Source: Actinomycetes bacterium
GTDB lineage: Bacteria; Actinomycetota; Acidimicrobiia; Acidimicrobiales; Ilumatobacteraceae
Assembly (NCBI GenBank): GCA_025360105.1
Contig: JANYCT010000072.1
Span: 1-64,000 of the forward strand
Length of the DNA stretch: 64,000 nt
Direction of reading: 5' to 3'
Shown: piece after piece, positions 1-64,000 of the stretch
Layout: every line of letters begins with the position of its first letter
Numbering within the stretch: the stretch's first letter is position 1
Program-made: the position numbers and the translations under genes
Notes under the pieces: model-generated
Databases searched by the model: none
Told to the model about the DNA's origin: nothing
The model's input: the letters and a program-made list of their open reading frames with translations, nothing else

Positions 1-1
1 T

Positions 2-151
2 GGCAACGTCGCCGCCTCGGCCGAGGGTTGGAATGGCGCAGAATGGCGCACCGTCTCCGACCGCATCGCCGCCGCAACCGTGTGGGCCAAGCAGAGCATC
101 CCCGCGGCAGCCGACCCAGCACCGTTCAAGGGCACGCCAGCGCTGGCGTGA
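2..151 (+). CDS. C-terminal 49 codons of an unidentified upstream gene (partial)
   Basis: An open frame enters the window at base 2 and closes at a TGA at 149-151. The 49 residues are Ala- and Trp-containing and soluble-looking, and end in GTPALA. I do not recognise the family. The frame explains the first 150 bases better than extending the helicase gene upstream, because the helicase frame there reads as low-complexity Pro/Arg sequence. The next gene would start 13 nt downstream, so the two may be co-transcribed. Confidence 0.5.
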   Translation, partial: GNVAASAEGWNGAEWRTVSDRIAAATVWAKQSIPAAADPAPFKGTPALA

Positions 152-164
152 CCAGCGCCCGCCG

Positions 165-2708
165 TTGAGTTCGCTACACGATTCGCCCAACGACCCGGCA
201 GCCGACCTGCCCGTCGCGGGCGTCATCGATGACGTTGCCGATGCACTGAATGTCTTCGGTTCAGCGGTACTCGTTGCCCCACCCGGCGCAGGCAAGACCA
301 CACTCGTTCCGCTGCGTCTCGTTCACCAGCCGTGGCTGAACGGGCTCAAGATCGTGATGCTCGAACCGCGCCGTCTGGCGGCTCGCGCCGCGGGTCACCG
401 CATGGCGTTCCTGCTCGGCGAAGAGGTGGGCGACACCGTTGGATACCAGACCCGTGACGAGCGCCGAATCGGACGCGACACGCGCATCGAAGTGGTCACC
501 GAGGGGGTACTCACCCGCCGCCTCCAACACGACCCTGAGCTACCGGGCACCGGTCTGGTGATCTTCGACGAGGTGCACGAGCGCAACCTTCCCACCGACG
601 TGGGCCTCGCGCTTGCGCTCGATGCACGGCGCACGTTGCGGCCCGATCTGAAGATCCTCGCGATGTCGGCCACCGCGCAGACTGACGCACTGTCGGCGAT
701 ACTGGGCAATGGGTTGGCAGATGACGCGGAAGGCCCCTGCCCGATCATCACCAGCGAGGGCCGAACCCACCCGATCGAAATCCGCTGGTCCCCGCCGGGC
801 AAGGGTCAACGGCTCGAACAGAGCGTTGCCGAAACCGTGCTGCTGGCGCTCCGCAACGACATCGGCGATGTGCTCGTGTTCCTGCCCGGCATCGGTGAAA
901 TCACCCGCGTGTATCAGGCACTCGATCCGCTGGTTGCTGCCAATGTCGATCTGTATCCGCTGGCGGGCGCCCTGTCGCTCGGCGATCAGGACAAAGCCCT
1001 CGCGCAATCTCCCCCGGGTCGGCGACGCGTCGTGCTGAGCACCGACATCGCCGAGACATCGCTCACCGTTGCGGGCGTGCGCATCGTGGTCGATGCCGGC
1101 CAGGCGCGGGTACCGCGCTATGACATTCGCACCGGCATGACCCGGCTCACCACGGTGGCCACCAGCCGCGCCTCGGCCGATCAACGCGCCGGGCGCGCCG
1201 GCCGCACCGAACCGGGCGTTGCTTACCGGATGTGGAGCAAGCTCGAGCACAGCACGCGCCGAGCTCACCTTGAAGCCGAGATCACCCAGGTCGATCTCGC
1301 CGGGCTCGCGCTCGAGTTGGCCGCGTGGGGCACGCCGATAGAGCAACTCAGCTTCCCCGATCCACCTCCGGCGCGGACCCTCGCTCAGGGCGCCGAGTTG
1401 CTCGAACTCCTTGGCGCGTTCGACGACGAACAACGCATCACGGCAGTTGGACGAGCGATGTTGAACGTGCCCGCGCATCCGCGACTTGCGCGGATGGTCG
1501 TGGATGCCAGGGGCCATCATGATCAATCGCTTGCGTGCGTGATTGCCGCGTTGCTCGATGACCGCGACATCCTTCGCGGCCGCGCCGATGATCTGCCGTC
1601 TGACATGTCGCTGCGCATCCGCGTGATCACCGGACGCGAGCGCCACGAGCGCTCCGACCGTGGTGCCGTTGATCGGTTGATCCGCCGCGCCCGCGACATC
1701 GCCCGGCGCGCGGGCATCTCGTTCGACCTTGACGACATTAACCCCGATCGGGCCGGGGCTGTGCTGCTGCTCGCCTACCCCGATCGGCTGGCCGTGCGCC
1801 GCTCACAACCGGGCCAGTTTCAACTGCGTACGGGAACCGGCGCGTGGGTTGCCAAGAACGATCCACTTGCAAACGAAACATTCGTGGTCGCAGCCGATGT
1901 CGACGGTGACCGAAAGAACACGCGCCTACGCCTCGCCGCCGGCATCGATGCCGACGAAGTCGCGGCAACGCTGGGTGGGGCCGTGGAGACCCGGCACACG
2001 TTGGTGTGGGACCGCGATCGTCACGACATCGTCGAACGGTTGGAACGCCGGCTCGGCAACATGAAGCTCGACGAGCGAGTGCGGCGACCGGGGGCGTCGC
2101 CCGCCACCACCGACGCACTCATCGAACGCATCAGGGTCACACGTCTCGCGCCGTTGCAGTGGTCTGATGGTGCAACCCAACTGCGTCAACGCGTCGAGTT
2201 CATCCGTCGTGCCGAATCGTCCGACGACACCACCTGGCCAGATTGGTCGGATGCGGGCCTTGTGCGAACGCTCGACGATTGGCTCGGGCCCTATCTCGAT
2301 GGCATGACGAGCATCACCGAGGTTGCCGCACTGAACCTCACCACCGTCTTGCGTGCCGGGCTGCAATGGCCACTCGGGCGTGATATCGATGAACTTGCGC
2401 CCACGCACATCCAGCTCGCCTCGAGCAGGGCACTGTTATTGGACTACAGCGGTGACCAGCCGTCGGCCTCGGCGCGGGTGCAGGATCTCTTCGGCACGAG
2501 CGTTCACCCCACCGCGGCCGGCGTACCCGTGGTGCTGCACCTGCTGTCACCAGCGGGCCGCCCGATGCAGATCACCTCCGACCTCGCCGGGTTCTGGGCG
2601 GGATCGTGGGCCGACGTGCGCAAGGAGATGGCCGGGCGGTATCCGAAGCATCAGTGGCCGGTCGATCCCGCGAACGCCGCACCGAACCGGCTGAAGAGAA
2701 ACGAATGA
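165..2708 (+). CDS. hrpB: ATP-dependent helicase HrpB
   Basis: This is a DEAH-box RNA helicase of the HrpB type, an NTP-driven RNA remodelling enzyme of the cytoplasm whose physiological role in bacteria is poorly defined. Visible motifs from the chosen start are Walker A APPGAGKT near residue 37, DEVH near 135, SAT near 165 and the QRAGRAGR helicase motif VI, followed by the long HrpB-specific C-terminal region. The frame is open from base 33, but the first 44 codons look non-native. The TTG at 165 gives 847 aa, in the usual HrpB range (about 810-850), and starts after the stop of the preceding gene. No other ATG or GTG is available between that stop and the first conserved block. A hairpin terminator follows the stop. 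Confidence 0.9.
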
Positions 2709-2720
2709 AGGATCGCTGAA

Positions 2721-2749
2721 CCGTCGGCACACGTGCGCCGGCGGGTTTT
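2721..2749 (+). terminator. Rho-independent terminator after hrpB
   Basis: CCGTCGGC (2721-2728) pairs with GCCGGCGG (2737-2744) across an 8-nt loop with one G-U pair, and is followed by GTTTT. It lies 12 nt after the hrpB stop and upstream of the fumarase promoter, so it separates the two transcription units. Confidence 0.7.
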
Positions 2750-2769
2750 ACCGCAGATCGGCACGCCGA

Positions 2770-2775
2770 TACGGT
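2770..2775 (+). promoter_or_regulatory. Putative -10 box for leaderless fumarase mRNA
   Basis: TACGGT fits the actinobacterial TANNNT -10 consensus and ends 6 nt before the fumarase ATG, which places the transcription start at or next to the start codon. No Shine-Dalgarno sequence is present. No clear -35 element is seen. Confidence 0.5.
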
Positions 2776-2781
2776 GACACC

Positions 2782-4428
2782 ATGCCGGAGTTCGAGTTCA
2801 CCGAGATCCTTCCCCTGGGCGCTGACGACACCACGTATCGCCTCATCAGTACCGAGGGTGTGTCCACGTTCGACACACCCGAGGGCACATTCGTGAAGGT
2901 CTCGCCCGAGGCCATCACCTTGCTCACCGAGACGGCGATGAAGGACATCGCCCACCTCCTGAGACCCGCGCACCTCAAGCAGTTGGCGAGCATCCTCACC
3001 GACCCAGAAGCCAGCGACAACGACCGCTTCGTGGCTCTCGATCTGTTGAAGAACGCGAACATCGCGGCCGGCGGTGTCCTGCCGATGTGCCAGGACACCG
3101 GCACCGCCATCGTGAAAGCGAAGAAGGGCCAGTACGTGTTCACCGGCGGCGGCGACGAACAGGCCATCGCCCGCGGCGTGTACAACACCTACCTCACCAG
3201 CAACCTGCGCTACAGCCAGATGGCTCCGCTCACGATGTACGACGAAGTCAACACCGGTAACAACCTGCCGGCCGAGATCAAGATCAGCGCCACCGACGGC
3301 GATGCGTTCAAGTTCTTGTTCATCGCCAAGGGCGGCGGCAGCGCGAACAAGAGCTACCTCTTCCAAGAGACCAAGGCGCTGCTCAACGAAAAGACGTTGC
3401 TGCCGTGGTTGTTCGAGAAGATGAAGACGCTCGGTACGGCCGCCTGCCCGCCGTATCACCTCGCGGTCGTGATCGGTGGAACGTCGGCCGAGTTCGCGGT
3501 CGAGACCGCCAAGATCGCCAGCACCAAGTACCTCGACAGCCTGCCCACCACCGGCGACCGCACCGGCCACGCGTTCCGCGACATCGACCTCGAGGCAAAG
3601 GTGTTGAAGCTCTCGCAAGAGACCGGTATCGGCGCCCAGTTCGGCGGCAAGTATTTCTGCCACGACGTGCGCGTCATCCGCCTCCCCCGCCATGGCGCAA
3701 GCTGCCCGGTTGCGATGGCAGTCAGCTGTTCCGCCGACCGCCAGGCACTCGGAAAGATCACGCGTGACGGCATCTTCTTGGAGCAACTCGAGACCGACCC
3801 TGCGCAGTATCTGCCCGAGATCACCCACGACGATCTCGACGAACACGTCGTGCAGATCGACCTCAACCGGCCGATGCACGAGATCCGCGCTGAACTCAGC
3901 AAGTACCCGGTGAAGACGCGCGTGATGCTCACTGGTCCGATGGTCGTGGCCCGCGACATCGCCCACGCGAAGCTGAAGGAACTGCTCGATTCGGGCCAAC
4001 CGATGCCGCAGTACATGAAGGACTACTGCGTGTACTACGCAGGTCCGGCCAAGACGCCGGCCGGCTACGCGAGCGGTTCGTTCGGACCCACCACCGCGGG
4101 TCGCATGGACAGCTATGTCGATGAATTCCAAGCCGCGGGCGCCAGCATGATCATGCTTGCCAAAGGCAACCGCAGCCGCCAGGTGACCGACGCATGCAAA
4201 GCCCACGGCGGCTTCTATCTCGGCTCGATCGGCGGCCCAGCGGCCCGACTCGCGCAGGACTGCATCACCAAGGTGGAGGTCCTCGAATATGCGGAACTCG
4301 GTATGGAGGCGATCTGGAAGATCGAGGTCCACGACTTCCCCGCGTTCATCGTGGTCGACGACAAGGGCAACGATTTCTTCGACCTCGTCAACAAGCCGAT
4401 GCCGGGCACGCCGGTGCAGTTGCACTGA
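2782..4428 (+). CDS. Fumarate hydratase, class I (4Fe-4S)
   Basis: This enzyme reversibly hydrates fumarate to L-malate in the TCA cycle. The 548-aa length and sequence match the single-chain class I fumarases (FumA/FumB type), which use an oxygen-sensitive 4Fe-4S cluster. The three expected ligands are visible as Cys103 (PMCQDTG), Cys222 (AACPPYH) and Cys308 (GASCPVAM). The C-terminal beta domain carries the GPTTAGRMD and [11 protein letters not shown] blocks typical of the family. The ATG at 2782 has no ribosome site but sits 6 nt after a TACGGT box, so translation is probably leaderless. The gene stands alone, between a terminator and a convergent toxin-antitoxin pair. Confidence 0.95.
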
Positions 4429-4461
4429 GTCAGAACAGGTTCTGCGTTCTGGGGTGAGCTG

Positions 4462-4779
4462 TCAGGCAAGTCCGAGCACGGTGGCCAGCGCATCATCGAC
4501 CGCCCAGAGTTCACCAGCCGAGAGCCTGCCAACTCGCGGCCCCAACCGTTGCGCGTCAACGGCACCCAACTGTTCGACGAGGACCCGAGTCGGCTCGCCC
4601 TTCACCTCGATCACAGGTCGGAACGACGCCGACCGGGCGCTCGCCGACGTTGGCGCGACGATCACGACCGAGCGAGCAAGCAGCGCATCCGCTTGGACGA
4701 TGACGCCAAATCGCTCGCCTTGCTGTTCATGTCCCACGCCCTTGGGCAGTCTGAATCGGTGAACGTCACCTTTGCGCAC
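4462..4779 (-). CDS. MazF/PemK-type toxin of a type II toxin-antitoxin pair
   Basis: This 105-aa protein looks like a MazF-family endoribonuclease toxin, which cleaves mRNA when its antitoxin is lost. Family-like features are an N-terminal GDVHRFRLPKG strand, a central run with VIVQAD then SVVIVAPTS, the RPVIEVKGEPTRVLVEQL block, and a C-terminal LSAGELWAVDDALATVLGL helix. The strongest support is context. Its start overlaps the end of the antitoxin gene by 14 bp, the usual translational coupling of these pairs. The gene is convergent with fumarase, 33 bp away. It lacks the canonical RPVVV spelling, so the subfamily is uncertain. Confidence 0.8.
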   Translation of the reverse strand: MRKGDVHRFRLPKGVGHEQQGERFGVIVQADALLARSVVIVAPTSASARSASFRPVIEVKGEPTRVLVEQLGAVDAQRLGPRVGRLSAGELWAVDDALATVLGLA

Positions 4780-5005
4780 GAATCGACTCCATCAGCGATG
4801 CCACCGCCATCATCTCTGCACGATCTGCCTCGTCCGCGTCGAGGGCGAGACATTCGGCGGACAACTCGCGAGCCCTATTCAGACGAGCAGCAGATGCGAG
4901 CAGCGACGACCGAATCGCCTCCGAGGGGGTGAGGCCCGTTGCCTGCAAGGACCGGAGTGCGCGTTCTGCTTCGTCGTCGAGACGGACTGACATTGCCCTG
5001 GTCAT
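4766..5005 (-). CDS. Ribbon-helix-helix antitoxin paired with MazF-type toxin
   Basis: The short protein (79 aa from this start) begins with SVRLDDEAERALRSL and continues LTPSEAIRSSLL, the strand-helix-helix pattern of ribbon-helix-helix DNA-binding antitoxins. The C-terminal half is acidic, as expected for the part that wraps the toxin. There are three possible ATG starts at 5008, 5005 and 4993. I prefer 5005 because a CATACT -10-like box lies 6 nt upstream, which fits leaderless initiation. A strong palindrome overlaps that box and is the likely autoregulatory operator bound by the antitoxin or complex. Confidence 0.8.
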   Translation of the reverse strand: MTRAMSVRLDDEAERALRSLQATGLTPSEAIRSSLLASAARLNRARELSAECLALDADEADRAEMMAVASLMESIRAQR

Positions 5006-5008
5006 CAT

Positions 5009-5035
5009 CCAAGTATGACGTATTGTGATACCTGG
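5009..5035. promoter_or_regulatory. 27-bp operator palindrome of the mazEF-like pair
   Basis: The sequence is a near-perfect inverted repeat centred at 5022, with half-site pattern CCA-n-GTAT-n-AC mirrored by GT-n-ATAC-n-TGG, so 20 of 27 positions are symmetric. It abuts the antitoxin start and overlaps its CATACT -10-like box. That is where an autorepressing antitoxin would bind. Confidence 0.65.
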
Positions 5036-5041
5036 GGCAAC

Positions 5042-5872
5042 CTAGAGGCTCAGTTCGCCAGCCAGTTCACCGAGGCGCATCTCGCCTTCGTGGGTCTGGC
5101 CGCCGTTGGCCATGAAGCGCTCCATCGCGGCGCGAGTTCCAGGGCCGCCGAGCGTGCCCTGAAACGCTGCGCCCTCGGCGAGAAGGTCGCCGACGACATC
5201 TTTCTCGCCGCGCAACACCGAGGCCTTCGCGGCAGCAACTGCGTGGGGCGGAAACGATGCGATGCGTGCGGCAAGGCGATGCACGTGCGGCCAGAGTTGC
5301 TCGTTCGTCAGCGTACGGTTGACCCAACCCCATTCTTCGGCGAGTTCGGCGGACACGTCGTCGCAGCCAAGCACCACCTCGAGCGCGCGCGATCGCCCGA
5401 TGAGGCTCGACAGTCGCACGGTGCCCGAGCCGCCCGGGATGATGCCGAGTGCGACCTCCGGCTGGTTGAACACGGCCTTGCCCGCCAACGCGAAACGCAT
5501 GTCACAACTGAGCGCCAGTTCGCTGCCGCCGCCGCCGACGCGTCCCTCGACGACGGCGATGGTTGCTTTGGGCATCGTGCGAAACGCCTCGCACATCGCG
5601 TGGAACGGGTTGAGCTCGGTGGGCGAACTGCCCCGCTCGGTGGGGAACTGCAGGATCAGGCTCACATCGAAGTGAGCGATGAAGAAGTCGGGATTCGCAG
5701 AGCGCAGTACGACGACGCGTACGTCGTTGTCCTCAGCGAGCACGCCGGCGAGCGTCGCCATCTCCATGAACATCGGCCCGTCGAACAGGTTGATCTCCCC
5801 GTTGTCGATGCTGACCGTGGCGACGCCACCAGCCACGTCGACACTCAGGGTGCTGAACCCGGCGTAGCTCAC
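5042..5872 (-). CDS. Enoyl-CoA hydratase/isomerase (crotonase) family protein
   Basis: This is a crotonase-fold enzyme, probably acting on an acyl-CoA. The 276-aa length is typical. The N-terminal half carries an oxyanion-hole region (FFIAHFDVSL) and VVEGRVGGGGSELALSCD, the family signature in which the usual Glu/Gly hole is recognisable. A later block, QPEVALGIIPGGSGTVRL, contains a Glu in the usual catalytic position. The substrate cannot be inferred. Its start overlaps the stop of the upstream LLM oxidoreductase gene by 4 bp, so the two form a co-translated pair. Confidence 0.85.
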   Translation of the reverse strand: MSYAGFSTLSVDVAGGVATVSIDNGEINLFDGPMFMEMATLAGVLAEDNDVRVVVLRSANPDFFIAHFDVSLILQFPTERGSSPTELNPFHAMCEAFRTMPKATIAVVEGRVGGGGSELALSCDMRFALAGKAVFNQPEVALGIIPGGSGTVRLSSLIGRSRALEVVLGCDDVSAELAEEWGWVNRTLTNEQLWPHVHRLAARIASFPPHAVAAAKASVLRGEKDVVGDLLAEGAAFQGTLGGPGTRAAMERFMANGGQTHEGEMRLGELAGELSL

Positions 5873-6774
5873 AGCAGGCTCTTCACCACAGCCCGGGTGC
5901 GCGCGATCTCATCGGGGTTGCCGCCGAACTCGACCGCAGCAAAGTCGGTGACGCCGACGTCGGCGAGGGCACGAATGCGATCGGCAACCTCGGCCTCGCC
6001 ACCGACGATGGCGATGTCCTCGGGACCCTTTGCGCCCTCGAGATCGAGCATCGCGCGGTAGCTCGGCAACTGACCGTACATCTGGAATGTCTGCGCGGCG
6101 CGAGCCAATGCTGCGGTGGTGTCGGTGGTGACGCAGACCGGCAGCGCGGCGATCACACGCTGGTCGGGCCGCCCAGCGGCCTCGGCCGCACGGCGCAGGG
6201 TGGGCACCGTGTGATCGCGAAGTGTGGAGGGGCCCGTGCACCATGTGAGCGTGCCGTCGGCCAGCGCGGCGCTCACGCGCAACATCTGCTCGCCGAGCGC
6301 GGCGACCACCACGGCCGGGCGCGATGAGCCCGGCACCGAGACTCCGCCGATGACCTTGTAGTCCTCACCCTGGAAGTTCACGGGTTCGCCTTCGAGCAGG
6401 GGCATCATCACGCTGAGATATTCACGCAGGTGACGCACCGGCTTGTCGAATGACATCCCCCACAGATTCTCGACGACCATCTTGTGGCTGAGACCGATGC
6501 CCAGACAGAGCCGCCCACTTGCGGCGGCATTCACCGTGAGTGCCTGCTGGGCCATCATCATCGGATGGCGTGGATATGTAGGAACAACGCTGGTACCCAA
6601 CTCGATACGGGGCACCTCGCGTCCGACCACCGCAAGCGCAGTCAGTGCATCGTGGCCGAAGATCTGTGGAGCCCAGAAGCTGGCGAAGCCATCGGCCTCA
6701 GCTGCTCTGGCTGCTGCCACGATCTGGTCGATGGTGCCGTCGTTGGTTGAGCCTGTGAAAATTCCGATGCGCAT
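5869..6774 (-). CDS. LLM-class (F420-dependent type) oxidoreductase
   Basis: This 301-aa protein is a luciferase-like TIM-barrel oxidoreductase. These enzymes in Actinobacteria commonly use coenzyme F420 for hydride transfer. Recognisable blocks are the N-terminal MRIGIFTGS strand, GTSVVPTYPRHPMMMAQQA, GRLCLGIGLSHK and a C-terminal VADRIRALADVGVTDF helix. It opens an operon with the crotonase-family gene (4-bp overlap), which suggests a shared acyl or terpenoid degradation role. F420 rather than FMN use is inferred from the family. Confidence 0.85.
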   Translation of the reverse strand: MRIGIFTGSTNDGTIDQIVAAARAAEADGFASFWAPQIFGHDALTALAVVGREVPRIELGTSVVPTYPRHPMMMAQQALTVNAAASGRLCLGIGLSHKMVVENLWGMSFDKPVRHLREYLSVMMPLLEGEPVNFQGEDYKVIGGVSVPGSSRPAVVVAALGEQMLRVSAALADGTLTWCTGPSTLRDHTVPTLRRAAEAAGRPDQRVIAALPVCVTTDTTAALARAAQTFQMYGQLPSYRAMLDLEGAKGPEDIAIVGGEAEVADRIRALADVGVTDFAAVEFGGNPDEIARTRAVVKSLL

Positions 6775-6838
6775 GCCCGCACCGTAGCCCGCCGATGTTC
6801 AACACTTGATGCCGAAGCGGGGCGTCGGCGAACGAGAC

Positions 6839-6958
6839 TTAGATGCCGCGGGGGCGAGGGTTTGGCTGACGGGCGAAGTCGGGGCGGCTGTCGGTGCCGT
6901 AGTGAGGGGCGAGTCCGGCCACAAGTGCGGTGAACACGACGGTGAGCAAAATGAACAT
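6839..6958 (-). CDS. 39-residue single-membrane-span small protein
   Basis: A 39-codon ORF starts at an ATG with an AGGAG ribosome site (6968-6972 on the plus strand) 9 nt upstream. The product begins MFILLTVVFTALVAGLAP, one hydrophobic helix, followed by a polar, Pro/Arg-rich tail ending in RPRGI. I recognise no family. The strong ribosome site and clean membrane-plus-tail layout argue that it is real. It is divergent from the LysR gene and could be that regulator's target. Confidence 0.55.
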   Translation of the reverse strand: MFILLTVVFTALVAGLAPHYGTDSRPDFARQPNPRPRGI

Positions 6959-6992
6959 GATGATCGACTCCTGTGATTAGATCTCTCACCAG

Positions 6993-7013
6993 TATCGCAG
7001 AACACTATTGATA
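6993..7013. promoter_or_regulatory. Inverted repeat in the LysR/small-ORF divergent promoter
   Basis: TATC (6993-6996) and GATA (7010-7013) flank a 13-nt spacer in the 71-bp gap between the divergent small ORF and the LysR gene. This resembles a LysR-type binding box (ATC and GAT half-sites), but the spacing is slightly longer than the classic T-N11-A. Confidence 0.35.
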
Positions 7014-7029
7014 ACGGTCACGCATAAAT

Positions 7030-8025
7030 ATGAACGAAACAATCACAAACCACGATTTGCCCTTGGGTGTAGAGGTTCGCCACCTCGCTGCGCTCGAGGC
7101 CATTGCCCGCACCCATTCGTTCTCACAGGCCGCCGCATTGTTGGGTTACGCGCAGAGCGCCGTGTCGCAACAGATCGCCACACTCGAGCGCGCCGTTGGC
7201 CACAAGCTGGTCGAGCGTCCGGGTGGGCCACGACCGGTTTCGCTCACCAGTGCGGGTGAGGTGCTGCTGCGTCACGCAGTGCACATCACCGCCAGACTCG
7301 GCGCAGCCAAGGCCGATCTCGATGCACTCACCGCCGGCGAAGCCGGGATCTTGCGAGTCGGCACCTTCCAATCGGCGAGCGCCCGTCTGCTGCCGTCCAC
7401 CATCACGCGCTTTCGAGAGGACTGGCCACGCGTCACCGTCGAGCTCCGCAACGAGCGCCCCGCGGCCAAGCTCGACGAACTCGTTCGTGCTGGCCGGCTC
7501 GACCTCGCCTTCTCCGATACGCCGGTGCAAGCCTCGCCGCTCACGAGTCGCGAACTCATCCACGACCCATACGTGGTGATGCTTCCCCCGAACAGCCCGC
7601 TCGCCGAACTCGACGAGATCGATCTCGACGCACTCGACGGCGCCCGGCTGATCTCAGCATCCACCGAGGACACCTGCGAGATGCGCGTCTTCGAGGCACT
7701 CGAGCGCGCCGGGGCGCAACCGCAGACTGTGTTCCGCAGCGACGACAACCTCACCACGCAACGCTTGGTCGCCAGCGGGCTCGGCATTGCGATCGTGCCG
7801 CTGCTCGCCGTCGAGCTGTTCGTGCCCGACGCCGCCGTCGCTGTCCTCCCCCTCGCCGCGCGCCATCATCTGACCCGCCGCATCGCCATCGTGTGGCACG
7901 AGGACCGCGACCTGTCGCGCGCCGCGCAGGCCTTCGTCGAAACGGCGGTCACCGCGGCTGAACGTATCGGCCTGCCAGCGATCCCCGTGCTCACCTCGCG
8001 CCAGCGCGCCACCCTCGTGGTCTGA
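7030..8025 (+). CDS. LysR-family transcriptional regulator
   Basis: The 331-aa protein has an N-terminal winged helix-turn-helix at about residues 14-75, with the SFSQAAALLGYAQSAVSQQI recognition segment, then a linker helix and a periplasmic-binding-like effector domain (GILRVGTFQSASARLLPSTI onward). It is slightly longer than typical LysR proteins because of an N-terminal leader of 13 residues and a C-terminal extension. It is divergent from a small membrane ORF. The effector is unknown. The downstream Dabb-glyoxalase fusion has its own promoter and is another possible target. Confidence 0.9.
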   Translation: MNETITNHDLPLGVEVRHLAALEAIARTHSFSQAAALLGYAQSAVSQQIATLERAVGHKLVERPGGPRPVSLTSAGEVLLRHAVHITARLGAAKADLDALTAGEAGILRVGTFQSASARLLPSTITRFREDWPRVTVELRNERPAAKLDELVRAGRLDLAFSDTPVQASPLTSRELIHDPYVVMLPPNSPLAELDEIDLDALDGARLISASTEDTCEMRVFEALERAGAQPQTVFRSDDNLTTQRLVASGLGIAIVPLLAVELFVPDAAVAVLPLAARHHLTRRIAIVWHEDRDLSRAAQAFVETAVTAAERIGLPAIPVLTSRQRATLVV

Positions 8026-8061
8026 ACCGCGAGGCCACCTTTCAGCCCACCCCGATTCGGA

Positions 8062-8110
8062 GTTTGCCTGAGGGAAAGTGTCGAAGTTCGACATGTTCGC
8101 TCAGGCAAAC
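8062..8110. promoter_or_regulatory. 49-bp nested concentric palindrome
   Basis: Outer arms GTTTGCCTGAG (8062-8072) and CTCAGGCAAAC (8100-8110) are perfect complements. A second perfect palindrome, TGTCGAAGTTCGACA (8079-8093), sits inside them on the same centre, base 8086. The element begins 36 nt after the LysR stop and ends 31 nt before the Dabb-glyoxalase ATG, just upstream of its -10 box. It may be an operator for two stacked dimers, or a cruciform or terminator. There is no T-run, so simple termination is less likely. Confidence 0.6.
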
Positions 8111-8128
8111 GCTCCGGCAGCGATCGAC

Positions 8129-8134
8129 TACCGT
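8129..8134 (+). promoter_or_regulatory. Putative -10 box for leaderless Dabb-VOC mRNA
   Basis: TACCGT matches TANNNT and ends 7 nt before the ATG at 8142. The right arm of the nested palindrome occupies the expected -35 region, which suggests repression by occlusion. Confidence 0.5.
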
Positions 8135-8141
8135 CAGCGGC

Positions 8142-8813
8142 ATGTTCCGACAAGTGATCGCCTACCGATGGCGCGACGGCGTGACCGACGAGGACAAGGC
8201 GGCGTTTCGCGACTCGTTCAACGGTCTCCGCGCGATCCCTGAGCTCACCAGCCTGCGTTTCGCTGACGATGCCCGCTACTTCGAGGGCAACTTCGACGTC
8301 ACCGCCGTCATGGACTTCCCCGACTTCGCGGCGGCACGCCGGTACGTGGCCGATGATCGCCATCAGGCCTACGTGCGCGAGTTCGCGAGTCAGATGATCG
8401 GCGAGCGTGTCGTCGTGCAACACGACTGGGCTGTGGGCGACCTCGCCGGTATCCACCACATCTCCCTGCCCGTGTCCAATGTGGCCCGCAGCGCCGACTG
8501 GTACGAAACCGCGTTCGGATTGGCGAAGGTGGATGAAGTCCGCGAAGCGAATCTGCACGAGATCACAATGGTTCACCCCGAAACGGGGACCACCGTGGTG
8601 CTGCGTCTCGATCCCCCACGCGCCGCGGCGCTGGCGGGCTTCGATGTACTCACCTTCGCCGTCGGCACGCTCGATGATCTGCACGCGATCCAGGTACACC
8701 TCGACGCACACGCCATCGCACACGGAGCCCCTAGGGCATCGGGCGCCGGCGTGCATGTGAATGTGCCCGATCCTGATGGAATTCTGGTGCGGGTCAGCAC
8801 GCTGCTGCCCTGA
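8142..8813 (+). CDS. Dabb-domain/glyoxalase (VOC) fusion protein
   Basis: The 223-aa protein combines two small beta-alpha-beta modules. Residues 1-95 resemble the stress-responsive Dabb domain (FRQVIAYRW, then RFADDARYFEGNFDVTAVMDF). Residues from about 103 resemble a vicinal-oxygen-chelate/glyoxalase half (GIHHISLPVSNVARSADWYE, then HVNVPDPDGILVRV). Both folds occur in polyketide cyclases, dioxygenases and resistance proteins, and their fusion suggests binding or cyclising an aromatic or polyketide-like molecule. The frame is open further upstream, but the ATG at 8142 is preferred because it lies 7 nt after a TACCGT box. Confidence 0.75.
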   Translation: MFRQVIAYRWRDGVTDEDKAAFRDSFNGLRAIPELTSLRFADDARYFEGNFDVTAVMDFPDFAAARRYVADDRHQAYVREFASQMIGERVVVQHDWAVGDLAGIHHISLPVSNVARSADWYETAFGLAKVDEVREANLHEITMVHPETGTTVVLRLDPPRAAALAGFDVLTFAVGTLDDLHAIQVHLDAHAIAHGAPRASGAGVHVNVPDPDGILVRVSTLLP

Positions 8814-8828
8814 CCCACGGGCCCGCGA

Positions 8829-10448
8829 TCACGCCAGGCTGACGAGTTCGAGCCAATCGGGGCTGAAGTAGTCGACCTGTCCGTCGGGCATCAGTAACAC
8901 CTTGGTGGGCTTGAGTTGCTCCACGAATTCGGTGTCGTGGCTCACGAACACGATGGTGCCCTTCCACGTACTCAGCGCATCGGCCACGGCCTGACGGCTG
9001 GGCGGATCGAGGTTGTTGGTGGGCTCGTCGAGTAGCAGCAGGTTGTTGCGACCGACCATCAGCATCGCGAGCGCAAGCTTGGTCTTCTCGCCACCGCTCA
9101 GCGTTCCGCTGTCTTGGAACACCTTGGCGCCCATCAGCCCGAACATTCCGAGCATGCCACGCAGCTGCGTCTCGGTGAGCACCACGTTCGAGGGCACCTC
9201 GGAGCGGATGTTGTCGAGCAGCGATTCATTCACACGCAAGTTGTCGTGCTCTTGCGCGTAGTACCCAACGTTCACGCTGTGACCGAAGCTGAAGTCGCCG
9301 AGCGTTGGCTGGGTCTCGCCGGCAAGGATGCGCAGCAAGCTGGTCTTGCCGGCACCGTTGAGGCCGAGCACGAGTAGACGCTCGCCTTTGCCGATGTCGA
9401 ACGACACGTCCTCGAACACCGGCGCGCCGCTGCCGTAGCCCTTCGATAGGCCACGTGACGTGATGACCGTTACGCCCGACGATGGCGGATCGGGAAACTT
9501 GACCTTCATCACCTTGTCGCCTGCGCCCACATGCACGCGCTGCGATTCGAGCCGGGCGATCTGCTTTTCCTTGCTGTGCGCCATCGTTGCCTTGGTGGCC
9601 TTGGCACCGAAGCGGTCGACCACCGATTGCAGGCGAGCGATCTCTTTGGTCTGCAACACGGCCTGCCGGGCCAGACGAGATTCGTCGGCTGCACGAGCAG
9701 CGCGGTATTGGCTGTAGGTGCCGCGGTACTCCACGAGATGGCCGGTGGCGTCCTCGGCGGGACGATCGAGGTGCAGCACGCGCGTGATGGCTTCGTCGAG
9801 TAGGTCGAGGTCGTGGCTGATGACCAACATCGCGCCGCGGTACTTGCGCAGGAAGTCGAGCAACCAGTTCTTGGCATCGATGTCGAGGTGGTTGGTGGGT
9901 TCGTCGAGCAACAACGCGTCGCTGCCGGCAAAGAGAATGCGCGAGAGTTCAACGCGACGACGTTCGCCACCCGACAACACACCGAGGGGTAGGTCGAGCC
10001 GGTCGGCACCAAGCCCGAGCCCCGCCGCGATGGAGCGCGCCTCACTGTCGGCGGCGTAGCCACCCGAGCTCGCGAACTCGTCCTGGGCCTTGCTGTAGCG
10101 AGCCACGTTGCGATCGCTGGTTTCTTCCTCCATCGCGATCCGCAGCTTCTCGATACGCGTGATCTGCTCGTCGATGCCGCGGCCCGAGAGCACATGCGTG
10201 ATCGCGGTGCGGCCATCGAGCACGCCGGCGATACGCGGGTCCTGGGGCAGATACCCGAAGCCACCCTTACGCAGGATCTTGCCAGCGATGGGCTCGGTCT
10301 CGCCGCCGAGTACTCGGAAAAAGGTGGTCTTGCCGGCGCCGTTGCGGCCGACGAGGCCCACCTTGTCGCGGGGCATGATGGTGAACGAGGCCTGGTCGAC
10401 AACGAGTCGACCGCCAATCTCCACCGAAACACCCTGCACCTGAAGCAT
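8829..10448 (-). CDS. ABC-F family ATPase (ribosome-associated type)
   Basis: The 539-aa protein has two ABC ATPase modules and no membrane segments, the layout of ABC-F proteins that act on ribosomes. Module 1 has Walker A GRNGAGKT at 34-41, signature LSGGERRR and DEPTNHLD. Module 2 has GLNGAGKT, LSGGEKTK and DEPTNNLD. Both copies of DEPTN(H/N)LD are diagnostic. A charged linker between modules (AKATKATMAHSKEKQIARLE) corresponds to the P-site tRNA interaction motif. Housekeeping translation factor versus antibiotic protection cannot be separated by sequence inspection. It is convergent with the Dabb-VOC gene. Confidence 0.9.
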   Translation of the reverse strand: MLQVQGVSVEIGGRLVVDQASFTIMPRDKVGLVGRNGAGKTTFFRVLGGETEPIAGKILRKGGFGYLPQDPRIAGVLDGRTAITHVLSGRGIDEQITRIEKLRIAMEEETSDRNVARYSKAQDEFASSGGYAADSEARSIAAGLGLGADRLDLPLGVLSGGERRRVELSRILFAGSDALLLDEPTNHLDIDAKNWLLDFLRKYRGAMLVISHDLDLLDEAITRVLHLDRPAEDATGHLVEYRGTYSQYRAARAADESRLARQAVLQTKEIARLQSVVDRFGAKATKATMAHSKEKQIARLESQRVHVGAGDKVMKVKFPDPPSSGVTVITSRGLSKGYGSGAPVFEDVSFDIGKGERLLVLGLNGAGKTSLLRILAGETQPTLGDFSFGHSVNVGYYAQEHDNLRVNESLLDNIRSEVPSNVVLTETQLRGMLGMFGLMGAKVFQDSGTLSGGEKTKLALAMLMVGRNNLLLLDEPTNNLDPPSRQAVADALSTWKGTIVFVSHDTEFVEQLKPTKVLLMPDGQVDYFSPDWLELVSLA

Positions 10449-10504
10449 CAGTCAAGGGTGGCAGCGCCTCCTGCGAACCGCAACCGCACGGTGTCATTGA
10501 TGCC

Positions 10505-10510
10505 TAGTAT
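10505..10510 (+). promoter_or_regulatory. Putative -10 box for leaderless DUF2752 mRNA
   Basis: TAGTAT fits TANNNT and ends 7 nt before the ATG at 10518. It supports that start over the in-frame ATG at 10500, which would lie upstream of the transcript. Confidence 0.45.
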
Positions 10511-10517
10511 TCCTCGC

Positions 10518-11006
10518 ATGGAGATCGCGTTCGACGACAGCATTGTGGGTGTCGATCCCGCGCCGATCACGGTCGCCCGGCCCAGCCTCACAACGCCGAC
10601 GACTTCGCGCCGCGCGCTGACCGCCCCCATCGCCTGCGCGTGCGCGACGGCGGCCGGCGCGGTCTACGTCGCAATCAACAACCCCGTCGGCCCCGGTGTG
10701 CACTTCCCCGCATGCCCGCTTTACGCGATGACAGGTTTCTACTGCCCCGGTTGCGGGCTCACCCGAGCCACACACGCATTTCTGCGCGGCCACATCGGCG
10801 CGGCGTTCGGTTTCAACCTGTTCTTCCCGTTGTTTCTCGGCGCCATCGTCATCGGGTGGTTTGCGTGGATGCGTAAGGCCCTCGGTCGCTCCCCGATTCG
10901 CTGGCTGGTGCGGCTCCCGACCTGGCTCTCGGTTGCAGGTGGCATCACGCTGATCTCGTTCGGCGTACTGCGCAATCTCCCCGGCTTACACGCCCTCGCC
11001 CCATAG
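10518..11006 (+). CDS. DUF2752 membrane protein
   Basis: The product is 162 aa with three likely membrane spans. It carries the DUF2752 hallmark FPACPLYAMTGFYCPGCGLTR, a Cys-rich loop with CPxCGxTR, just after the first hydrophobic segment. The function of DUF2752 is unknown. The conserved Cys and Arg residues suggest metal or substrate binding at the membrane surface. The ATG at 10518 is chosen because a TAGTAT box lies 7 nt upstream. It ends 10 bp before the convergent SGNH lipoprotein gene. Confidence 0.8.
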   Translation: MEIAFDDSIVGVDPAPITVARPSLTTPTTSRRALTAPIACACATAAGAVYVAINNPVGPGVHFPACPLYAMTGFYCPGCGLTRATHAFLRGHIGAAFGFNLFFPLFLGAIVIGWFAWMRKALGRSPIRWLVRLPTWLSVAGGITLISFGVLRNLPGLHALAP

Positions 11007-11016
11007 CGTTTCAGCG

Positions 11017-12057
11017 TCAGGGGCCCGGAGGTGCCGGTGTCGTCGACTTGACCGTGGTTTCGGGCGCCGCTGTCGTGCTCGGCGGTTTCGTGGTCGTGGG
11101 CACCGTGGTCTTGGGCGCCGTCGTCGCTGTGAGCGTCTTGGCGGTGGTCGTCGTCACCACCTTGGCAGTCGTACCCGGCGAATTGCCAGAACCCTTCTCA
11201 GACGTGCTCGGTTCGGTAACGGCGGTCTTTCTCGGCACGGTGTTGGTCGACCCGTTCCTGCCCGTGGGGCTGCCAGCAGAATCATCGCGGAAGCTCGTGG
11301 TGAGGCACTGACCAGACCCTGCACTGGCGGGCGCCTGTCCGAGCGCGAGGGCGATGGAAGCCCCGAGCATCTTTCGGCCCGGCTCGGTGAGGTGCAGATT
11401 GTCGGCACCAGTGAGCGACGGGTCCTTGGAGATGGTCGCCCAGTCGAGCACGGTCACATTGGGAAACAGCGCAGCCTCAGCCACGATCACGCTGTTCGCG
11501 ACGAGTTGCTCGGGACGAAAGACGGTGGTGGTCAACAGCACGGTTGGTCGCGGCGCGAGCCGAGTGAGCAACAGGTGCAGTTGGCTCTGATACACGACCT
11601 TGTCGTAGCGGTAGTTGTTGCCAAGCAATAGCACGGCCGCATCCCATCCGGCGGAGAGTCGTTTGTCGAGCACCTTGGCGCCGAACTCGATGAAGCGCCC
11701 GGTCTCGGCATCGACCTCGACCTGCCAGCCAGCGGGCACCAGCGTCGTGCAGGCCTGATTGCCATAGCGCGCGGAAATCGAGGCGAAGATCGAATCGCCG
11801 ATGAGAATCACACGGTTCCCTGGGATGAGCGAACCCACGGGGGCGACCCCTGAGTACGGCAGTTCCACCGACAACGGCGCGGACGACAGTGGTCCTACGG
11901 CACCGGATCCGGGGAGTACCCCGACGCCATTCACCGTGACCTGCGTTGCTCGATCGGCGCTAGTGAGCGCACGGCTCGTACATCCAACCAAGCTCACGAG
12001 CGCAGCCGAAAGGGCCACGCCGACACCGAACACGACAGGTTTGCGGGTCGCGTTCAT
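11017..12057 (-). CDS. SGNH/GDSL-hydrolase-like lipoprotein with Thr-rich tail
   Basis: The 346-aa product has a signal peptide ending in a lipobox (SLVGC, Cys26). A central domain contains ILIGDSIFAS (putative nucleophile Ser89) and a DNLHLT block near residue 217 that can provide the Asp-His of an SGNH esterase. From about residue 245 to the end it is a low-complexity Thr/Pro/Ala region with TTTT and TTAP runs, like a mucin-type surface stalk or glycosylation target. It is probably anchored outside the membrane and could act on cell-envelope acyl groups. The substrate is unknown. It lies 59 bp downstream of mscL on the same strand. Confidence 0.7.
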   Translation of the reverse strand: MNATRKPVVFGVGVALSAALVSLVGCTSRALTSADRATQVTVNGVGVLPGSGAVGPLSSAPLSVELPYSGVAPVGSLIPGNRVILIGDSIFASISARYGNQACTTLVPAGWQVEVDAETGRFIEFGAKVLDKRLSAGWDAAVLLLGNNYRYDKVVYQSQLHLLLTRLAPRPTVLLTTTVFRPEQLVANSVIVAEAALFPNVTVLDWATISKDPSLTGADNLHLTEPGRKMLGASIALALGQAPASAGSGQCLTTSFRDDSAGSPTGRNGSTNTVPRKTAVTEPSTSEKGSGNSPGTTAKVVTTTTAKTLTATTAPKTTVPTTTKPPSTTAAPETTVKSTTPAPPGP

Positions 12058-12116
12058 GGCTCTATTGGAACCACTGCGGCGACGACAAGCAAGTCACCCC
12101 CCAACGGGCGCGACAC

Positions 12117-12536
12117 CTACTTGTTCGACTTGAGTTCCTCGAGAATGCCCTTGAGCAGGTCGTTGTCGGTGGGTCCGTCCTGGGCAAGGCCACGCTTGGT
12201 GGCCTTCCGGTAGACCTTCACAAGAGCAAACACGACAAGGGCGGTGAGCAGAAACGTCACGACCTGGTTAAGGAAGCTGCCCCACGCAACTGATTTGTAC
12301 GCCTTACCGGCGAGGCCCGAGCAGTCTTGCTTGCCGGTGGGCTTTCCAGTAGCCGGATCGAGGATCGCCTGGCACTTGATGAACAGCCCGATGGTGCCGG
12401 TGACGATGTCCTTGACGAACGAGTCGATCACCGCCTTGATCGCCAAGCCCATGATGAAGGCCACGGCCACCGACATCAGGTCGCCGGTCATGATGAACTC
12501 TTTGAATTCTTGGATCAATCCCTTTTTCTCGGACAT
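12117..12536 (-). CDS. mscL: Large-conductance mechanosensitive channel MscL
   Basis: The 139-aa protein matches MscL. The N-terminal amphipathic helix (GLIQEFKEFIMTGDLMSVAV) precedes TM1 with the gate-forming GLAIKAVIDSFV region. A periplasmic loop with an unusual Cys pair (KCQAIL and QDCSGL) follows, then TM2 and a charged cytoplasmic helix. MscL forms a homopentamer that releases solutes on hypo-osmotic shock. The two loop cysteines could form a disulfide outside the cell. An AGGGAG ribosome site precedes the ATG. The gene follows the molybdopterin oxidoreductase gene by 21 bp. Confidence 0.95.
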   Translation of the reverse strand: MSEKKGLIQEFKEFIMTGDLMSVAVAFIMGLAIKAVIDSFVKDIVTGTIGLFIKCQAILDPATGKPTGKQDCSGLAGKAYKSVAWGSFLNQVVTFLLTALVVFALVKVYRKATKRGLAQDGPTDNDLLKGILEELKSNK

Positions 12537-12557
12537 TGCTGGGTGCTCCCTTTGGAT

Positions 12558-14558
12558 TCAGGCCACGCTGATGCTCGTCGTGGAGATCTTGGCAATTTCG
12601 ACGACCGCATCATTGAAGCACGCCCCAGCCCCCAGATCGTTGATTTCGCGTGGGATCAACACGTTCGCCGTGAACGCATCGTCGAAGTGGCGGCGCCACA
12701 GTCCCTTGGGGATCGACACGACTCCTTGACGAAGCGCACTATCGATGCTCGCTGGCATCGTCAATTCGCCGAGTTCGTTGAACACACGGACGCGCTCGCC
12801 GTCGACGATGGCGTGCCGCTCGGCGTCAGTTGGGCTGATCGACACCACAGCATCGGGCGGACCGAACTCGGCAAACATCGAGTTGATCGTGCGGTTCGTC
12901 GCAGGCGTGAGCAAGGTGAACCCTACGGCGGCTGAACGCACGAAATGCGGCACCGGCATCTCGCCATCCGCATCGGTCAGGCGAGCTCGCACCGACCCGT
13001 CGGCGAACGTGGGCACCACATCGACGAACTGCACCGTCGTTCCGGCTTCGCGAACCAACGGCAGTGAGTCGGCGCTGTCGTCGGTGCGCATCAGCGCGAG
13101 AAGTCGCACGGGATCGGGATCGAATTCCGTCGCCGCATGGCCGAGGGCTGCAGCCAGACCCGACGCAACCTCGTCGTTCGAGCGGCTCTCACCGACACGA
13201 TCGATCACCGGTGTCATCGTCTGCATCGAAAACACGCCGTACGAGTTGGCGAGATCGGTGACCTCGAAGTGCGTTGTCGCCGGAAGCACTACGTCGGCGA
13301 GCATCGCCGTATCGGTCATCACCTGTTCGTGCACCACCGTGAACACAGCGTCGTTCGCAAGGCCGCGCAGCATCGTGGCCTGATCCATTGCCGTCACCGC
13401 AGGGTTGGCGCCCTGCACGAACAACAGGCGAGTCTGCGGCCAATTGTGCAGCTCGCCGTTCAACGCAAGACCGACATCGTTCATGTTCATCGTCGGGATC
13501 TCGACACGCTGCACGTTCGCTGGCCACACCGCGCTCCTCTCGAGCGGCGCGCCGCCCGAGGTCGAGCCGATGACTCCGCTGCCGCGCTGGCCGAAGTGGC
13601 CCGCCACCAACCACAGCGCAAGTGCACCGACGCAGCCCGAACCGCCATTGCGATTGCGTTCGAGTCCGTAGCCGAGTCGCATCATCGCCGGCGCCGCGGT
13701 GGCGAGCATCGATGCGAACGTCTCGATGTTCTCGACGGTGACGCCACATTCGTCGGCGGCCCGATCAAGCGTCCACGCATCGGACTCGGCGAGAAACACA
13801 TCGCTGCCCGATGTGTGCCCGGCGAGGAACTCGGTTGCAACATGGCCGTGTTCGCGCAACCAACGCGCCGCCGCATACGCCAACACCACATCAGTGCCGG
13901 GGCGAATCGCGAGATGGAGATCGGCGCGGGCCGCTACAGCTGTGCGGCGTGGATCGATGACCACGAGTCGAGCACCGCGTTTGGTGGCCGCGGTCAGCAA
14001 TGGCAGCAGATGCGTGTTCGATGCCATCGGGTTCGCACCCCAGATGACGATGAGCTCGGAGTATTCAAGGTCGAACGGATCGGCGCTCAGCATCGACCCG
14101 AACACCTGGCTCCACGCCGCACCGACAGTGGACGCGCAGATGGTGTGCTCGATGTGCGGGCAGCCGAGCCGTTCGAACAGCATCGGGGTGAGCGCGTTCG
14201 CCAGCACGCCGCCTGACGAGCTGTACAGGTACGGCAGCACGCTACGAACCCCATGCGCGCCAATCGCCGCGGTCAGGCGTGCGGCGACAAGTTGTTCGGC
14301 CTCGGCCCATGTGGCGGGCCGAAACTCACCCGAGCCTTTGGGTCCGGTGCGAATCAGTGGAGTGAGCACACGCTCGGGCGCGTACACGCGCTTGGCGTGA
14401 TGCTTCACCTTCTGGCAGATGTAGCCCTGCGTGAATGGGTTGGCCGTCTCGCTCGTGTCGGCATCTACGCCGACGATACGGCCGTCTTCGACAGTGACCG
14501 CCAGCGAGCAGGTGTCCGGGCAGTCGAGGGGGCAGGCGGTATGCAGCACGTGACGCAT
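12558..14558 (-). CDS. Molybdopterin-dependent oxidoreductase (DMSO reductase family)
   Basis: The 666-aa enzyme has an N-terminal 4Fe-4S motif with Cys9, Cys13, Cys17 and Cys48 (CPLDCPDTC, later YICQK), then the molybdopterin-binding domains (VIWGANPMASNTH, VIDPRRTAVAARADLHLAIRPG cut short here, and ADVVLPATTHFEVTDLANSYG in part) and a C-terminal dinucleotide-binding beta barrel. No twin-arginine signal is seen, so it is probably cytoplasmic. HTICAST near residue 130 may hold the metal ligand, but I cannot assign it. The frame is open 12 codons further, but the ATG at 14558 directly precedes the cysteine motif. It is divergent from the flavoprotein gene. Confidence 0.9.
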   Translation of the reverse strand: MRHVLHTACPLDCPDTCSLAVTVEDGRIVGVDADTSETANPFTQGYICQKVKHHAKRVYAPERVLTPLIRTGPKGSGEFRPATWAEAEQLVAARLTAAIGAHGVRSVLPYLYSSSGGVLANALTPMLFERLGCPHIEHTICASTVGAAWSQVFGSMLSADPFDLEYSELIVIWGANPMASNTHLLPLLTAATKRGARLVVIDPRRTAVAARADLHLAIRPGTDVVLAYAAARWLREHGHVATEFLAGHTSGSDVFLAESDAWTLDRAADECGVTVENIETFASMLATAAPAMMRLGYGLERNRNGGSGCVGALALWLVAGHFGQRGSGVIGSTSGGAPLERSAVWPANVQRVEIPTMNMNDVGLALNGELHNWPQTRLLFVQGANPAVTAMDQATMLRGLANDAVFTVVHEQVMTDTAMLADVVLPATTHFEVTDLANSYGVFSMQTMTPVIDRVGESRSNDEVASGLAAALGHAATEFDPDPVRLLALMRTDDSADSLPLVREAGTTVQFVDVVPTFADGSVRARLTDADGEMPVPHFVRSAAVGFTLLTPATNRTINSMFAEFGPPDAVVSISPTDAERHAIVDGERVRVFNELGELTMPASIDSALRQGVVSIPKGLWRRHFDDAFTANVLIPREINDLGAGACFNDAVVEIAKISTTSISVA

Positions 14559-14607
14559 GCGAGCATTCTGCACCCGATCTGCGCGGCAGACCAACAGGTA
14601 TCGCCAC

Positions 14608-14613
14608 TACCGT
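14608..14613 (+). promoter_or_regulatory. Putative -10 box upstream of the 8-codon mini-ORF
   Basis: TACCGT matches TANNNT and ends 7 nt before the ATG at 14621. The transcript start is therefore expected at the mini-ORF start codon, 23 nt before the flavoprotein ATG. Confidence 0.5.
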
Positions 14614-14620
14614 TACCGGT

Positions 14621-14647
14621 ATGGAAAACGGAATGGCACGGCGATGA
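14621..14647 (+). CDS. Eight-codon leader ORF (MENGMARR) coupled to the flavoprotein gene
   Basis: A complete ATG-to-TGA frame of eight codons lies 7 nt after a TACCGT -10 box, so it would be translated from a leaderless mRNA. Its TGA overlaps the next gene's start as ATGA. This gives a ribosome path to the flavoprotein gene, which has no good ribosome site of its own. The peptide itself has no recognisable function, and its role may be purely translational coupling or attenuation. Confidence 0.4.
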   Translation: MENGMARR

Positions 14648-16071
14648 CCGACCGTTACGACCTCGTGATCGTCGGGATGGGTTCCGCCGGCATGGCCGCA
14701 GCCGAGTTCGCGGCCACCCTCGATCTCAACGTGGCTGTCATCGAACGAGACCGCGTCGGAGGCGACGGCCTGTGGACCGGGTCAGTCCCATCGAAGGCGT
14801 TACTCGCCACGGCCAAAGTCGCCCACGTCATGCGTCACGCCGATGCGGTCGGTCTCACGGCCGTCGAACCGCACATCGATCTCGGCATGGTCTGGCGGCG
14901 CATGCGTTCGGTGCGCGCCGATATCGCCCGCACCGATAGCGACCCCGAGCGCTACCGCGCAATGGGGCTCACCATCGTTGTCGGCGACGCAACGATCACC
15001 GGCCCGAACGAGGTCACCGTTGTGGAACATGGCAGCCACACCGACGACGAACCGCTCGTGCTCGACACCCGCTTCATCATGCTGTGTACCGGATCCCGCC
15101 CCGACCTCCCCGAGATCGACGGCTTGACCGAAGCTGGTTATCTCACGAGTGAGACCCTGTTCGAGCTCGATGAACCTCCTGTGAGCATGGTGATCATCGG
15201 TGGCGGCCCGATGGGTATCGAGATGGCACAGGCACTCAACCGTTTGGGTGTTCGCGTCACCGTGCTACAACGCGCATCGAGCATTCTCACCAACGATGAA
15301 CCAGCGCTGGTGCAGATCGTCGCAGCCAAGCTGCGCAGTGAAGGTGTCGACCTGCGCGTCGATGCCGAAGCCGTTCGAGTCACTCTCGACGGGTCCACGC
15401 GAACCGTTCATTGCGGCCCCGACGATGCGGATGCATCCGTGTTTGCCGAAGGCATTCTCGTTGCGACGGGTCGGCGCGCAAACACCGAAGGACTTGGCCT
15501 CGACGAGGTGGGCGTGGAGGTGGGTGCCAACGGCGTGCAGGTCGACGGTCGTGGCCGCACGAACATCAGAAGTATCTATGCCGTTGGCGACGTTGCCGGG
15601 CGATTTTTCTTCGCCCATTCCGCCGGATACGAAGGCGTGCGTGCGGTGCGCGACATGTTCTTTCCTGGCAAGGGCAACGTCGACGAGTTCGTTCCGTGGT
15701 GCACCTTCACGGATCCCGAATTGGCCCACGCCGGCCTCACTGTTGCCGAGGCCGAGGCCAAGTTCGGCGACGATCTCGACGTGTGGCGGCTCGACCTGTC
15801 GCACAACGACCGCGCGCGGGCCGACGCGGCAACCGAGGGAAGCATCGTTGTGATCTCCACCAAGGGCCGCATCGTCGGGGCGCACATCGTGGCGCCTGCG
15901 GCCGGCGAGATGATCCACGAACTGGCGCTCGCGATCCGTCACGACATGAAGATCGGCGATATCGCCGCGCTCGTACACATTGCACCCACCTATGCAACGT
16001 CCATCGGCGAAGTCGCTACCGACAGCTCGTACGAACGTGCCCGAAACCTGCGCTGGATGGTGCGCCGGTAG
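14644..16071 (+). CDS. FAD pyridine-nucleotide oxidoreductase lacking the redox disulfide
   Basis: This 475-aa protein has the fold of dihydrolipoamide dehydrogenase or mercuric reductase. It shows FAD-binding GMGSAG at 11-16, the NAD(P)-binding IIGGGPMGIEMAQAL, YAVGDVAG and a C-terminal dimerisation domain with HIAPTY. The expected CxxxxC motif after GG is replaced: the segment reads GGDGLWTGSVPSK, with Gly42 and Ser47 where both catalytic cysteines belong. It cannot do disulfide chemistry and is more likely a transhydrogenase or quinone reductase, like SthA or mycobacterial LpdA. Initiation is probably coupled to the upstream mini-ORF. Confidence 0.85.
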   Translation: MTDRYDLVIVGMGSAGMAAAEFAATLDLNVAVIERDRVGGDGLWTGSVPSKALLATAKVAHVMRHADAVGLTAVEPHIDLGMVWRRMRSVRADIARTDSDPERYRAMGLTIVVGDATITGPNEVTVVEHGSHTDDEPLVLDTRFIMLCTGSRPDLPEIDGLTEAGYLTSETLFELDEPPVSMVIIGGGPMGIEMAQALNRLGVRVTVLQRASSILTNDEPALVQIVAAKLRSEGVDLRVDAEAVRVTLDGSTRTVHCGPDDADASVFAEGILVATGRRANTEGLGLDEVGVEVGANGVQVDGRGRTNIRSIYAVGDVAGRFFFAHSAGYEGVRAVRDMFFPGKGNVDEFVPWCTFTDPELAHAGLTVAEAEAKFGDDLDVWRLDLSHNDRARADAATEGSIVVISTKGRIVGAHIVAPAAGEMIHELALAIRHDMKIGDIAALVHIAPTYATSIGEVATDSSYERARNLRWMVRR

Positions 16072-16077
16072 ATCCCC

Positions 16078-17358
16078 CTATCGCACCTCAACGGGTTCGT
16101 CCGCGATCTCGAGATCTTCGAATCGGTCGACGCGCCGCAGCGCTGGGAAGGCAAACACAGCAATGCCCACGACAGCAACCGTGATCACGCCGCCACCGAT
16201 GATCGCCACCGGCAGCCCGAGGTACTGCGCTGCCATACCACTCTCGAAAGCACCAAGTTCGTTCGATGCACCGATGAACACATTCTCGACCGCAAGTACG
16301 CGGCCCCGCTTTTCGTCGGGCGTCACGAGCGGCACGAGCGAACCGCGTACAAACACGCTCACCATGTCTGCAGCAGCAAGCACCACCAGGGCCACGAATG
16401 CAACCGTGTAGTTGTGGGTGAGCCCCAAGATCACCGTCGCCGCGCCGAACACCGCGACGGCGCAATACAGCGCGCGGCCCACGTGCCGACGCAAGGGGCG
16501 GATGGACAAGAAAAGCGCCATCGATGCTGCGCCCATACCGCCAGCAGCACGCAGCCAGCCATAGGCGACGTCGCCCACATGCAGGCGGTCCTTGGCGATC
16601 ACGGGCAGCAGCGCCACGGCGCCGCCAAACAGCACCGCGAACAGATCAAGCGTGATCGCGCCGAGCACGATGGGCGTACGCGCGATGAACCGCAAGCCCT
16701 CGACAGCATGACGCAACGACGGCTTCTCATCGGGGTCTGGGGGCGTGGGTTCACGGCGGAAGTGCAGCGTGAGCATCCACAGCAGACCGATCAGGATCGA
16801 CGCGCTCACCACGGCGTACGGCACCCACGCGTCGATGGAATACAGCCAACCCGACATCGCCGGGCCGACGATGATGGCACCTGTCCACGTGGCACTGAAC
16901 AGTGCGACGACGCGAGGCAACGCAAAGTCGGGCGCAACCATGGGCGGCATCGATCGGATGGCCGGGGCGTTGAACGCGCGGAAGACCCCGAACGCCACTG
17001 CAATCACAAAGAACGGCCAGACCGCTGTGGGGTCACTGAGCGAGTAGAGCATGAGCGCTAGAGCACACAGCAGTTCGCCGCTCAGCGCGAGCGCCGCGAT
17101 CTTCTTGCGGTTGAACCGGTCGGCAAGAGATCCGGTGACAAGCACCAGAATCGGCGCTGGCGCGAACTCGGCCAGACCGAGCCAGGCGAGATCGATGGTG
17201 CGGTTGGTGATGTCGAAGATCTGTTTGCCCAGCACGGCAGCCTGCAGGGCGATACCGAACGAGATCATCGTGTACGAACCGAGCAGGATGCGAACATCGC
17301 GATCGGCGAGCACCTCGCGACCCGACGGCACCAGGTTCACGACGGGGGTTTCGTTCAC
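16078..17358 (-). CDS. MFS exporter (DHA3/EntS-like)
   Basis: The 426-aa protein has about 12 hydrophobic helices and the MFS signature after TM2 (GSLADRFNRKKI). A long charged central loop (HFRREPTPPDPDEKPSLRHA) separates the two six-helix halves. It resembles DHA3-type drug and siderophore exporters such as EntS. The substrate is not deducible. It converges with the flavoprotein gene (6 bp apart) and diverges from an amidase gene across a 65-bp region containing an operator-like palindrome. Confidence 0.85.
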   Translation of the reverse strand: MNETPVVNLVPSGREVLADRDVRILLGSYTMISFGIALQAAVLGKQIFDITNRTIDLAWLGLAEFAPAPILVLVTGSLADRFNRKKIAALALSGELLCALALMLYSLSDPTAVWPFFVIAVAFGVFRAFNAPAIRSMPPMVAPDFALPRVVALFSATWTGAIIVGPAMSGWLYSIDAWVPYAVVSASILIGLLWMLTLHFRREPTPPDPDEKPSLRHAVEGLRFIARTPIVLGAITLDLFAVLFGGAVALLPVIAKDRLHVGDVAYGWLRAAGGMGAASMALFLSIRPLRRHVGRALYCAVAVFGAATVILGLTHNYTVAFVALVVLAAADMVSVFVRGSLVPLVTPDEKRGRVLAVENVFIGASNELGAFESGMAAQYLGLPVAIIGGGVITVAVVGIAVFAFPALRRVDRFEDLEIADEPVEVR

Positions 17359-17405
17359 AGGGCCACGACCCTACTGAAACTCGCCTCGGATTCGGCGAAC
17401 AGTTT

Positions 17406-17419
17406 TGTGTTACAACACA
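17406..17419. promoter_or_regulatory. Operator-like palindrome between MFS and amidase genes
   Basis: TGTGTT and AACACA form perfect 6-bp arms around a 2-nt centre, ending 4 nt before the amidase ATG. It lies in the only intergenic space between the divergent exporter and amidase genes, so a single repressor could control both. Confidence 0.4.
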
Positions 17420-17423
17420 GCGC

Positions 17424-18863
17424 ATGAGTTCGATCGCAGATGACACACAATGGATGGACGCCACCGACCAGGCCGCGCTGGTCGCGAAGGGCGATGCAAC
17501 ACCGACGGAATTGCTCGAGTCAGCCATCGAACGCATTGAACGGCTCGACCCGGCGCTGAACGCCGTCGTCATCCGCTGGTTCGATCACGCCCGCGCTGTC
17601 GCGGCCAGCGCAGAGTTGCCCGATGGGCCCTTCCGTGGCGTGCCATTTCTGCTCAAGGACCTGTTCGCCACCTACGCGGGCCAGCGCATCAGCAACGGCA
17701 ACGTGGCGTTGAAGAACGCCAACACCATCTCGACCGTCGACACCACCTTGGTCGAGCGGTATCGCGCCGCTGGTCTGGTCATTGCGGGGCGCACCAACAG
17801 CCCTGAGCTCGGCAGCGTGCCCACCACCGAACCGCTCGCTTGGGGGCCGACGCGCAACCCGTGGGACACCTCGCGCACACCGGGCGGCTCGAGTGGTGGT
17901 TCCGCCGCGGCGGTCGCTGCGGGCATGGTTCCGTTCGCGCACGCCAGCGATGGCGGCGGGTCCATCCGCATCCCCGCGTCGTGCTGCGGGTTGGTGGGGT
18001 TGAAGCCCAGCCAGGGGCGTATCACCTTCGGCCCGGCGAGAAACGAAAGCGGCCTCGGCGTCGAGCACTGCGTCAGCCGCAGCGTGCGCGACACCGCGGC
18101 ACTGCTCGACGCGACGCACGGCCCGGGCATCGGCGACACGGTCATCGCTCCACCACCGGTGCGCCCGTATATTCAGGAATTAGGCGTCGATCCGGGCCGG
18201 CTGCGCATCGGTCTGCTCGACCATCACCCACAGGGCGGCACTATCGATCAGGAGTGCACCGATGCGGCGCGCGCTGCAGCGACCCTGCTCGAATCCCTCG
18301 GCCACCATGTGGAGCCCGCCTGGCCAAAGGCGCTCGAGGACAGTTCGTTCGCGTCGCAATTCGGCGCGCTGTGGAGCACGAACATGGGCGTGTCATTGAG
18401 TCAGTTCGAAGAGATGATCGGCCGTCCACTGACCGACGAAGAGTTCGAGCCGATGAACCGTGCCCAAGCCAACTTTGCCAAGCTGTTCACCTCCATCGAT
18501 TACGCCCGCGCTCAGGCCGCTGTTGCTCAGTTTCGGCGCGCCGTGCAGGCCTGGTGGACCCAGGGTTGGGATCTTCTCCTCACGCCCACGCTCGGCCAGG
18601 TGCCGGTGCCACTCGGGTCATTTGCCAACAACGCCGACCAGCCGATGGCTCCGCTCGCTACGGCGGGAGTGTTCGTGCCGTTCACTCCGCCGTGGAACAC
18701 CTCGGGCCAACCTGCGATCAGCCTGCCGCTGCACTGGACCGCCGATGGCCTTCCCGTTGGTGTGCAGTTGGTGGCCGCGTATGCGCGCGAGGACGTGCTC
18801 ATCCGCGTCGCCAGCCAACTCGAGCAGGCTCAGCCGTGGGCACAGCGCACGCCGCCAGTGTGA
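17424..18863 (+). CDS. Amidase signature family enzyme
   Basis: The 479-aa protein shows the full Ser-cisSer-Lys catalytic set: Lys78 in FLLKDL, the GGSSGGSAA glycine/serine loop at about 154-162, and the nucleophile Ser180 in DGGGSIRIP. It hydrolyses an amide or related C-N bond. GatA is unlikely because no gatB or gatC neighbours are seen and the sequence resembles stand-alone amidases. It diverges from the MFS exporter gene, so substrate processing and efflux may be linked. Confidence 0.9.
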   Translation: MSSIADDTQWMDATDQAALVAKGDATPTELLESAIERIERLDPALNAVVIRWFDHARAVAASAELPDGPFRGVPFLLKDLFATYAGQRISNGNVALKNANTISTVDTTLVERYRAAGLVIAGRTNSPELGSVPTTEPLAWGPTRNPWDTSRTPGGSSGGSAAAVAAGMVPFAHASDGGGSIRIPASCCGLVGLKPSQGRITFGPARNESGLGVEHCVSRSVRDTAALLDATHGPGIGDTVIAPPPVRPYIQELGVDPGRLRIGLLDHHPQGGTIDQECTDAARAAATLLESLGHHVEPAWPKALEDSSFASQFGALWSTNMGVSLSQFEEMIGRPLTDEEFEPMNRAQANFAKLFTSIDYARAQAAVAQFRRAVQAWWTQGWDLLLTPTLGQVPVPLGSFANNADQPMAPLATAGVFVPFTPPWNTSGQPAISLPLHWTADGLPVGVQLVAAYAREDVLIRVASQLEQAQPWAQRTPPV

Positions 18864-18879
18864 GCACGATGACCTCTGG

Positions 18880-19677
18880 TCAGCGCGCGGTCCAGCCGCC
18901 GTCGACGATCACTGATTGACCGGTGATGAAGGTGCTCGCGCGACTCGCGAGCAGCAACAACGCACCATCGAGTTCGTGGGCGTGGCCCATGCGCGGGATG
19001 GGCGAGTTCGCGACGATGAATCGCTGACTGCCCTCATCGGTGTCCATACCGGCTGTCATCTCGCTGTCGAACCAGCCCGGGCACAACGCGTTCACATGTA
19101 TCCCTTTGCGGGCCCACTGCAATGCCAGCTCTCGGGTGAGGTTCACGACCGCGCCCTTCGATGCGCAGTAGTGAGCCTGCTTGATGGGAGCGGATCCCAC
19201 GTGGCCGAGCATCGAGGCGATGTTCACGATGCTGCCGTAGCCCTGCGTCACCATCGGTGCCGCAACCAGTTTGCTCAGGTGCCACACCGCAGTCACGTTG
19301 AGCTCCATTGCGGCGCGGAAGGTCTCGAGGTCTTCATCTTCGATGGCCACCTTGTGCCCGATGCCGGCGTTGTTGACGAGCACGTGCACTGTGCCGCACC
19401 GATCGATAGTCTCGGCGATGAGTCGTTCGCGTTCCTCGGCAATCGACAGGTCCACGCCAATCGCCATCGCTCCCGGTAGTTCTGCGACGAGATCGCGCAA
19501 GCGATCGGCCCGGCGCGCCGCCACCACTACCGTGGCCCCTGCAGCGTGCAATACGCGCGCAAATCGGTTGCCGAGCCCCGCCGATGCCCCCGTGACGATG
19601 ACGATCTGATCGTCGAGTCGGAACATCGAGAGCGGATCGATCGCGGCTGAAGGGGTCGGTGAAGGCGTCGCGGACAT
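18880..19677 (-). CDS. Short-chain dehydrogenase/reductase
   Basis: This is a classical SDR of 265 aa with TGASAGLG cofactor motif near residue 31, NNAG, a catalytic Ser in NIASM, and Tyr-Lys in the HYCASKG motif. The C-terminal GQSVIVDGGWTAR is typical of the family. It oxidises or reduces a hydroxyl or keto group using NAD(P)(H). Asp/Arg pattern after the second strand (AARRADR) suggests NADPH. The frame is open further upstream but those codons read as Cys-rich noise. The ATG at 19677 gives the usual length. Confidence 0.9.
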   Translation of the reverse strand: MSATPSPTPSAAIDPLSMFRLDDQIVIVTGASAGLGNRFARVLHAAGATVVVAARRADRLRDLVAELPGAMAIGVDLSIAEERERLIAETIDRCGTVHVLVNNAGIGHKVAIEDEDLETFRAAMELNVTAVWHLSKLVAAPMVTQGYGSIVNIASMLGHVGSAPIKQAHYCASKGAVVNLTRELALQWARKGIHVNALCPGWFDSEMTAGMDTDEGSQRFIVANSPIPRMGHAHELDGALLLLASRASTFITGQSVIVDGGWTAR

Positions 19678-19772
19678 GGCATTCACGTTACGACAACACG
19701 ACAATGATTTCGGTTTGGCGAATAACTGCCGAAGAAGTCTCAGGTTCGCGCAACTGGAGCATCGGTACAGAT

Positions 19773-20015
19773 ATGAACACGTCCATGACATCGCATCGCA
19801 CCCACCATTGGTCCCGGGCCGCGTTCTTCGCGGCAGTCGTCACCGGCCTCGCCGCCCTCACGGCGTGGGTACTCGCCTCGGTGGTTCACCTGTCAGAACC
19901 CGCAGTCGTCATCACCGTCATGATCGTTGCGTTCGTGGCCAGTTGGATCGTCACGAATCATCGTTCGGTCCATCACCGAGTCACCCTCATCCCCGTACAC
20001 GCCCGCACCCGCTGA
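19773..20015 (+). CDS. Small two-span membrane protein of unknown function
   Basis: The predicted product is 80 aa with two hydrophobic helices (AAFFAAVVTGLAALTAWVLA and AVVITVMIVAFVASWIV) and a His/Arg-rich C-terminal tail. No family is recognised. The ATG at 19773 has a weak GGAG 14 nt upstream, and a second ATG exists at 19785. Divergent orientation to the SDR gene and lack of competing frames support coding, but the evidence is moderate. Confidence 0.5.
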   Translation: MNTSMTSHRTHHWSRAAFFAAVVTGLAALTAWVLASVVHLSEPAVVITVMIVAFVASWIVTNHRSVHHRVTLIPVHARTR

Positions 20016-20141
20016 TCTTCCCGGCTCTTCGCGCTGTGGCAGTACACTTGCGACCTACAGAGCGCGTGGCTACTGCCAAGTCGACGAGGGCCGCGCCTTC
20101 CGGTGGATGAGGCTGGCCGTCGCGTGTGACACGATTCGTCG

Positions 20142-20861
20142 ATGAGTGAGTCGCAGATCCCGATCGTCGTTCTGGTACATGGTGCATGGCACGGAGCGTG
20201 GTGCTTCGCGGCGCTGCAGGCCGAACTCGATGCACGGGGTATTGCCTCGCTGGCCGTCGACCTTCCGGGCCATGGCACCTCGCTCGAACCGTTCTCCGAT
20301 CTGCTCGGCGACGCTGACCACGTGACCAGCGTGCTTGGCGCTATTGGGCAACCGGTCGTGCTGGTGGGCCATTCGTACGGCGGTTCGGTGATCACACAAG
20401 CCGCTGCGGCGGCCACGAACGTGCGCCACCTCGTGTACCTCACAGCGTTCGTGCCCGACGTGGGCGAGAGCACCGTCGGACTGATGCAGATCATGCCTCC
20501 CGCACAGGTCGAGCTGAGCAACGCAATGGTGATCAGCGGCGACGGCTTCAGCACGATCGATCCCGAGCGCGCCCACGCTGCGTTCTACGGCATGTGCAAC
20601 CCAGCCGCCACACCAGCGAATGTGGCGCGCCTGTGTCCGCAACCCTTCGTCACGTTTACGCAGCAACTCACCGCGGCAGCGTGGAGCACATTGCCATCCA
20701 CCTACGTGCGATGCACGGAAGATGCGGCCATCCACGTCACCCACCAGGACTACATGTCGGCGCGCTGCACGAACGTGGTCACCCTCGCCACCGATCACTC
20801 ACCGTTCGCATCCATGCCCACCGAGACTGCCAACATCATCGAGCACATCTGCCTGTCATGA
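20142..20861 (+). CDS. Alpha/beta hydrolase (EstC/salicylate-esterase type)
   Basis: The 239-aa protein begins with the oxyanion-hole motif VLVHGAWHGAW and has nucleophile Ser78 in GHSYGG. The acid is probably in RCTEDAAI and the base His in DHSPF near the C terminus. Close relatives in sequence style are plant methylesterase-like and bacterial EstC-like hydrolases with the HGxWHGAW signature. The stop overlaps the next gene by 4 bp (ATGA), tying it to an LLM oxidoreductase. Confidence 0.88.
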   Translation: MSESQIPIVVLVHGAWHGAWCFAALQAELDARGIASLAVDLPGHGTSLEPFSDLLGDADHVTSVLGAIGQPVVLVGHSYGGSVITQAAAAATNVRHLVYLTAFVPDVGESTVGLMQIMPPAQVELSNAMVISGDGFSTIDPERAHAAFYGMCNPAATPANVARLCPQPFVTFTQQLTAAAWSTLPSTYVRCTEDAAIHVTHQDYMSARCTNVVTLATDHSPFASMPTETANIIEHICLS

Positions 20862-21763
20862 AGGTGCGCATCGGCTATGGCTTGGGGGTCAGGACCACGC
20901 TCAACGACGACAGCCTCGGCATAGTGGTCGACGCTCTCGAACGTCTTCGCTTTGACAGCTTGTGGTTCAGTGAACGGATTGGCGGTGAAGCTCCCGAACC
21001 ATTGGTGGCAATGTCATTCGCCGCGGGTCGCACCACACGACTGAAGCTCGGTATGAGCGTGATGGTGCTACCGGGTCGCAACCCGGTGGTGCTTGCGAAG
21101 CAGCTCGCAACGCTCGATCGACTCTCCAACGGCCGGCTGCTGCCGGCGTTCGGACTCGGTGTCGCCGACCCGCACGAGCAGCAGGCGTTCGGCGTGGAAC
21201 GCAAGGACCGAGCGAAGATCTTCGACGAAGCGCTCGCGGTGATGCGTGCGTGTTGGACCGACGAAGCGGTCACCTTCCATGGCGAACGATTCCGCTACGA
21301 CGGCTTGCGCGTGCAGCCCAAACCGAAGCAGCAACCTCTCGAGGTGTGGCTCGGTGGCATCGCGCCATCGGAGCTGAAGCGGGTGGGTCGCTTGGCCGAT
21401 GGTTGGCTGCCGTCGTTCGTGACACCTGCAGATGTTGCGGCCGCACGACCGGTCATCGAACAGGTTGCACGCGAGTACAACCGCGAGGTACCGGCCGATC
21501 ACTTCGGCGCGCTCATCCCCTACGCACACGGCCCACTGCCCGACGCGCTCATGGCCGGGCTGGCGGCGCGGCGACCCGACCTCGACGACATCAGTGCGCT
21601 CGTGCCCCAGGGTTGGGATCAACTCCTCGCACTCATCGATTCCTTCGTTGATGTGGGAACCACCAAGTTCGTAGTGCTGCCGATCACCGAGCCCGCAGGT
21701 GCGCAAGGTTGGATCGACGAACTGGAGTCAGCGGCACAGGTGCTCTTGCCCCGCCAGACCTGA
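20858..21763 (+). CDS. LLM-class (F420-dependent type) oxidoreductase
   Basis: The 301-aa luciferase-like monooxygenase-fold protein shows KVRIGYGLG at the N terminus, LGMSVMVLPGRNPVVLAKQL, LSNGRLLPAFGLGVADPHEQ and GGIAPSELKRVGRLADGWL, all hallmarks of the family. Cofactor F420 is inferred from actinobacterial relatives. Co-translation with the hydrolase suggests a two-step oxidation and ester-cleavage pathway. It is distinct from the LLM gene at 5869. Confidence 0.88.
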   Translation: MKVRIGYGLGVRTTLNDDSLGIVVDALERLRFDSLWFSERIGGEAPEPLVAMSFAAGRTTRLKLGMSVMVLPGRNPVVLAKQLATLDRLSNGRLLPAFGLGVADPHEQQAFGVERKDRAKIFDEALAVMRACWTDEAVTFHGERFRYDGLRVQPKPKQQPLEVWLGGIAPSELKRVGRLADGWLPSFVTPADVAAARPVIEQVAREYNREVPADHFGALIPYAHGPLPDALMAGLAARRPDLDDISALVPQGWDQLLALIDSFVDVGTTKFVVLPITEPAGAQGWIDELESAAQVLLPRQT

Positions 21764-22258
21764 TCAGCCGCCGGTGTTCACCGAGTTCCACGTGGACTTC
21801 GCACCGCTGTGACCGATCTTGATGACCATGTACATCGAGCCCACCGACACGATGACGGCCAGCACTATGACAGTGATGTTGGTGGCCTTCTCCGGCAGCT
21901 TGAGCGGCTTGTTGCGTCGGCGCATGATCTCGGCAACCATGATGAAGACCGCAACCACGAACATGCCGGCAACCCACGGCAGTAGGTCCTCGCCCATTTG
22001 CGTGTGGGCCCGCAGAAGCGCCTGATCCTTCACCGTGTTCCGAACCGATTCCTGCAGCGACTCGCCCGAACTCTGGGCCAGTGCCACCGATCCCGCTGCG
22101 AGCATTGCGAAGACCGCAGTGAGGGTCGCGTACTTCTCGCGCCACTTCGGAACGAACGCCACCAACACGAGCGCGATGGCGGCTAGGGGCACGAGCACCA
22201 CGGCCGCGTGCACGAGGATCGGGTGTGCCGGCAACCCGAACAAAGAGTTGATGTCCAT
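21764..22258 (-). CDS. DUF2231 membrane protein
   Basis: The 164-aa protein starts MDINSLFGLPAHPILVHAAV, the DUF2231 signature with LPAHPILVH, and has four hydrophobic helices with a charged loop between the second and third. The conserved His residues at the membrane face suggest heme or metal binding, but no function is established. The ATG at 22258 directly abuts a GAGGAG, an unusually short spacing; the frame is open further upstream, so the start is not certain. It converges with the LLM gene. Confidence 0.8.
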   Translation of the reverse strand: MDINSLFGLPAHPILVHAAVVLVPLAAIALVLVAFVPKWREKYATLTAVFAMLAAGSVALAQSSGESLQESVRNTVKDQALLRAHTQMGEDLLPWVAGMFVVAVFIMVAEIMRRRNKPLKLPEKATNITVIVLAVIVSVGSMYMVIKIGHSGAKSTWNSVNTGG

Positions 22259-22371
22259 CTCCTCAGTGAACCACTTGGCTCTTTGCGGGAATGAATCCTT
22301 ACCAGAACTTTGCTCTGCGCCTGTAGCCGAGACGAGTGCCCATACGGTGTCGACGTGCAACAGTTACACCC

Positions 22372-23508
22372 ATGCCAACGGATCTGCTGCTGACACCCGC
22401 GATGTTCGAGTTGCGCCGATTACGCATGCCGCTCGTTCGTGCATTCCGTACCAGCTTCGGCACCGAAACCGTGCGCGAGGTGATGGTGGTGCGCGTCGTC
22501 ACCGATCACGGCGACGGGTGGGGCGAGAGCGCCATCGAGTCTGCCCCGCTATATCTCAGCGAGTTCCACAATGCGGCCGACTACGTGTTCGCCGAACACC
22601 TCATCCCGCGTCTGTTCGCTGCCGGCCCGCTGCGCGCCGAGCATGTCGCGAGCATCCTTGCGCCGGTAAAGGGTCATCGTATGGCCAAGAGCGCGCTGGA
22701 GATGGCAATCCTCGACGCCCAGCTCCGCGCTGAGCATCGTTCGTTTCACCAGATGGTCGGAACCACGCGAACGTCGGTGCCGGTAGGCGTCTCGGTCGGC
22801 ATCACCGACACCATCGACGAACTTGTCGATGTAGTCGCCGGGTACATCGCTGATGGGTACCCACGCATCAAACTCAAGATTGAACCCGGTTTCGACATCG
22901 AGCCCGTCCGACGAGTTCGCGAGGCAAACCCCGATGTCATGTTGCAGGTCGATGCGAACACTGCGTACTCGGTGGCCGATATCGATCACCTGCAACAACT
23001 CGATGCCTTCGACCTGTTGCTGATCGAGCAGCCCTTCGGCGAAGACAATCTTGTCGGTCACGCCGAGCTGCGCCGACGCATGACCACGCCCGTCTGTCTC
23101 GACGAGGCGATCCGGTCGGTGGATCACGTGCATACCGCGTTGGCGCTCGGTGCGGCTGACGTCATCAACATCAAACCGGCTCGAGTCGGTGGCTACCTCG
23201 CAGCTGTCGAGGTGCACGATCTCTGCCTCGCCGCGGGCGTGCCGGTGTGGTGCGGTGGCATGCTGGAGACCGGAATCGGGCGCGCCGCGAACCTGGCGCT
23301 GGCGTCACTCCCCGGGTTCACGCTGCCCGGTGACATCTCCGCGACCAAGCGTTACTGGACGCGCGACATCACCGCGGCCTTCGAGGTCATCGACGGTGAG
23401 ATCGCCGTCCCAACCGGAGTCGGATTCGGCATCACCGTCGACACCGCCTTCGTCGAGGAGATCACCTTCGAGCGTCGTGAGGTCACACGTGGTGTGGTCC
23501 GAGGGTGA
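22372..23508 (+). CDS. Enolase-superfamily o-succinylbenzoate synthase/N-acylamino acid racemase-like
   Basis: This 378-aa enzyme has a capping domain and a TIM barrel with the muconate-lactonising subgroup residues: KLKIEPG (KxK acid/base), metal ligands in VDANTAY, IEQPF and CLDEAI, and the second Lys in NIKPARVGG. Length and motifs match the class 2 MenC group, whose members make o-succinylbenzoate for menaquinone or racemise N-acylamino acids. Without other men genes nearby the two roles cannot be separated. A TACGGT box at 22343-22348 would give a short leader before this ATG. Confidence 0.85.
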   Translation: MPTDLLLTPAMFELRRLRMPLVRAFRTSFGTETVREVMVVRVVTDHGDGWGESAIESAPLYLSEFHNAADYVFAEHLIPRLFAAGPLRAEHVASILAPVKGHRMAKSALEMAILDAQLRAEHRSFHQMVGTTRTSVPVGVSVGITDTIDELVDVVAGYIADGYPRIKLKIEPGFDIEPVRRVREANPDVMLQVDANTAYSVADIDHLQQLDAFDLLLIEQPFGEDNLVGHAELRRRMTTPVCLDEAIRSVDHVHTALALGAADVINIKPARVGGYLAAVEVHDLCLAAGVPVWCGGMLETGIGRAANLALASLPGFTLPGDISATKRYWTRDITAAFEVIDGEIAVPTGVGFGITVDTAFVEEITFERREVTRGVVRG

Positions 23509-23558
23509 CGGTGCTTGATTTTTCGTTCATCGGTGTGGGTCGCTTTTCACATCCCTCC

Positions 23559-23564
23559 TAGGGT
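23559..23564 (+). promoter_or_regulatory. Putative -10 box of the purine operon
   Basis: TAGGGT matches TANNNT and ends 7 nt before the purL ATG, implying a leaderless purine mRNA. No purine riboswitch fits in the 63-bp gap, and no clear -35 is seen. Confidence 0.45.
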
Positions 23565-23571
23565 CGTGCAC

Positions 23572-26364
23572 ATGGCTGACACGGACGCTTCCACGAGCGG
23601 ACGCCACCGCCTCACGCTTCGTGTGCACGGCTCAGCGCCGTGTTCGCCTGCCACCACCATCACCATCGAATGCCTGCTCAGCGATGCCGAGCGGACGCAG
23701 CTGCAAGCGATCTTGGTGGATCCTCTGCTGGAAACCGGCGAGTGGGACGAGGGCGTTTTGGCGCACCAACTCGATGTCGGGCTGATCCCCGGGGTCACTG
23801 ATACCGCAGCGGCCCAGGTCGTGCACGCCGCCCGCCTGCTCGGCATCACCGTCACCGATGCTGCGGTCGGACGTGTGGTCGATCTACCAGGTGCTACCGA
23901 CGATCGCGAGATCCGCCGCCACTGGGCCAACCCCGTGATCGAACGCTGGGCCGTCGGCGCGACAGTCGAGCCCGGATTCGCGCTCCATGAAGCCGGCATC
24001 TCGCCAACGGTGTTTGTTCCGCTACCGCTCGACGACGAGGGCTTGCGTCAACTCGGCGTCGAACGTGGTCTCGCGCTCGACCTTGCCGAAATGCACGTGA
24101 TCCGCGAACACTTTGCCGCAGCCGGGCGTACACCCACCGACGCTGAGCTCGAAACGCTCGCACAGACCTGGAGCGAACACTGCGCGCACAAGAGCTTCCG
24201 GGCCGATGTCGTGCTGCCCGACGGCACGATCACGATGTCGCTGCTCGATCAACTCCGCCGCTCGACCACACAGATCGATGCACCCTTCGTGGTGTCTGCC
24301 TTCGACGGCAACGCGGGCATCGTGCAGTTCACCGACACACGCACCTACGCGTTGAAGTGCGAGACCCATAATCACCCCTCTGCGATCGAGCCCTTCGGTG
24401 GGGCGAACACGGGCGTCGGTGGCGTGATCCGCGACATCATCGGCGCAGCACATCAGGCCATTGCGTGCACCAACATCTTGTGCTTCGGCCCGGCCGACAC
24501 GCCCGACGACCAACTACCCGATGGCGTGCTCAGCCCGCAACGCATCATCGAAGGCGTCGTTGCGGGCGTGGCTGACTACGGAAACAAGATCGGTCTCCCC
24601 ACTGTCGCGGGTGGTGTGCTGTACGACCCGGCCTACATTTCCAACCCGCTCGTGTTCGCCGGCTGTATTGGCGTGGCTCCTGCCGGGCGGCCGCCGCTCA
24701 CCGGTCCACACCCGCGCGACAGGGTGATCCTGCTCGGTGGCCGCACCGGTCGCGACGGAATCCGCGGCGCTACGTTCTCGTCGATGGAGATGGATGCCAC
24801 CACGGGTGACGTGGCCGGCGCGAGCGTGCAGATCGGCGATCCGATCACCGAGAAACTGGTGTCCGACCTGCTGGCTGAAGCATGGCACCTATATACCGCG
24901 ATCACCGATTGCGGTGCGGGCGGGTTGTCATCGGCCATCGGCGAACTGGCCGACGGAATCGGTGCCGATGTGGAACTGAACCTGGTGCCGCTCAAGTACG
25001 CCGGGCTCGCGCCATGGGAGATCTGGCTGAGCGAGGCGCAGGAGCGCATGGTCGTTGCCGTTGCGCCTCACCAACTCGATGCACTTGCAACTATGTGTCT
25101 CCGCCACGGCGTCGAGCTGAGCGATCTGGGTGAGTTCTCAGGCGACTCGCAGTTGGTGGTGCGCCACGACGGCAACGCGGTGGTGAATCTGTCCACATCG
25201 TTCCTGCACAAGGGCCGTCCGCGCCGTCGCCTGCAGGCCGAGCTTCCCCAACCGCAACGTGTGGAAACTGTTCCGGCGTGTGAGGACCCGAGCTCGGCAT
25301 TGCTTGCGCTGCTCGCCCATCCCAACATCGCCAGTAAGGCGCACGTGATTCGTCGCTACGACCACGAGGTGCTTGGCTCCACTGTCGTGCGCCCGCTCAT
25401 CGGTGCGTGCAACGACGGCCCCGCCGACGGCGTGGTGCTGGTGCACCCCAACGACACCGACGGCATTGCGATCGGCATCGGCGTGAACCCGTGGTACGGC
25501 CAGACCGATCCCGAGTACATGGCCTGGGCCGTGGTCGATGAAGCGATCCGCAACGTTGTCGTCGCTGGTGGCGACCCGGCGGCGGTGGCACTGATGGATA
25601 ACTTCTCGTGGGGCAATCCCACTCGCGCCACTACCTTCGGCGAACTCGTGGTGGCGGTGCGCGGGTGCTGCGACGCGGCGGCGGCGTACGCCGCCCCGTT
25701 CGTGTCCGGCAAGGACTCGCTGAACAACGAATACCTCACGGCCGACGGCACCCGTCACGCCATTCCACCCACGCTGGTCATCACCGCCGTCGCTGCGGTA
25801 CCGAGCGCCGAGGTGTGCGTGACCCCCGACCTCAAGCAGGCCGGGAACGTGTTGGTGCTGCTCGGCCGCACGGCCAGTGAGTTCGGTGGCAGTCACCTGG
25901 CCAAAGTGCTCGGCGACACCGCGGCCCGCGCCGTGCCTGCCCCCGACCCCGCGTCGCCGGCGCTGTACCGATCGCTACATCAGGCGATGCTGCAGGCGTT
26001 GGTGGTCGCGGCGCACGACTGCAGCGAGGGTGGTCTGGCTGTCGCGCTCGCGGAGATGGCCATTGCTGGGCGGTGCGGCGCACAAGTCAACCTTGCCGAG
26101 GTTCACCCCGATGTCGTCAGTGCTCTGTTCAGCGAATCCAGCGGGCGCATCGTCTGCGAAGTTCGGCCCGAGAATCTCGAGACCCTCATGGCCATGCTCG
26201 GTCACGCCGCGGTGGTCATCGGTTCGGTCACCGATGCCGGCACGCTCGAGTTCGCCGGTCAGTTCGCCATCGCTGTGCAGTCGCTCGTCGACGCTTTCAA
26301 TGATCCTGGCACTGGTCCTGGCACTGGTCCTGGCAAGGTTCCGGGCAACGAGGCGATGCGATGA
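23572..26364 (+). CDS. purL: Phosphoribosylformylglycinamidine synthase PurL with PurS-like N-terminal part
   Basis: PurL converts FGAR to FGAM using ammonia from PurQ. At 930 aa it is about 200 residues longer than small-type actinobacterial PurL (around 750) and no separate purS gene lies nearby, so residues 1-150 probably contain a PurS-like module. The catalytic core has TWSEHCAHKSF, KCETHNHPSAIEPFGGANTG, DCGAGGL and VSGKDSLNNEY blocks. The glutaminase domain is absent and is supplied by the next gene. The C terminus ends in a GTGPGTGPG repeat encoded by tandem 12-bp units just before the purQ start. It overlaps purQ by 4 bp. Confidence 0.93.
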   Translation: MADTDASTSGRHRLTLRVHGSAPCSPATTITIECLLSDAERTQLQAILVDPLLETGEWDEGVLAHQLDVGLIPGVTDTAAAQVVHAARLLGITVTDAAVGRVVDLPGATDDREIRRHWANPVIERWAVGATVEPGFALHEAGISPTVFVPLPLDDEGLRQLGVERGLALDLAEMHVIREHFAAAGRTPTDAELETLAQTWSEHCAHKSFRADVVLPDGTITMSLLDQLRRSTTQIDAPFVVSAFDGNAGIVQFTDTRTYALKCETHNHPSAIEPFGGANTGVGGVIRDIIGAAHQAIACTNILCFGPADTPDDQLPDGVLSPQRIIEGVVAGVADYGNKIGLPTVAGGVLYDPAYISNPLVFAGCIGVAPAGRPPLTGPHPRDRVILLGGRTGRDGIRGATFSSMEMDATTGDVAGASVQIGDPITEKLVSDLLAEAWHLYTAITDCGAGGLSSAIGELADGIGADVELNLVPLKYAGLAPWEIWLSEAQERMVVAVAPHQLDALATMCLRHGVELSDLGEFSGDSQLVVRHDGNAVVNLSTSFLHKGRPRRRLQAELPQPQRVETVPACEDPSSALLALLAHPNIASKAHVIRRYDHEVLGSTVVRPLIGACNDGPADGVVLVHPNDTDGIAIGIGVNPWYGQTDPEYMAWAVVDEAIRNVVVAGGDPAAVALMDNFSWGNPTRATTFGELVVAVRGCCDAAAAYAAPFVSGKDSLNNEYLTADGTRHAIPPTLVITAVAAVPSAEVCVTPDLKQAGNVLVLLGRTASEFGGSHLAKVLGDTAARAVPAPDPASPALYRSLHQAMLQALVVAAHDCSEGGLAVALAEMAIAGRCGAQVNLAEVHPDVVSALFSESSGRIVCEVRPENLETLMAMLGHAAVVIGSVTDAGTLEFAGQFAIAVQSLVDAFNDPGTGPGTGPGKVPGNEAMR

Positions 26365-27098
26365 GCACGAATCCACGAGCACTCGTGGTGCGTGCTCCGG
26401 GCACGAACCGCGACACCGACGCCGCCTTCGCTCTCGACCAGGCCGGCGCAGAACCGCACATCGTGTTGCTCAGTGAGGTTCTCGCCGACCCGTCAATTCT
26501 CCACGCATCACAGATGCTGCTGCTGCCCGGAGGTTTTTCGTTTGCCGACGCGCTCGGCGCCGGCCGGCTGTTCGCGCTCGAACTCGTCACCAGGCTCAGC
26601 CATGAATTGACTGCTTTCGTCGCCGATGGCAAGCCGGTGATCGGCATCTGCAACGGCTTTCAAGCACTCATCCGCACCGGCCTGCTACCGGGTTCCGGGC
26701 TCACCGTTGCCCTGGGCCCAAACGACCACGGCCGGTTCGTGTGCGACTGGGTCACGCTGGCGCCGGTGTCGCAGAAAAGCGTCTGGACCTCCGGCCTCAC
26801 CGAATACATCGAATGCCCTGTCGCCCACGGCGAGGGCCGCTTCACGTGCGACGACGCAACGCTGTCTGCGCTGCAGGCCAACGACCAGGTCGCGCTGCGC
26901 TATTTCGCCACCAACCCAAATGGTTCCCTCGACGACATCGCCGGCGTCTGCGACTCCACGGGTCTCGTACTCGGCCTCATGCCGCACCCAGAAGATCACA
27001 TCATCGCCAGACAACACCCCCAGTTCCTGCGCGGCCATCGCGGATGCATAGGGCTCGAGTTGTTCCGGAACGGCGTCAAGTACGCGAGGCAACTCTGA
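26361..27098 (+). CDS. purQ: Phosphoribosylformylglycinamidine synthase glutaminase PurQ
   Basis: The 245-aa class I glutamine amidotransferase supplies ammonia to PurL. The nucleophile Cys is in GICNGFQ, and the His-Glu pair is in MPHPEDH near the C terminus. The N-terminal RAPGTNRD block is the PurQ-specific start. It overlaps purL by 4 bp (ATGA) and purC by one base (TGATG), consistent with tightly balanced translation of the complex. Confidence 0.95.
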   Translation: MSTNPRALVVRAPGTNRDTDAAFALDQAGAEPHIVLLSEVLADPSILHASQMLLLPGGFSFADALGAGRLFALELVTRLSHELTAFVADGKPVIGICNGFQALIRTGLLPGSGLTVALGPNDHGRFVCDWVTLAPVSQKSVWTSGLTEYIECPVAHGEGRFTCDDATLSALQANDQVALRYFATNPNGSLDDIAGVCDSTGLVLGLMPHPEDHIIARQHPQFLRGHRGCIGLELFRNGVKYARQL

Positions 27099-28051
27099 TG
27101 CATTCACCCTTGCCGGCTCCCTTCACCGATCTCGAACTCGATCTCCCCGATCGTCGCGTCGGCAAGGTTCGTATCTCGTACGGCCTGCCCGACAACGAAC
27201 GGCTCTTTGTCACCACCGACCGGCTGTCGGCCTTCGATCGCGTGGTGGCCGCAGTTCCCTACAAGGGTCAGGTGCTCAATGAACTCGCAGCATGGTGGTT
27301 CGCCAACACGGCCGACATCGTGGCCAACCACGTGCGTGGCGTTCCTGACCCCAATGTGACCATCGGCGTCGAAGCCACACCACTGCCCGTCGAGGTCGTG
27401 GTGCGCGGCTACATCACGGGCGTCACATCCACGTCGCTCTGGCGCCGATACAGCGAGGGCCAGCGACTCATCTACGGCTACCGGTTGCCCGACGGGATGA
27501 CCCAACATCAACAACTCGACACGCCGATCATCACGCCCACCACCAAGGCCCACGCTGGCGCGCACGACGAGCCGATCACGTGCGCCGACGTCGTGCGGGG
27601 CGGCCACGTTGATGCAGCGATCTGGGCCACGGTCGAGACCGCTGCGATCGCGCTGTTTGCCCGCGGTCAACGCATCGCAACCGATGCCGGGCTGATCCTC
27701 GCCGACACCAAATACGAGTTCGGTATCGATCCCTACGGCGAGCTGATCCTGATCGACGAGATGCACACGCCCGACTCGTCGCGCTTCTGGGTGGCGGCAA
27801 CGTACGCGTCACGCATTGCCGCCGGCGACGATCCCGAGAGCCTCGACAAAGAGCCGATCCGGCGCGCGCTCATCGCTGCGGGCTACGACGGCAACGGCCC
27901 GTCTCCCGACCTGGGTGCCGCAGTGGTCGCCGAGACCACCACTCGCTACATCAACGCCTTCGAACGACTGACGTGTCGTCCCTTTCAACCGAGCAGCTAT
28001 CCCGTGGAGCCCCGGCTCACAGAGGCGCTGCATCGAGCAGGAGTGTTATGA
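27098..28051 (+). CDS. purC: SAICAR synthetase PurC
   Basis: PurC ligates aspartate to CAIR using ATP. The 317-aa length matches the longer fungal/mycobacterial type rather than the roughly 240-aa enterobacterial type. Motifs include GKVRISY, TTDRLSAFD, PYKGQVLNELAAWWF, VVRGYITG and LADTKYEFG, with the DEMHTPDSSRFW substrate-binding block. Its ATG overlaps the purQ stop, and its stop overlaps the purF start by 4 bp. purK/purE are not in the operon. Confidence 0.95.
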   Translation: MHSPLPAPFTDLELDLPDRRVGKVRISYGLPDNERLFVTTDRLSAFDRVVAAVPYKGQVLNELAAWWFANTADIVANHVRGVPDPNVTIGVEATPLPVEVVVRGYITGVTSTSLWRRYSEGQRLIYGYRLPDGMTQHQQLDTPIITPTTKAHAGAHDEPITCADVVRGGHVDAAIWATVETAAIALFARGQRIATDAGLILADTKYEFGIDPYGELILIDEMHTPDSSRFWVAATYASRIAAGDDPESLDKEPIRRALIAAGYDGNGPSPDLGAAVVAETTTRYINAFERLTCRPFQPSSYPVEPRLTEALHRAGVL

Positions 28052-29484
28052 ACATCCCCACCACGCATGAGCACGACGATGACACCCCGAAAGAGGAATG
28101 TGGCGTGCTGGGCATCTCCACCCCCCATGGCGAGGGCGTGGCCCAACTCGCGTTCTTCGGGCTCTTCGCCCTGCAGCACCGCGGACAGGAGGCCGCCGGC
28201 ATCGCGGTGAGCGATGGTCAACGAGCCAGGGTGCACAAAGACGCGGGCTTGGTGGCCACCATCTTCACGCCTGAGAACCTTGTTCCCCTCGCCGGCTATC
28301 ACGCCATCGGCCATACCCGTTACAGCACAACGGGAAGCTCGAACCAGCGCAACATCCAACCGTTCCTGGTGGAGACCATGCACGGCACACTCGCCGTGGC
28401 CCATAACGGCAACCTCGTCAATGCCTCGGCACTGCGAGATGAACTGCTCGGGCGAGGCTTCGGCCTCACCGCCACTAGCGACACCGAGGTGCTCACGCTC
28501 ATGCTCGCTGCGGCAGGTGGGCGAACATGGGAGGAGCGCATCGAGCGCACCATGCCCGCATGGAAGGGCGCGTACTCAATGGTCATCCTCGCCAACGACC
28601 GCGTGCTTGCGGTGCGCGATCCGTGGGGTTTCCGGCCGCTCTCGGTGGGGCGTCTACCGCGTGGCGGCTATGCAGTTGCATCGGAAACTTGTGCACTCAC
28701 CACCCTCGGCTGCGTCGAGATCAGCGAAGTCGAACCGGGCGAGATCGTCACACTCATCGGCGCCGAACTCCACCGCCGTCGGGCCGTGGCACCTGCCGTG
28801 AAGAAGGCACTGTGCTCGTTTGAGTTCGTGTACTTCAGCCGCCCCGACAGTGAGTGGGACGACCGCAACGTGCACCAGGTGCGCCAGCGCTTGGGCGAGG
28901 AACTCGCCGACGAATGGCCCGCCGAAGCCGACGTCGTGGTGCCGGTTCCCGACTCTTCCATCCCCGCCGCGATTGGCTACTCACGTCGGAGCGGCCTGCC
29001 GTACAACGATGGGCTGATCAAGAACCGCTACATCGGTCGCACGTTCATCGAGCCCACCCAGGCAATGCGCGAACGTGGCGTGGCGCTCAAGTTCAACGCA
29101 CTCGGCGCAAACCTGCAGGGCAAGCGAGTGGTGCTCATCGACGACTCGTTGGTACGCGGCACGACGGCAGGTCCGCTCGTGGCGCTGCTACGAGATGCCG
29201 GCGCCAGCGAGGTGCACATGCGCATCACCTGCCCGCCGATCACGCATGCCTGTCACTTCGGCGTCGACATGGGCCACGACAACGAACTCATCGCTGCACA
29301 GATGTCGGTTGACGAGATCTGCGCGCACATCGGAGCCGACTCCCTCGCGTTCTTGTCGCTCGAGCGGATGATGAACGCCATCGGACGTCAGGACGGCTAT
29401 TGCAACGCCTGCTTCACCGGGAAGTACCCGATCGAGGTAGGCGAGGCACAGGGCAAGCTCAAACTCGAAGGGGTGCTTGCATGA
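28048..29484 (+). CDS. purF: Amidophosphoribosyltransferase PurF
   Basis: PurF catalyses the first committed step, making phosphoribosylamine from PRPP and glutamine. The protein is 478 aa. Catalytic Cys18 follows a short propeptide rich in Asp and Glu (KEE then CGVLG), as in B. subtilis-type enzymes that are auto-processed. The PRPP site VLIDDSLVRGTT is intact, and cysteines near CPPITHAC, YCNACF could ligate the Fe-S cluster of this type. An AGGAG lies 5 nt before the ATG. It overlaps purC and the following gene by 4 bp each. Confidence 0.95.
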   Translation: MNIPTTHEHDDDTPKEECGVLGISTPHGEGVAQLAFFGLFALQHRGQEAAGIAVSDGQRARVHKDAGLVATIFTPENLVPLAGYHAIGHTRYSTTGSSNQRNIQPFLVETMHGTLAVAHNGNLVNASALRDELLGRGFGLTATSDTEVLTLMLAAAGGRTWEERIERTMPAWKGAYSMVILANDRVLAVRDPWGFRPLSVGRLPRGGYAVASETCALTTLGCVEISEVEPGEIVTLIGAELHRRRAVAPAVKKALCSFEFVYFSRPDSEWDDRNVHQVRQRLGEELADEWPAEADVVVPVPDSSIPAAIGYSRRSGLPYNDGLIKNRYIGRTFIEPTQAMRERGVALKFNALGANLQGKRVVLIDDSLVRGTTAGPLVALLRDAGASEVHMRITCPPITHACHFGVDMGHDNELIAAQMSVDEICAHIGADSLAFLSLERMMNAIGRQDGYCNACFTGKYPIEVGEAQGKLKLEGVLA

Positions 29485-31733
29485 GCAACGTTGCCCACGG
29501 TGCGCTCGACATCCTCGTCGTCGGCGGCGGCGCGCGCGAACACGCACTGGCATGGGCGGTGCGCCGGTCTCCCCGGTGTTCGCAGCTGTATGTGGCACCC
29601 GGCAACGATGCGACTCCGGGCACCCGCGTCGACATCGCCGCCGACAACATCGAGGCGCTCACTGCGTTTGCGATAGATCACGCTATCGGGTTGGTGATCG
29701 TCGGTCCCGAGATCGCGCTGGCAGCTGGCCTGGCCGACGAGCTTGCGCTCGGGGGTATCCCCGTGTTCGGACCCACCCGCGCAGCGGCCGAACTTGAATG
29801 GTCGAAGTCGTTCACCCGTCGAATCGCTGCCGAGCTCAACCTTGCCTCGCCAGCATGGGCAACGTTCGACTCCCATGCCGACATCGACGCCGCTCTCGGA
29901 TGGTGGCGCGCGCTCGGCGACAAGATCGTCGTGAAGCAGGCCGGCCTCGCTGGCGGGAAAGGCGTCGTTGTTCCACTCGACGACGTCAGTTGCGAAGCCA
30001 CCATCCGCTCGTTCTTCACCACCGGTGCAGTGGTACTCGAACAACGGCTGCGCGGCCCGGAGTGTTCGTTGCTTGCTTTCTGTGACGGCACCACAGCCCG
30101 ACCGCTGCCGTTTGCTCAGGACCACAAGCGCCTCAGCGAGGGTGACACCGGACCCAACACGGGTGGTATGGGTGCATACGCCCCGGCGCCGGTTCCATAC
30201 GATGTCGATGCCTTGACGGCACAGTTCATCCAGCCTGTCGTTGACCACATGCGCTCGATCGGGCGGCCCTTTGTGGGCATGCTCTACGCAGGACTCATGC
30301 TCACCGCCGATGGCCCCAAACTGCTCGAATTCAACTGTCGCTTCGGCGACCCTGAGGCGCAGGTGCTGATTCCGCTCATCAGTAACGATTTTGTAGAGCT
30401 GATCGTGTCCTGCTGCGATGGCACGTTGGCCGAGACGCCAATCGTGATGCGCAATGCAACCGCCATTGGCGTGGTGATCGCTGCTCGCAACTACCCATCG
30501 TCGGGCGTGCCGTTGGGTGTCGCCGGAGTACCGCCTGCGGCCAACGACCGCCAATTGTTGTTCCGCGGTTCGCCGGCCGGGCGCGAATACACCGCCGTGG
30601 GTATCGCTCCCACGCTGCATGAGGCGCGAGCCGCGGCCTACGAGTTGGCCGCCGCTGTGGCACCAGCGCATGCGCGCTACCGGCGCGACATCGGTTGGCG
30701 CGCCCATGGCGCCATGCTGTCGTCGTACGCCGCTGCGGGAGTTGATATCGACGAAGGCACACGCGCCGTCGATCAGCTGAAGACCAGTGTCGAAAAGACC
30801 CACACCTCGTCGGTGCTCGGTGGCATCGGCGCCTTTGGCGGCACGTTCGACCTCACCGAAATCATGGGCATGCAACAGCCGGTGCTCGTTGCGTCCACCG
30901 ACGGTGTTGGCACCAAGGTCGAACTCGCCGCCCGCGCTGGACGCTACGACGTGCCCGGCCAGGACATCGTCAACCACTGCATCAACGATGTGCTCGTGCA
31001 GGGTGCTCGCCCGTTGTTCTTCCTCGATTACTTCGCCTCCTCTTCCATTCGCGCCGAGCAGGTCGCCGCCGTGGTGAACGGCATGTCGATTGCCTGCGCC
31101 GCCTCGGGCTGCGTGCTGCTCGGCGGCGAGACCGCTGAGATGCCCGGCGTGTACATGCCCGGCGCCTTCGACGTCGCAGGCACGCTCGTCGGTGTGGTCG
31201 AGCGCGCTCGCCTGCTGCCGTTGTCCACGATCACCCCGGGCGACGTGCTGCTCGGGCTCGGATCGTCAGGTCCGCACACGAACGGATACTCACTCCTTCG
31301 CAAGCTCTTCGATTGGTTGCCGCTCGACGCCCGACCCGAACCGCTCGACTGCACCATCGGCGAGGCGCTGCTCGTGCCGCATCGCAGCTACCTCAACGCC
31401 CTGTGGGGCGCGCTCGGCGATCACGGGCTGATCAAGGGTCTGGCCCACATCACCGGCGGCGGCCTGCTCGACAACGTGCCACGCATCCTGCCGAGCAACT
31501 GCGATGCATCGATCACGCTCGGCTCTTGGCCGATGCCAGCGCTGTTCCAACTGGTCACCGAGGTCGCCACCGGTCTGCCGATCGACGAGCTCTACCGCAC
31601 CTTGAACATGGGCATTGGCATGGTGATCGTGGTCGACGCTGAACGCGTGGCCGAACTCCAGGCGGCCATCGCGGATCCCACGTGGATCATCGGCTCCATC
31701 GTCGAAGGCACCAAGCGGGTGCAGCTCACGTGA
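29481..31733 (+). CDS. Fused GAR synthetase/AIR synthetase (PurD-PurM)
   Basis: This 750-aa protein joins two purine enzymes end to end. Residues 1 to about 408 are PurD (VVGGGAREHALAWA, KQAGLAGGKGVVV, GPNTGGMGAYAP, FNCRFGDPEAQV), ending in the usual RRDIGWRA. PurM begins almost at once with SSYAAAGVDIDEG and continues STDGVGTKVE, NHCINDVLVQGARPLFF and LGLGSSGPHTNGYSL. There is no stop or frameshift between them and practically no linker, although an ATG at codon 412 lies at the joint. The fusion would channel unstable intermediates. It resembles yeast Ade5,7 and the first two thirds of animal GART. Confidence 0.95.
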   Translation: MSNVAHGALDILVVGGGAREHALAWAVRRSPRCSQLYVAPGNDATPGTRVDIAADNIEALTAFAIDHAIGLVIVGPEIALAAGLADELALGGIPVFGPTRAAAELEWSKSFTRRIAAELNLASPAWATFDSHADIDAALGWWRALGDKIVVKQAGLAGGKGVVVPLDDVSCEATIRSFFTTGAVVLEQRLRGPECSLLAFCDGTTARPLPFAQDHKRLSEGDTGPNTGGMGAYAPAPVPYDVDALTAQFIQPVVDHMRSIGRPFVGMLYAGLMLTADGPKLLEFNCRFGDPEAQVLIPLISNDFVELIVSCCDGTLAETPIVMRNATAIGVVIAARNYPSSGVPLGVAGVPPAANDRQLLFRGSPAGREYTAVGIAPTLHEARAAAYELAAAVAPAHARYRRDIGWRAHGAMLSSYAAAGVDIDEGTRAVDQLKTSVEKTHTSSVLGGIGAFGGTFDLTEIMGMQQPVLVASTDGVGTKVELAARAGRYDVPGQDIVNHCINDVLVQGARPLFFLDYFASSSIRAEQVAAVVNGMSIACAASGCVLLGGETAEMPGVYMPGAFDVAGTLVGVVERARLLPLSTITPGDVLLGLGSSGPHTNGYSLLRKLFDWLPLDARPEPLDCTIGEALLVPHRSYLNALWGALGDHGLIKGLAHITGGGLLDNVPRILPSNCDASITLGSWPMPALFQLVTEVATGLPIDELYRTLNMGIGMVIVVDAERVAELQAAIADPTWIIGSIVEGTKRVQLT

Positions 31734-32326
31734 CAGCACGCCTCGTCGTGTTGGCGTCGGGCAATGGCTCCAATCTGCAGGCACTTCTCGATGCATCGCA
31801 GAGCGGCGAACTTGACGCAACCATCGTCGCGGTCATCTCCAACAACGCCGATGCCTTCGCGCTCACGCGTTCCACATCATCGGGCGCGACCACCATTGTC
31901 GTCGCGGCGGAGCCGGGCGAACTTCGCGCGCACTACGACGCCCGGCTCGCCGACGCCTGCGCCGAGTTCAGCCCCGACTACGTGGTGCTCGCCGGATGGA
32001 TGCGCCTGCTGTCGATGGCCTTCTTGGCTCAGTTCCCCCAGAGCGTTGTCAATCTGCATCCGGCGCTCCCGGGGGAGTTCCCGGGCACCCATGCAATCGA
32101 GCGCGCCCTGCAGGCACATCAGCGGCTCGGTTTGGGCCGCACCGGAGTGATGGTGCACCTCGTGCCCGACGAGGGCGTCGACAACGGCCCGGTGATCGCC
32201 GCGGTCGAGGTACCCATCGAGCTCGACGACACACTCGAGTCACTCGAGCAGCGCGTTCACGCGGCCGAGCATGCACTGTTGGTGCAAGCAATGCAGCACC
32301 TCGTCAACGCGCCGCGCAACCCCTGA
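31730..32326 (+). CDS. purN: GAR transformylase PurN
   Basis: PurN transfers a formyl group from 10-formyl-tetrahydrofolate to GAR. The 198-aa protein has VVLASGNGSNLQALLDA at the N terminus and the catalytic NLHPALPGEFPGTHAI and HLVPDEGVDNGP blocks, giving the Asn-His-Asp triad. It starts with GTG overlapping the purD/M stop as GTGA. Thus PurD, PurM and PurN are encoded in GART order with only one stop separating them. It closes the operon. Confidence 0.94.
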   Translation: MTARLVVLASGNGSNLQALLDASQSGELDATIVAVISNNADAFALTRSTSSGATTIVVAAEPGELRAHYDARLADACAEFSPDYVVLAGWMRLLSMAFLAQFPQSVVNLHPALPGEFPGTHAIERALQAHQRLGLGRTGVMVHLVPDEGVDNGPVIAAVEVPIELDDTLESLEQRVHAAEHALLVQAMQHLVNAPRNP

Positions 32327-32331
32327 GCCAG

Positions 32332-32877
32332 CTACCGGCTGAGTTCAGCCAACTTGTTGGTGACGGCCCAGTTGCGTACCGTTGCGGGGGTACGCAGTTT
32401 CTTCTCCAGGACCGAGCCAGTGAGCTTGGATGTGCCGGCGCGTGTCGCGTAACGCACGAAGACTTCGCGACCGTTCACCGCCAGTTCGTCATCGCCAAAG
32501 GCCCCGGCCACCACCATCGCCGATAGCGCCGCGACATGATCGGCCGCGGGCTCGGCCGCGAGGAACGAAACGTGCAAACGCGAGCGATCATCGGTAGAGG
32601 TCGCGAACGGGTTTCGCAGGATCACATCGGCCAGCTCTGCTCCCGTACGCACGATCGACGTGATCGTCATACCGAGATCAGCTGCAAGTTGCGTCTCGAT
32701 CGCAGCGCGGGTTGCGGACTCGTCGCCTTGCGGCGTGAAGATCACGTTTCCGCTCTGGATGTAGGTGACCGCGTCGGCGAATCCGGCGTTACGCATCACC
32801 GTGGTCAGCGCCTCCATGCGCATCCGATTCGCTGTGCCGACATTGACGGCACGGAGCAACGCAACGGACAGAACCAT
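32332..32877 (-). CDS. DUF1697 family protein
   Basis: The 181-aa protein starts VLSVALLRAVNVGTANRM and continues YIQSGNVIF, the conserved pattern of DUF1697. It ends with VLEKKLRTPATVRNWAVTNKLAEL, also typical. The function of DUF1697 is unknown; members are small cytoplasmic proteins. The ATG at 32877 is preferred over an upstream in-frame start because it directly precedes the conserved strand. It converges with purN at 5 bp and follows the acyl-CoA dehydrogenase gene by 28 bp. Confidence 0.88.
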   Translation of the reverse strand: MVLSVALLRAVNVGTANRMRMEALTTVMRNAGFADAVTYIQSGNVIFTPQGDESATRAAIETQLAADLGMTITSIVRTGAELADVILRNPFATSTDDRSRLHVSFLAAEPAADHVAALSAMVVAGAFGDDELAVNGREVFVRYATRAGTSKLTGSVLEKKLRTPATVRNWAVTNKLAELSR

Positions 32878-32905
32878 CGGCGCAATGTAGCCCGCTGCCA
32901 TCGGG

Positions 32906-34084
32906 TCAGTAGCTACGCGGCAGCCCCAAGACGTTCTGCGCGATGAAGTTGCAGGTCATCTCTTGGCTCACGGGTGCCAGGCGTTGCAGGCGAGCCTCAC
33001 GCCAGTAACGCTCGACGTGGTACTCGGTTGCATAGCCCAACCCACCCAGTGTCTGTACGGCCTGGTCCGCGGCGAAATAGCTCGCTTCGGCGGCGAGGTA
33101 CTTCGCGGTGTTGGCCTCCTCGGCGCAGTTGAGCCCGTTGTCGTACTTCCACGCTGCCAGTCGCATCATCTGATACGCGGCGCCGAGCTCCATGTGTGCT
33201 CTGGCCAACGGATGGGCGATGGCCTGATTCGCTCCGATCGGTCGATCGAACACGATGCGCTCCTTCGCGTACTCCACCGCACGACGAACAGCGACCTCTC
33301 CGATGCCACACGCCATGGCCGAGAGCAGAATGCGCTCGGGGTTGATGCCGTGCAGGATCTGTTGGAAGCCACGGCCGCGCTCGCCGACCATCCGCCAACC
33401 CTCCACCGGCAGACCGTCATACGCCACCTCGCACGACGCCACTGCGTTGCGACCCACCTTGGGGATGGGCCGAATATCGACGTAGCGCGGATCGAGATCA
33501 GCCAGGAACAGACTGAGGCCGTTGAGGCGATTGGTGTCGTCGTGATCGGTGCGGACCAACAGCAGCACGACCTCTGACTCGAGCGCCTTCGAGGTCCAGA
33601 TCTTGCGACCGGTGATGATCCATCCGCCGGAACCGTCCTCGACGGCGCGGGTGGTGATACGGCCGGTGTCGGTGCCAGCATCGGGCTCGGTGACGCCGAA
33701 GGCCACATGCAGATCGCCTGCTGCGGCACGAGGTAAGAACGTGTCCTTGAGGCGATCGTTGCCGAACTTCACCACAGGGTTCAGCCCGAACATGGTGAGG
33801 TGCAGGGCCGTGGATCCGTTCATCGCCGCGCCCGATGCGGCCACTCGGTTCAGCACGAGGGCGGCTTCGGTGATACCGCGTCCGCCGCCGCCATACTGCT
33901 CGGGGATCGCAATACCCACCCAGCCGCCATCGGCCATCACCTTGTAGAACTCCCAGGGGAAGCGATGCTCGGTGTCGCACTCGGACCAGTACTGATCGTC
34001 GAAACCGCCGCAGACGCGATCAACGGCGTCGATGATGGCCAGGTGGTCGTCGTCGGGCGCGAAATCCATCCCCAAATCTGTCAT
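32906..34084 (-). CDS. Acyl-CoA dehydrogenase
   Basis: The 392-aa flavoprotein shows the ACAD layout: helical N domain, beta domain with AFGVTEPDAGTDTGRI and WITSK-type WTSKA, and C domain with FDRPIGANQAIAHPLARAHM and QTLGGLGYATEYHVERYWREAR. The catalytic base Glu is plausible in the GGLGYATEYH-VERYWR segment. It introduces an alpha-beta double bond in an acyl-CoA thioester. The ATG at 34084 (MTDLGMDF) fits the family better than the ATG at 34099. It is probably in one unit with the DUF1697 gene. Confidence 0.9.
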   Translation of the reverse strand: MTDLGMDFAPDDDHLAIIDAVDRVCGGFDDQYWSECDTEHRFPWEFYKVMADGGWVGIAIPEQYGGGGRGITEAALVLNRVAASGAAMNGSTALHLTMFGLNPVVKFGNDRLKDTFLPRAAAGDLHVAFGVTEPDAGTDTGRITTRAVEDGSGGWIITGRKIWTSKALESEVVLLLVRTDHDDTNRLNGLSLFLADLDPRYVDIRPIPKVGRNAVASCEVAYDGLPVEGWRMVGERGRGFQQILHGINPERILLSAMACGIGEVAVRRAVEYAKERIVFDRPIGANQAIAHPLARAHMELGAAYQMMRLAAWKYDNGLNCAEEANTAKYLAAEASYFAADQAVQTLGGLGYATEYHVERYWREARLQRLAPVSQEMTCNFIAQNVLGLPRSY

Positions 34085-34149
34085 GTACCCGAGTGACATT
34101 CCACAGTCCGCCGCATCAGTGCACCAGCGGAATCGTGCGGAATCGTGCG

Positions 34150-34680
34150 TTACTTGCCGGGCATTCGCAGGTCGAGGTGGAAGGTGGAATCCACCACCCC
34201 ACCGAGGGCATCTTTGCGCTGACCGCGAAAACCGCCTGCGCCGGTGACGCCCACGTACCTGCCGGTGCCGTTGATCACCGTGAGCGGACTCGAGAACGAG
34301 GCATTGGTCGTATCGGTCGCGGCCGTGGTTCGCCCCGAATACATCTGCACGCCGACGGTTGCACCGTCGGCGAACGTGAACGTGACGAAGCCGAAGAATT
34401 CGCCGCTGCCCTTCAGATAATTGACATTGGCGAGCATCTCGACCTCGACCGTCGCACCGTCGACTTTGGCTGTGCCGGTCAGCTGATTCCAGCCGTACAC
34501 GTTCTCGTCATTCGCCCCCACCTTGTGCAGCGTGCGCTGCTGCGAGGTGAGCTGGGTAGCGATCTCGACGACTGTGGCGGGGTGGGGGCTCGTCGAACAC
34601 GAAGAACCAACGAGCGAACCAACGATCGACAGTGCGAGCACGCCGGTGATCTTCGTGAGCGTTCGTGCGAGTCGGGTCAC
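34150..34680 (-). CDS. Secreted AOC-barrel-like protein
   Basis: The 176-aa protein has an N-terminal signal segment (ITGVLALSIVGSLVGSSCS) with a Cys at 28, although the preceding residues make a poor lipobox. The mature part is beta-rich, with YGWNQLTGTAKVDG and GTGRYVGVTGAGGFRGQR, which resembles the allene-oxide-cyclase/dirigent-like barrel. No catalytic role can be assigned. A tandem repeat of the 10-mer gcggaatcgt lies just past its stop at 34129-34148. Confidence 0.6.
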   Translation of the reverse strand: MTRLARTLTKITGVLALSIVGSLVGSSCSTSPHPATVVEIATQLTSQQRTLHKVGANDENVYGWNQLTGTAKVDGATVEVEMLANVNYLKGSGEFFGFVTFTFADGATVGVQMYSGRTTAATDTTNASFSSPLTVINGTGRYVGVTGAGGFRGQRKDALGGVVDSTFHLDLRMPGK

Positions 34681-34797
34681 GGTTCGGTCTCCTCGTAGAG
34701 TGGGGGCGCAGCGAATCGGTTGGCCGCTGTGTGTGTTCTTCGGTCGATCGTACAGGCTCTCGAACTCCGCCTGCGTAGCGCTCCTCGACTCCGGACG

Positions 34798-34816
34798 AAT
34801 CGGTACGAAACCGATT
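34798..34816. promoter_or_regulatory. Inverted repeat upstream of the TelA/VWA operon
   Basis: AATCGGT (34798-34804) and ACCGATT (34810-34816) are perfect 7-bp arms around 5 nt. A third AATCGGT half-site occurs at 34714-34720. The pattern suggests a specific regulator of the downstream stress operon. It also disfavors the TTG at 34815 as the first gene's start. Confidence 0.45.
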
Positions 34817-34838
34817 GAAATGCGGCCGACTACGAGGC

Positions 34839-35990
34839 GTGCGACGCGTGCTGACCCTCGGCCTGGCGGCCTTTTTGCTGCTCGCTGTGATCGTCGTCGT
34901 CGTGGTGTCCAACCGGGGCGGTGAGAGCAACGCCGCTGTGGTGGTGGTTCGAGGCGTGATCGGCTCGGAGAAGAAGCCGTTCTTCGACGACCAACGCGTC
35001 AAGGACGCATTTCGTAAGGCGGGCTTTGACGTCAAGGTCGACACCGCTGGGAGCCGCCAGATCGCAACCACGGTCGACCTTTCCAAATACGACTTTGCCT
35101 TCCCTGCAGGCACCCCGCAGGCACAAAAGATCAAAACCGATCGCAAGGCCAAGACCGTATACGTGCCGTTCAGCACGCCGATGGCCATTGCGTCGTTCGA
35201 GCCGATTGCGAAGATCCTCCAAAGCGCCGGGGTGGCTCAGGACAACGGAGGTTGGTGGAGCTTTGACATGGCGAAGTTCATCGACCTCGTGGGCAAGGAC
35301 ACGCGTTGGAAAGACATCGTCGGCAATACCGACTACCCCGCCAACAAGCAAGTACTGATCACCTCCACCGATGTGACGACGTCGAACTCAGCCGCTATGT
35401 ACGCCTCGATTGCCAGCTACTTGCTCAACGGCAGCAACGTTGTGGCCAGCGTCGCCCAGGCACAGGCGGTGGCACCGGCAGTTGCTCCGCTGTTCGGCCG
35501 CCAGGGCTACACCGAGCAGTCGTCGGAGGCCCCGTTCGACGACTACCTGTCGATCGGCGCCGGCAAGACGCCCATCGTCATGATCTACGAGTCACAGTTC
35601 GTCGCACGGGCTCTCGCGAAGGATGGCAGCATCAAGCCCGGCATGGTCTTGATGTACCCCACGCCAACCATCATTTCCAAGCACAGCCTCGTGCCACTCA
35701 CCCCCAATGGCGACGCGATCGGCCAACTCCTCAGCACCGATCCAACACTGCAAGGACTCGCCGTGCAGTTCGGTTTTCGCACCGCCGATCCCGACGCGTT
35801 CGCAAAGGTCGTCAAGGCCGCCGGGGTGTCGACGGCGCCAAGCTTCGTCGACGTCGTGGAGCCACCCACGATGGACAACCTCGACGCCCTGATCGACGCA
35901 ATCGCCAACGAAATGAAGTCGGCCTCGGTCACGACCGCAGCCTCAACCTCAACCAGCAACGCAACAACCAACGCAACAACACAACCTTAG
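34839..35990 (+). CDS. Membrane-anchored solute-binding-like protein of the TelA operon
   Basis: The protein (383 aa from GTG 34839) has one N-terminal membrane segment with a Val-rich core (VLTLGLAAFLLLAVIVVVVV) and a periplasmic-binding-like domain outside, with a low-complexity Ser/Thr/Asn tail. The region VYPTPTIISKHSLVPL parallels VYPTEGIVTADYPLML in the lipoprotein two genes downstream, so the two are likely paralogous type 2 solute-binding domains. This copy lacks a VWA domain. It ends 9 bp before telA. Ligand and role are unknown. Alternative starts are TTG 34815 and GTG 34848. Confidence 0.7.
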   Translation: MRRVLTLGLAAFLLLAVIVVVVVSNRGGESNAAVVVVRGVIGSEKKPFFDDQRVKDAFRKAGFDVKVDTAGSRQIATTVDLSKYDFAFPAGTPQAQKIKTDRKAKTVYVPFSTPMAIASFEPIAKILQSAGVAQDNGGWWSFDMAKFIDLVGKDTRWKDIVGNTDYPANKQVLITSTDVTTSNSAAMYASIASYLLNGSNVVASVAQAQAVAPAVAPLFGRQGYTEQSSEAPFDDYLSIGAGKTPIVMIYESQFVARALAKDGSIKPGMVLMYPTPTIISKHSLVPLTPNGDAIGQLLSTDPTLQGLAVQFGFRTADPDAFAKVVKAAGVSTAPSFVDVVEPPTMDNLDALIDAIANEMKSASVTTAASTSTSNATTNATTQP

Positions 35991-35999
35991 GAGGACCCT

Positions 36000-37223
36000 A
36001 TGAGCGACGCCCCTCTCATGCCACCAGTCGAGACCTCGACACTGGTGCTCACACCGCCGCAACCCGTCGCGTCAGTGGCGACTGCGAAAGCCGGTGGCAT
36101 GGTGCCGCTCGACCAGGCCGCCCTGCCCGGGCTCGATCAGAAAGTCGATGACTACGTCACCAGCATCATCTCGCTCGACCCGCACTCGCCGGCCTTCGGA
36201 GCCAAGACCGACGACATCCGCACAATGGGCGACGGCGACATTCAGGCGGCCGCCGAGACGAGCAACCGCTTGCTGCAGGCGCCGATGCGAGCGATGTCGA
36301 AAGGTGACTTCGCCGAGGGATCGAATGTGTCGAAATCGCTGCTCGCACTGCGTCGCACCATTGAAGATCTTGACCCAGCGCAGGCCGTTGGCGTCAAGAA
36401 GCTGCTCGGGCTCGTGCCCTTCGGCGACAAGCTGCAGGACTATTTCCGCAAGTACGAAAATTCGCAGAGCCAGCTCGACGGCATTCTTCGCTCGCTCTAT
36501 AGCGGTCAGGACGAACTCCGCAAGGACAACGCCTCGCTCGAGCAGGAAAAGGCCCATTTGTGGGAGACGATGCAGCGCCTCGCGCAGTACATCTACATCG
36601 CCGAGCACCTCGACGCGACGCTGGCCGCAAAGATCGAGGCGATGCAGGCGTCCGATCCTGACAAGGCCAAGGCGTTGCAGCAAGACGTGTTGTTCTACGT
36701 GCGCCAAAAGCACCAGGATCTTCTCACGCAGCTCGCTGTGAGTATCCAGGGTTACCTTGCGATTGACCTCGTTCGTAAGAACAACCTCGAACTCGTCAAG
36801 GGCGTCGATCGGGCGACCACGACGACGGTATCGGCGCTGCGCACTGCGGTGATCGTCGCTCAGGCGCTTGCCAACCAACGACTGGTACTCGACCAGATCA
36901 ACGCGCTCAATACAACGACATCGAACATGATCCAATCGACCTCTGAACTGTTGGCCACCCAGACCGTGGCGATCAACAAGCAGGCGGCCGATTCCACGAT
37001 TGGTATCGACAAGCTGCAGGCCGCCTTCGCCAACGTGTATCAGGCCATGGACGCGATCGACACGTTCAAATTGCAGGCGCTCGACTCGATGAGCCAGACG
37101 ATCTCCACGTTGCAGACCGAGATCGACAAATCGCAGCAGTACGTGAGCCGCGTTCGTCAGGCCGATCAGCGATCATCATCCGAGACCGGCCCGCTCGACC
37201 TCGGGAGCGGAGGCACTCGGTGA
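36000..37223 (+). CDS. TelA-family toxic anion resistance protein
   Basis: The 407-aa protein is largely helical with the TelA pattern (LLGLVPFGDKLQDYFRKYENSQ, DILRSL-type DGILRSLYSGQDELRKDN, later LDQINALNTTTSNMIQSTSELL). TelA proteins are linked to tellurite and envelope-stress resistance, but their mechanism is not established. A strong AGGAGG lies 6 nt before the ATG, unlike many genes here that look leaderless. It sits between two solute-binding-like genes and overlaps the lipoprotein gene by 4 bp (GTGA). Confidence 0.9.
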   Translation: MSDAPLMPPVETSTLVLTPPQPVASVATAKAGGMVPLDQAALPGLDQKVDDYVTSIISLDPHSPAFGAKTDDIRTMGDGDIQAAAETSNRLLQAPMRAMSKGDFAEGSNVSKSLLALRRTIEDLDPAQAVGVKKLLGLVPFGDKLQDYFRKYENSQSQLDGILRSLYSGQDELRKDNASLEQEKAHLWETMQRLAQYIYIAEHLDATLAAKIEAMQASDPDKAKALQQDVLFYVRQKHQDLLTQLAVSIQGYLAIDLVRKNNLELVKGVDRATTTTVSALRTAVIVAQALANQRLVLDQINALNTTTSNMIQSTSELLATQTVAINKQAADSTIGIDKLQAAFANVYQAMDAIDTFKLQALDSMSQTISTLQTEIDKSQQYVSRVRQADQRSSSETGPLDLGSGGTR

Positions 37224-38812
37224 GACGTCTCGTCGGCCCGCTGTGGGTCGCGATCGTGGTCGTCGTGGCCGCTGCCGGGTGTACCTCGAGTCCCAGCGGC
37301 ACCTCACCGAACGCGACGTTCAAGAACGGGCCGGCCACGCTCAATCTCTTGGCCGGCAGCGAGCTGAAGGACATGCTGCCCATCCTCAACGACGCCCGCA
37401 AGGCCACCGGAGTGAGCGTGAACCTGACCTACGTCGGCAGCCTCGATGGAGCCGAACAGATCGCAGCCGGAAGCACAGCCGACGCCGCATGGTTCGGCAG
37501 TGACAAGTACATCGGTCTTGCCGGCGCAAGTACCAAGATCCTCGCCCGCGAGAAGATTGCGCTCAGCCCTGTCGTGCTCGGCGTGCGCGCAGACGTAGCC
37601 CAGCAACTTGGATGGTCGTCTGGCAAGGCATCGTGGAAGGACATCGTCGCCGCAGTCGACGCGGGCAAGCTCACTTTCGCGATGACGAACCCGACAGTGT
37701 CGAACTCGGGGTTCAGCGCGCTCGTCAGTGTGGCCAGCGCATTGGCGGGCGGCGAGGCGCTGTCAGCCAACACTATTGACAGCGTAGGTCTCAAGAAGTT
37801 CCTCTCCGGCAATCAACTCACGGCCGGATCCAGCGGCTTCCTCGTCGACGCGTTCGTTGCTGCACAGGATCGCATTCCGGCGATGGTGAACTACGAGAGC
37901 GTGCTCGTCAGCCTCAACGAATCGGGGCGGCTGAAGAGCAAGCTGATGCTCGTGTACCCCACCGAGGGCATCGTCACGGCCGACTATCCGCTCATGCTGC
38001 TCAATTCCGACAAGCGCGAGGCGTACGACAAACTCACCGCATACCTCACCCGGCCCGACGTGCAGTCCGCGGTGCAACGACTGACCGCGCGCCGCGCCGT
38101 CGCGCCAGGTGTGGCCGCCGACCCACGGCTACCGACGTCGTTGCTCGTCGAAGCCAGCTTCCCGGCCAACATCGAGGTCACCCGGCTGCTGCTCGATCAG
38201 TACCAGAGCGAATTGCGCAGGCCCGCGAACACTGTCTACGTACTCGACACCTCGGGCTCGATGGGGGCGCCGGGTCGGCTTGATGCCATGCAGGCCGCGA
38301 TGAAGGGCCTCGCCGGCGCCGACGATTCGCTTTCGGGCACATTCACCCGATTCTCTCCGCGAGAGAACGTGACGGTGGTGTCGTTCGCCACCGATGTCAA
38401 AGACGTGCAGAGTTGGAAGATCACCTCGTCGGACCCGAACTCACCCGAACTCACCGATCTCCGCAGTCACATCGATGGGCTCACAGCAGACGGCAGAACA
38501 GCGATCTACTCAGCCCTCAACCGAGGCTACGATGCCGCGCTCGAGGCGGCCAAGGCTGATCCGCAGGCTGCTACGAGCATCGTGTTGATGACCGACGGCG
38601 AGAACAACGAAGGCATCCAGCCGAGTGAGTTCATCAACCGGATGACCAACCGACCCGGCAGCGAAAAGGACATCCGGATCTTCACCATTCGCTTTGGCGA
38701 AGCCAACCCCGCCGAACTCCAACAGATCGCCGACATCACCGGTGGAAAGGTGTTCGACGGCCGCAGCGGGTCGCTCAGTCAGGTCTTCAAGGAGATTCGT
38801 GGCTATCAGTGA
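37220..38812 (+). CDS. Solute-binding plus VWA-domain lipoprotein
   Basis: The 530-aa protein starts at GTG and has a lipobox (VVVAAAGC) for membrane anchoring outside the cell. Residues about 35-330 form a type 2 solute-binding-like domain (LNLLAGSELKDMLP at the start). Residues from about 338 form a von Willebrand A domain with a complete MIDAS set: DTSGSMG at 343, a Thr in the DGRTAIYSAL loop and TDGENNEG. VWA domains bind partners through a metal ion, often in AAA+ assemblies. It is translationally coupled to telA, and its end overlaps the XpaC-like gene. Confidence 0.88.
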   Translation: MRRLVGPLWVAIVVVVAAAGCTSSPSGTSPNATFKNGPATLNLLAGSELKDMLPILNDARKATGVSVNLTYVGSLDGAEQIAAGSTADAAWFGSDKYIGLAGASTKILAREKIALSPVVLGVRADVAQQLGWSSGKASWKDIVAAVDAGKLTFAMTNPTVSNSGFSALVSVASALAGGEALSANTIDSVGLKKFLSGNQLTAGSSGFLVDAFVAAQDRIPAMVNYESVLVSLNESGRLKSKLMLVYPTEGIVTADYPLMLLNSDKREAYDKLTAYLTRPDVQSAVQRLTARRAVAPGVAADPRLPTSLLVEASFPANIEVTRLLLDQYQSELRRPANTVYVLDTSGSMGAPGRLDAMQAAMKGLAGADDSLSGTFTRFSPRENVTVVSFATDVKDVQSWKITSSDPNSPELTDLRSHIDGLTADGRTAIYSALNRGYDAALEAAKADPQAATSIVLMTDGENNEGIQPSEFINRMTNRPGSEKDIRIFTIRFGEANPAELQQIADITGGKVFDGRSGSLSQVFKEIRGYQ

Positions 38813-39497
38813 TGGCGGCGGCACAAGGGCGGGCAAGCGCGGCGATTCGCCAAGCGGTTACCTGTCCTCAAACAAGAACCTTGCAGGCATGGCACTCGCC
38901 GCCATTGGGCCGGTGCTCGCCATCGCAGGCGCAGTAGCGGCCCCTGTCGGACTTGCGATCGCCGTACCCCTTTACGCGGTCGGCGCCCTCGTCGCTCGGA
39001 ACCATCGCGCCGCCGGCAGCCTCGTGATCGCAGGCGTCGACGGAAAGAACGTGCGCGAGGAACTTGACGACGTCGAGCGCGACGTGCGGGGCAAGGTCGA
39101 CTCGTCGGTCGAGCAGCGCGTGCACCGCATCGCAAACACCATCCGCGAGACGTTGCCGCGAGCCGATGCACTCGGGCCGGGAAGCGTTCAGGCGCACACC
39201 CTCGTGCAGACGGCCACTGACTACCTGCCCGAGGCGCTCGGCACGTATCTCAAGCTGCCCCGTTCATACGCCGAACATCAGACCGTGAGCGATGGCAAGA
39301 CGCCGTTACAGCTGCTCTGCGAACAACTCGACCTGTTGGCGGCCAAGATGGACGAAGTGTTCACTGCTGTGTGTCAGTCCGACGTCGACGCGCTCGTGTC
39401 CCACGGACGGTTTCTCCAGGACAAGTTCGCCGCTGGGTCCCTCGATCTCGGTCGCGGGCCCGGTGATGGCCGAGTGATCAATCCGCCAGCGCCATGA
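38799..39497 (+). CDS. XpaC-like membrane protein of the TelA operon
   Basis: The 232-aa protein has an N-terminal hydrophobic hairpin (LAGMALAAIGPVLAIAGAVA, then PVGLAIAVPLYAVGALVA) and a helical cytoplasmic part ending in EVFTAVCQSDVDALVSHGRF. The layout resembles XpaC, a common partner of TelA, but the match is weak. I choose GTG 38799 because AAGGAG lies 4 nt upstream, inside the preceding gene. It overlaps the VWA gene by 14 bp and the AAA+ gene by 4 bp. Confidence 0.6.
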   Translation: MAISDGGGTRAGKRGDSPSGYLSSNKNLAGMALAAIGPVLAIAGAVAAPVGLAIAVPLYAVGALVARNHRAAGSLVIAGVDGKNVREELDDVERDVRGKVDSSVEQRVHRIANTIRETLPRADALGPGSVQAHTLVQTATDYLPEALGTYLKLPRSYAEHQTVSDGKTPLQLLCEQLDLLAAKMDEVFTAVCQSDVDALVSHGRFLQDKFAAGSLDLGRGPGDGRVINPPAP

Positions 39498-40852
39498 ACC
39501 CAGACGCCCTCATCCAAGCGCTTGACGCACTTCGAGCCGTCGGTGCACTCGCGGGTCTGAGCGCCGTCGACGTCGAGGACGAAGCCGTCGCGTTCGTCGC
39601 TGCCATCAACGCCGACGTGCGAGGTGCCCCGGCGCAGTGGGCCACGGTGTTCGCCCGACCGGAAGCATCGTTCGGCGCCGCGGCCGACAGGGGCCGCACA
39701 TGGCGTGACCACCCAACGCCGCTCCTCGAACGACTCGTGACGGCGGCTTCGGCCCATGCCCGTCCCTACGCAGCAGCACTCGTCGATGTGGCTTCGGCTG
39801 GCTACGAGCTGGGCGAACCGAACCTGGCTGCGCTCGGCGTGGCCGGGGTTGCGGCGGCCGCACAACGACGCGTGGTCGGCGGGGTGACGATGGACTCGCG
39901 CGGCACCTCACCCGTGTCAGCACCCTCGTCCGCGGAGCCCGGCTCGCCCTTGGAACAACCCACGACGGCGACGAGGGCCACCACGACGTCGCCGACCCCC
40001 GCGCCGCCAAGCGCTGTGCCCGAGAAGCCGGCGCCGACATTGGATGAGCTGCTCGACGAACTCGACGAACTCATCGGGCTCCACACGGTGAAGACCGAGG
40101 TGCGCCGCCAGACCGAACTGTTGCGCATCGAAACCAAACGCACGGCGAAAGGTTTGAAGATCCCCGACGTCACGCGCCACCTCGTGTTCGTCGGCAACCC
40201 TGGCACGGGCAAGTCCACCGTGGCACGGCTCGTCGGTGGCATCTACCGAGCGCTCGGCCTCCTCACCGGCGGCCAGGTGGTGGAGACCGACCGTTCGGGT
40301 CTGGTGGCCGGCTATCTCGGTCAGACAGCGGAGAAGACCTCGGCGGTTCTCACAAAGTCCTACGGCGGGTTGCTGTTCATCGACGAGGCATACGCGCTCG
40401 TCGGAGACCAATACGGCGACGAAGCCATTGCCACGTTGGTGAAGGCCATGGAGGATCACCGCGATCAGCTCGTGGTCATCGTCGCGGGCTACCCGGCGCC
40501 GATGCAACAGCTCATCAACGCCAACCCGGGCCTCGCGAGCCGCTTTCATCTCACGATTGAGTTCGAGGACTACAGCGACGACGAGCTCGTCGCGATCTTC
40601 GAGCTCCAATGCCGCAAGAGCGACTTCACGCCCGCCGAGGGATGCATCACCTCGTTGCGCCTACAGCTCAGCGGCACGTCGCGCGGCGATGGTTTCGGCA
40701 ACGCCCGCTTCATCCGTAATACGTTCGAGGCCGCGTTGGTACGTCAGGCATGGCGACTGCGCGACATCGTCGACCCAACGGTGGACCAGCTACGCGAACT
40801 GCGCGCCGAGGATCTCGTCGACACAGACGAACCTGTGGTTCCGCCGACCTGA
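39494..40852 (+). CDS. CbbX/CfxQ-type AAA+ ATPase
   Basis: The 452-aa protein has an N-terminal helical region of about 130 residues, a Pro/Thr/Ala-rich linker, and a C-terminal AAA+ module. That module has Walker A GNPGTGKS near 235, pore-like SGLVAGYLGQTAEKT, Walker B LLFIDEAYAL and a sensor region RFHLTIEFEDYSDDELVAIF. It matches the CbbX/CfxQ group that remodels protein complexes. In this operon it is the likely motor working with the VWA lipoprotein and TelA. No Rubisco genes are nearby, so a CbbX role is unlikely. Confidence 0.85.
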   Translation: MNPDALIQALDALRAVGALAGLSAVDVEDEAVAFVAAINADVRGAPAQWATVFARPEASFGAAADRGRTWRDHPTPLLERLVTAASAHARPYAAALVDVASAGYELGEPNLAALGVAGVAAAAQRRVVGGVTMDSRGTSPVSAPSSAEPGSPLEQPTTATRATTTSPTPAPPSAVPEKPAPTLDELLDELDELIGLHTVKTEVRRQTELLRIETKRTAKGLKIPDVTRHLVFVGNPGTGKSTVARLVGGIYRALGLLTGGQVVETDRSGLVAGYLGQTAEKTSAVLTKSYGGLLFIDEAYALVGDQYGDEAIATLVKAMEDHRDQLVVIVAGYPAPMQQLINANPGLASRFHLTIEFEDYSDDELVAIFELQCRKSDFTPAEGCITSLRLQLSGTSRGDGFGNARFIRNTFEAALVRQAWRLRDIVDPTVDQLRELRAEDLVDTDEPVVPPT

Positions 40853-40897
40853 CACCGCACCGTCAACTCTTTCGATCGCGACACATCGGCCGACGGT

Positions 40898-42127
40898 TCA
40901 GCGATTGCCAGCCCGGGTCACGATTGTTGATGCTGCTTCGAGCGTTCGGTGTACGGGGCACTTGTCGGCGATCTCGAGCAACTTGGTGCGCTGGGCCTCA
41001 TCGAGATCGCCCTCAAGGTGGATGGTCCGCGAGAAGCGATCGATCATGCCGACGCGGCCCTGATCACACTCCTCGCAGTCCTGCGCATGCACCTTGCCAT
41101 GATCGACTTCGACCACAACTCGGTCGAGTGGCAGCTGGCGTCGTTCGGCGTACATCCGGATCGTCATCGACGTACAAGCACCCAGCGCCGCCGCGAGCAG
41201 GTCGTACGGGGATGGTCCCGCATCGAACCCGCCGACCGAGACAGGCTCGTCGGCCAGAAAGCGATGATGTCCCGCAACGACGTGATTCAAGAACATCCCC
41301 TGGGTGGTCTCGCCCACAACCACTTGGGCAGTCGGTGCTGGCACAGGCGCTGCCCCACTCTCGTCGACGCAGTATCGCTGCGCCCAGACCCCAATTGTCT
41401 GCGCGGCGAACGTGGCATCGTCGCGTGTGGTGAGCAGATGGTCGGCGCCATCGAGGGCCACGAAACTCTTCGGATGCCGCGCCGCTTCGAAGATGCGCGC
41501 AGCATGCTCGACACCCACTACCAGGTCGACCGGGGAGTGCATGATCAACAGCGCCCGGCGCAATTGTGCGACTCGATCGACAAGCTCAACCGACTGCAGA
41601 TCGTCGATGAACTGTTGTTGGATCCGGAACGACCGACCAGCGAGCTGCACCTCGGCCGAGCCATCGGCTTCGATGCGATTCACCGCATCGCCAAGGAGCG
41701 ACTCGACGTGACGCACGTCGGATGGCGCGCCGATGGTTGCGACCGCCCGCACGGATGCACACTCGGAGGCGACCATCAACGCTGCGGCACCGCCGAGCGA
41801 GTGCCCGACCAGTAGCTGGGGTGCCCGGTGATGCTCAGTCAACCATTGGACCGCGCGGCGAACGTCTTCGAGGTTCGAGGAGAAGTTGGTGTTGGCAAAG
41901 TCGCCATCACTCGACCCGAGACCCGTGAAGTCGAACCGCAGCACGCCCCATCCGCTGTCGGTGAGACCAGCAGCGATACGCGACGCGGCAAAGACATCCT
42001 TACTGCAGGTGAAGCAGTGCACGAACACGGCGTACGCCGTGACCGGACCCATCGGGAGGTCGAGTCGAGCCGCCAATTCCACACCCTGACTGCCGATGAA
42101 ACTCACTCGCTGCGCTGCGATTGACAT
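40898..42127 (-). CDS. Alpha/beta hydrolase-OsmC fusion protein
   Basis: The 409-aa protein fuses a serine hydrolase (oxyanion FVHCFTCSKD, nucleophile Ser in GHSLGGAAAL, His in DGADHLL) to a C-terminal OsmC/Ohr-like peroxidase domain. The two redox cysteines of OsmC are in LGACTSMTIRMYA and CPVHRTLE. OsmC domains reduce organic hydroperoxides, so the hydrolase may release hydroperoxy fatty acids for it. The frame extends to a TTG at 42190 that overlaps the preceding stop as TTGA, which is an alternative coupled start. The ATG at 42127 matches the typical family start. Confidence 0.85.
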   Translation of the reverse strand: MSIAAQRVSFIGSQGVELAARLDLPMGPVTAYAVFVHCFTCSKDVFAASRIAAGLTDSGWGVLRFDFTGLGSSDGDFANTNFSSNLEDVRRAVQWLTEHHRAPQLLVGHSLGGAAALMVASECASVRAVATIGAPSDVRHVESLLGDAVNRIEADGSAEVQLAGRSFRIQQQFIDDLQSVELVDRVAQLRRALLIMHSPVDLVVGVEHAARIFEAARHPKSFVALDGADHLLTTRDDATFAAQTIGVWAQRYCVDESGAAPVPAPTAQVVVGETTQGMFLNHVVAGHHRFLADEPVSVGGFDAGPSPYDLLAAALGACTSMTIRMYAERRQLPLDRVVVEVDHGKVHAQDCEECDQGRVGMIDRFSRTIHLEGDLDEAQRTKLLEIADKCPVHRTLEAASTIVTRAGNR

Positions 42128-42186
42128 CCAGTGCTCCATTCGTTCGTCCGACAGACGCGTCGCCGCGTCTGAATTGCCAGTCTTGC

Positions 42187-43050
42187 TCAACCGTTAATCT
42201 TGTCGAACACTGCCCGGGCAATGTCGGGACGTCGGGTGTACACACCATCCACACCCGCGCGCGCCAGTTTCTCGAGCGTTGCCGCATCATCGACCGTCCA
42301 CGTGTAGATGGCCATGCCGTGATCATGCGACCACTGCACGTCGGCAGCGCTGAATCGGTCCGGAGCGTAGGGCGGTTGTCCGATTGGTGAGGGTGCGCAC
42401 CACGGCCGGCCCGAGCTACGCGCCGCACGCATGGCCGCAACATCGCGATCGGTCGTGGTCATCGTCATGCCTGGGCAGGCCGCCGCAGCGGCATACACGG
42501 TGGCATCATCGTTCGAGCTCACGTATACGCGACTCAAGCTGTTCGTCTGGTGCAGCACATCGCATAACGGCTGTGCCATCGATGGCGAGTTCTGCTTGAT
42601 CTCAACGGAAATCCGAACTCCGGGAAACGTGTCGAGGATCTCGCGCAGCGATGCAAGTGGAACTCGCGTAGCAATCGGGTCGCCCTTCCAACCAGGTCGC
42701 GTGTCGAGCAGGCGCAACTCACTCCACGTGTGCTGGTCAATGAACCCTGTGCCGTCGGTCGCGGTCGACAAGTCACGGTCGTGGTGGGCCACAATGACGC
42801 CGTCGGATGTCATCCACAGATCGGCATCGAGCACGTCGGCGCCTGCGGCCATCGACCGTTGCATCGCGAGGATCGTGTTGGCCGGGCCGAGACCCTCTCC
42901 TCCGGCGTGCGCGATGACCAACGGGGGGCTCGACCGATCGGGACTCGGCGGGCACCTCGGTACCGCACGTTCGCGATGATCCGAGCAGGCGATCAGCATC
43001 ACGGTGCACACAAGCACACTGACGCGACGCACGCGGCTGGCGTGGATCAC
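42187..43050 (-). CDS. Glycerophosphodiester phosphodiesterase lipoprotein
   Basis: The 287-aa enzyme begins with a signal and lipobox (VMLIAC, Cys22). The GDPD barrel shows VIAHAGGEGLGPANT, DADLWMTSDGVIVAHHD with the metal ligands, SVEIK, and YTWTVDD and GVDGVYTRRPD near the end. The usual Arg-Gly-E of HRGxxxxxPENT reads HAGGEGLGPANT, a variant seen in some bacterial members. It probably hydrolyses glycerophosphodiesters at the cell surface. GTG start overlaps the stop of the upstream methyltransferase gene (GTGA). Confidence 0.88.
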   Translation of the reverse strand: MIHASRVRRVSVLVCTVMLIACSDHRERAVPRCPPSPDRSSPPLVIAHAGGEGLGPANTILAMQRSMAAGADVLDADLWMTSDGVIVAHHDRDLSTATDGTGFIDQHTWSELRLLDTRPGWKGDPIATRVPLASLREILDTFPGVRISVEIKQNSPSMAQPLCDVLHQTNSLSRVYVSSNDDATVYAAAAACPGMTMTTTDRDVAAMRAARSSGRPWCAPSPIGQPPYAPDRFSAADVQWSHDHGMAIYTWTVDDAATLEKLARAGVDGVYTRRPDIARAVFDKING

Positions 43051-43667
43051 GCGTTCGCTCGACGCCGCAGCACAAGGTGCACGAATGGTTGAGACGCGCC
43101 AGTTGGGGTCACGTGGTCGAAACGCGTCGCATCCACTACATCGAAATCCGAAGCAAAGGCCGCACCGAGAGCGTCAACTGAGTAGCGCGCCACGTCGAGC
43201 CCGCTGCATTGCTCGGGTCCGTTGTCGGCGAACGTTGCAATAATCAGATGACCGCCCGCACGAACCGCCGCCGCCGCATTTCTCGCGTACGACCGTTGGT
43301 CAGCAGCATCAGTGAGAAAGTGGAATGTTGCGCGGTCGTGCCAGACATCAACCGACGAATCGAACTCGACCACCCGGACGTCGCTGCACACGAGTCGCAC
43401 GTTGCCTGCGCTCGCACCCAGCCGTTGCCGGAGCTGCGCCAGCGCCGCAGCGGAGATATCGACGGCATCGATAGATCGATAGCCAAGCGCGGCCAAGTCG
43501 ACAAGGAGCGTAGAGGCACCGGCACCGATGACCGCCACCCGGTCCGAGGGCACCGACACGCGGCGCACGAAATCCAGTCACGGTTGGGAGTCGGATTGGA
43601 ACCAGCTCATCTCGTCGGCACGTTTAAGGTTCCAGACGCTGTCCCAGTATTCGCTCTCGCGTGTCAT
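43047..43667 (-). pseudogene. Class I SAM methyltransferase interrupted by an in-frame TGA
   Basis: Translation from an ATG at 43667 gives 29 residues that match the usual start of this family (YWDSVWNLKRADEMSWFQSD), then a TGA at 43578-43580. The same frame then continues LDFVRRVSVPSDRVAVIGAG into a normal SAM-binding domain (AVDISAAALAQLR, VDVWHDRATFHFL, GGHLIIATFADNGPEQCSG). Relatives usually have Ser here, so one substitution (TCA to TGA) explains it. A downstream start could make a 173-aa N-truncated protein, but the missing segment is conserved. The end still overlaps the GDPD start by 4 bp, so operon structure is intact. Confidence 0.75.
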
Positions 43668-43778
43668 CGCCCGACAGTAGCGTTCTGCTCAACTCCGCTG
43701 CACCGAGCGGATCGAAACAATCGCGAAACTCTCCGCGCAGTCGTGCGGTCGGGATACCCAGTGGGCAAGGATGTATGG

Positions 43779-44333
43779 ATGCCACGAGTCGACTTGCTTG
43801 ATTCCGAATGCGCGCCGATCACCGTGCAGCAGTATTTCGCTAACGGCGATCCGGGCCCCATCGTCGGCGCACTCGCTACCGTGCCCGAGTTACTCGAACC
43901 AACACTCGGCTTCGTTGGCGCGGCGCTCGGCGCTGGAGCCATCGGCGTGCGCTACAAAGAGTTCGCCATACTGCGCACCTCGGTTCTGCAGGGTTGCGAC
44001 TACTGCATCCATGCGCACACAGCCGTTTCGCTCGACAGCGGCCTCAGCACCACCGAGGTTCGTGCGTTGCGCGGCGAGATCCCGTTGGAGGCTGGCTTTG
44101 CACTCGAAAGCGAACGCTCGCTCATCGGGTGGATCGATGCGTTGGCTGGGGCCACGGGTCCGGTGCCAGACGATGTCTGGTCTGCAGCCCGTCGGCACTG
44201 GGGTGAGCATGTACTCGTCGAGCTCACCGTCACGATCGGAGCCACGATGTTTCTCAATCGCTTTGCGACAGGGTTGCAACTGCCCACCGCCGATCACGTG
44301 CTCGAGCGTTTGACAACCGAGGGTCTGGCATGA
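43779..44333 (+). CDS. AhpD-like carboxymuconolactone-decarboxylase-family protein
   Basis: The 184-aa all-helical protein has the AhpD active site: Glu61 (KEFAILRTS) with Cys73, Cys76 and His80 (GCDYCIHAH). AhpD proteins are alkylhydroperoxidase-type thiol enzymes. AAGGA lies 8 nt before the ATG. The frame is open much further upstream, but that part is antisense to the methyltransferase and reads as noise. Its stop overlaps the radical SAM start by 4 bp, an unusual partner that suggests a shared pathway. Confidence 0.85.
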   Translation: MPRVDLLDSECAPITVQQYFANGDPGPIVGALATVPELLEPTLGFVGAALGAGAIGVRYKEFAILRTSVLQGCDYCIHAHTAVSLDSGLSTTEVRALRGEIPLEAGFALESERSLIGWIDALAGATGPVPDDVWSAARRHWGEHVLVELTVTIGATMFLNRFATGLQLPTADHVLERLTTEGLA

Positions 44334-45181
44334 CCGACACCATCGCACCATCGGACACCGTCGCTGACGCCGTACGTTCGGGGGAGTTGCCCGGACGGGT
44401 CTGGCTGTACTCGAACTACAACTGCAACCTCGCCTGTTCGTATTGCCTGACGGAATCGTCGCCGCGCAGCGAACGACGCCAACTCAGCGCAGAGCAAATG
44501 ATCGCCGTCGCCGAGCAGGCCAAGAACCTCGGTTTTACCGCACTCGGCATCACCGGCGGCGAGCCGTTCCTCATCCCATGGTTGCCCGAGACAGCGCTCG
44601 CGATGGCGGAGTCATTGCCGCTCGTACTACTCACCAATGGCACGCTCTTCACGGGCGACCGTTTTGAACGCGCCGCACGACTCGCCCACCCCGACATTGC
44701 GCTGCAGATCTCTCTCGACTCGCATCTGCCCGACGTGAACGACATGGCCAGAGGACCCGACAATTTCGCCAAGGTCGTCCAGGCGGTTCCCCTGCTGATC
44801 GCACGCGGGGTGCGCGTGCGAATCGCGACAACAGTGAGTGGTGCACTCGACGACCCGCTGCTCGATCCGTTGAAGCAGCTCGTTGCGTCGCTCGGCGTTC
44901 GCGAAGACGATCACCTGATCCGCCCCATTGTGCGACGCGGACGCGCCGACGAGGTCGGCCTCGGCATTCGAGCCGTTGCTCGTGACATCCCCAACGAACT
45001 CACTATCACTGCAGACGGAGCCTTCTGGGGCAGCTTCGGGCCAACAGTACGCAGCGGCCGACTCGATACGGATCTGCTCCTAACGCGAACCATCTTGCCC
45101 CTCGCCGTTCCGGCCGCAGCGCTGTTGGCCGCCTCACGCGGCATGCCAGCAGGAACCGATGCCCGACTCGGCATCCGTTGA
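44330..45181 (+). CDS. Radical SAM protein
   Basis: The 283-aa protein has the 4Fe-4S CxxxCxxC motif at Cys32, Cys36 and Cys39 (NCNLACSYC) followed by GITGGEPFLIPWL, which binds SAM, and QISLDSHLPDVND. No C-terminal Cys-rich SPASM or twitch cluster is seen, so peptide-modifying maturases of that type are unlikely. It is co-translated with the AhpD-like gene and is followed, convergently, by DUF2064 and GT2 genes. That neighbourhood resembles radical-SAM-linked glycosyltransferase clusters. The substrate is unknown. Confidence 0.85.
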   Translation: MTDTIAPSDTVADAVRSGELPGRVWLYSNYNCNLACSYCLTESSPRSERRQLSAEQMIAVAEQAKNLGFTALGITGGEPFLIPWLPETALAMAESLPLVLLTNGTLFTGDRFERAARLAHPDIALQISLDSHLPDVNDMARGPDNFAKVVQAVPLLIARGVRVRIATTVSGALDDPLLDPLKQLVASLGVREDDHLIRPIVRRGRADEVGLGIRAVARDIPNELTITADGAFWGSFGPTVRSGRLDTDLLLTRTILPLAVPAAALLAASRGMPAGTDARLGIR

Positions 45182-45194
45182 GCATGACCACGTC

Positions 45195-45212
45195 GGGGGC
45201 CGGTCGGCCCCC
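45195..45212. terminator. GC-rich hairpin between convergent genes
   Basis: GGGGGCCG and CGGCCCCC form a perfect 8-bp stem with a 2-nt GT centre, in the 35-bp gap between the convergent radical SAM and DUF2064 genes. No T-run follows on either strand, so it may act as a bidirectional block or with Rho. Confidence 0.5.
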
Positions 45213-45216
45213 ATCG

Positions 45217-45849
45217 TCACAAGGAATCAATCACCTCTCGGGCCACGGCCACAAGTTGCCCGGGGCCGCCCGAAGCTGCGACCGCGACCAGATCATCGAA
45301 CGTGTCGAGGTCGCGCGTGATCGGCAACATTCGCACCGAACGCCCCAAGCCATGGAGGCGACGCAGCTGACTCAGCCCGGTGTGCGAACAGCTCATTGGC
45401 ACCCCGTCGAACGCAGCGCGACCCAGTCGGACGCTTGCGGCCGACAGACCGATCATCCAATAGCCGCCGTCGGTGGCGAGACCGATCACATCGAGGCCTC
45501 GACTGACCGCGTCGATACCGGTGGCGAGAGCACCGGCGACTGCCGGCGTCTCCATCCCAACGATTACCCCAGGACCGAGATCAGCGAACCCGTGACACAA
45601 GCGCTCGGCGAGCCCATCGCCACGCTGGTGCACGACCTCGAAGTCGGCCGGCATCCATGTCTGCGGTGCGCCGTCGATGAGCAACACCTTTCGGGTACCG
45701 GTTGCCCGGGCAACCGACGCAACGACGTCAAACGTGTCCGAGAGCGCGGCAGCTGCAATTCGGGCGGCTTGCTTGTCACTACACGGCGGGCACAACCGCG
45801 TCTTCACCAATCCGGCCACCGGCGCCTTGGCGATGATGGTGACGTGCAT
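45217..45849 (-). CDS. DUF2064/TIGR04282-type glycosyltransferase
   Basis: The 210-aa protein starts VTIIAKAPVAGLVKTRLCPP, the signature of the DUF2064 nucleotidyl/glycosyltransferase group (TIGR04282). A later segment, VIGLATDGGYWMIGLS, is the conserved metal-nucleotide region. Family members occur with radical SAM genes and GT2 genes, as here. It lies 3 bp after the GT2 gene and presumably transfers or activates a sugar in the same pathway. Confidence 0.85.
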   Translation of the reverse strand: MHVTIIAKAPVAGLVKTRLCPPCSDKQAARIAAAALSDTFDVVASVARATGTRKVLLIDGAPQTWMPADFEVVHQRGDGLAERLCHGFADLGPGVIVGMETPAVAGALATGIDAVSRGLDVIGLATDGGYWMIGLSAASVRLGRAAFDGVPMSCSHTGLSQLRRLHGLGRSVRMLPITRDLDTFDDLVAVAASGGPGQLVAVAREVIDSL

Positions 45850-45852
45850 CGG

Positions 45853-46509
45853 TCAGACCTTGTCGAGATCGCGCAACAGTCGGCCCATGTCGTCGATGGC
45901 ACGCATCGTGCCACGGAAGGTGCCGGTGACTTTCGATCGCCCGGCCCGCTCGGCATACTCGACGGGTACGTTACGAATTCGCCACCGCGCGCTGCGTGCG
46001 CGCAGGACCATCTCGAGCGGCCACCCCGATCTGCGGTCGCGCAGATCGAGTTCCAGCAGCGGAACACGACGAACTGCACGCATCGGGCCAATATCGGTCA
46101 GCCGCAGACCCGTACGTCGACGCACATCGATAGCCAGCACCTTGTTCGCGACGCGTGCGTGCACGGGCCACGCACCTCTCGCCGCAATGCGTGCCCCGAT
46201 CACCAGATCAGCCTCGCTGCGTTCGAGGTAGCCCACCAACAATGGCAGCGCCACAGGATCGAGCGACGCGTCGCAGTCCATGAAACACACGATGTCGTCG
46301 GTTGCCGCCGTAAGCCCAGCGAAGCATGCCGAGCCGAAGCCCCGCACCGACTCGGACACCACCATTGCGCCGGCATTGCGAGCGATCGCAGCGGTGCGAT
46401 CGGTGGATCCGTTGTCGACCACGATGGGACGAAACCCGGCGGGCATCCGCTGCAACACCCACTCGATGGCCGCCTCTTCATCGAGGGCGGGAAGTATCAC
46501 ATCAGGCAT
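45853..46509 (-). CDS. Glycosyltransferase family 2 protein
   Basis: The 218-aa protein shows GT-A fold motifs: DVILPALDEEAAIEWVL, VVDNGSTDRTAAIA, and the metal-binding MDCDASLDP. The C-terminal region VPVEYAERAGRSKVTGTFRG is typical of dolichol/polyprenyl-phosphate mannose or glucose synthases. No membrane anchor is present. It heads a two-gene unit with the DUF2064 gene and is divergent from the epimerase gene. Confidence 0.85.
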   Translation of the reverse strand: MPDVILPALDEEAAIEWVLQRMPAGFRPIVVDNGSTDRTAAIARNAGAMVVSESVRGFGSACFAGLTAATDDIVCFMDCDASLDPVALPLLVGYLERSEADLVIGARIAARGAWPVHARVANKVLAIDVRRRTGLRLTDIGPMRAVRRVPLLELDLRDRRSGWPLEMVLRARSARWRIRNVPVEYAERAGRSKVTGTFRGTMRAIDDMGRLLRDLDKV

Positions 46510-46543
46510 CAGGCATCACCATGGGGATGAGGAGGGCAGGATC

Positions 46544-47617
46544 GTGAAGGTACTCGTCACGGGCGGTGCGGGTTTCATTGGTTCGCATATTGTCGACGAA
46601 CTCGTCACGACCGGACACGACGTGGTGGTCATCGACGATCTCGATCCCGCCGCACACTCCGGGCTTCCGCAAGGGTTGTCGTCGGATGCCAGCTACGTGT
46701 GGGGCGACGTTCGCGACGCTCAGGTGTTGACCGACGCACTCGTGGGGGTCGACGCTGTGTGTCATCAGGCCGCCAAAGTGGGCCTCGGCGTCGACTTCGC
46801 CGACGTGAGTGAGTACGTCAGCAGAAACTGTGGTGGCACTGCGAGCATGTTGCGGGCCTTGCATGACGTTTCGTTCGCTGGCCGAATCGTGCTGGCATCG
46901 AGCATGGTCGTTTACGGCGAGGGGCGGTATCGCTGCCCCGAACATGGCGTGGTTCGGCCCGGCGCTCGGCGACTCGACGATCTCGACGCGGGACGCTTCG
47001 AGCCACCGTGTCCCACCTGTGGCGGACCACTCGACAGCGAGTCGGTTCCCGAAGACCACTGGCTGATCCCGCGCAACGTGTACGCGACCACCAAGCTCAC
47101 GCAGGAGGGGCTGTGCGAAGCGTACGAACGCGAGCATCCAGGTTGCTCGGTCACATCGTTGCGCTATCACAACGTGTACGGCCCGCGGATGCCGCGCGAC
47201 ACCCCGTACGCAGGGGTCGCCAGCCTGTTCCGCAGCGCGTACGAGCGCGGTGATGCACCACGTGTCTTCGAAGATGGTGGCCAACGGCGTGACTTCGTGC
47301 ACGTTCGTGACATCGCCGCGGCGAACGTACTCGCGCTCACCAACGAGGCTCCGGCTTCGGGTGCATTGAACATCTGCTCGGGCGTCGCTCATACGATCCT
47401 CGAGATGGCCGAGGCACTCCGCCCCGATGGCGCGCCTGCCCCACAGGTAGTCGGCGGCTATCGACTCGGCGATATTCGCCACGTGCACGCCAGCCCCGAA
47501 CGTGCCGAGAAGGTGCTCGGCTTCCGCGCCGAGATCGGATTCGAGCAGGGCATGACCGAGTTCAAAACAGCGGCCTTGCGTGCGACAGTCGGTCCGCTTC
47601 CGCATACCCTGCGCTGA
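46544..47617 (+). CDS. NAD-dependent sugar epimerase/dehydratase with zinc-knuckle insert
   Basis: The 357-aa extended SDR begins KVLVTGGAGFIGSHIVDEL and has the YxxxK pair in VYATTKLTQE. An insertion after the active-site strand contains YRCPEHG and, about 29 residues later, CPTCGGPL, a likely Zn knuckle. That insert is characteristic of a dTDP-rhamnose 4-epimerase-like group. GGAGG lies 8 nt before the GTG start. It probably provides a nucleotide sugar for the adjacent transferases. Confidence 0.85.
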   Translation: MKVLVTGGAGFIGSHIVDELVTTGHDVVVIDDLDPAAHSGLPQGLSSDASYVWGDVRDAQVLTDALVGVDAVCHQAAKVGLGVDFADVSEYVSRNCGGTASMLRALHDVSFAGRIVLASSMVVYGEGRYRCPEHGVVRPGARRLDDLDAGRFEPPCPTCGGPLDSESVPEDHWLIPRNVYATTKLTQEGLCEAYEREHPGCSVTSLRYHNVYGPRMPRDTPYAGVASLFRSAYERGDAPRVFEDGGQRRDFVHVRDIAAANVLALTNEAPASGALNICSGVAHTILEMAEALRPDGAPAPQVVGGYRLGDIRHVHASPERAEKVLGFRAEIGFEQGMTEFKTAALRATVGPLPHTLR

Positions 47618-47634
47618 GATCCCAACGAATTCGA

Positions 47635-48966
47635 TCACCACTTCGAGACCAACGCGGCTTGCAAGACAATGGCGCACGAGGCCTGAACAGCTACCCAGCC
47701 TGTGCCCCATCGCCGACTCGTTCTACTCATCAGGCCCGCACCTGCGATCGCAATCCAGGGGTAAAAGAGCAGCCAGATGCGTTCGACTTCGGCCTTGGTG
47801 TATTGCGAGAAGTGCGACACGAGCAGCGCCGCGATCGCAGCTCCGACGAGGAGCCACATCCGCTTCGAGCGGAGAACGGTGAGACCGGCCAACGTTGCCG
47901 GTCCGATCGCGAACAGTGCCGCGCCGAGGTTGCCAACGGCAAAGTACGACCACACCCTGAACTGAGCCGAACCATCGAGATACTCGCCTCTGGTGCGCGA
48001 GACACCATCGAACCACCAAAAGCCGGCGACCCAGAACCCGCCCACCACGGCTGCTGCTGCGGCAACCGCCGCGGCAGCGGTGCGCAGCGCGCCATGCTCA
48101 CGCCTGATCAAGGCTGCGACCACGAGTACGACCGGAATGATCACTAACACCGCGCCGAGATAGGTGAGATAAAGCAGAGAGCCGAGCAGCGCGCCGCTGA
48201 ACAGTCCGAGTATGACGCTTGTCCATCCGGTGCGGCGGAGTCCCTCTGCTGCCGCAGCGATACCCAACGCGCCGACCGCTGTATAGACGGCATCTGCCGA
48301 CGTGACCATCCAGATCGCGTATGGCGCGACGATGAGGAACGGTGCGCATCGGCGCATCCACTCATCGCCGGCAGTTGCGCGTACAGCCACGAGCACTGCT
48401 GCCGCAAGCACGCCTGTTGCGACGACCGACAACATCGCCACCGGCCACGCCCCGTGCAGTCCAACGGCATCGAGGAACTTCAGCACCAACACGAATCCGG
48501 GCGGGTGACCGCGTACATGCACGGAGTACATATCGATGCGGTCGACGAAGGTTCGCACGAACTCACCGGCCGGCGGGGCGATCTTCAGGTTGGCGAGATA
48601 CTCGGTCTCGTGGCGGGCGCCGTAGAGCACGCCATCGACACCGTCGGTGAGGGCCAAGGTCGTTGCGAAGAGCGTCGCTCCGAGTGCGGAAGCGAGCATG
48701 ACCCATCGCAACCGCACCGTGAACCACCAGCCGCGCCAACATCCAACCGACACCAGCGCGGCGATCACCCCCGCGGCGACCAGACCCCAACCGAATCGCC
48801 AGTCCCATCCGTCGCTGAAGCTACGCCCCACCAGGGGAGCCGCACCGAGTTTCACTGCCGGTTGCCGGCGCTGGAGCATGCGTCCGCGATCGACGCTCCA
48901 CCAGATCACCACTGCCGCGCCGACCCATGGCACGATCAGTCCAACCCAGCGAGCAACTCGCTTCAT
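47635..48966 (-). CDS. Polytopic membrane protein, GT-C glycosyltransferase-like
   Basis: The 443-aa protein has about eleven hydrophobic helices. Its first outer loop carries acidic residues (LTDGVDGVLYGARHETEYLAN) and a VHVRGHPPGFVL block, as in GT-C/ArnT-like polyprenyl-sugar transferases. I cannot assign a substrate. It overlaps the DoxX-like gene by 4 bp and converges with the epimerase, so it is likely part of the surface-glycan cluster. Confidence 0.65.
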   Translation of the reverse strand: MKRVARWVGLIVPWVGAAVVIWWSVDRGRMLQRRQPAVKLGAAPLVGRSFSDGWDWRFGWGLVAAGVIAALVSVGCWRGWWFTVRLRWVMLASALGATLFATTLALTDGVDGVLYGARHETEYLANLKIAPPAGEFVRTFVDRIDMYSVHVRGHPPGFVLVLKFLDAVGLHGAWPVAMLSVVATGVLAAAVLVAVRATAGDEWMRRCAPFLIVAPYAIWMVTSADAVYTAVGALGIAAAAEGLRRTGWTSVILGLFSGALLGSLLYLTYLGAVLVIIPVVLVVAALIRREHGALRTAAAAVAAAAAVVGGFWVAGFWWFDGVSRTRGEYLDGSAQFRVWSYFAVGNLGAALFAIGPATLAGLTVLRSKRMWLLVGAAIAALLVSHFSQYTKAEVERIWLLFYPWIAIAGAGLMSRTSRRWGTGWVAVQASCAIVLQAALVSKW

Positions 48967-49895
48967 TCGGCGGCGGTCGGCTCTTCGATCGAGAATGCAC
49001 GCCGCGCGAACAGTGCACCGGCCAGCGCAATGCCACCCCAGACTGCAGCGTTCGAGCCAGTCGCCACCTTCTGAACCACGCCGTCATCGCGCACGTAGTC
49101 GAAGGTGTTGCTGGCGAACACTACGAGGGCGATCACGCCGAAGCCGGCGACGCCAAGCCACGCGGCGACGGCCCGACGGGCACCAACGATGAGCAGCACC
49201 GCGAACAGAATCGTCAGGATCGCCCAGAGCGGATTGAACCAGAGGAACTTAAGCTCCCACCGGCGCACGAGCTTTCCGTCCTTCATGAAGCCAGCATCGC
49301 TACCGAGCAGCGCTGCTTTCTTGCCGGCGAAGTCGATGGAACGCGCCACGAACAGTCCGAGCACACCCACCGCCAGGGCAACAATTCCAATCGAGCGAAG
49401 CGCCCGATTCGACCGTTCACGCGCCCCGGCAAGAACACCGTCGACGCCCAGATACTCTCCCGCTGCGACCGCCCAGAGCAGCAGGTGGAGACCGATCATC
49501 ATCAGATACGACCACGACCACTCGTCGCCCTTGGGGTAATAAATCACCGCAAGTCCGATAGGTATCGCCTGAGCGGCCCCGATGAGGGCCACGACGCGGG
49601 TTCGGTAGCCGATCAACAAGAGTCCGGCCAGTGCAGTCTCGATGATGAGCGTGAACCAACCGAACAGCGCGAAATGGGGAATCACCATTTCGCGCAGCGC
49701 CCACCGATAGGGCGCAAAAGGCGCATTCGTGGCACCGGAGGCGATGTACTTGTACAGACCGCCACCCGTCGACTTGCCGAAATCGGTGGGCACCTTCCAG
49801 TGGATGTTGGCGAGCCACAGCAGCCCGGCAAGAATACGCACACCGCCGATCGTGTAGCCACGTGCCCGTTCGCTCACCGCAGACCTGTCCAACAT
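48963..49895 (-). CDS. DoxX/DoxD-like membrane protein
   Basis: The 310-aa protein has an initial VRILAGLLWLANIHWKVP helix followed by a loop with FGKSTGGGLYKYI, then about six more helices. This resembles the DoxX/TQO-small-subunit family, linked to thiosulfate-quinone or thiol oxidation at the membrane. Start ATG 49895 is chosen because upstream codons in the frame read as noise. It is the first gene of a pair with the GT-C-like gene (4-bp overlap). Confidence 0.7.
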   Translation of the reverse strand: MLDRSAVSERARGYTIGGVRILAGLLWLANIHWKVPTDFGKSTGGGLYKYIASGATNAPFAPYRWALREMVIPHFALFGWFTLIIETALAGLLLIGYRTRVVALIGAAQAIPIGLAVIYYPKGDEWSWSYLMMIGLHLLLWAVAAGEYLGVDGVLAGARERSNRALRSIGIVALAVGVLGLFVARSIDFAGKKAALLGSDAGFMKDGKLVRRWELKFLWFNPLWAILTILFAVLLIVGARRAVAAWLGVAGFGVIALVVFASNTFDYVRDDGVVQKVATGSNAAVWGGIALAGALFARRAFSIEEPTAAE

Positions 49896-49982
49896 CGTCA
49901 CAGCTTGCCAGACAAACGAGGCGGCTCTGACGAGTTTCGAAAATGTTGAGATCGGTCGGTCGTGATGATGCGTGTTGGGTTC

Positions 49983-49988
49983 TACGCT
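49983..49988 (+). promoter_or_regulatory. Putative -10 box of the rhodanese gene
   Basis: TACGCT fits TANNNT and ends 8 nt before the first of two in-frame ATGs, so the mRNA would have almost no 5' leader. Confidence 0.4.
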
Positions 49989-49996
49989 CCATCGCG

Positions 49997-50872
49997 ATGG
50001 GAGACAGCACAAGCGCAATGGGAGACAGCACCGGGTCACGTAGTGCCGCCGCGGAGCAGCTCGAGTTGCTCGAACCCCACGCGGTGTTGCAGGTTGGCAC
50101 GCAACCGTGGTTGATCGCCGCAGAGCTTGCATCCGGCGATCGACGAGTCGTCGCCGTCGAATGCAACCGACCCCCCAGACGTGAGCACCAGATTTCATCG
50201 ATCGAATTCGTGCGGGCGCCGCCCCAGGCGATTCAGCTGGATCGACGTTTCGATCTCGTGATCGTCGGCGATCTCGCTGAGCACAACGAGGCCGACACTC
50301 GCGCTGTCCTGCACGCGAGCGTCCAACATTGCGCGCCGGGGGGTCACATCGCCCTCCTCTGGGAACACGTGCACCCGGCGGAGCAGGTGCAGGGGTTCGG
50401 GCTTGAGTTGCTCGACGACCACGTATTCGATAGCGGCGGCATGTCAATTCTGCGGCGACCCACTCGATTCACTGTTCATGATCTGGTCTTCGAGGCACGC
50501 GCAACGATCTCGCGGATTTCACCGGACGAACTGTTCCGGCAGCTCAGGTCACAACAACCACCGTTGGTGCTCGACACGCGCACTCACACCGACCGAAGCC
50601 GTTTCGGAGTCATCGAGCCGTCGGTGCATGTGCCGCGCACCGTGTTGGAGTGGCACCTCGATCCCGCGAATGGCTACCTGCATCCCAGCGTGACCTCGTT
50701 CGATGAGCCGATCGTCGTCGTGTGCAACGGCGGATACAGCTCATCGCTGGCTGCCGCCAACCTGGTCCGCCTCGGATTCACAACCGTGGCCGATCTCATC
50801 GGTGGGCAGGCCGCGTGGATACAGGCCGGTCTACCTGTCGGTCGGCCCGACCACTCACATCTCGACTACTGA
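49997..50872 (+). CDS. Methyltransferase-like/rhodanese two-domain protein
   Basis: The 291-aa protein has an N-terminal Rossmann-like half without a clear SAM motif (LQVGTQPWLIAAELASGDRR, DLVIVGDLAEHNEAD, GGHIALLWEH) and a C-terminal rhodanese domain with LVLDTRTHTDRSRFG and active-site Cys in VVCNGGYSSSLAA. Rhodaneses move sulfane sulfur. The start is duplicated: ATGGGAGACAGCAC occurs at 49997 and again 21 nt later, giving MGDSTSAMGDSTGS. Its 3' end overlaps the convergent MTA phosphorylase gene by 18 bp. Confidence 0.75.
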   Translation: MGDSTSAMGDSTGSRSAAAEQLELLEPHAVLQVGTQPWLIAAELASGDRRVVAVECNRPPRREHQISSIEFVRAPPQAIQLDRRFDLVIVGDLAEHNEADTRAVLHASVQHCAPGGHIALLWEHVHPAEQVQGFGLELLDDHVFDSGGMSILRRPTRFTVHDLVFEARATISRISPDELFRQLRSQQPPLVLDTRTHTDRSRFGVIEPSVHVPRTVLEWHLDPANGYLHPSVTSFDEPIVVVCNGGYSSSLAAANLVRLGFTTVADLIGGQAAWIQAGLPVGRPDHSHLDY

Positions 50873-51703
50873 TCGAGCGAGGTCGGCATATGAGTATTCG
50901 ATCGCGCTCGTGATCAGTCGTTGAATGTTCGCCACGTTGGAACGCATGATCGCAAAGACGGCATCCATCGTCACAGGCGCATGACCATCGACACCGGCGT
51001 CGTAGTCGGTCACCAACGCAACCGACGCATAACGAATGCCGAGCTCCGCGGCGAGCACTGCTTCTGGGTATCCCGTCATGTTGACCACATGCCACCCCAT
51101 CGAGCGGAACCAGGAACTCTCGGCCCGTGTCGAAAACCGCGGCCCGTTGATCACCACCATCGTGGCTCCATCCGCGATGTCGAGCCCAACACGGTGGCCG
51201 GCAGCCAAAAGGGCGGAACGAAGTCCGGCGTCGTACGGGTCGGCGAAACTCTGGTGATGCACGGGCCCATTCGATCCAGGCTCGGGCGACGGACCACCGA
51301 CATCGTGAAAGGTATCGGCCCTACCCCACGTTCGATCGACCAGTTGATCGATCACCACGAGTTGGCCCGGATGAATATCCGGTTGGAGTGACCCGACCGA
51401 ACACGGAGCGATGATCGACCGAACGCCGATCTCCTTCATTGCCCAGACATTGGCGCGGTAGGGAACCCGATGCGCAGCAAAGCCATGCTCGCGCCCGTGA
51501 CGGGCCATGAACGCGACCGAGTGCCCGCCAATCGTGCCGATGCTCAGCGGCGCCGACGTACCGCCATAGGGCGTCTCGATCTTGACGTCGCTGGCGTTGT
51601 CGAGAAATTCGTAGAAACCGGAGCCGCCGAAGACTCCGACAGCGACATCGTTTGGGTGTTGGGGCGCCTGATTCGGGGCGGGCTGGGTCTGTTCGGGGAT
51701 CAC
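50855..51703 (-). CDS. S-methyl-5'-thioadenosine/purine nucleoside phosphorylase
   Basis: The 282-aa enzyme shows the MTAP signature GVFGGSGFYEFLD, RHGREHGFAAHRVPYRAN with the phosphate-binding His, and the base-binding region MTGYPEAVLAAELGI. It cleaves MTA (or a purine nucleoside) to adenine and 5-methylthioribose-1-phosphate. Start is a GTG, and a 20-residue extension precedes the first strand. Its stop lies inside the rhodanese gene on the other strand. The sulfur-salvage theme of both proteins may be coincidental. Confidence 0.88.
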   Translation of the reverse strand: MIPEQTQPAPNQAPQHPNDVAVGVFGGSGFYEFLDNASDVKIETPYGGTSAPLSIGTIGGHSVAFMARHGREHGFAAHRVPYRANVWAMKEIGVRSIIAPCSVGSLQPDIHPGQLVVIDQLVDRTWGRADTFHDVGGPSPEPGSNGPVHHQSFADPYDAGLRSALLAAGHRVGLDIADGATMVVINGPRFSTRAESSWFRSMGWHVVNMTGYPEAVLAAELGIRYASVALVTDYDAGVDGHAPVTMDAVFAIMRSNVANIQRLITSAIEYSYADLARSVVEM

Positions 51704-51824
51704 ACTCGATGTCTAGCGGTTCGCGGCGAACGGCGCCACGCCCAATGGCAACGTCGCCTCGCCGGAGACCGTGGACGACGCTCAGGTTGGCTGGAACGCG
51801 AGCAGGATGGTCCCCGAACGGTGA

Positions 51825-52910
51825 TCACACCCAAGGGGAATCTGAACGGTCCGCGTCTGAGTGTGGACGTTTTGCTGCCCACCGGCACGGCTCGCCCGGA
51901 CGGGGGCGGCGGGTTCGGGGCCTGCAGGTCGAGCGACGGATGTCGAGAGCGACGGACCGCAGCGAACGCAGCCCGGCGCGCACGGTCCACCACGGGTGAC
52001 GCAGCATCGTGCGGGGTGACCGCACACCCTCGAAGGGATAGCGCAGTTGGCCCAACATCGTGGTCGGCATCGGCTCCGACACGCCGTAGCGAAGCGGGCG
52101 TTTGTTGCCGGGCATGTAGTACGTGCCGAAGACGATGTCCCACACCGGCAGGAACACCGAGTAGTTCGAGTTGATCGCCTCGGCCTCGTTGGCATGGTGC
52201 CAGTGGTGGAACTCGGGCGTGATCACCACACGATGAAGCGGCCGCCAACGCCAGCGCACGTTGGCGTGCAGGAACAACCCTGTGACGATCTGAACGGCGG
52301 CCAGCACTCCCGTGAACGCGGGGTCGAATCCGGCCGCGAGCAGGAACACCGCCGCGGGCGCCACGACCGCTCCGTCGAAGGGATGGCCACGGAAGCCACT
52401 CACCCAGTCGAGCTGTTCGGTCGAGTGGTGCACGGCATGGAAACGCCACAGCGCCGGCACCTCGTGTGACCAGCGGTGCGCCCAGTAGATCGACAGATCG
52501 AACAAGGCGATGCCGACGAACGGCAGCATGGTCGCGGGAATCATCCCGACGAGCGCACGGATAGCAAGGCCGGGTAACCACGCCAGGCTGGCGATGCCGA
52601 TCACGAGCCCGAACACCAGCGAGGCGATCCCGAACAAACCGGTCGCCAGCGCGTACCGAACGTCGAGCAGTGCCTGTGGCCGGCGGAGCGATTGACCACG
52701 GTGGCGGGGGAACAGCCTCTCGAACGGCACGACGAGCACGAAGAGCAGTGGCAGCACCACGAGGACTGTCTGGTCGATCGCCACCGAAGCAGCGACACCG
52801 CCCAACGCGGCGATACGCATCGCCCATGGCAGCCAGCGGCGAGATGGGCTCGACGGCACGCTGGGCGTGGCCGGCGGCACAACGGGTGGTGACGTGATCG
52901 AGGTGGTCAT
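51825..52910 (-). CDS. Sterol desaturase/fatty acid hydroxylase superfamily protein
   Basis: The 361-aa membrane protein has four or more helices and the di-iron histidine boxes HRWSHE, HAVHHS and HHWHH. Such enzymes hydroxylate or desaturate sterols, hopanoids or fatty acids using O2. The last 50 residues are Arg/Pro-rich and unlike the family, so the 3' end may have been altered by a frameshift. Start is ATG 52910, with an alternative ATG at 52916. It diverges from the sigma-factor operon around a nested palindrome. Confidence 0.8.
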   Translation of the reverse strand: MTTSITSPPVVPPATPSVPSSPSRRWLPWAMRIAALGGVAASVAIDQTVLVVLPLLFVLVVPFERLFPRHRGQSLRRPQALLDVRYALATGLFGIASLVFGLVIGIASLAWLPGLAIRALVGMIPATMLPFVGIALFDLSIYWAHRWSHEVPALWRFHAVHHSTEQLDWVSGFRGHPFDGAVVAPAAVFLLAAGFDPAFTGVLAAVQIVTGLFLHANVRWRWRPLHRVVITPEFHHWHHANEAEAINSNYSVFLPVWDIVFGTYYMPGNKRPLRYGVSEPMPTTMLGQLRYPFEGVRSPRTMLRHPWWTVRAGLRSLRSVALDIRRSTCRPRTRRPRPGEPCRWAAKRPHSDADRSDSPWV

Positions 52911-52934
52911 GCCCATCTGTCGGTCTGAACGCCG

Positions 52935-52988
52935 CGATCGGTTCACGCGGCGACTCAGAACTTTCTGGGCGCGCAGGTGAACCGATCG
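52935..52988. promoter_or_regulatory. 54-bp nested palindrome between desaturase and sigma-factor genes
   Basis: CGATCGGTTCAC (52935-52946) and GTGAACCGATCG (52977-52988) are perfect 12-bp arms. Inside, CAGAA-CT-TTCTG (52956-52967) is a second palindrome on exactly the same centre (52961.5). It fills the 106-bp divergent promoter region and ends 28 nt before the sigma-factor ATG. Confidence 0.6.
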
Positions 52989-53016
52989 AGCCGCTCGATA
53001 CGACAGGATTGAAGTG

Positions 53017-53589
53017 ATGGCCCGCAGAACACCGGCCGGCGAAGACAGCGCCGTTGATGATGGACGCGGAGAGGACCGCGCCCTGATGGCGCGTGTCGTC
53101 GGTGGCGACCGAGTTGCGCTCGAGTTGCTGTACCGGCGCCACGCAGGGTGGTTGACCGCGCGACTCCAGTCACGGTGCGCAGACCCAGACCTCACCGACA
53201 TTGCCGTGCAGGACACGTTCCTCGCCGTGTGGCGTTCACCGAGCTCGTACCGCAACGAGGGTGATGTCGGCGCGTGGCTGTGGAGCATCGGCATCCGCAA
53301 GCTGATCGACCAAATGCGCAAGCGTCGCCCGACTCCGATCGATCCTGCGATCATGGCGCTGCCCGACGTCGGCCCCGACGCGGCCGACAGCCTGTTCGCG
53401 AACGGGTCGTACGGCGAGCTCGGCATGAACCTGGTGCGGCTCACCCCAGAGCTGCGCGCGGTACTGATCGCCACAGCCATCGACGGGCTATCGACCAAGG
53501 AAGCCGCCCAACTCCTCGGGGTGCCCCAAGGCACCGTCAAGACTCGATTAATGCGCGCTCGCCACGCGATGCAGGAGGCACTGTCATGA
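53017..53589 (+). CDS. ECF-type RNA polymerase sigma factor
   Basis: The 190-aa protein has sigma region 2 (ALELLYRRHAGWLTARLQSR, DTFLAVWRSPSSYRNEGDV) and region 4 (LTPELRAVLIATAIDGLS, then STKEAAQLLGVPQGTVKTRL with the helix-turn-helix). An AGGA lies 8 nt before the ATG. No obvious anti-sigma factor with a zinc finger follows. Instead it overlaps a membrane protein gene by 4 bp. It may autoregulate through the upstream palindromic region, although ECF promoters are not palindromic. Confidence 0.85.
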   Translation: MARRTPAGEDSAVDDGRGEDRALMARVVGGDRVALELLYRRHAGWLTARLQSRCADPDLTDIAVQDTFLAVWRSPSSYRNEGDVGAWLWSIGIRKLIDQMRKRRPTPIDPAIMALPDVGPDAADSLFANGSYGELGMNLVRLTPELRAVLIATAIDGLSTKEAAQLLGVPQGTVKTRLMRARHAMQEALS

Positions 53590-54290
53590 GCCAGATCGTC
53601 AACCAGGTTCGACTCGACGCCAACTGGAGCGCCATCTCCGCCGAACTCGATGCCCCGAAAGCGAGCATGGCAGAGCGTCTGCTCGGTCGGTTGCGCGTGC
53701 CTGGCCACATCGCCAGGCTGGTGGTGGCCACCCCGGCGCTGCGCCGGGCGTGGTACCTCGCCATCGGCATTGCGGTCCTCATCGGTCTGGGAAGCGCCCG
53801 ACCCGACAACCCGGCGAGCGTCTTCGTGCTGCTCGCGATCGCACCGGCGCTGCCCGTACTCGGGGTCGCAATGGCCTACGGGCGGAGTGCCGATCCGATG
53901 TACGAGGCACAGGTGGCGACCCCAATGCCCGGACTTCGGCTGGTCGCGATTCGCACCGTGACCGTCCTGGTGGTTGCGATCTTGGCCGTCGGAGTTCCGG
54001 CGCTGTTGGCGTCGACGACCCGATCGATGGCCTTCGCGTGGTTGCTCCCTGCTCTCGCGTTGACCAGCGCAAGCCTCGCCCTGATGACATGGTTCCCACC
54101 CCGGCGCGCAACGGCGATCGTCGCCGTCATATGGTTCGTGGGCGTCGTCGTCGCCCGCCGGGTTGGCCCCGACGAACTCGCTGCATTCGGCGCGTTCGGT
54201 CAGCTCGGCGCGGCGATGGTCACCGCAATCGGGGTCGCCGTCATCGGGGCTCGACGGTCGTCGTTTGACCGCATGGAACACGCATCGTGA
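53586..54290 (+). CDS. Six-span membrane protein linked to the sigma factor and ABC ATPase
   Basis: The 234-aa protein has a soluble N-terminal helix of about 45 residues and about six hydrophobic helices (for example LVAIRTVTVLVVAILAVGVP). No family is recognised. It is co-translated with the sigma factor upstream and the ABC ATPase downstream (4-bp overlaps), so it may act both as anti-sigma-like sensor and as ABC permease. No other permease gene is present. Confidence 0.65.
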   Translation: MSQIVNQVRLDANWSAISAELDAPKASMAERLLGRLRVPGHIARLVVATPALRRAWYLAIGIAVLIGLGSARPDNPASVFVLLAIAPALPVLGVAMAYGRSADPMYEAQVATPMPGLRLVAIRTVTVLVVAILAVGVPALLASTTRSMAFAWLLPALALTSASLALMTWFPPRRATAIVAVIWFVGVVVARRVGPDELAAFGAFGQLGAAMVTAIGVAVIGARRSSFDRMEHAS

Positions 54291-55144
54291 CCGCCGCCCA
54301 CATCGTTGCCTCAGGGCTCGGGAAACGGTATGGCGACCAGGTAGCGCTCGACGGTATCGACCTGCTCGAGCAAGGTGGCCTGATCACGCTGCTTGGCCCG
54401 AACGGCGCGGGAAAATCTACCCTGCTTCGCTGCCTGGCAACCGTGGTCACTCCAGACGACGGATCGCTGATGGTCGACGGGCTGGATCCACGCCGCGAGC
54501 CGGAGCGAATCGAGATCCGTCGGCGTCTGGGGTACATGCCGCAAGACATCGGCCTCATCGCAGGTTCGAGGGTCTTCGACGCCGTCGAGTACATCGCGGT
54601 GCTGAAGGACCATCGCGAGGACCGGCGACGCCGTCGGGCGGTGTCCGATGTGCTCGATCGAGTTGGCCTGCGCGACGTGGCGGGCGAGCGTGTCGAGCGG
54701 CTCTCGGGTGGGATGCGGCGCAGGGTTGGTGTCGCTCAGGCGCTGCTCGGGTCTCCAACACTGATGGTTCTCGATGAGCCCAGCGCCGGCCTCGACCCGG
54801 ATGAGCGGATGCGGCTGAGGGAGATCCTCACCGAGCGTCGCCGATCGACGACCGTGTTCGTATCAACCCATATGACCGACGAAGCAGCAATCAGCGACAC
54901 CGTCTTGGTCATCGCCGGTGGGTCGATCCGATTCGCAGGCTCGCCCGGCCGGCTGGCGGCGCTGGCGGCCGGGCGCACCTGGGTGCAGACCGACCTGCCG
55001 CCACCCGATGTTCGAGCCAGCTGGCGCCTGGTCGATGGTCGCCACCGCTGCCTCGGCCGGCCGCCCGCAGACGCTGAACTCGTGGAGCCCACCCTCGAGG
55101 ACGGCTACCTATTGGTTCGCACCGCAGTGTCCCCGAGTGCTTAG
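54287..55144 (+). CDS. ABC transporter ATP-binding protein
   Basis: The 285-aa ATPase has Walker A GPNGAGKST at 37-45, Q-loop YMPQD, signature LSGGMRRR, Walker B LMVLDEPSAGLDP, and switch His in STHMTDE. It resembles the DrrA/CcmA-type multidrug or antibiotic-export subfamily. GTG start overlaps the previous stop as GTGA. With the adjacent six-span membrane protein it could form an exporter controlled by the co-encoded sigma factor. The C-terminal 60 residues are not part of the ATPase core. Confidence 0.87.
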   Translation: MTAAHIVASGLGKRYGDQVALDGIDLLEQGGLITLLGPNGAGKSTLLRCLATVVTPDDGSLMVDGLDPRREPERIEIRRRLGYMPQDIGLIAGSRVFDAVEYIAVLKDHREDRRRRRAVSDVLDRVGLRDVAGERVERLSGGMRRRVGVAQALLGSPTLMVLDEPSAGLDPDERMRLREILTERRRSTTVFVSTHMTDEAAISDTVLVIAGGSIRFAGSPGRLAALAAGRTWVQTDLPPPDVRASWRLVDGRHRCLGRPPADAELVEPTLEDGYLLVRTAVSPSA

Positions 55145-55304
55145 GGGGTCGGGGAACCGCTCAATCAGCCCAGCACGAACCGGATGAACCGATCGAGCAG
55201 GCGACCGGTGAACACACCTGAGGGGGTGCCTCGTACCGCCGGGGTGGGGACGCACCCACCCCGCGTTCGATCGTGTTGCACTGGATACGCCTGCTGGTCG
55301 CACT

Positions 55305-56229
55305 TCACAGGCATCGGCGGGCGACTTCGAGGAATGTGGCTCCGCCGTCATTGTCGAAGTCGCGAACCTCGCGGGCCCGGTGGACACCCTCTCGATATAT
55401 CCCCATTCCCAAACGGCCTGCGGATCGACCGAGCAACGCTCGGCGAGCATCTCGAACGCTCTCGCACAAGGCGTGAAGCGTGGCCGTTGATGAGCGGCTC
55501 GTTGTACTCGCGCATCGCAACACCCAGGTCGTGCTCACGTTCGGAGCACAGGCCCTCGACATCAACGAACTTGTATGTGCCGCCACCGGCATCCAGTGTG
55601 TTCCAGCCCTGAGCGTCGCCGTGCACGAGCACAGCCTTCGACGGATCGAAACTCACGACACGACGATCGCAGTACTCGAGCGCCCGATCAATCACTGCAC
55701 GCTCACACGGCTGTCAAAGCTCAGCCCAGGTGGCGGAAATGTAGCGGGCCAGCCAACGCGCTTGCTCGGGGCCACTCCGCAGGCCATCGCCGACTGCGAC
55801 AGGTCGCCAGAAGCCTCGAAGGGTTGAGGTGATGGCTTCGAGGATCTCCGGAACAGTCAGGCCAAGATCCGCGAGGTTCAGGCCGAGGCGTTCGAGCAAC
55901 ATCGCCGGCGCCGAAGCGTCGTACTCGAAAAGCTCGGCGCAACTCTGCCCCGCAGCGAGCTCATACGCCCGCACGCTACGGGCGAACGCATCGTGCTCGT
56001 CCATGTCCAGCGGCATCGCCACCGTGAGAACGCAAGACCGGCCGTCTGCATTGGTCGCCGCCACGACGTAGCTTGCCGTACCGCCAACGAAGGCATCACC
56101 AAGGTCGAGCGTCCAGCGTTGCGCGAGGTCATCAACGACCCCCGGAAGCTCGGCAAGCCAGCGCGCCCCGGCAGCGCCGTTGCGCAGCGCTCGCTGACGA
56201 ACCAGTTCTGGGACATCGAACTCATTCAC
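55305..56229 (-). pseudogene. Aminoglycoside 6-phosphotransferase-like kinase, multiply disrupted
   Basis: Reading from GTG 56229, 171 residues match streptomycin-6-kinase-like enzymes (VPELVRQRALRNGAAGARWL, LLERLGLNLADLG). A TGA at 55714-55716 interrupts. The same frame resumes with the catalytic VLVHGDAQGWNTL, then FVDVEGLCSEREHDLG. Around 55455 the frame must shift to keep MLAERCSVDPQAVWEWGYIE, and near 55380 it shifts again to reach DFDNDGGATFLEVARRCL and a stop at 55305. One nonsense and two frameshifts make it a clear pseudogene, unless the assembly is faulty here. It lies 160 bp past the ABC gene. Confidence 0.8.
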
Positions 56230-56330
56230 GTGAACGTTGCAGCCCGGCGATCCCGCACACTGACGATGAATTCTGGATCAGTTGCTCGGCCGACTCGACG
56301 CAAAATTGATTTCTCCCCATCTCGCACACG

Positions 56331-56359
56331 CCATCAGGCCGAGCCGAAGCGCCTGATGG
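56331..56359. promoter_or_regulatory. 9-bp stem hairpin upstream of the SnoaL-like gene
   Basis: CCATCAGGC (56331-56339) and GCCTGATGG (56351-56359) are perfect complements around an 11-nt loop. It is in the 293-bp gap between the kinase pseudogene and the SnoaL-like gene, where I see no gene. No T-run follows. It may be an mRNA structure or old terminator. Confidence 0.4.
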
Positions 56360-56522
56360 GCAACTTCAGTTGACGACGATCGCAACGGTGTTCGGCTCGC
56401 GCATTATGTGCGGATCGCGTATCTGTCGATGCGAGCGCTGAGGCAGATAGCGGATTCTCGTGGGTTCGAAGATATGCAAGACTCGCGGCTGAGCGATTCG
56501 GCTCCGAACGATGGGGGCTCTC

Positions 56523-56909
56523 ATGGCCACGAACAAAGAAATCGTCGAAGGCGTATACGCCAGTTTTGCAACGGGTGACGTACCGGCTGTGCTCGGTGCG
56601 ATGGCTGAAAACATCACATGGGCAGAGGCCGACGGCTTCCCGCTTGCTGGCACGTACGTGGGTCCTCAAGCAGTCTTAGAGGGTGTATTCATGCGTCTTG
56701 GCGAGGTCGGCGACGAGTTCGCGGCCGTGCCGGAACAACTCATCGCTGAGGGTGACACCGTTGTTGCTCTGGGCAACTACAACTGGAAGCATAAAGTCTC
56801 CGGAGCCCCGGCCACGGTGAAGATGGTTCACGTCTGGACCGTGGCTGATGGAAAGCTCGCAACGTTCCAGCAGCACGTCGATACTGTCAGGGTGCGCGAA
56901 CTCAGCTGA
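56523..56909 (+). CDS. SnoaL-like (NTF2-fold) protein
   Basis: The 128-aa protein starts ATNKEIVEGVYASFATGDVP and continues ITWAEADGFPLAGTYVGP, the pattern of SnoaL-like polyketide cyclases and ketosteroid isomerase relatives. It ends in a beta strand with VHVWTVADGKLATFQQHVD. Such proteins isomerise or cyclise small hydrophobic molecules, or only bind them. The ATG at 56523 is preferred over 56511. The 289 bp that follow contain only low-complexity ggtgggg repeats. Confidence 0.8.
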   Translation: MATNKEIVEGVYASFATGDVPAVLGAMAENITWAEADGFPLAGTYVGPQAVLEGVFMRLGEVGDEFAAVPEQLIAEGDTVVALGNYNWKHKVSGAPATVKMVHVWTVADGKLATFQQHVDTVRVRELS

Positions 56910-57198
56910 CGAACACGACGACTCGCCTTCGACTCAATCGAGGCGACAAGCAACCCGCTCCGAATGCCCAGTGAGATTCGCCCGATACGCGCGCAACGAC
57001 AACTACGTTCGCTGCGCCCAACAATCAACTGCCCGAACACAGAACGAGCCCCGTCGGCCCCGTCGGTTCCATTGCCGCCTGCCGAGCCGGTCCGAGCACC
57101 GATGCGCCCTCATTCGGTGCTCGTTGGGCTGGTGGGGCTGGTGGGGCATATGCGCCTCGAAATCTGTGTGCTCATCACGAACCCGGGGTGGGTCAGCG

Positions 57199-58590
57199 TC
57201 ATGCGGTGACGAGGAGCTCGAAGGTCTTTCGGTTCGGAACGTCTGGAGGGCGAGAGAGGGACTCTCCACGGGCGAGGAACTCGTTGATTCGGGAGGCAAC
57301 CAGTGCGTCACCGAATGCCTTACCCGGCGGAGCGAAAAGATGAGCCACCCTCGCGGCAGCGACGCCGACGACCTCGTCGTTCGACGCGCACAGGAACGCT
57401 GCGGCAGCGAATCGGGACGCCGGCGTGTCCGTCGGTTCGAAACGCTCCCCGAGTATGCCTGCTGCGAGCCGATCGAGGCTCGTGGCGTCCGCGGCGACCT
57501 GTGTGTCGTACCAGACGCCGAGATGGTCGTCGGTCCACGCCGAGAATGTTTCGACGAAGCCAACTGGATCGTCGGGCGCGAGGTGAGCGACCTCGGCGAG
57601 ATGTTGGGCATGCATCAGCCCCATCGAGATCCCGCGTCCGAGTGTCGGATTGGTATGCAGTGCGGCGTCTCCGATCGCGACGATGCCGCCGACCATCGGA
57701 CCGTCGCTGGTCGTGATACGTCGGCGTCGGTTCTCGATCCTCGACATCATCGAGATATCACTGATCGGCGTACCGACGCGTATCCATGGTGCCGAATGCG
57801 CCACGGCACGGAGGAAAGCCTCGAAGCAGTTCGGGTCTCGGAGAGCTTTGCGGTACGGATCGTTGACGGACATCGTCACCGTCAGAGAAAACGTGTCGTT
57901 GTCCGCGCCGAGAGCGAACACGGTCGCGTAGTCAAGCGCGACTGACGCGGGGATCTTGCTGAGCGGGATCTCGCATCCGGGCTTCACCTTGTAGAAGCGC
58001 GTCAGGTAGAAGAAACCGCATTCCTGGCGTTCCTCAACGGGCGCACACAGTCCGGCCTGTGCGAACCATTCCGGCAGCGCGGACCGACGACCTCCTGCAT
58101 CAACGACCAAATCCGCATCAACACGCCTGCCGGATTTCAGAACTGCGCCCGTCACCACCGGCACAATGCCCGCCGTCGACACCAACAGACCCACGACCGC
58201 GTCATGGTCTAAGAATCGGATCCCGTGCTCGCGGGCGACGATCCTTCGGAGCTCAGCCTCAGCGACGAGACGTCGACTCAACAGCATCTGCTCATCGAGC
58301 ACGCCCGCACCGACCACCGCGGGGATCTCACGGACACCACGTGCGAGCATTGACGCCACCACGTCAGGGGCCTCGTCGACCAGAACCCGCCGCGCCCGAC
58401 CCAACAACGCATGCGACTGGCGTGCTTGCGGAACACCTGGATGAAGCCAACTATCGACATCATCAGCCGCTGTTCCGTGCGGCGGCGCACCGTCGCGCTC
58501 GACAACAGTCACGACATGACCCCGACGTGCCAAAAACAGCGCTGCGGCCAATCCCGCAAACCCGCCCCCAGCAATCACCACCCGAGTCAC
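57199..58590 (-). CDS. FAD-dependent monooxygenase/halogenase-like flavoprotein
   Basis: The 463-aa protein starts TRVVIAGGGFAGLAAALFLA, a GxGxxG FAD site, and has VVDAGGRRSALPEWF and VAIGDAALHTNPTLGRGISM, the second FAD-binding motif of group A flavin monooxygenases. The Trp halogenase motif WxWxIP is not present. GTG 58590 is chosen because GGAGG lies 6 nt upstream. The substrate is unknown. Upstream lies a tandem repeat and the mobile-element relic, so it marks the end of the core region. Confidence 0.85.
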   Translation of the reverse strand: MTRVVIAGGGFAGLAAALFLARRGHVVTVVERDGAPPHGTAADDVDSWLHPGVPQARQSHALLGRARRVLVDEAPDVVASMLARGVREIPAVVGAGVLDEQMLLSRRLVAEAELRRIVAREHGIRFLDHDAVVGLLVSTAGIVPVVTGAVLKSGRRVDADLVVDAGGRRSALPEWFAQAGLCAPVEERQECGFFYLTRFYKVKPGCEIPLSKIPASVALDYATVFALGADNDTFSLTVTMSVNDPYRKALRDPNCFEAFLRAVAHSAPWIRVGTPISDISMMSRIENRRRRITTSDGPMVGGIVAIGDAALHTNPTLGRGISMGLMHAQHLAEVAHLAPDDPVGFVETFSAWTDDHLGVWYDTQVAADATSLDRLAAGILGERFEPTDTPASRFAAAAFLCASNDEVVGVAAARVAHLFAPPGKAFGDALVASRINEFLARGESLSRPPDVPNRKTFELLVTA

Positions 58591-58650
58591 ATCACACCTC
58601 CCTGACGCACCGTCATTCCACCCCGCTCCCACCCTCCCACACAAACCACG

Positions 58651-58720
58651 CCTATCACACCATGCCTATCAGACCACCCCTATCAGACCACCCCTATCAA
58701 ACCACGCCTATCAGACCACG
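58651..58720 (+). repeat. 14-bp tandem repeat, five copies
   Basis: Five head-to-tail copies follow the consensus cctatcaNaccacN, at 58651, 58665, 58679, 58693 and 58707. A partial copy (acaaaccacg, 58641-58650) precedes them. It lies in the 210-bp gap between the monooxygenase start and the relaxase remnant. It may be iteron-like DNA of the old element or a slippage product. Confidence 0.75.
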
Positions 58721-58800
58721 CCGAAGCTTCGTTCGGTGCTCGTCAGTGACTAGCAGTAGATCCGTGCCCTGCAGGGCGCAAACCCACTGCAGCAGCGCCG

Positions 58801-59431
58801 CTACCCGGCGATCTGCTCGTGACGACCTGTCCCCGACGTGCCTGTGTGGCGCTTCAACTTCCTTGCGTCCAACGCCAACCAGCGGGCATCGTCGGTCCGG
58901 ACCTTGGCCGAGATCACCAGACGGGTGTGCAACTGCGGCTCATCCGCACGGGACGTGGTCTGGCGGAACCCGGCCACCACAAGACCCTGTTACTCCGGGT
59001 GCAGGCGGCCACCGTTCGAACGGACACGCGTCGTCGATCCGTACCGTTGCAGATGAGACAACACCGCCCAGACCGCAACACCATGCGCCTCCGCGAAACC
59101 CGCATCACCCGTCGAACCGCACAGCACACGCACCGACTTCGGCGCCGACACAGTCTCATCAAACCCCGCGACAGCCCGGATCGTCTTGCCGGTCACCAAC
59201 GTCCGATCCACGAGTGGCATGCCGAGCTGATCATCCGTGTTCGGATCGCGGCCGGACAGCATCCGCACGAGCTGATCCGTCGACACCGTCCCGCTGAGGC
59301 CGAGGAGATCGGCCTGATTGCCGGCCCAGACGCCGGGGGATTACCTCAGGTGCGTCCGTCAGGTACTTTGTGTAGTACTTCGCCGTGGCGGATGCGGTGG
59401 ACGCGTAGAGCGTCGTCACGCGGATCACCAC
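58801..59431 (-). pseudogene. TrwC/TraA-type relaxase, N-terminal remnant
   Basis: From a GTG near 59430 the frame reads VIRVTTLYASTASATAKYYT, the MobF-relaxase start with catalytic Tyr region. A frameshift in a five-G run (59335-59339 plus strand) shifts to GVWAGNQADLLGLSGTVSTD and then MLSGRDPNTDDQLG, AVAGFDETVSAPKSVRVL. A TAA at 58990-58992 interrupts before the His-triad block, which still reads FRQTTSRADEPQLHTRLVIS but with HTR instead of HTH. The frame dies at a TAG at 58801. The helicase half is gone. It is a decayed conjugation gene. Confidence 0.85.
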
Positions 59432-59507
59432 ACACTCCAATCGGCGGGCACCTGTTTGTTCTTCAATGGTTCGTGGGTGCGTGTGCTCTCGGCGTCCATC
59501 GGGTGGG

Positions 59508-59882
59508 TCAGTCCGATCCGAGCAACGACAACTGAGCGCGATCACCGGTGCGAGGCGTGCAAGCAGATGTGCGCGCGGCCTTCGCTGTCTCAGCCGCGGT
59601 CTGGGTGGCCGTCGTCTTCGAGGGTGACGGCTTGGCGCCTTTGAGGTCGGGGATCGGCCACGTGATCGGCGCGCCGATCAACTGCTCGAATGCGACGCGT
59701 GGGACTCGCATCACTCGGCAGAGCCGCACCACCAGGATCCCGCTCGCGCCGTTCGTGTTGAGGAACTCGTTGGCCAACTCGTAGGCCTTGCCGCGACTGA
59801 GTCTCAACACGGCCCCGGCCTCCTCGACTGACAGAAGGTTGGGGGGTCGCTCGTCGATCTCGGCCGCGCGATTGGTCCGCAC
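59508..59882 (-). CDS. Xis/HTH-17-like DNA-binding protein of the mobile element
   Basis: The protein (124 aa from GTG 59882) contains LLSVEEAGAVLRLSRGKAYE, an excisionase-type helix-turn-helix, followed by VVRLCRVMRVPRVAFEQLIG. Such genes sit between integrase and relaxase or replication genes of actinobacterial integrative elements. The C-terminal 50 residues are Thr/Ala-rich and low complexity. An ATG at 59924 is an alternative start. It appears intact although its neighbours are broken. Confidence 0.7.
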   Translation of the reverse strand: MRTNRAAEIDERPPNLLSVEEAGAVLRLSRGKAYELANEFLNTNGASGILVVRLCRVMRVPRVAFEQLIGAPITWPIPDLKGAKPSPSKTTATQTAAETAKAARTSACTPRTGDRAQLSLLGSD

Positions 59883-60040
59883 ATCAACACATGCCCACGA
59901 GAATCGGATTTCGTGACGCCACATCTGCCAAAGGGGTCTGAAACCGACCGATCGGGAAGTGCTTTCTGGTGCCCACACTTCAGTACAGGGGGCCATTCAC
60001 TGCCGGCGCAGCACGGAGCCGCGCATCGTGCGCGAAGGTC

Positions 60041-60465
60041 CTAACGGAGTTCGGTCAACCGACTCTCGAAGGCATCAGGAGTCAGCACAGGAGGGCGTTG
60101 CTCGCTCCACTCCACGAGGTCCTTGTCGCCGGAGACGTTCACGTCGGCAAAGTGTTCCCGAGCGAGCGCCACGAGATAGTCATCGTCGGCGTCTCGCGTT
60201 GTCGCTGGTGAGTGCGTGGGGTCGGAACGATGCCGTCGAACGTCGCCAAGACATCGACGTATTCACGGGCGATATCGATGTCGATCCACCGGCGCAGACG
60301 TGGCCGCATGGTTAGAACGTCTTCGACCTCGTCGACCAGGGTCGGACAGATCACGAGGTTGAACTCCCGACGTTCGCTCCAGGCCATCACGATGCGGTGC
60401 GACGGTCCGCGCTGGATCGCCGCCGACACCAAGACGTTGGCGTCGAGGACGACTCGCAGCATCAA
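60041..60465 (-). pseudogene. PIN-domain toxin with a frameshift
   Basis: The N-terminal half reads MLRVVLDANVLVSAAIQRG and LVICPTLVDEVEDVL, a PIN-family ribonuclease toxin with its first catalytic Asp. Near a four-G run (60218-60221 plus strand) the frame must shift by one to continue as TTRDADDDYLVALA and then NVSGDKDLVEWSE and PPVLTPDAF, which carry the remaining acidic residues, ending at a TAG at 60041. Without the shift it ends early, at 60139. A functional toxin would need the shift, so it is either inactive or a sequencing error. It overlaps the antitoxin gene by 4 bp. Confidence 0.8.
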
Positions 60466-60773
60466 CCTGCGCGACGAGCGCTCCGCACCGCCTTGACCTC
60501 GCTCACCGCCATCGACAGAGCGTCTTCGTCGGAAAGATCCGCCGGCTCAGCAGCTGATGCGGCGATCTCGTCGAACACATCCCGGGAGTACTGCTCCCAC
60601 GCTGACTGCCGAGTCATGCCCCGCGCTGCGCCGATGCTCTCCCACGACGTCCCGATAGCGCGAGCTGCGCGCACCTTTCCCCGCCGCAGCTGCTGGAGCT
60701 CATGATCGAAGCGCGCCAACTCGCGCAGCGCATCGAGCGGATCGGTCGGGAAAGCACCGGCGGTGATCGTCAT
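60462..60773 (-). CDS. Antitoxin partner of the PIN toxin
   Basis: The 103-aa protein has an N-terminal helical segment (PLDALRELARFDHELQQLRR) and a helix-turn-helix-like part (GTSWESIGAARGMTRQSAWE). This architecture is common for antitoxins next to PIN toxins in Actinobacteria. The ATG at 60773 is preferred. It is intact, and its stop overlaps the toxin start by 4 bp. Confidence 0.7.
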   Translation of the reverse strand: MTITAGAFPTDPLDALRELARFDHELQQLRRGKVRAARAIGTSWESIGAARGMTRQSAWEQYSRDVFDEIAASAAEPADLSDEDALSMAVSEVKAVRSARRAG

Positions 60774-60819
60774 GGCGTCAGGACATCCTGACACGACCGC
60801 TGCGGCAATCCATTCAATT

Positions 60820-61660
60820 TCAGGTTGTTGAGGTGCCACCGTCATCGACGATCAGACCGCCCATCACGTCAGCCGCGACTGTTCGAACGTCCACACCGGC
60901 GCCGAGCAGCTGTGTCGCAACGAAGCGACGCAGGTCGTGGAGCCGCACGTTCGTGAGCACCGACACAGTTTGGTCGTCGAGCGAGACTCGTCGTGCAGCG
61001 TGCGTCTTGGTGTCCTTCTCCACGAGCCCGTCCGGTCCTTCGACCACGTCGTCGCTCGACGAAGCACGCGCGCCACCTTCGCTCCCGTGGGAGGTTAGAT
61101 GTCGGGCTGCGGCACTCGTGGCGGCGTGGTCGCCTGGGCGGGTTTGACGCCGATCCACCCCCATTGCAGACCCTGCCCCAGAGCTCGACGGAGTATGCCG
61201 TGGATCCGACGGATGGTCCCGGGCGCCAGCGGGCCACCTCGAACTCCGCCATCGACCAACAACTTGCGATAAAAGCGGTCGAGATCGCTCGCCTTCAAAC
61301 GACCGAGTGGCACCGTGGCGAGGGTGGGCAGGAGGTTGCGATCGATGAACCCGCGTATCTCTTTCACCGTGCTCGGCGAGAAGTCTTGAGCGGCGAACTC
61401 GAACCACCGGTCGAGCAACTCGCCGACCGTCGCGGACGTGCGAACCGATAGCCCCTTGTCGGCTTCGGCGAGCATCTCGTTGAGTGACCGCTGGGCATCG
61501 CGCTTGGCGCCGAGCACGGTCTTGCTCGCGTAACGCTTCTTGTTGGTCACGGGATCGGTGCCGAGAAAGACACGCAACTCCCAGGCGTCGCCTCGAGGCC
61601 GAATGAAACCCTTTGCGCAATCGCCAATCCTAGATTGGCACGGGATTGGCAGGAGAGCGA
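60820..61660 (-). pseudogene. Tyrosine recombinase (integrase) with internal deletions
   Basis: The N-terminal part is well preserved: GFIRPRGDAWELRVFLGTD, then a SAM-like core-binding region with GELLDRWFEFAAQDFSPST and PGTIRRIHGILRRALGQGLQ. It stops at an in-frame TAG at 61095. Another frame gives pieces of the catalytic domain, VVEGPDGLVEKDTKTHAARR, then VRLHDLRRFVATQLLGAG. The box I Arg region and the catalytic Tyr region are missing, and the segment between QTVSVL and VRLHDL is deleted. No normal start codon is present at the expected place. It is the integrase of the decayed element. Confidence 0.85.
61624..61638. repeat. CCAATC/GATTGG palindrome near the integrase start
   Basis: CCAATC and GATTGG flank CTA, and a second GATTGG follows at 61644-61649. 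The site is at the 5' end of the integrase relic, where attachment or regulatory sites of integrative elements are usual. Its role is unproven. Confidence 0.35.
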
Positions 61661-61665
61661 GAAGC

Positions 61666-61683
61666 GCCACTCCGAAGAGTGGC
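61666..61683. promoter_or_regulatory. Hairpin with CGAA loop between integrase relic and TA-like operon
   Basis: GCCACTC and GAGTGGC form a perfect 7-bp stem with a CGAA tetraloop on the plus strand. No T-run is present. Confidence 0.35.
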
Positions 61684-61740
61684 TCTGACCTGGGATTTCT
61701 GAGCAGCCCTTGAGGGATCTCTTTCGAACTTCGCGAGACT

Positions 61741-61762
61741 CCTCGCCGAAGCTTCGGCGAGG
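61741..61762. promoter_or_regulatory. Perfect 22-bp palindrome at the promoter of the HNH operon
   Basis: All 22 bases are self-complementary, centred on AAGCTT between 61751 and 61752 with CCTCGCCG and CGGCGAGG as the outer arms. It directly abuts a TAATGT -10 box and ends 12 nt before the first ATG. It is well placed for an autoregulatory operator. Confidence 0.65.
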
Positions 61763-61768
61763 TAATGT
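61763..61768 (+). promoter_or_regulatory. Putative -10 box of the HNH operon
   Basis: TAATGT fits TANNNT and ends 6 nt before ATG 61775 (3 nt before GTG 61772), implying a leaderless mRNA. Confidence 0.5.
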
Positions 61769-61774
61769 CGTGTG

Positions 61775-61954
61775 ATGGCAACCCCACGAGAGCTCATCAC
61801 CGCCGCACAGATGGACAAGATGACGCCTCAGGAACGCGCTGATGCAGTCGACTCGGCCACGATCCGCTGCTGGGACGAGGTACCCGAACCATTTCGATCC
61901 GAGGTACTCGCAACAGCCAAGGAACTCGGCGAGCGTCTTCGCAGTCGTGACTGA
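61775..61954 (+). CDS. 59-residue antitoxin-like small protein
   Basis: The product starts ATPRELITAAQMDKMTPQER and is helical and acidic, with no recognised family. Its size, leaderless start next to a perfect palindrome, and 8-bp overlap with a second small ORF are typical of an antitoxin. It may be the autoregulator that binds the palindrome, although no clear DNA-binding motif is visible. Confidence 0.6.
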   Translation: MATPRELITAAQMDKMTPQERADAVDSATIRCWDEVPEPFRSEVLATAKELGERLRSRD

Positions 61955-62258
61955 CCGCGCTGTCCGATTCACCGAGGACTTCTTCGCACGTCTCGAACTT
62001 CTGCTCCCCGAAGACCGCGGAGGCGACGGTACGCCATCGATCACCGACTTCCTCGTGTTCGACGTACCGCCAATTCGCGACAAGCTCGCGCGTAACTTCG
62101 AAGCCGAGACACTTCCTACCGAGGATCCGCTCGTGCGGGTCCACATCGGAGCGGGAATCCTCGTCAACCACATCGCCGTGTTCGCAACGTTGGGCAATGA
62201 CGGCGCTGTCGAGGCGTTCTGGAGCACAATCGACCGCTCGCGCACCACAACGGAATGA
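61947..62258 (+). CDS. 103-residue protein of unknown family, second gene of the HNH operon
   Basis: The protein starts at GTG inside the end of the previous gene. It opens AVRFTEDFFARLELLLPE and later has VRVHIGAGILVNHIAVFAT, strands that loosely recall RelE/ParE-like toxins, but this is not a firm assignment. Its stop overlaps the HNH gene start as ATGA. The tight coupling suggests a toxin-like partner to the small protein before it. Confidence 0.6.
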   Translation: MTDRAVRFTEDFFARLELLLPEDRGGDGTPSITDFLVFDVPPIRDKLARNFEAETLPTEDPLVRVHIGAGILVNHIAVFATLGNDGAVEAFWSTIDRSRTTTE

Positions 62259-62923
62259 GCGCCTCAGCCGGGCCCCGCGAGCGCGACGAGTTCGCTGCGG
62301 ACGTGAAGGCCCCGCTATTCAAGCGCCAAGGCGGGCTGTGCGCCAACCCGGATTGTCGCACGCTAACGACGGCTGCCCACAGCACCAATGATGGTTCCGT
62401 CACCACTGGCGTCGCAGCTCACATCTGTGCCGCAGCTCCGGGCGGCCCTCGCTACGAAGTCTCCATGACCCGGGACGAACGACGATCTCAGAAAAATGGA
62501 ATCTGGCTGTGCGCCAGTCATGCACAGCTGATCGACAGGGATGTCGACCAATTCACCCCCGAGCTGCTCCGGCGATGGAAGGACCAAGCCGAGACCGACG
62601 CCCGAAGGGCCATGGGTGCCGATGCAGACGGGGCCACCGGAGTCTCGACAGGCCCGGTGCTTCAGGTCTCCCTGTCGCTTGCGGGACCGCCGCTAGAGCC
62701 CTTCGACATCACCGAATTCGCCACGGCGGCTGCAGTTCGAGCCGTCCGCGGACACATTCAGGTGATCGACTTCATATTCATCGACATCGAACTGCAAACG
62801 GACGATTGGAAGGCTCATGCGTTCCACCGAGACGCCTGTTCATATCGCTCGCGAAGCGGAGCGATACCCATGGAGAGCCAAGCGACTGAGCGGGGCCGTC
62901 AACTTCCTGTTCGACGAAGGTAG
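62255..62923 (+). CDS. HNH endonuclease-like protein
   Basis: The protein is 222 aa. An N-terminal HNH nuclease domain contains GLCANPDCRTL, the metal/base region GVAAHICAAAPGGPRY, and NGIWLCASHAQLID, followed by LLRRWKDQAETDARR. This form of HNH domain is frequent in phage-defence and effector proteins. The second half is a beta-rich region (GPVLQVSLSLAGPPLEPFDI) of unknown role. The last 36 residues overlap the next ORF and look less natural, so a frameshift near 62815-62830 joining the two is possible. Confidence 0.75.
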   Translation: MSASAGPRERDEFAADVKAPLFKRQGGLCANPDCRTLTTAAHSTNDGSVTTGVAAHICAAAPGGPRYEVSMTRDERRSQKNGIWLCASHAQLIDRDVDQFTPELLRRWKDQAETDARRAMGADADGATGVSTGPVLQVSLSLAGPPLEPFDITEFATAAAVRAVRGHIQVIDFIFIDIELQTDDWKAHAFHRDACSYRSRSGAIPMESQATERGRQLPVRRR

Positions 62924-63308
62924 AGCGTGGGCGCCCTACCTGCGCAACGGGGATGACTACGCTCTCGCCGTTGCCGGAATCCTGGACGCATCGCGCAACG
63001 AAAGCCGCGTCGATGAATCGACGATGGTGTTCGATGTATATCAACGCAGTGGCAAGTACGCAACCAAGCTCTATCTCGAAAGGGACGAGTTCGATGCGTG
63101 CTCTGAAGCCGTGCGAGCGATCGATGACCGAATACCCCTTGACTTGGTTGGTCCGGCAATGTGGGATTGCAGTCAACTTCCGGCGCGAATCATTGCTTCG
63201 AAAGTTGTCCCTGCACTGGCGCTCTCGGGCGGTTGGTTCGCTCAAGAGCCGGAGGCCATCCGAAGGCAGCTGCTTCAAATCGCAGCATGGTGGATCGGCC
63301 CAGCGTGA
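62817..63308 (+). CDS. 163-residue protein of unknown function, partner of the HNH gene
   Basis: The product reads RSTETPVHIAREAERYPWRA, then a mixed alpha/beta region and a helical C terminus (EAIRRQLLQIAAWWIG). I recognise no family. It overlaps the HNH gene by 107 bp in the +1 frame. It is either a separate partner (AAGG 3 nt before the ATG) or the C-terminal part of the HNH protein displaced by one frameshift. Confidence 0.55.
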   Translation: MRSTETPVHIAREAERYPWRAKRLSGAVNFLFDEGRAWAPYLRNGDDYALAVAGILDASRNESRVDESTMVFDVYQRSGKYATKLYLERDEFDACSEAVRAIDDRIPLDLVGPAMWDCSQLPARIIASKVVPALALSGGWFAQEPEAIRRQLLQIAAWWIGPA

Positions 63309-63375
63309 ACCGTACTCCGCGGCGGCTCCGTGCAGCCCCGCGTGCAGACGGAATCAGATCCAAGCGAAGAACCGA

Positions 63376-63449
63376 GCAGCCCCAACGGGATTCGAACCCG
63401 TGCCGCTACCTTGAGAGGGTAGTGTCCTAGGCCACTAGACGATGGGGCC
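63376..63449 (-). tRNA. tRNA-Glu (anticodon CTC)
   Basis: A complete cloverleaf folds on the minus strand. The acceptor 5' arm GGCCCCA pairs with TGGGGCT with a G-U closing pair, the anticodon stem CTACC/GGTAG encloses CTCTCAA (anticodon CTC), and the T loop is TTCGAAT. The discriminator is G. CCA is not encoded. tRNA genes often host integrative elements, and one relic lies 1.7 kb away. Confidence 0.92.
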
Positions 63450-63553
63450 GTGCAAGTAGCCTTGGCAATCTAGCGCCAGCACGACTGCGGGCCAACCGAC
63501 AGGGCAAATGCTCTCGGAAACCCAAAGAGTTCTCGACGAAAACACTGTCTGAG

Positions 63554-63625
63554 CTGGGGAGCAAGGAATCGAACCCTGAATAACAGTACCAGAAACTGCT
63601 GTGTTGCCAGTTACACCACTCCCCA
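63554..63625 (-). tRNA. tRNA-Gln (anticodon CTG)
   Basis: The minus strand gives a cloverleaf with acceptor arm TGGGGAG/CTCCCCA, anticodon stem GCAGT/ACTGT and loop TTCTGGT (anticodon CTG), and a T loop TTCGATT. The discriminator is G and CCA is not encoded. It is 104 bp upstream of tRNA-Glu on the same strand, so the two may be co-transcribed. Confidence 0.92.
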
Positions 63626-63681
63626 TCACGATTCCCCGTGAGGGCACCGCAGTGTACCGGCGAGCGCTCGCCGCCAACACC

Positions 63682-64000
63682 TCAACCCGTGAGTGCAAAG
63701 AGGTTGTCGAAACCGATGATTCGTCCGACTGCGATACCCGCAGCCTCTTTCAGTTCCTTACCAAACGCGGTGGCGCCTGTGACCGGACTCGTTCGTGTGG
63801 GCGACACGTAGGCGTTGAGCCCGAGTTCCTCCGCGACCAAACGAATACGCAACGAGTGGAACGGATCACTCACGAGCAGCACTCGATGAACTCCGCGAGC
63901 GTTGAGCAGGTCGGTGACGGCGACGAGTGACTCCCAGCTGGAGTGGCCGTGCGACTCCTGGACAATCGCATCGGCACTCACGCCGTGACGTACGAGGTAG
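63682..64000 (-). CDS. DUF218/YdcF-like protein (5' end outside window)
   Basis: The frame is open to the window edge, so the N terminus is missing. The visible 105 residues include GVSADAIVQESHGHSSWESL, VLLVSDPFHSLRIRLVAEELG and VSPTRTSPVTG, which fit the C-terminal half of DUF218/YdcF-like proteins, thought to be envelope-associated in many bacteria. The stop lies 56 bp before the tRNA-Gln gene on the same strand. Confidence 0.75.
   Translation of the reverse strand, partial: YLVRHGVSADAIVQESHGHSSWESLVAVTDLLNARGVHRVLLVSDPFHSLRIRLVAEELGLNAYVSPTRTSPVTGATAFGKELKEAAGIAVGRIIGFDNLFALTG

Follow-up and report, generated by a model that had tools for sequence, protein, structure and literature searches.

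A TelA operon with paired solute-binding proteins and an AAA+ ATPase: a possible envelope-spanning sensing or stress-response complex

Within the window (the whole 64,000-nucleotide stretch analysed here), ORF calling confirmed five same-strand open reading frames that are tightly packed and conserved, and that I refer to as g1 to g5:

g1: 34815 (TTG) or 34839 (GTG) to 35990, + strand, membrane-anchored solute-binding-protein domain
g2 (telA): 36000..37223, + strand, TelA family protein (PF05816) with PLDLG in its C-terminal tail
g3: 37220..38812, + strand, predicted lipoprotein with SBP_bac_11 (residues 41-286) and VWA (residues 339-518) domains
g4: 38799..39497, + strand, probable XpaC-like protein with a hydrophobic hairpin, a helical bundle and SLDLG in its tail
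g5: 39494..40852, + strand, AAA+ ATPase of the CbbX/SpoVK/EccA class

From g1 to g5 the intergenic gaps are +9, -4, -14 and -4 bp, exactly the range from 9 bp to -14 bp given in the original prediction; position 34798, named there as the start, carries no start codon. Promoter and terminator scans of the operon returned nothing above chance. The PADLOC defence models found no specific match among the five genes: g1, g2 and g3 matched nothing at E 1, and the weak matches of g5 (IetA, 4.8e-05) and g4 (LeoBC, 0.0017) led me to rule out a known anti-phage defence system.

Both g1 and g3 are solute-binding proteins, g3 by family (SBP_bac_11 at 5.8e-18, 65.9 bits against a cut-off of 25) and g1 by profile comparison and fold rather than by Pfam, where g1 alone matched no family. 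In addition to its VWA domain (2.8e-15), g3 has a lipobox cysteine (Cys21), the MIDAS residues D343, S345, S347, T427 and D459 and an S-[ND]-[ST]-G motif, all of which are kept in 21/21 rows of an alignment that excludes the near-copy L073 and the far-diverged L065, L066, L076 and L077. Because this VWA domain sits on a predicted lipoprotein, it is expected to lie outside the cell. g1 has a single N-terminal hydrophobic anchor without a lipobox cysteine, and in an hhalign comparison (probability 98.8%, E 4e-17, 315 columns) its family proved paralogous to the solute-binding part of g3. The AlphaFold2 model of g1 (mean pLDDT 84.1) has a binding-protein fold, the closest PDB fold being the sulfate-binding protein SubI (1.5e-7), with ModA (molybdate) and binders of sugar, thiamin and iron scoring much the same. 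SNSA is kept in 12/12 g1 rows. The proposal of two paralogous binding domains is thus upheld by both profile and fold, and the first and third proteins did not prove to be unrelated. ABC transporter genes lie near telA on the Vibrio plasmid pSEA2 and also upstream of g1 in locus L071; given these neighbours, g1 and g3 could be transport-related.

The second gene encodes a clear TelA family member (PF05816, 1.4e-92, 310.8 bits against a cut-off of 30), the sole TelA found in the genome. The identity of g4 is less direct. It matched nothing in Pfam at E 10, PF10112 included; the genome likewise gave no PF10112 match at E 10, and none of the 9 g4 relatives scanned had one (9/9 negative). Its AlphaFold2 model (mean pLDDT 81.7) has helices at 25-42 and 48-70 followed by a bundle, and matched no PDB fold at E <= 0.001. 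However, hhalign against PF10112 domains gave a probability of 75% (E 2.5e-5, 127 columns), as against E 0.11 and 0.17 for control comparisons with other families; two other XpaC alignments gave 58% and, for a shallow one, 5%. Two things back the label 'XpaC-like', this distant likeness between profiles and the place of the gene in a divergent lineage; g4 is probably an XpaC-like partner of TelA.

The fifth protein contains AAA (2.9e-15) and AAA_lid_6 (1.2e-14) with Walker A, Walker B, SRF and GNAR motifs, preceded by a region (residues 1-178 or so) that matches no family. It matches CbbX and EccA1 similarly in the PDB, and falls under all three NCBIfam equivalog cut-offs: CbbX (197.8 of 459.25 bits), EccA (226 of 466.65) and SpoVK (238.5 of 422.95). 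A CbbX Rubisco activase was rejected on this score and because the genome has no RuBisCO_large match; EccA of type VII secretion was rejected likewise, the single WXG100 match in the genome (23.4 bits) lying under the cut-off of 27.3. SpoVK was rejected by its cut-off.

Across relatives, the parts of the operon recur as ordered modules: a TelA and g4 core, the solute-binding pair and the AAA+ gene. The order g1-telA-g3-g4 occurs in loci labelled Actinomycetota, Deinococcota, Pseudomonadota and Bacteroidota, the last being one metagenome-assembled genome whose TelA groups with proteobacterial TelAs. Plasmids of Sphaerotilus and Variovorax carry TelA and the SBP-VWA gene in this same four-gene arrangement, with g1 and g4 assigned by position only. 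Among the 80 nearest TelA loci, g1 and g3 are both present in 11/11 loci that have either, and the genes are therefore linked rather than scattered, though the solute-binding pair is missing from many relatives, as is g5. In two distant relatives of the same class, the neighbour of TelA is an SBP-VWA gene that has diverged far, and g1 was not found. All five genes occur in three related genomes including that of the window, so the predicted order does recur in two others, each pieced together across contig ends. Flank lists rest on heuristic gene calls, with 10 of the 159 listed flank proteins scanned.

The g5-type AAA+ gene belongs to one clade of TelA loci. The three five-gene TelAs make up no supported clade (n=3); they branch close to where SBP-bearing and AAA-bearing forms part, a position that is weakly supported. 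These placements come from a larger tree of 63/87 rows, with Sphingomonadales thinned, and a smaller one of 49/87 rows that also omits the long L071, L109, L159 and L162 and six near-copies; both were rooted on Sphingomonadales by assumption.

What accompanies TelA, g4 and the AAA+ gene where the solute-binding pair is missing? In 31 such loci, a GlnX-like gene follows in 28/31, and GlnH-like and PknG genes are each found in 24; none of the three occurs in the other 49 of the 80 nearest loci. Together these genes resemble an established amino-acid sensing pathway. The original prediction, in which a sensor outside the cytoplasm is linked to a motor within it, gains support from these neighbours, but only indirectly, as they lie elsewhere. 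The operon of the window itself was rejected as a GlnX-GlnH-PknG system, since neither PknG_TPR nor the GlnX-like protein of locus L101 has a match in its genome.

The C-terminal tail of TelA offers a candidate handle for the motor. [LI]D[LIV] occurs in 28/33 TelA tails from loci scored with g5, compared with 1.5 in shuffled tails, 10% of internal 25-mers and 1/70 neighbouring genes (called by a simple heuristic); proteins cut by a contig end were left out of all tail analyses. The looser [LIV]D[LIV] is found in 0/9 TelA tails from SBP loci in genomes without full-length g5, and in 0/2 from a single lineage that retains just a remnant of the AAA gene. The pattern is confounded by descent, the AAA-bearing TelAs forming one clade, and in one five-gene locus, L082, TelA does not carry the strict motif. 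In g4 the tail motif is weaker (13/33 against 13% of internal 25-mers). Furthermore, four SBP loci that have no linked g5 (L118, L123, L130 and L150) encode a g4 with LDL or LDI at its end, two of these genomes having no g5 match whatsoever; these four-gene loci weaken g5 as the reason for the g4 tail.

Taken together, I give an even chance to the operon encoding an envelope-spanning sensing or stress-response complex, with g1 and g3 as receptor, g4 as membrane link and TelA and g5 inside. I infer that the proteins form a complex, as I do the direction of signalling and the relation of motor to client. Outside, membrane-anchored g1 and lipoprotein g3, with their paralogous binding domains and a metal-dependent VWA, would form the receptor. 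The g4 hairpin and the single helix of g1, both in the membrane, may relay the signal or hold the complex in place. On the cytoplasmic side, TelA would be the main partner of g4, and a g5 ring would remodel or recycle TelA, perhaps g4 as well, most likely by gripping the flexible C-terminal LDL tails. CbbX acts in this way on the tail of its Rubisco client. On the best reading, the receptor part would have been swapped in evolution. More speculatively, and with appreciably less confidence, TelA may form with the XpaC-like protein and the AAA+ protein an exchangeable signal-output core that served an SBP/SBP-VWA receptor first and the GlnH-GlnX-PknG amino-acid sensor later. The operon of the window would then be an intermediate that has survived, with the old receptor as well as the motor, which would act on TelA through the LDL tail.

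Tellurite, nisin and envelope stress have all been associated with TelA, but no mechanism has emerged. The analysis supplies concrete candidate partners through modules that recur in order, an SBP/VWA pair resembling a receptor, a putative motor with a putative handle, and linkage to glnX-, glnH- and pknG-like genes. If the motor does work the LDL tail, TelA would be more than a resistance protein, namely a client under regulation. If the core is exchangeable, toxic-anion resistance genes would become tied to PknG nutrient sensing, and candidate components would be added to PknG sensing in many actinobacteria.

Other explanations must be weighed against this complex. It is possible, although rather doubtful, that the operon resists envelope damage in the manner of XpaC-TelA: TelA and g4 would shield or mend the membrane, g5 would recycle their assembly, and g1 and g3 would serve at the wall as scaffolds that bind wall or metal and not a signalling ligand. 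The XpaC-TelA genes of Firmicutes respond to envelope stress, according to excerpts of the reports cited below, a point that also counts for the complex proposed above, and the TelA neighbours on Vibrio pSEA2 include a VWA protein and an OmpA-domain protein (over cut-off). OmpA domains bind the cell wall. Nevertheless, g1 and g3 still belong to the binding proteins by fold or family, with their invariant SNSA and S-[ND]-[ST]-G motifs respectively, and the GlnX-, GlnH- and PknG-like genes linked to the AAA-type core suggest signalling. Oxyanion handling, with g1 and g3 binding a toxic or scarce oxyanion that TelA and g5 detoxify or exclude, would fit the TelA family name (toxic anion resistance) and the SubI and ModA folds near g1; I consider it unlikely, as sugar, thiamin and iron binders score similarly and leave the ligand class unfixed, and as no reductase or anion transporter family was found among g1-g5 in Pfam. 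Less probable still is a loose neighbourhood of often co-inherited genes without a shared complex, for although g5 and the solute-binding pair are each dispensable across relatives, the starts overlap, the same order is seen in loci of four phyla, and g1 and g3 co-occur in 11/11.

Finally, how does the operon compare with known systems? Anantharaman, Iyer and Aravind (2012) reportedly described Ter/TelA stress systems with TelA in stress-related operons; TelA is the point of likeness, but none of g1-g5 matches a Ter family in Pfam. In MoxR-VWA pairs, the VWA partner works with a cytosolic AAA protein. The window resembles them in having an AAA+ and a VWA gene in one operon, but its AAA protein is of another class, with no MoxR family among its Pfam matches, and its VWA protein is a predicted lipoprotein; because g3 lies outside, its VWA cannot pair with a cytosolic AAA in this manner, and the likeness to MoxR/RavA machines drawn in the original prediction was rejected. 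g5 shares the AAA core and AAA_lid_6 with CbbX, SpoVK and EccA but scores under all three cut-offs, in a genome lacking Rubisco and an above-threshold WXG100. The closest parallel to TelA and g4 is the Firmicute XpaC-TelA (YaaN) pair, where TelA likewise has a small helical neighbour whose hydrophobic helices lie at the N terminus and which g4 may resemble remotely by profile, although PF10112 does not recognise g4. In the excerpts available, xpaC-yaaN belongs to the core sigmaW regulon (PMC3498285), llmg_1115 and llmg_1116 are raised in a Lactococcus lactis transcriptome (PMC3139573), xpaC is raised in an Enterococcus faecium liaR mutant (PMC10269926), and a Listeria lmo1967 mutant is recounted as more nisin- and tellurite-sensitive (PMC12791056). 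Unlike the operon described here, the pair appears in these excerpts without an SBP, VWA or AAA gene. Nor did I find an open-access paper joining TelA with XpaC and VWA or with solute-binding and tellurite, one linking toxic anion resistance, substrate-binding, VWA domain and CbbX, or one on a substrate-binding and VWA domain together, and the open-access papers found for GlnX, GlnH and PknG make no mention of TelA. In mycobacteria and Corynebacterium glutamicum, the solute-binding protein GlnH is proposed, in excerpts of three papers, to signal via GlnX to PknG (PMC6069109, PMC9769921, PMC8546545). In the operon described here, too, an extracytoplasmic solute-binding protein would be tied to a cytoplasmic machine, and a GlnX-like gene follows TelA-g4-AAA elsewhere; the difference is that in the window the receptor would be the g1/g3 pair.

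Five genes lie on one strand of the window and overlap or almost touch (gaps of +9, -4, -14 and -4): a membrane-anchored solute-binding protein (SBP) domain gene (g1), telA, a predicted SBP-VWA lipoprotein gene (g3), a probable xpaC-like gene (g4) and an AAA+ ATPase gene (g5). TelA is unambiguous (PF05816, 1.4e-92) and is the sole TelA match in a genome that is about 97% complete. The operon is genuine and conserved. It is also patchy, because TelA and full-length g3 occur in few sampled genomes: within the window's class, TelA matched in 10 of the 247 genomes (8 above the cut-off, the window's own counted), and in the phylum sample 7 of the 295 other genomes contained full-length g3 relatives (E < 1e-45). 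None was identified in 60 nearer relatives, 19 of which gave weaker matches (best 8.6e-16).

g3 combines SBP_bac_11 and VWA domains, and since the lipobox cysteine and the five MIDAS residues are conserved in 21 of 21 aligned rows, it is predicted to face outside as a lipoprotein with a working metal site. A Pfam scan of g1 returned no match, and SBP_bac_11 was found in two of four scanned relatives, both times below the cut-off. The g1 family aligns with the g3 family across the latter's SBP region (98.8%, E 4e-17), and the g1 model (mean pLDDT 84) has a binding-protein fold; among solved structures, the sulfate-binding SubI matches it best, and ModA, sugar binders and others score nearly as well. 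g5 is equally near CbbX and EccA1 (PDB sequence matches of 2.2e-50 and 1.4e-48) and contains Walker A, Walker B, SRF and GNAR motifs.

Neither g4 nor any of nine relatives scanned was found by a Pfam model. The predicted structure is a confident helical bundle with a hydrophobic hairpin (helices 25-42 and 48-70, pLDDT mostly 60-80), and it matched nothing in the PDB at E <= 0.001. The g4 profile aligned to PF10112 domains from the class of G395 at 75% (E 2.5e-5, 127 columns), with controls from other families at 0.11 and 0.17. G395 belongs to a divergent lineage with G376 and G493, in which the order is g3, PF10112 gene, g1, telA (spread across two contigs in G493); the PF10112 match exceeds the cut-off in two of them, G376 and G493, and falls short of it in G395. 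Profile comparison and gene position thus make g4 probably XpaC-like, and only probably, because other XpaC alignments gave 58% in one case and 5% in a shallow one.

A search with six TelA sequences yielded 172 confirmed places, of which I analysed the best 80, a sample biased to TelAs near the window's and including loci truncated by contig ends. Among these, 36 contained TelA and g4, 31 TelA, g4 and g5, 10 the four-gene set (g1-TelA-g3-g4), one all five genes, and two TelA alone. In one four-gene locus, L079, the contig stops in g4, and another contig's end in the same genome holds the greater part of g4 together with a g5 of 71% identity; in the all-five locus, L082, g5 is divided between two contig ends. 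Pieced together across contigs, these genomes, both labelled Acidimicrobiaceae, bring the five-gene set to three genomes, the window's included. Full-length g5 is absent from the genomes of the nine other SBP-bearing loci, all of which were searched; three show AAA-domain matches only, beginning at residue 160 at the earliest.

SBP-bearing loci among the best 80 of 172 are labelled Actinomycetota, Deinococcota, Pseudomonadota and Bacteroidota, the last a single MAG whose TelA groups with proteobacteria. The four-gene arrangement is also found on Sphaerotilus and Variovorax plasmids, where g1 and g4 are assigned by position only; on a Variovorax plasmid (L162), a Wadjet JetA-type gene and a flotillin-domain gene lie less than 3 kb from it. 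Outside the best 80, two distant class relatives (L065, L066) carry a far-diverged SBP-VWA gene directly after TelA, with g1 not found, and a second copy in the 9.7 Mb genome G402 (L070:5586-8582) has g1 and g3, with TelA not found adjacent. These exceptions restrict the pairing rule to near relatives. In G356 (L071:10413-12274), g1-g3-TelA is preceded on its own strand by genes for an ABC ATPase and an NMT1-type SBP. On the Vibrio alfacsensis plasmid pSEA2 (L163), TelA belongs to a run of genes that also includes ABC transporter genes and genes for a VWA protein, for an OmpA-domain protein whose annotation is phosphate SBP, and for a protein that has a hydrophobic stretch, possibly a Gram-negative split version of g3.

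The 31 loci with TelA, g4 and g5 that lack the SBP pair (g1 and g3) mostly have a different neighbour. A gene of about 440 codons follows g5 and overlaps it by 4 bases in 21 of 29 readable loci. Its product in L101 has four hydrophobic segments and two long loops, matching the topology described for GlnX (PMC9769921 and PMC6069109); "GlnX-like" here means likeness by topology and by a profile of these loci. Downstream follow a GlnH-like SBP (PF00497 in L101) and then PknG (PF16918, PF16919 and kinase in L111 and L087). Across the 31 loci, drawn from the best 80 of 172, GlnX-like genes number 28 (partly by construction, because the profile was made from 21 of the same loci), and single-sequence queries recovered GlnH-like genes in 24 and PknG in 24. 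With at least 8 kb available downstream of TelA (23 loci), the counts are 21, 21 and 22. None of the three was found in the remaining 49 loci of the best 80.

Neither PknG_TPR nor a GlnX-like protein was found in the three five-gene genomes; G652 and G655, with the four-gene set, have a PknG_TPR match on a separate contig, and a search for a GlnX-like protein found none. Thus, across the loci examined, the TelA core of AAA type occurs with either the SBP/VWA pair or a GlnX-like gene, never both. The GlnH-like gene is separated from PknG by a gene for a conserved protein of some 500 residues that matches no Pfam family (L111:14327-15853) and has relatives in 26 of the 31 loci. In two Pseudonocardiales MAGs (L084:10774-10965, L086:2968-3162), g4 and the GlnX-like gene flank an AAA gene that has shrunk to about 64 codons, two distant pieces joined; the neighbouring genes are retained. 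The AAA match in Phycicoccus elongatus Lp2 (L110:10812-13412) is limited to about the first 107 residues, and neither a GlnX-like gene nor PknG was found after it.

In a bootstrap tree of 49 of 87 TelAs, with the root assumed on Sphingomonadales, the earliest branches are SBP-bearing lineages, followed by a single clade holding the AAA-bearing loci (99/98). The five-gene rows fall in a weakly supported branch (86/67) together with six TelA-g4-AAA loci, and form one clade in just 12% of bootstrap trees. The simplest story is that the SBP pair came first, the motor was then gained, and the pair was lost as the core became attached to the GlnX-PknG set. The N-terminal part of g4 is strongly hydrophobic (window average above 1.8) in 10 of 11 loci with the SBP pair (L123, the exception, has a miscalled g4 start) and in 3 of 31 TelA-g4-AAA loci (g4 start miscalled in L080); it is so too in Sphingomonadales, which have no SBP pair. 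A membrane role of g4 tied to the pair would fit these counts in part only.

The motif [LI]D[LIV] occurs in the last 25 residues of TelA in 28 of 33 loci scored with g5 (shuffled, 1.5; internal 25-mers of the same proteins, 10%) and in 13 of 33 g4 tails (shuffled, 0.6; internal 25-mers, 13%). Other tails rarely carry it: g5 1/31, g3 0/12, g1 1/16 (four of these rows being g3 matched by the g1 profile) and neighbouring genes 1/70. In loci scored without g5, the looser [LIV]D[LIV] is present in the TelA tail in one of ten SBP loci (L079, whose genome has g5), 3 of 36 TelA-g4 loci (two being contig-cut AAA-clade members) and neither TelA-alone locus. TelAs of two related MAGs with an AAA remnant of about 64 codons lack the motif. 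The pattern fits a motor-client tail on TelA, although shared descent confounds it; the g4 proteins of four SBP loci that have no linked g5 end in LDL or LDI, which counts against the simple motor-client version.

In the proposed mechanism, g1 and g3 would lie outside, the g1 helix and g4 hairpin would cross the membrane, and TelA and g5 would act inside. The output may be envelope stress, carried over by analogy from XpaC-TelA genes: the sigmaW core regulon (PMC3498285), an L. lactis transcriptome (PMC3139573), xpaC in a liaR mutant (PMC10269926) and lmo1967 as told in PMC12791056. For the loci with a GlnX-like gene, the comparison is with mycobacteria, where GlnH is a proposed amino-acid sensor signalling via GlnX to PknG (PMC6069109). 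Neither "toxic anion" nor "AAA" appears in the portions of PMC8546545 and PMC9769921 searched, and a link between the TelA-AAA core and PknG-type operons was not found in the literature searched. The operon is a new variant assembled from known parts.
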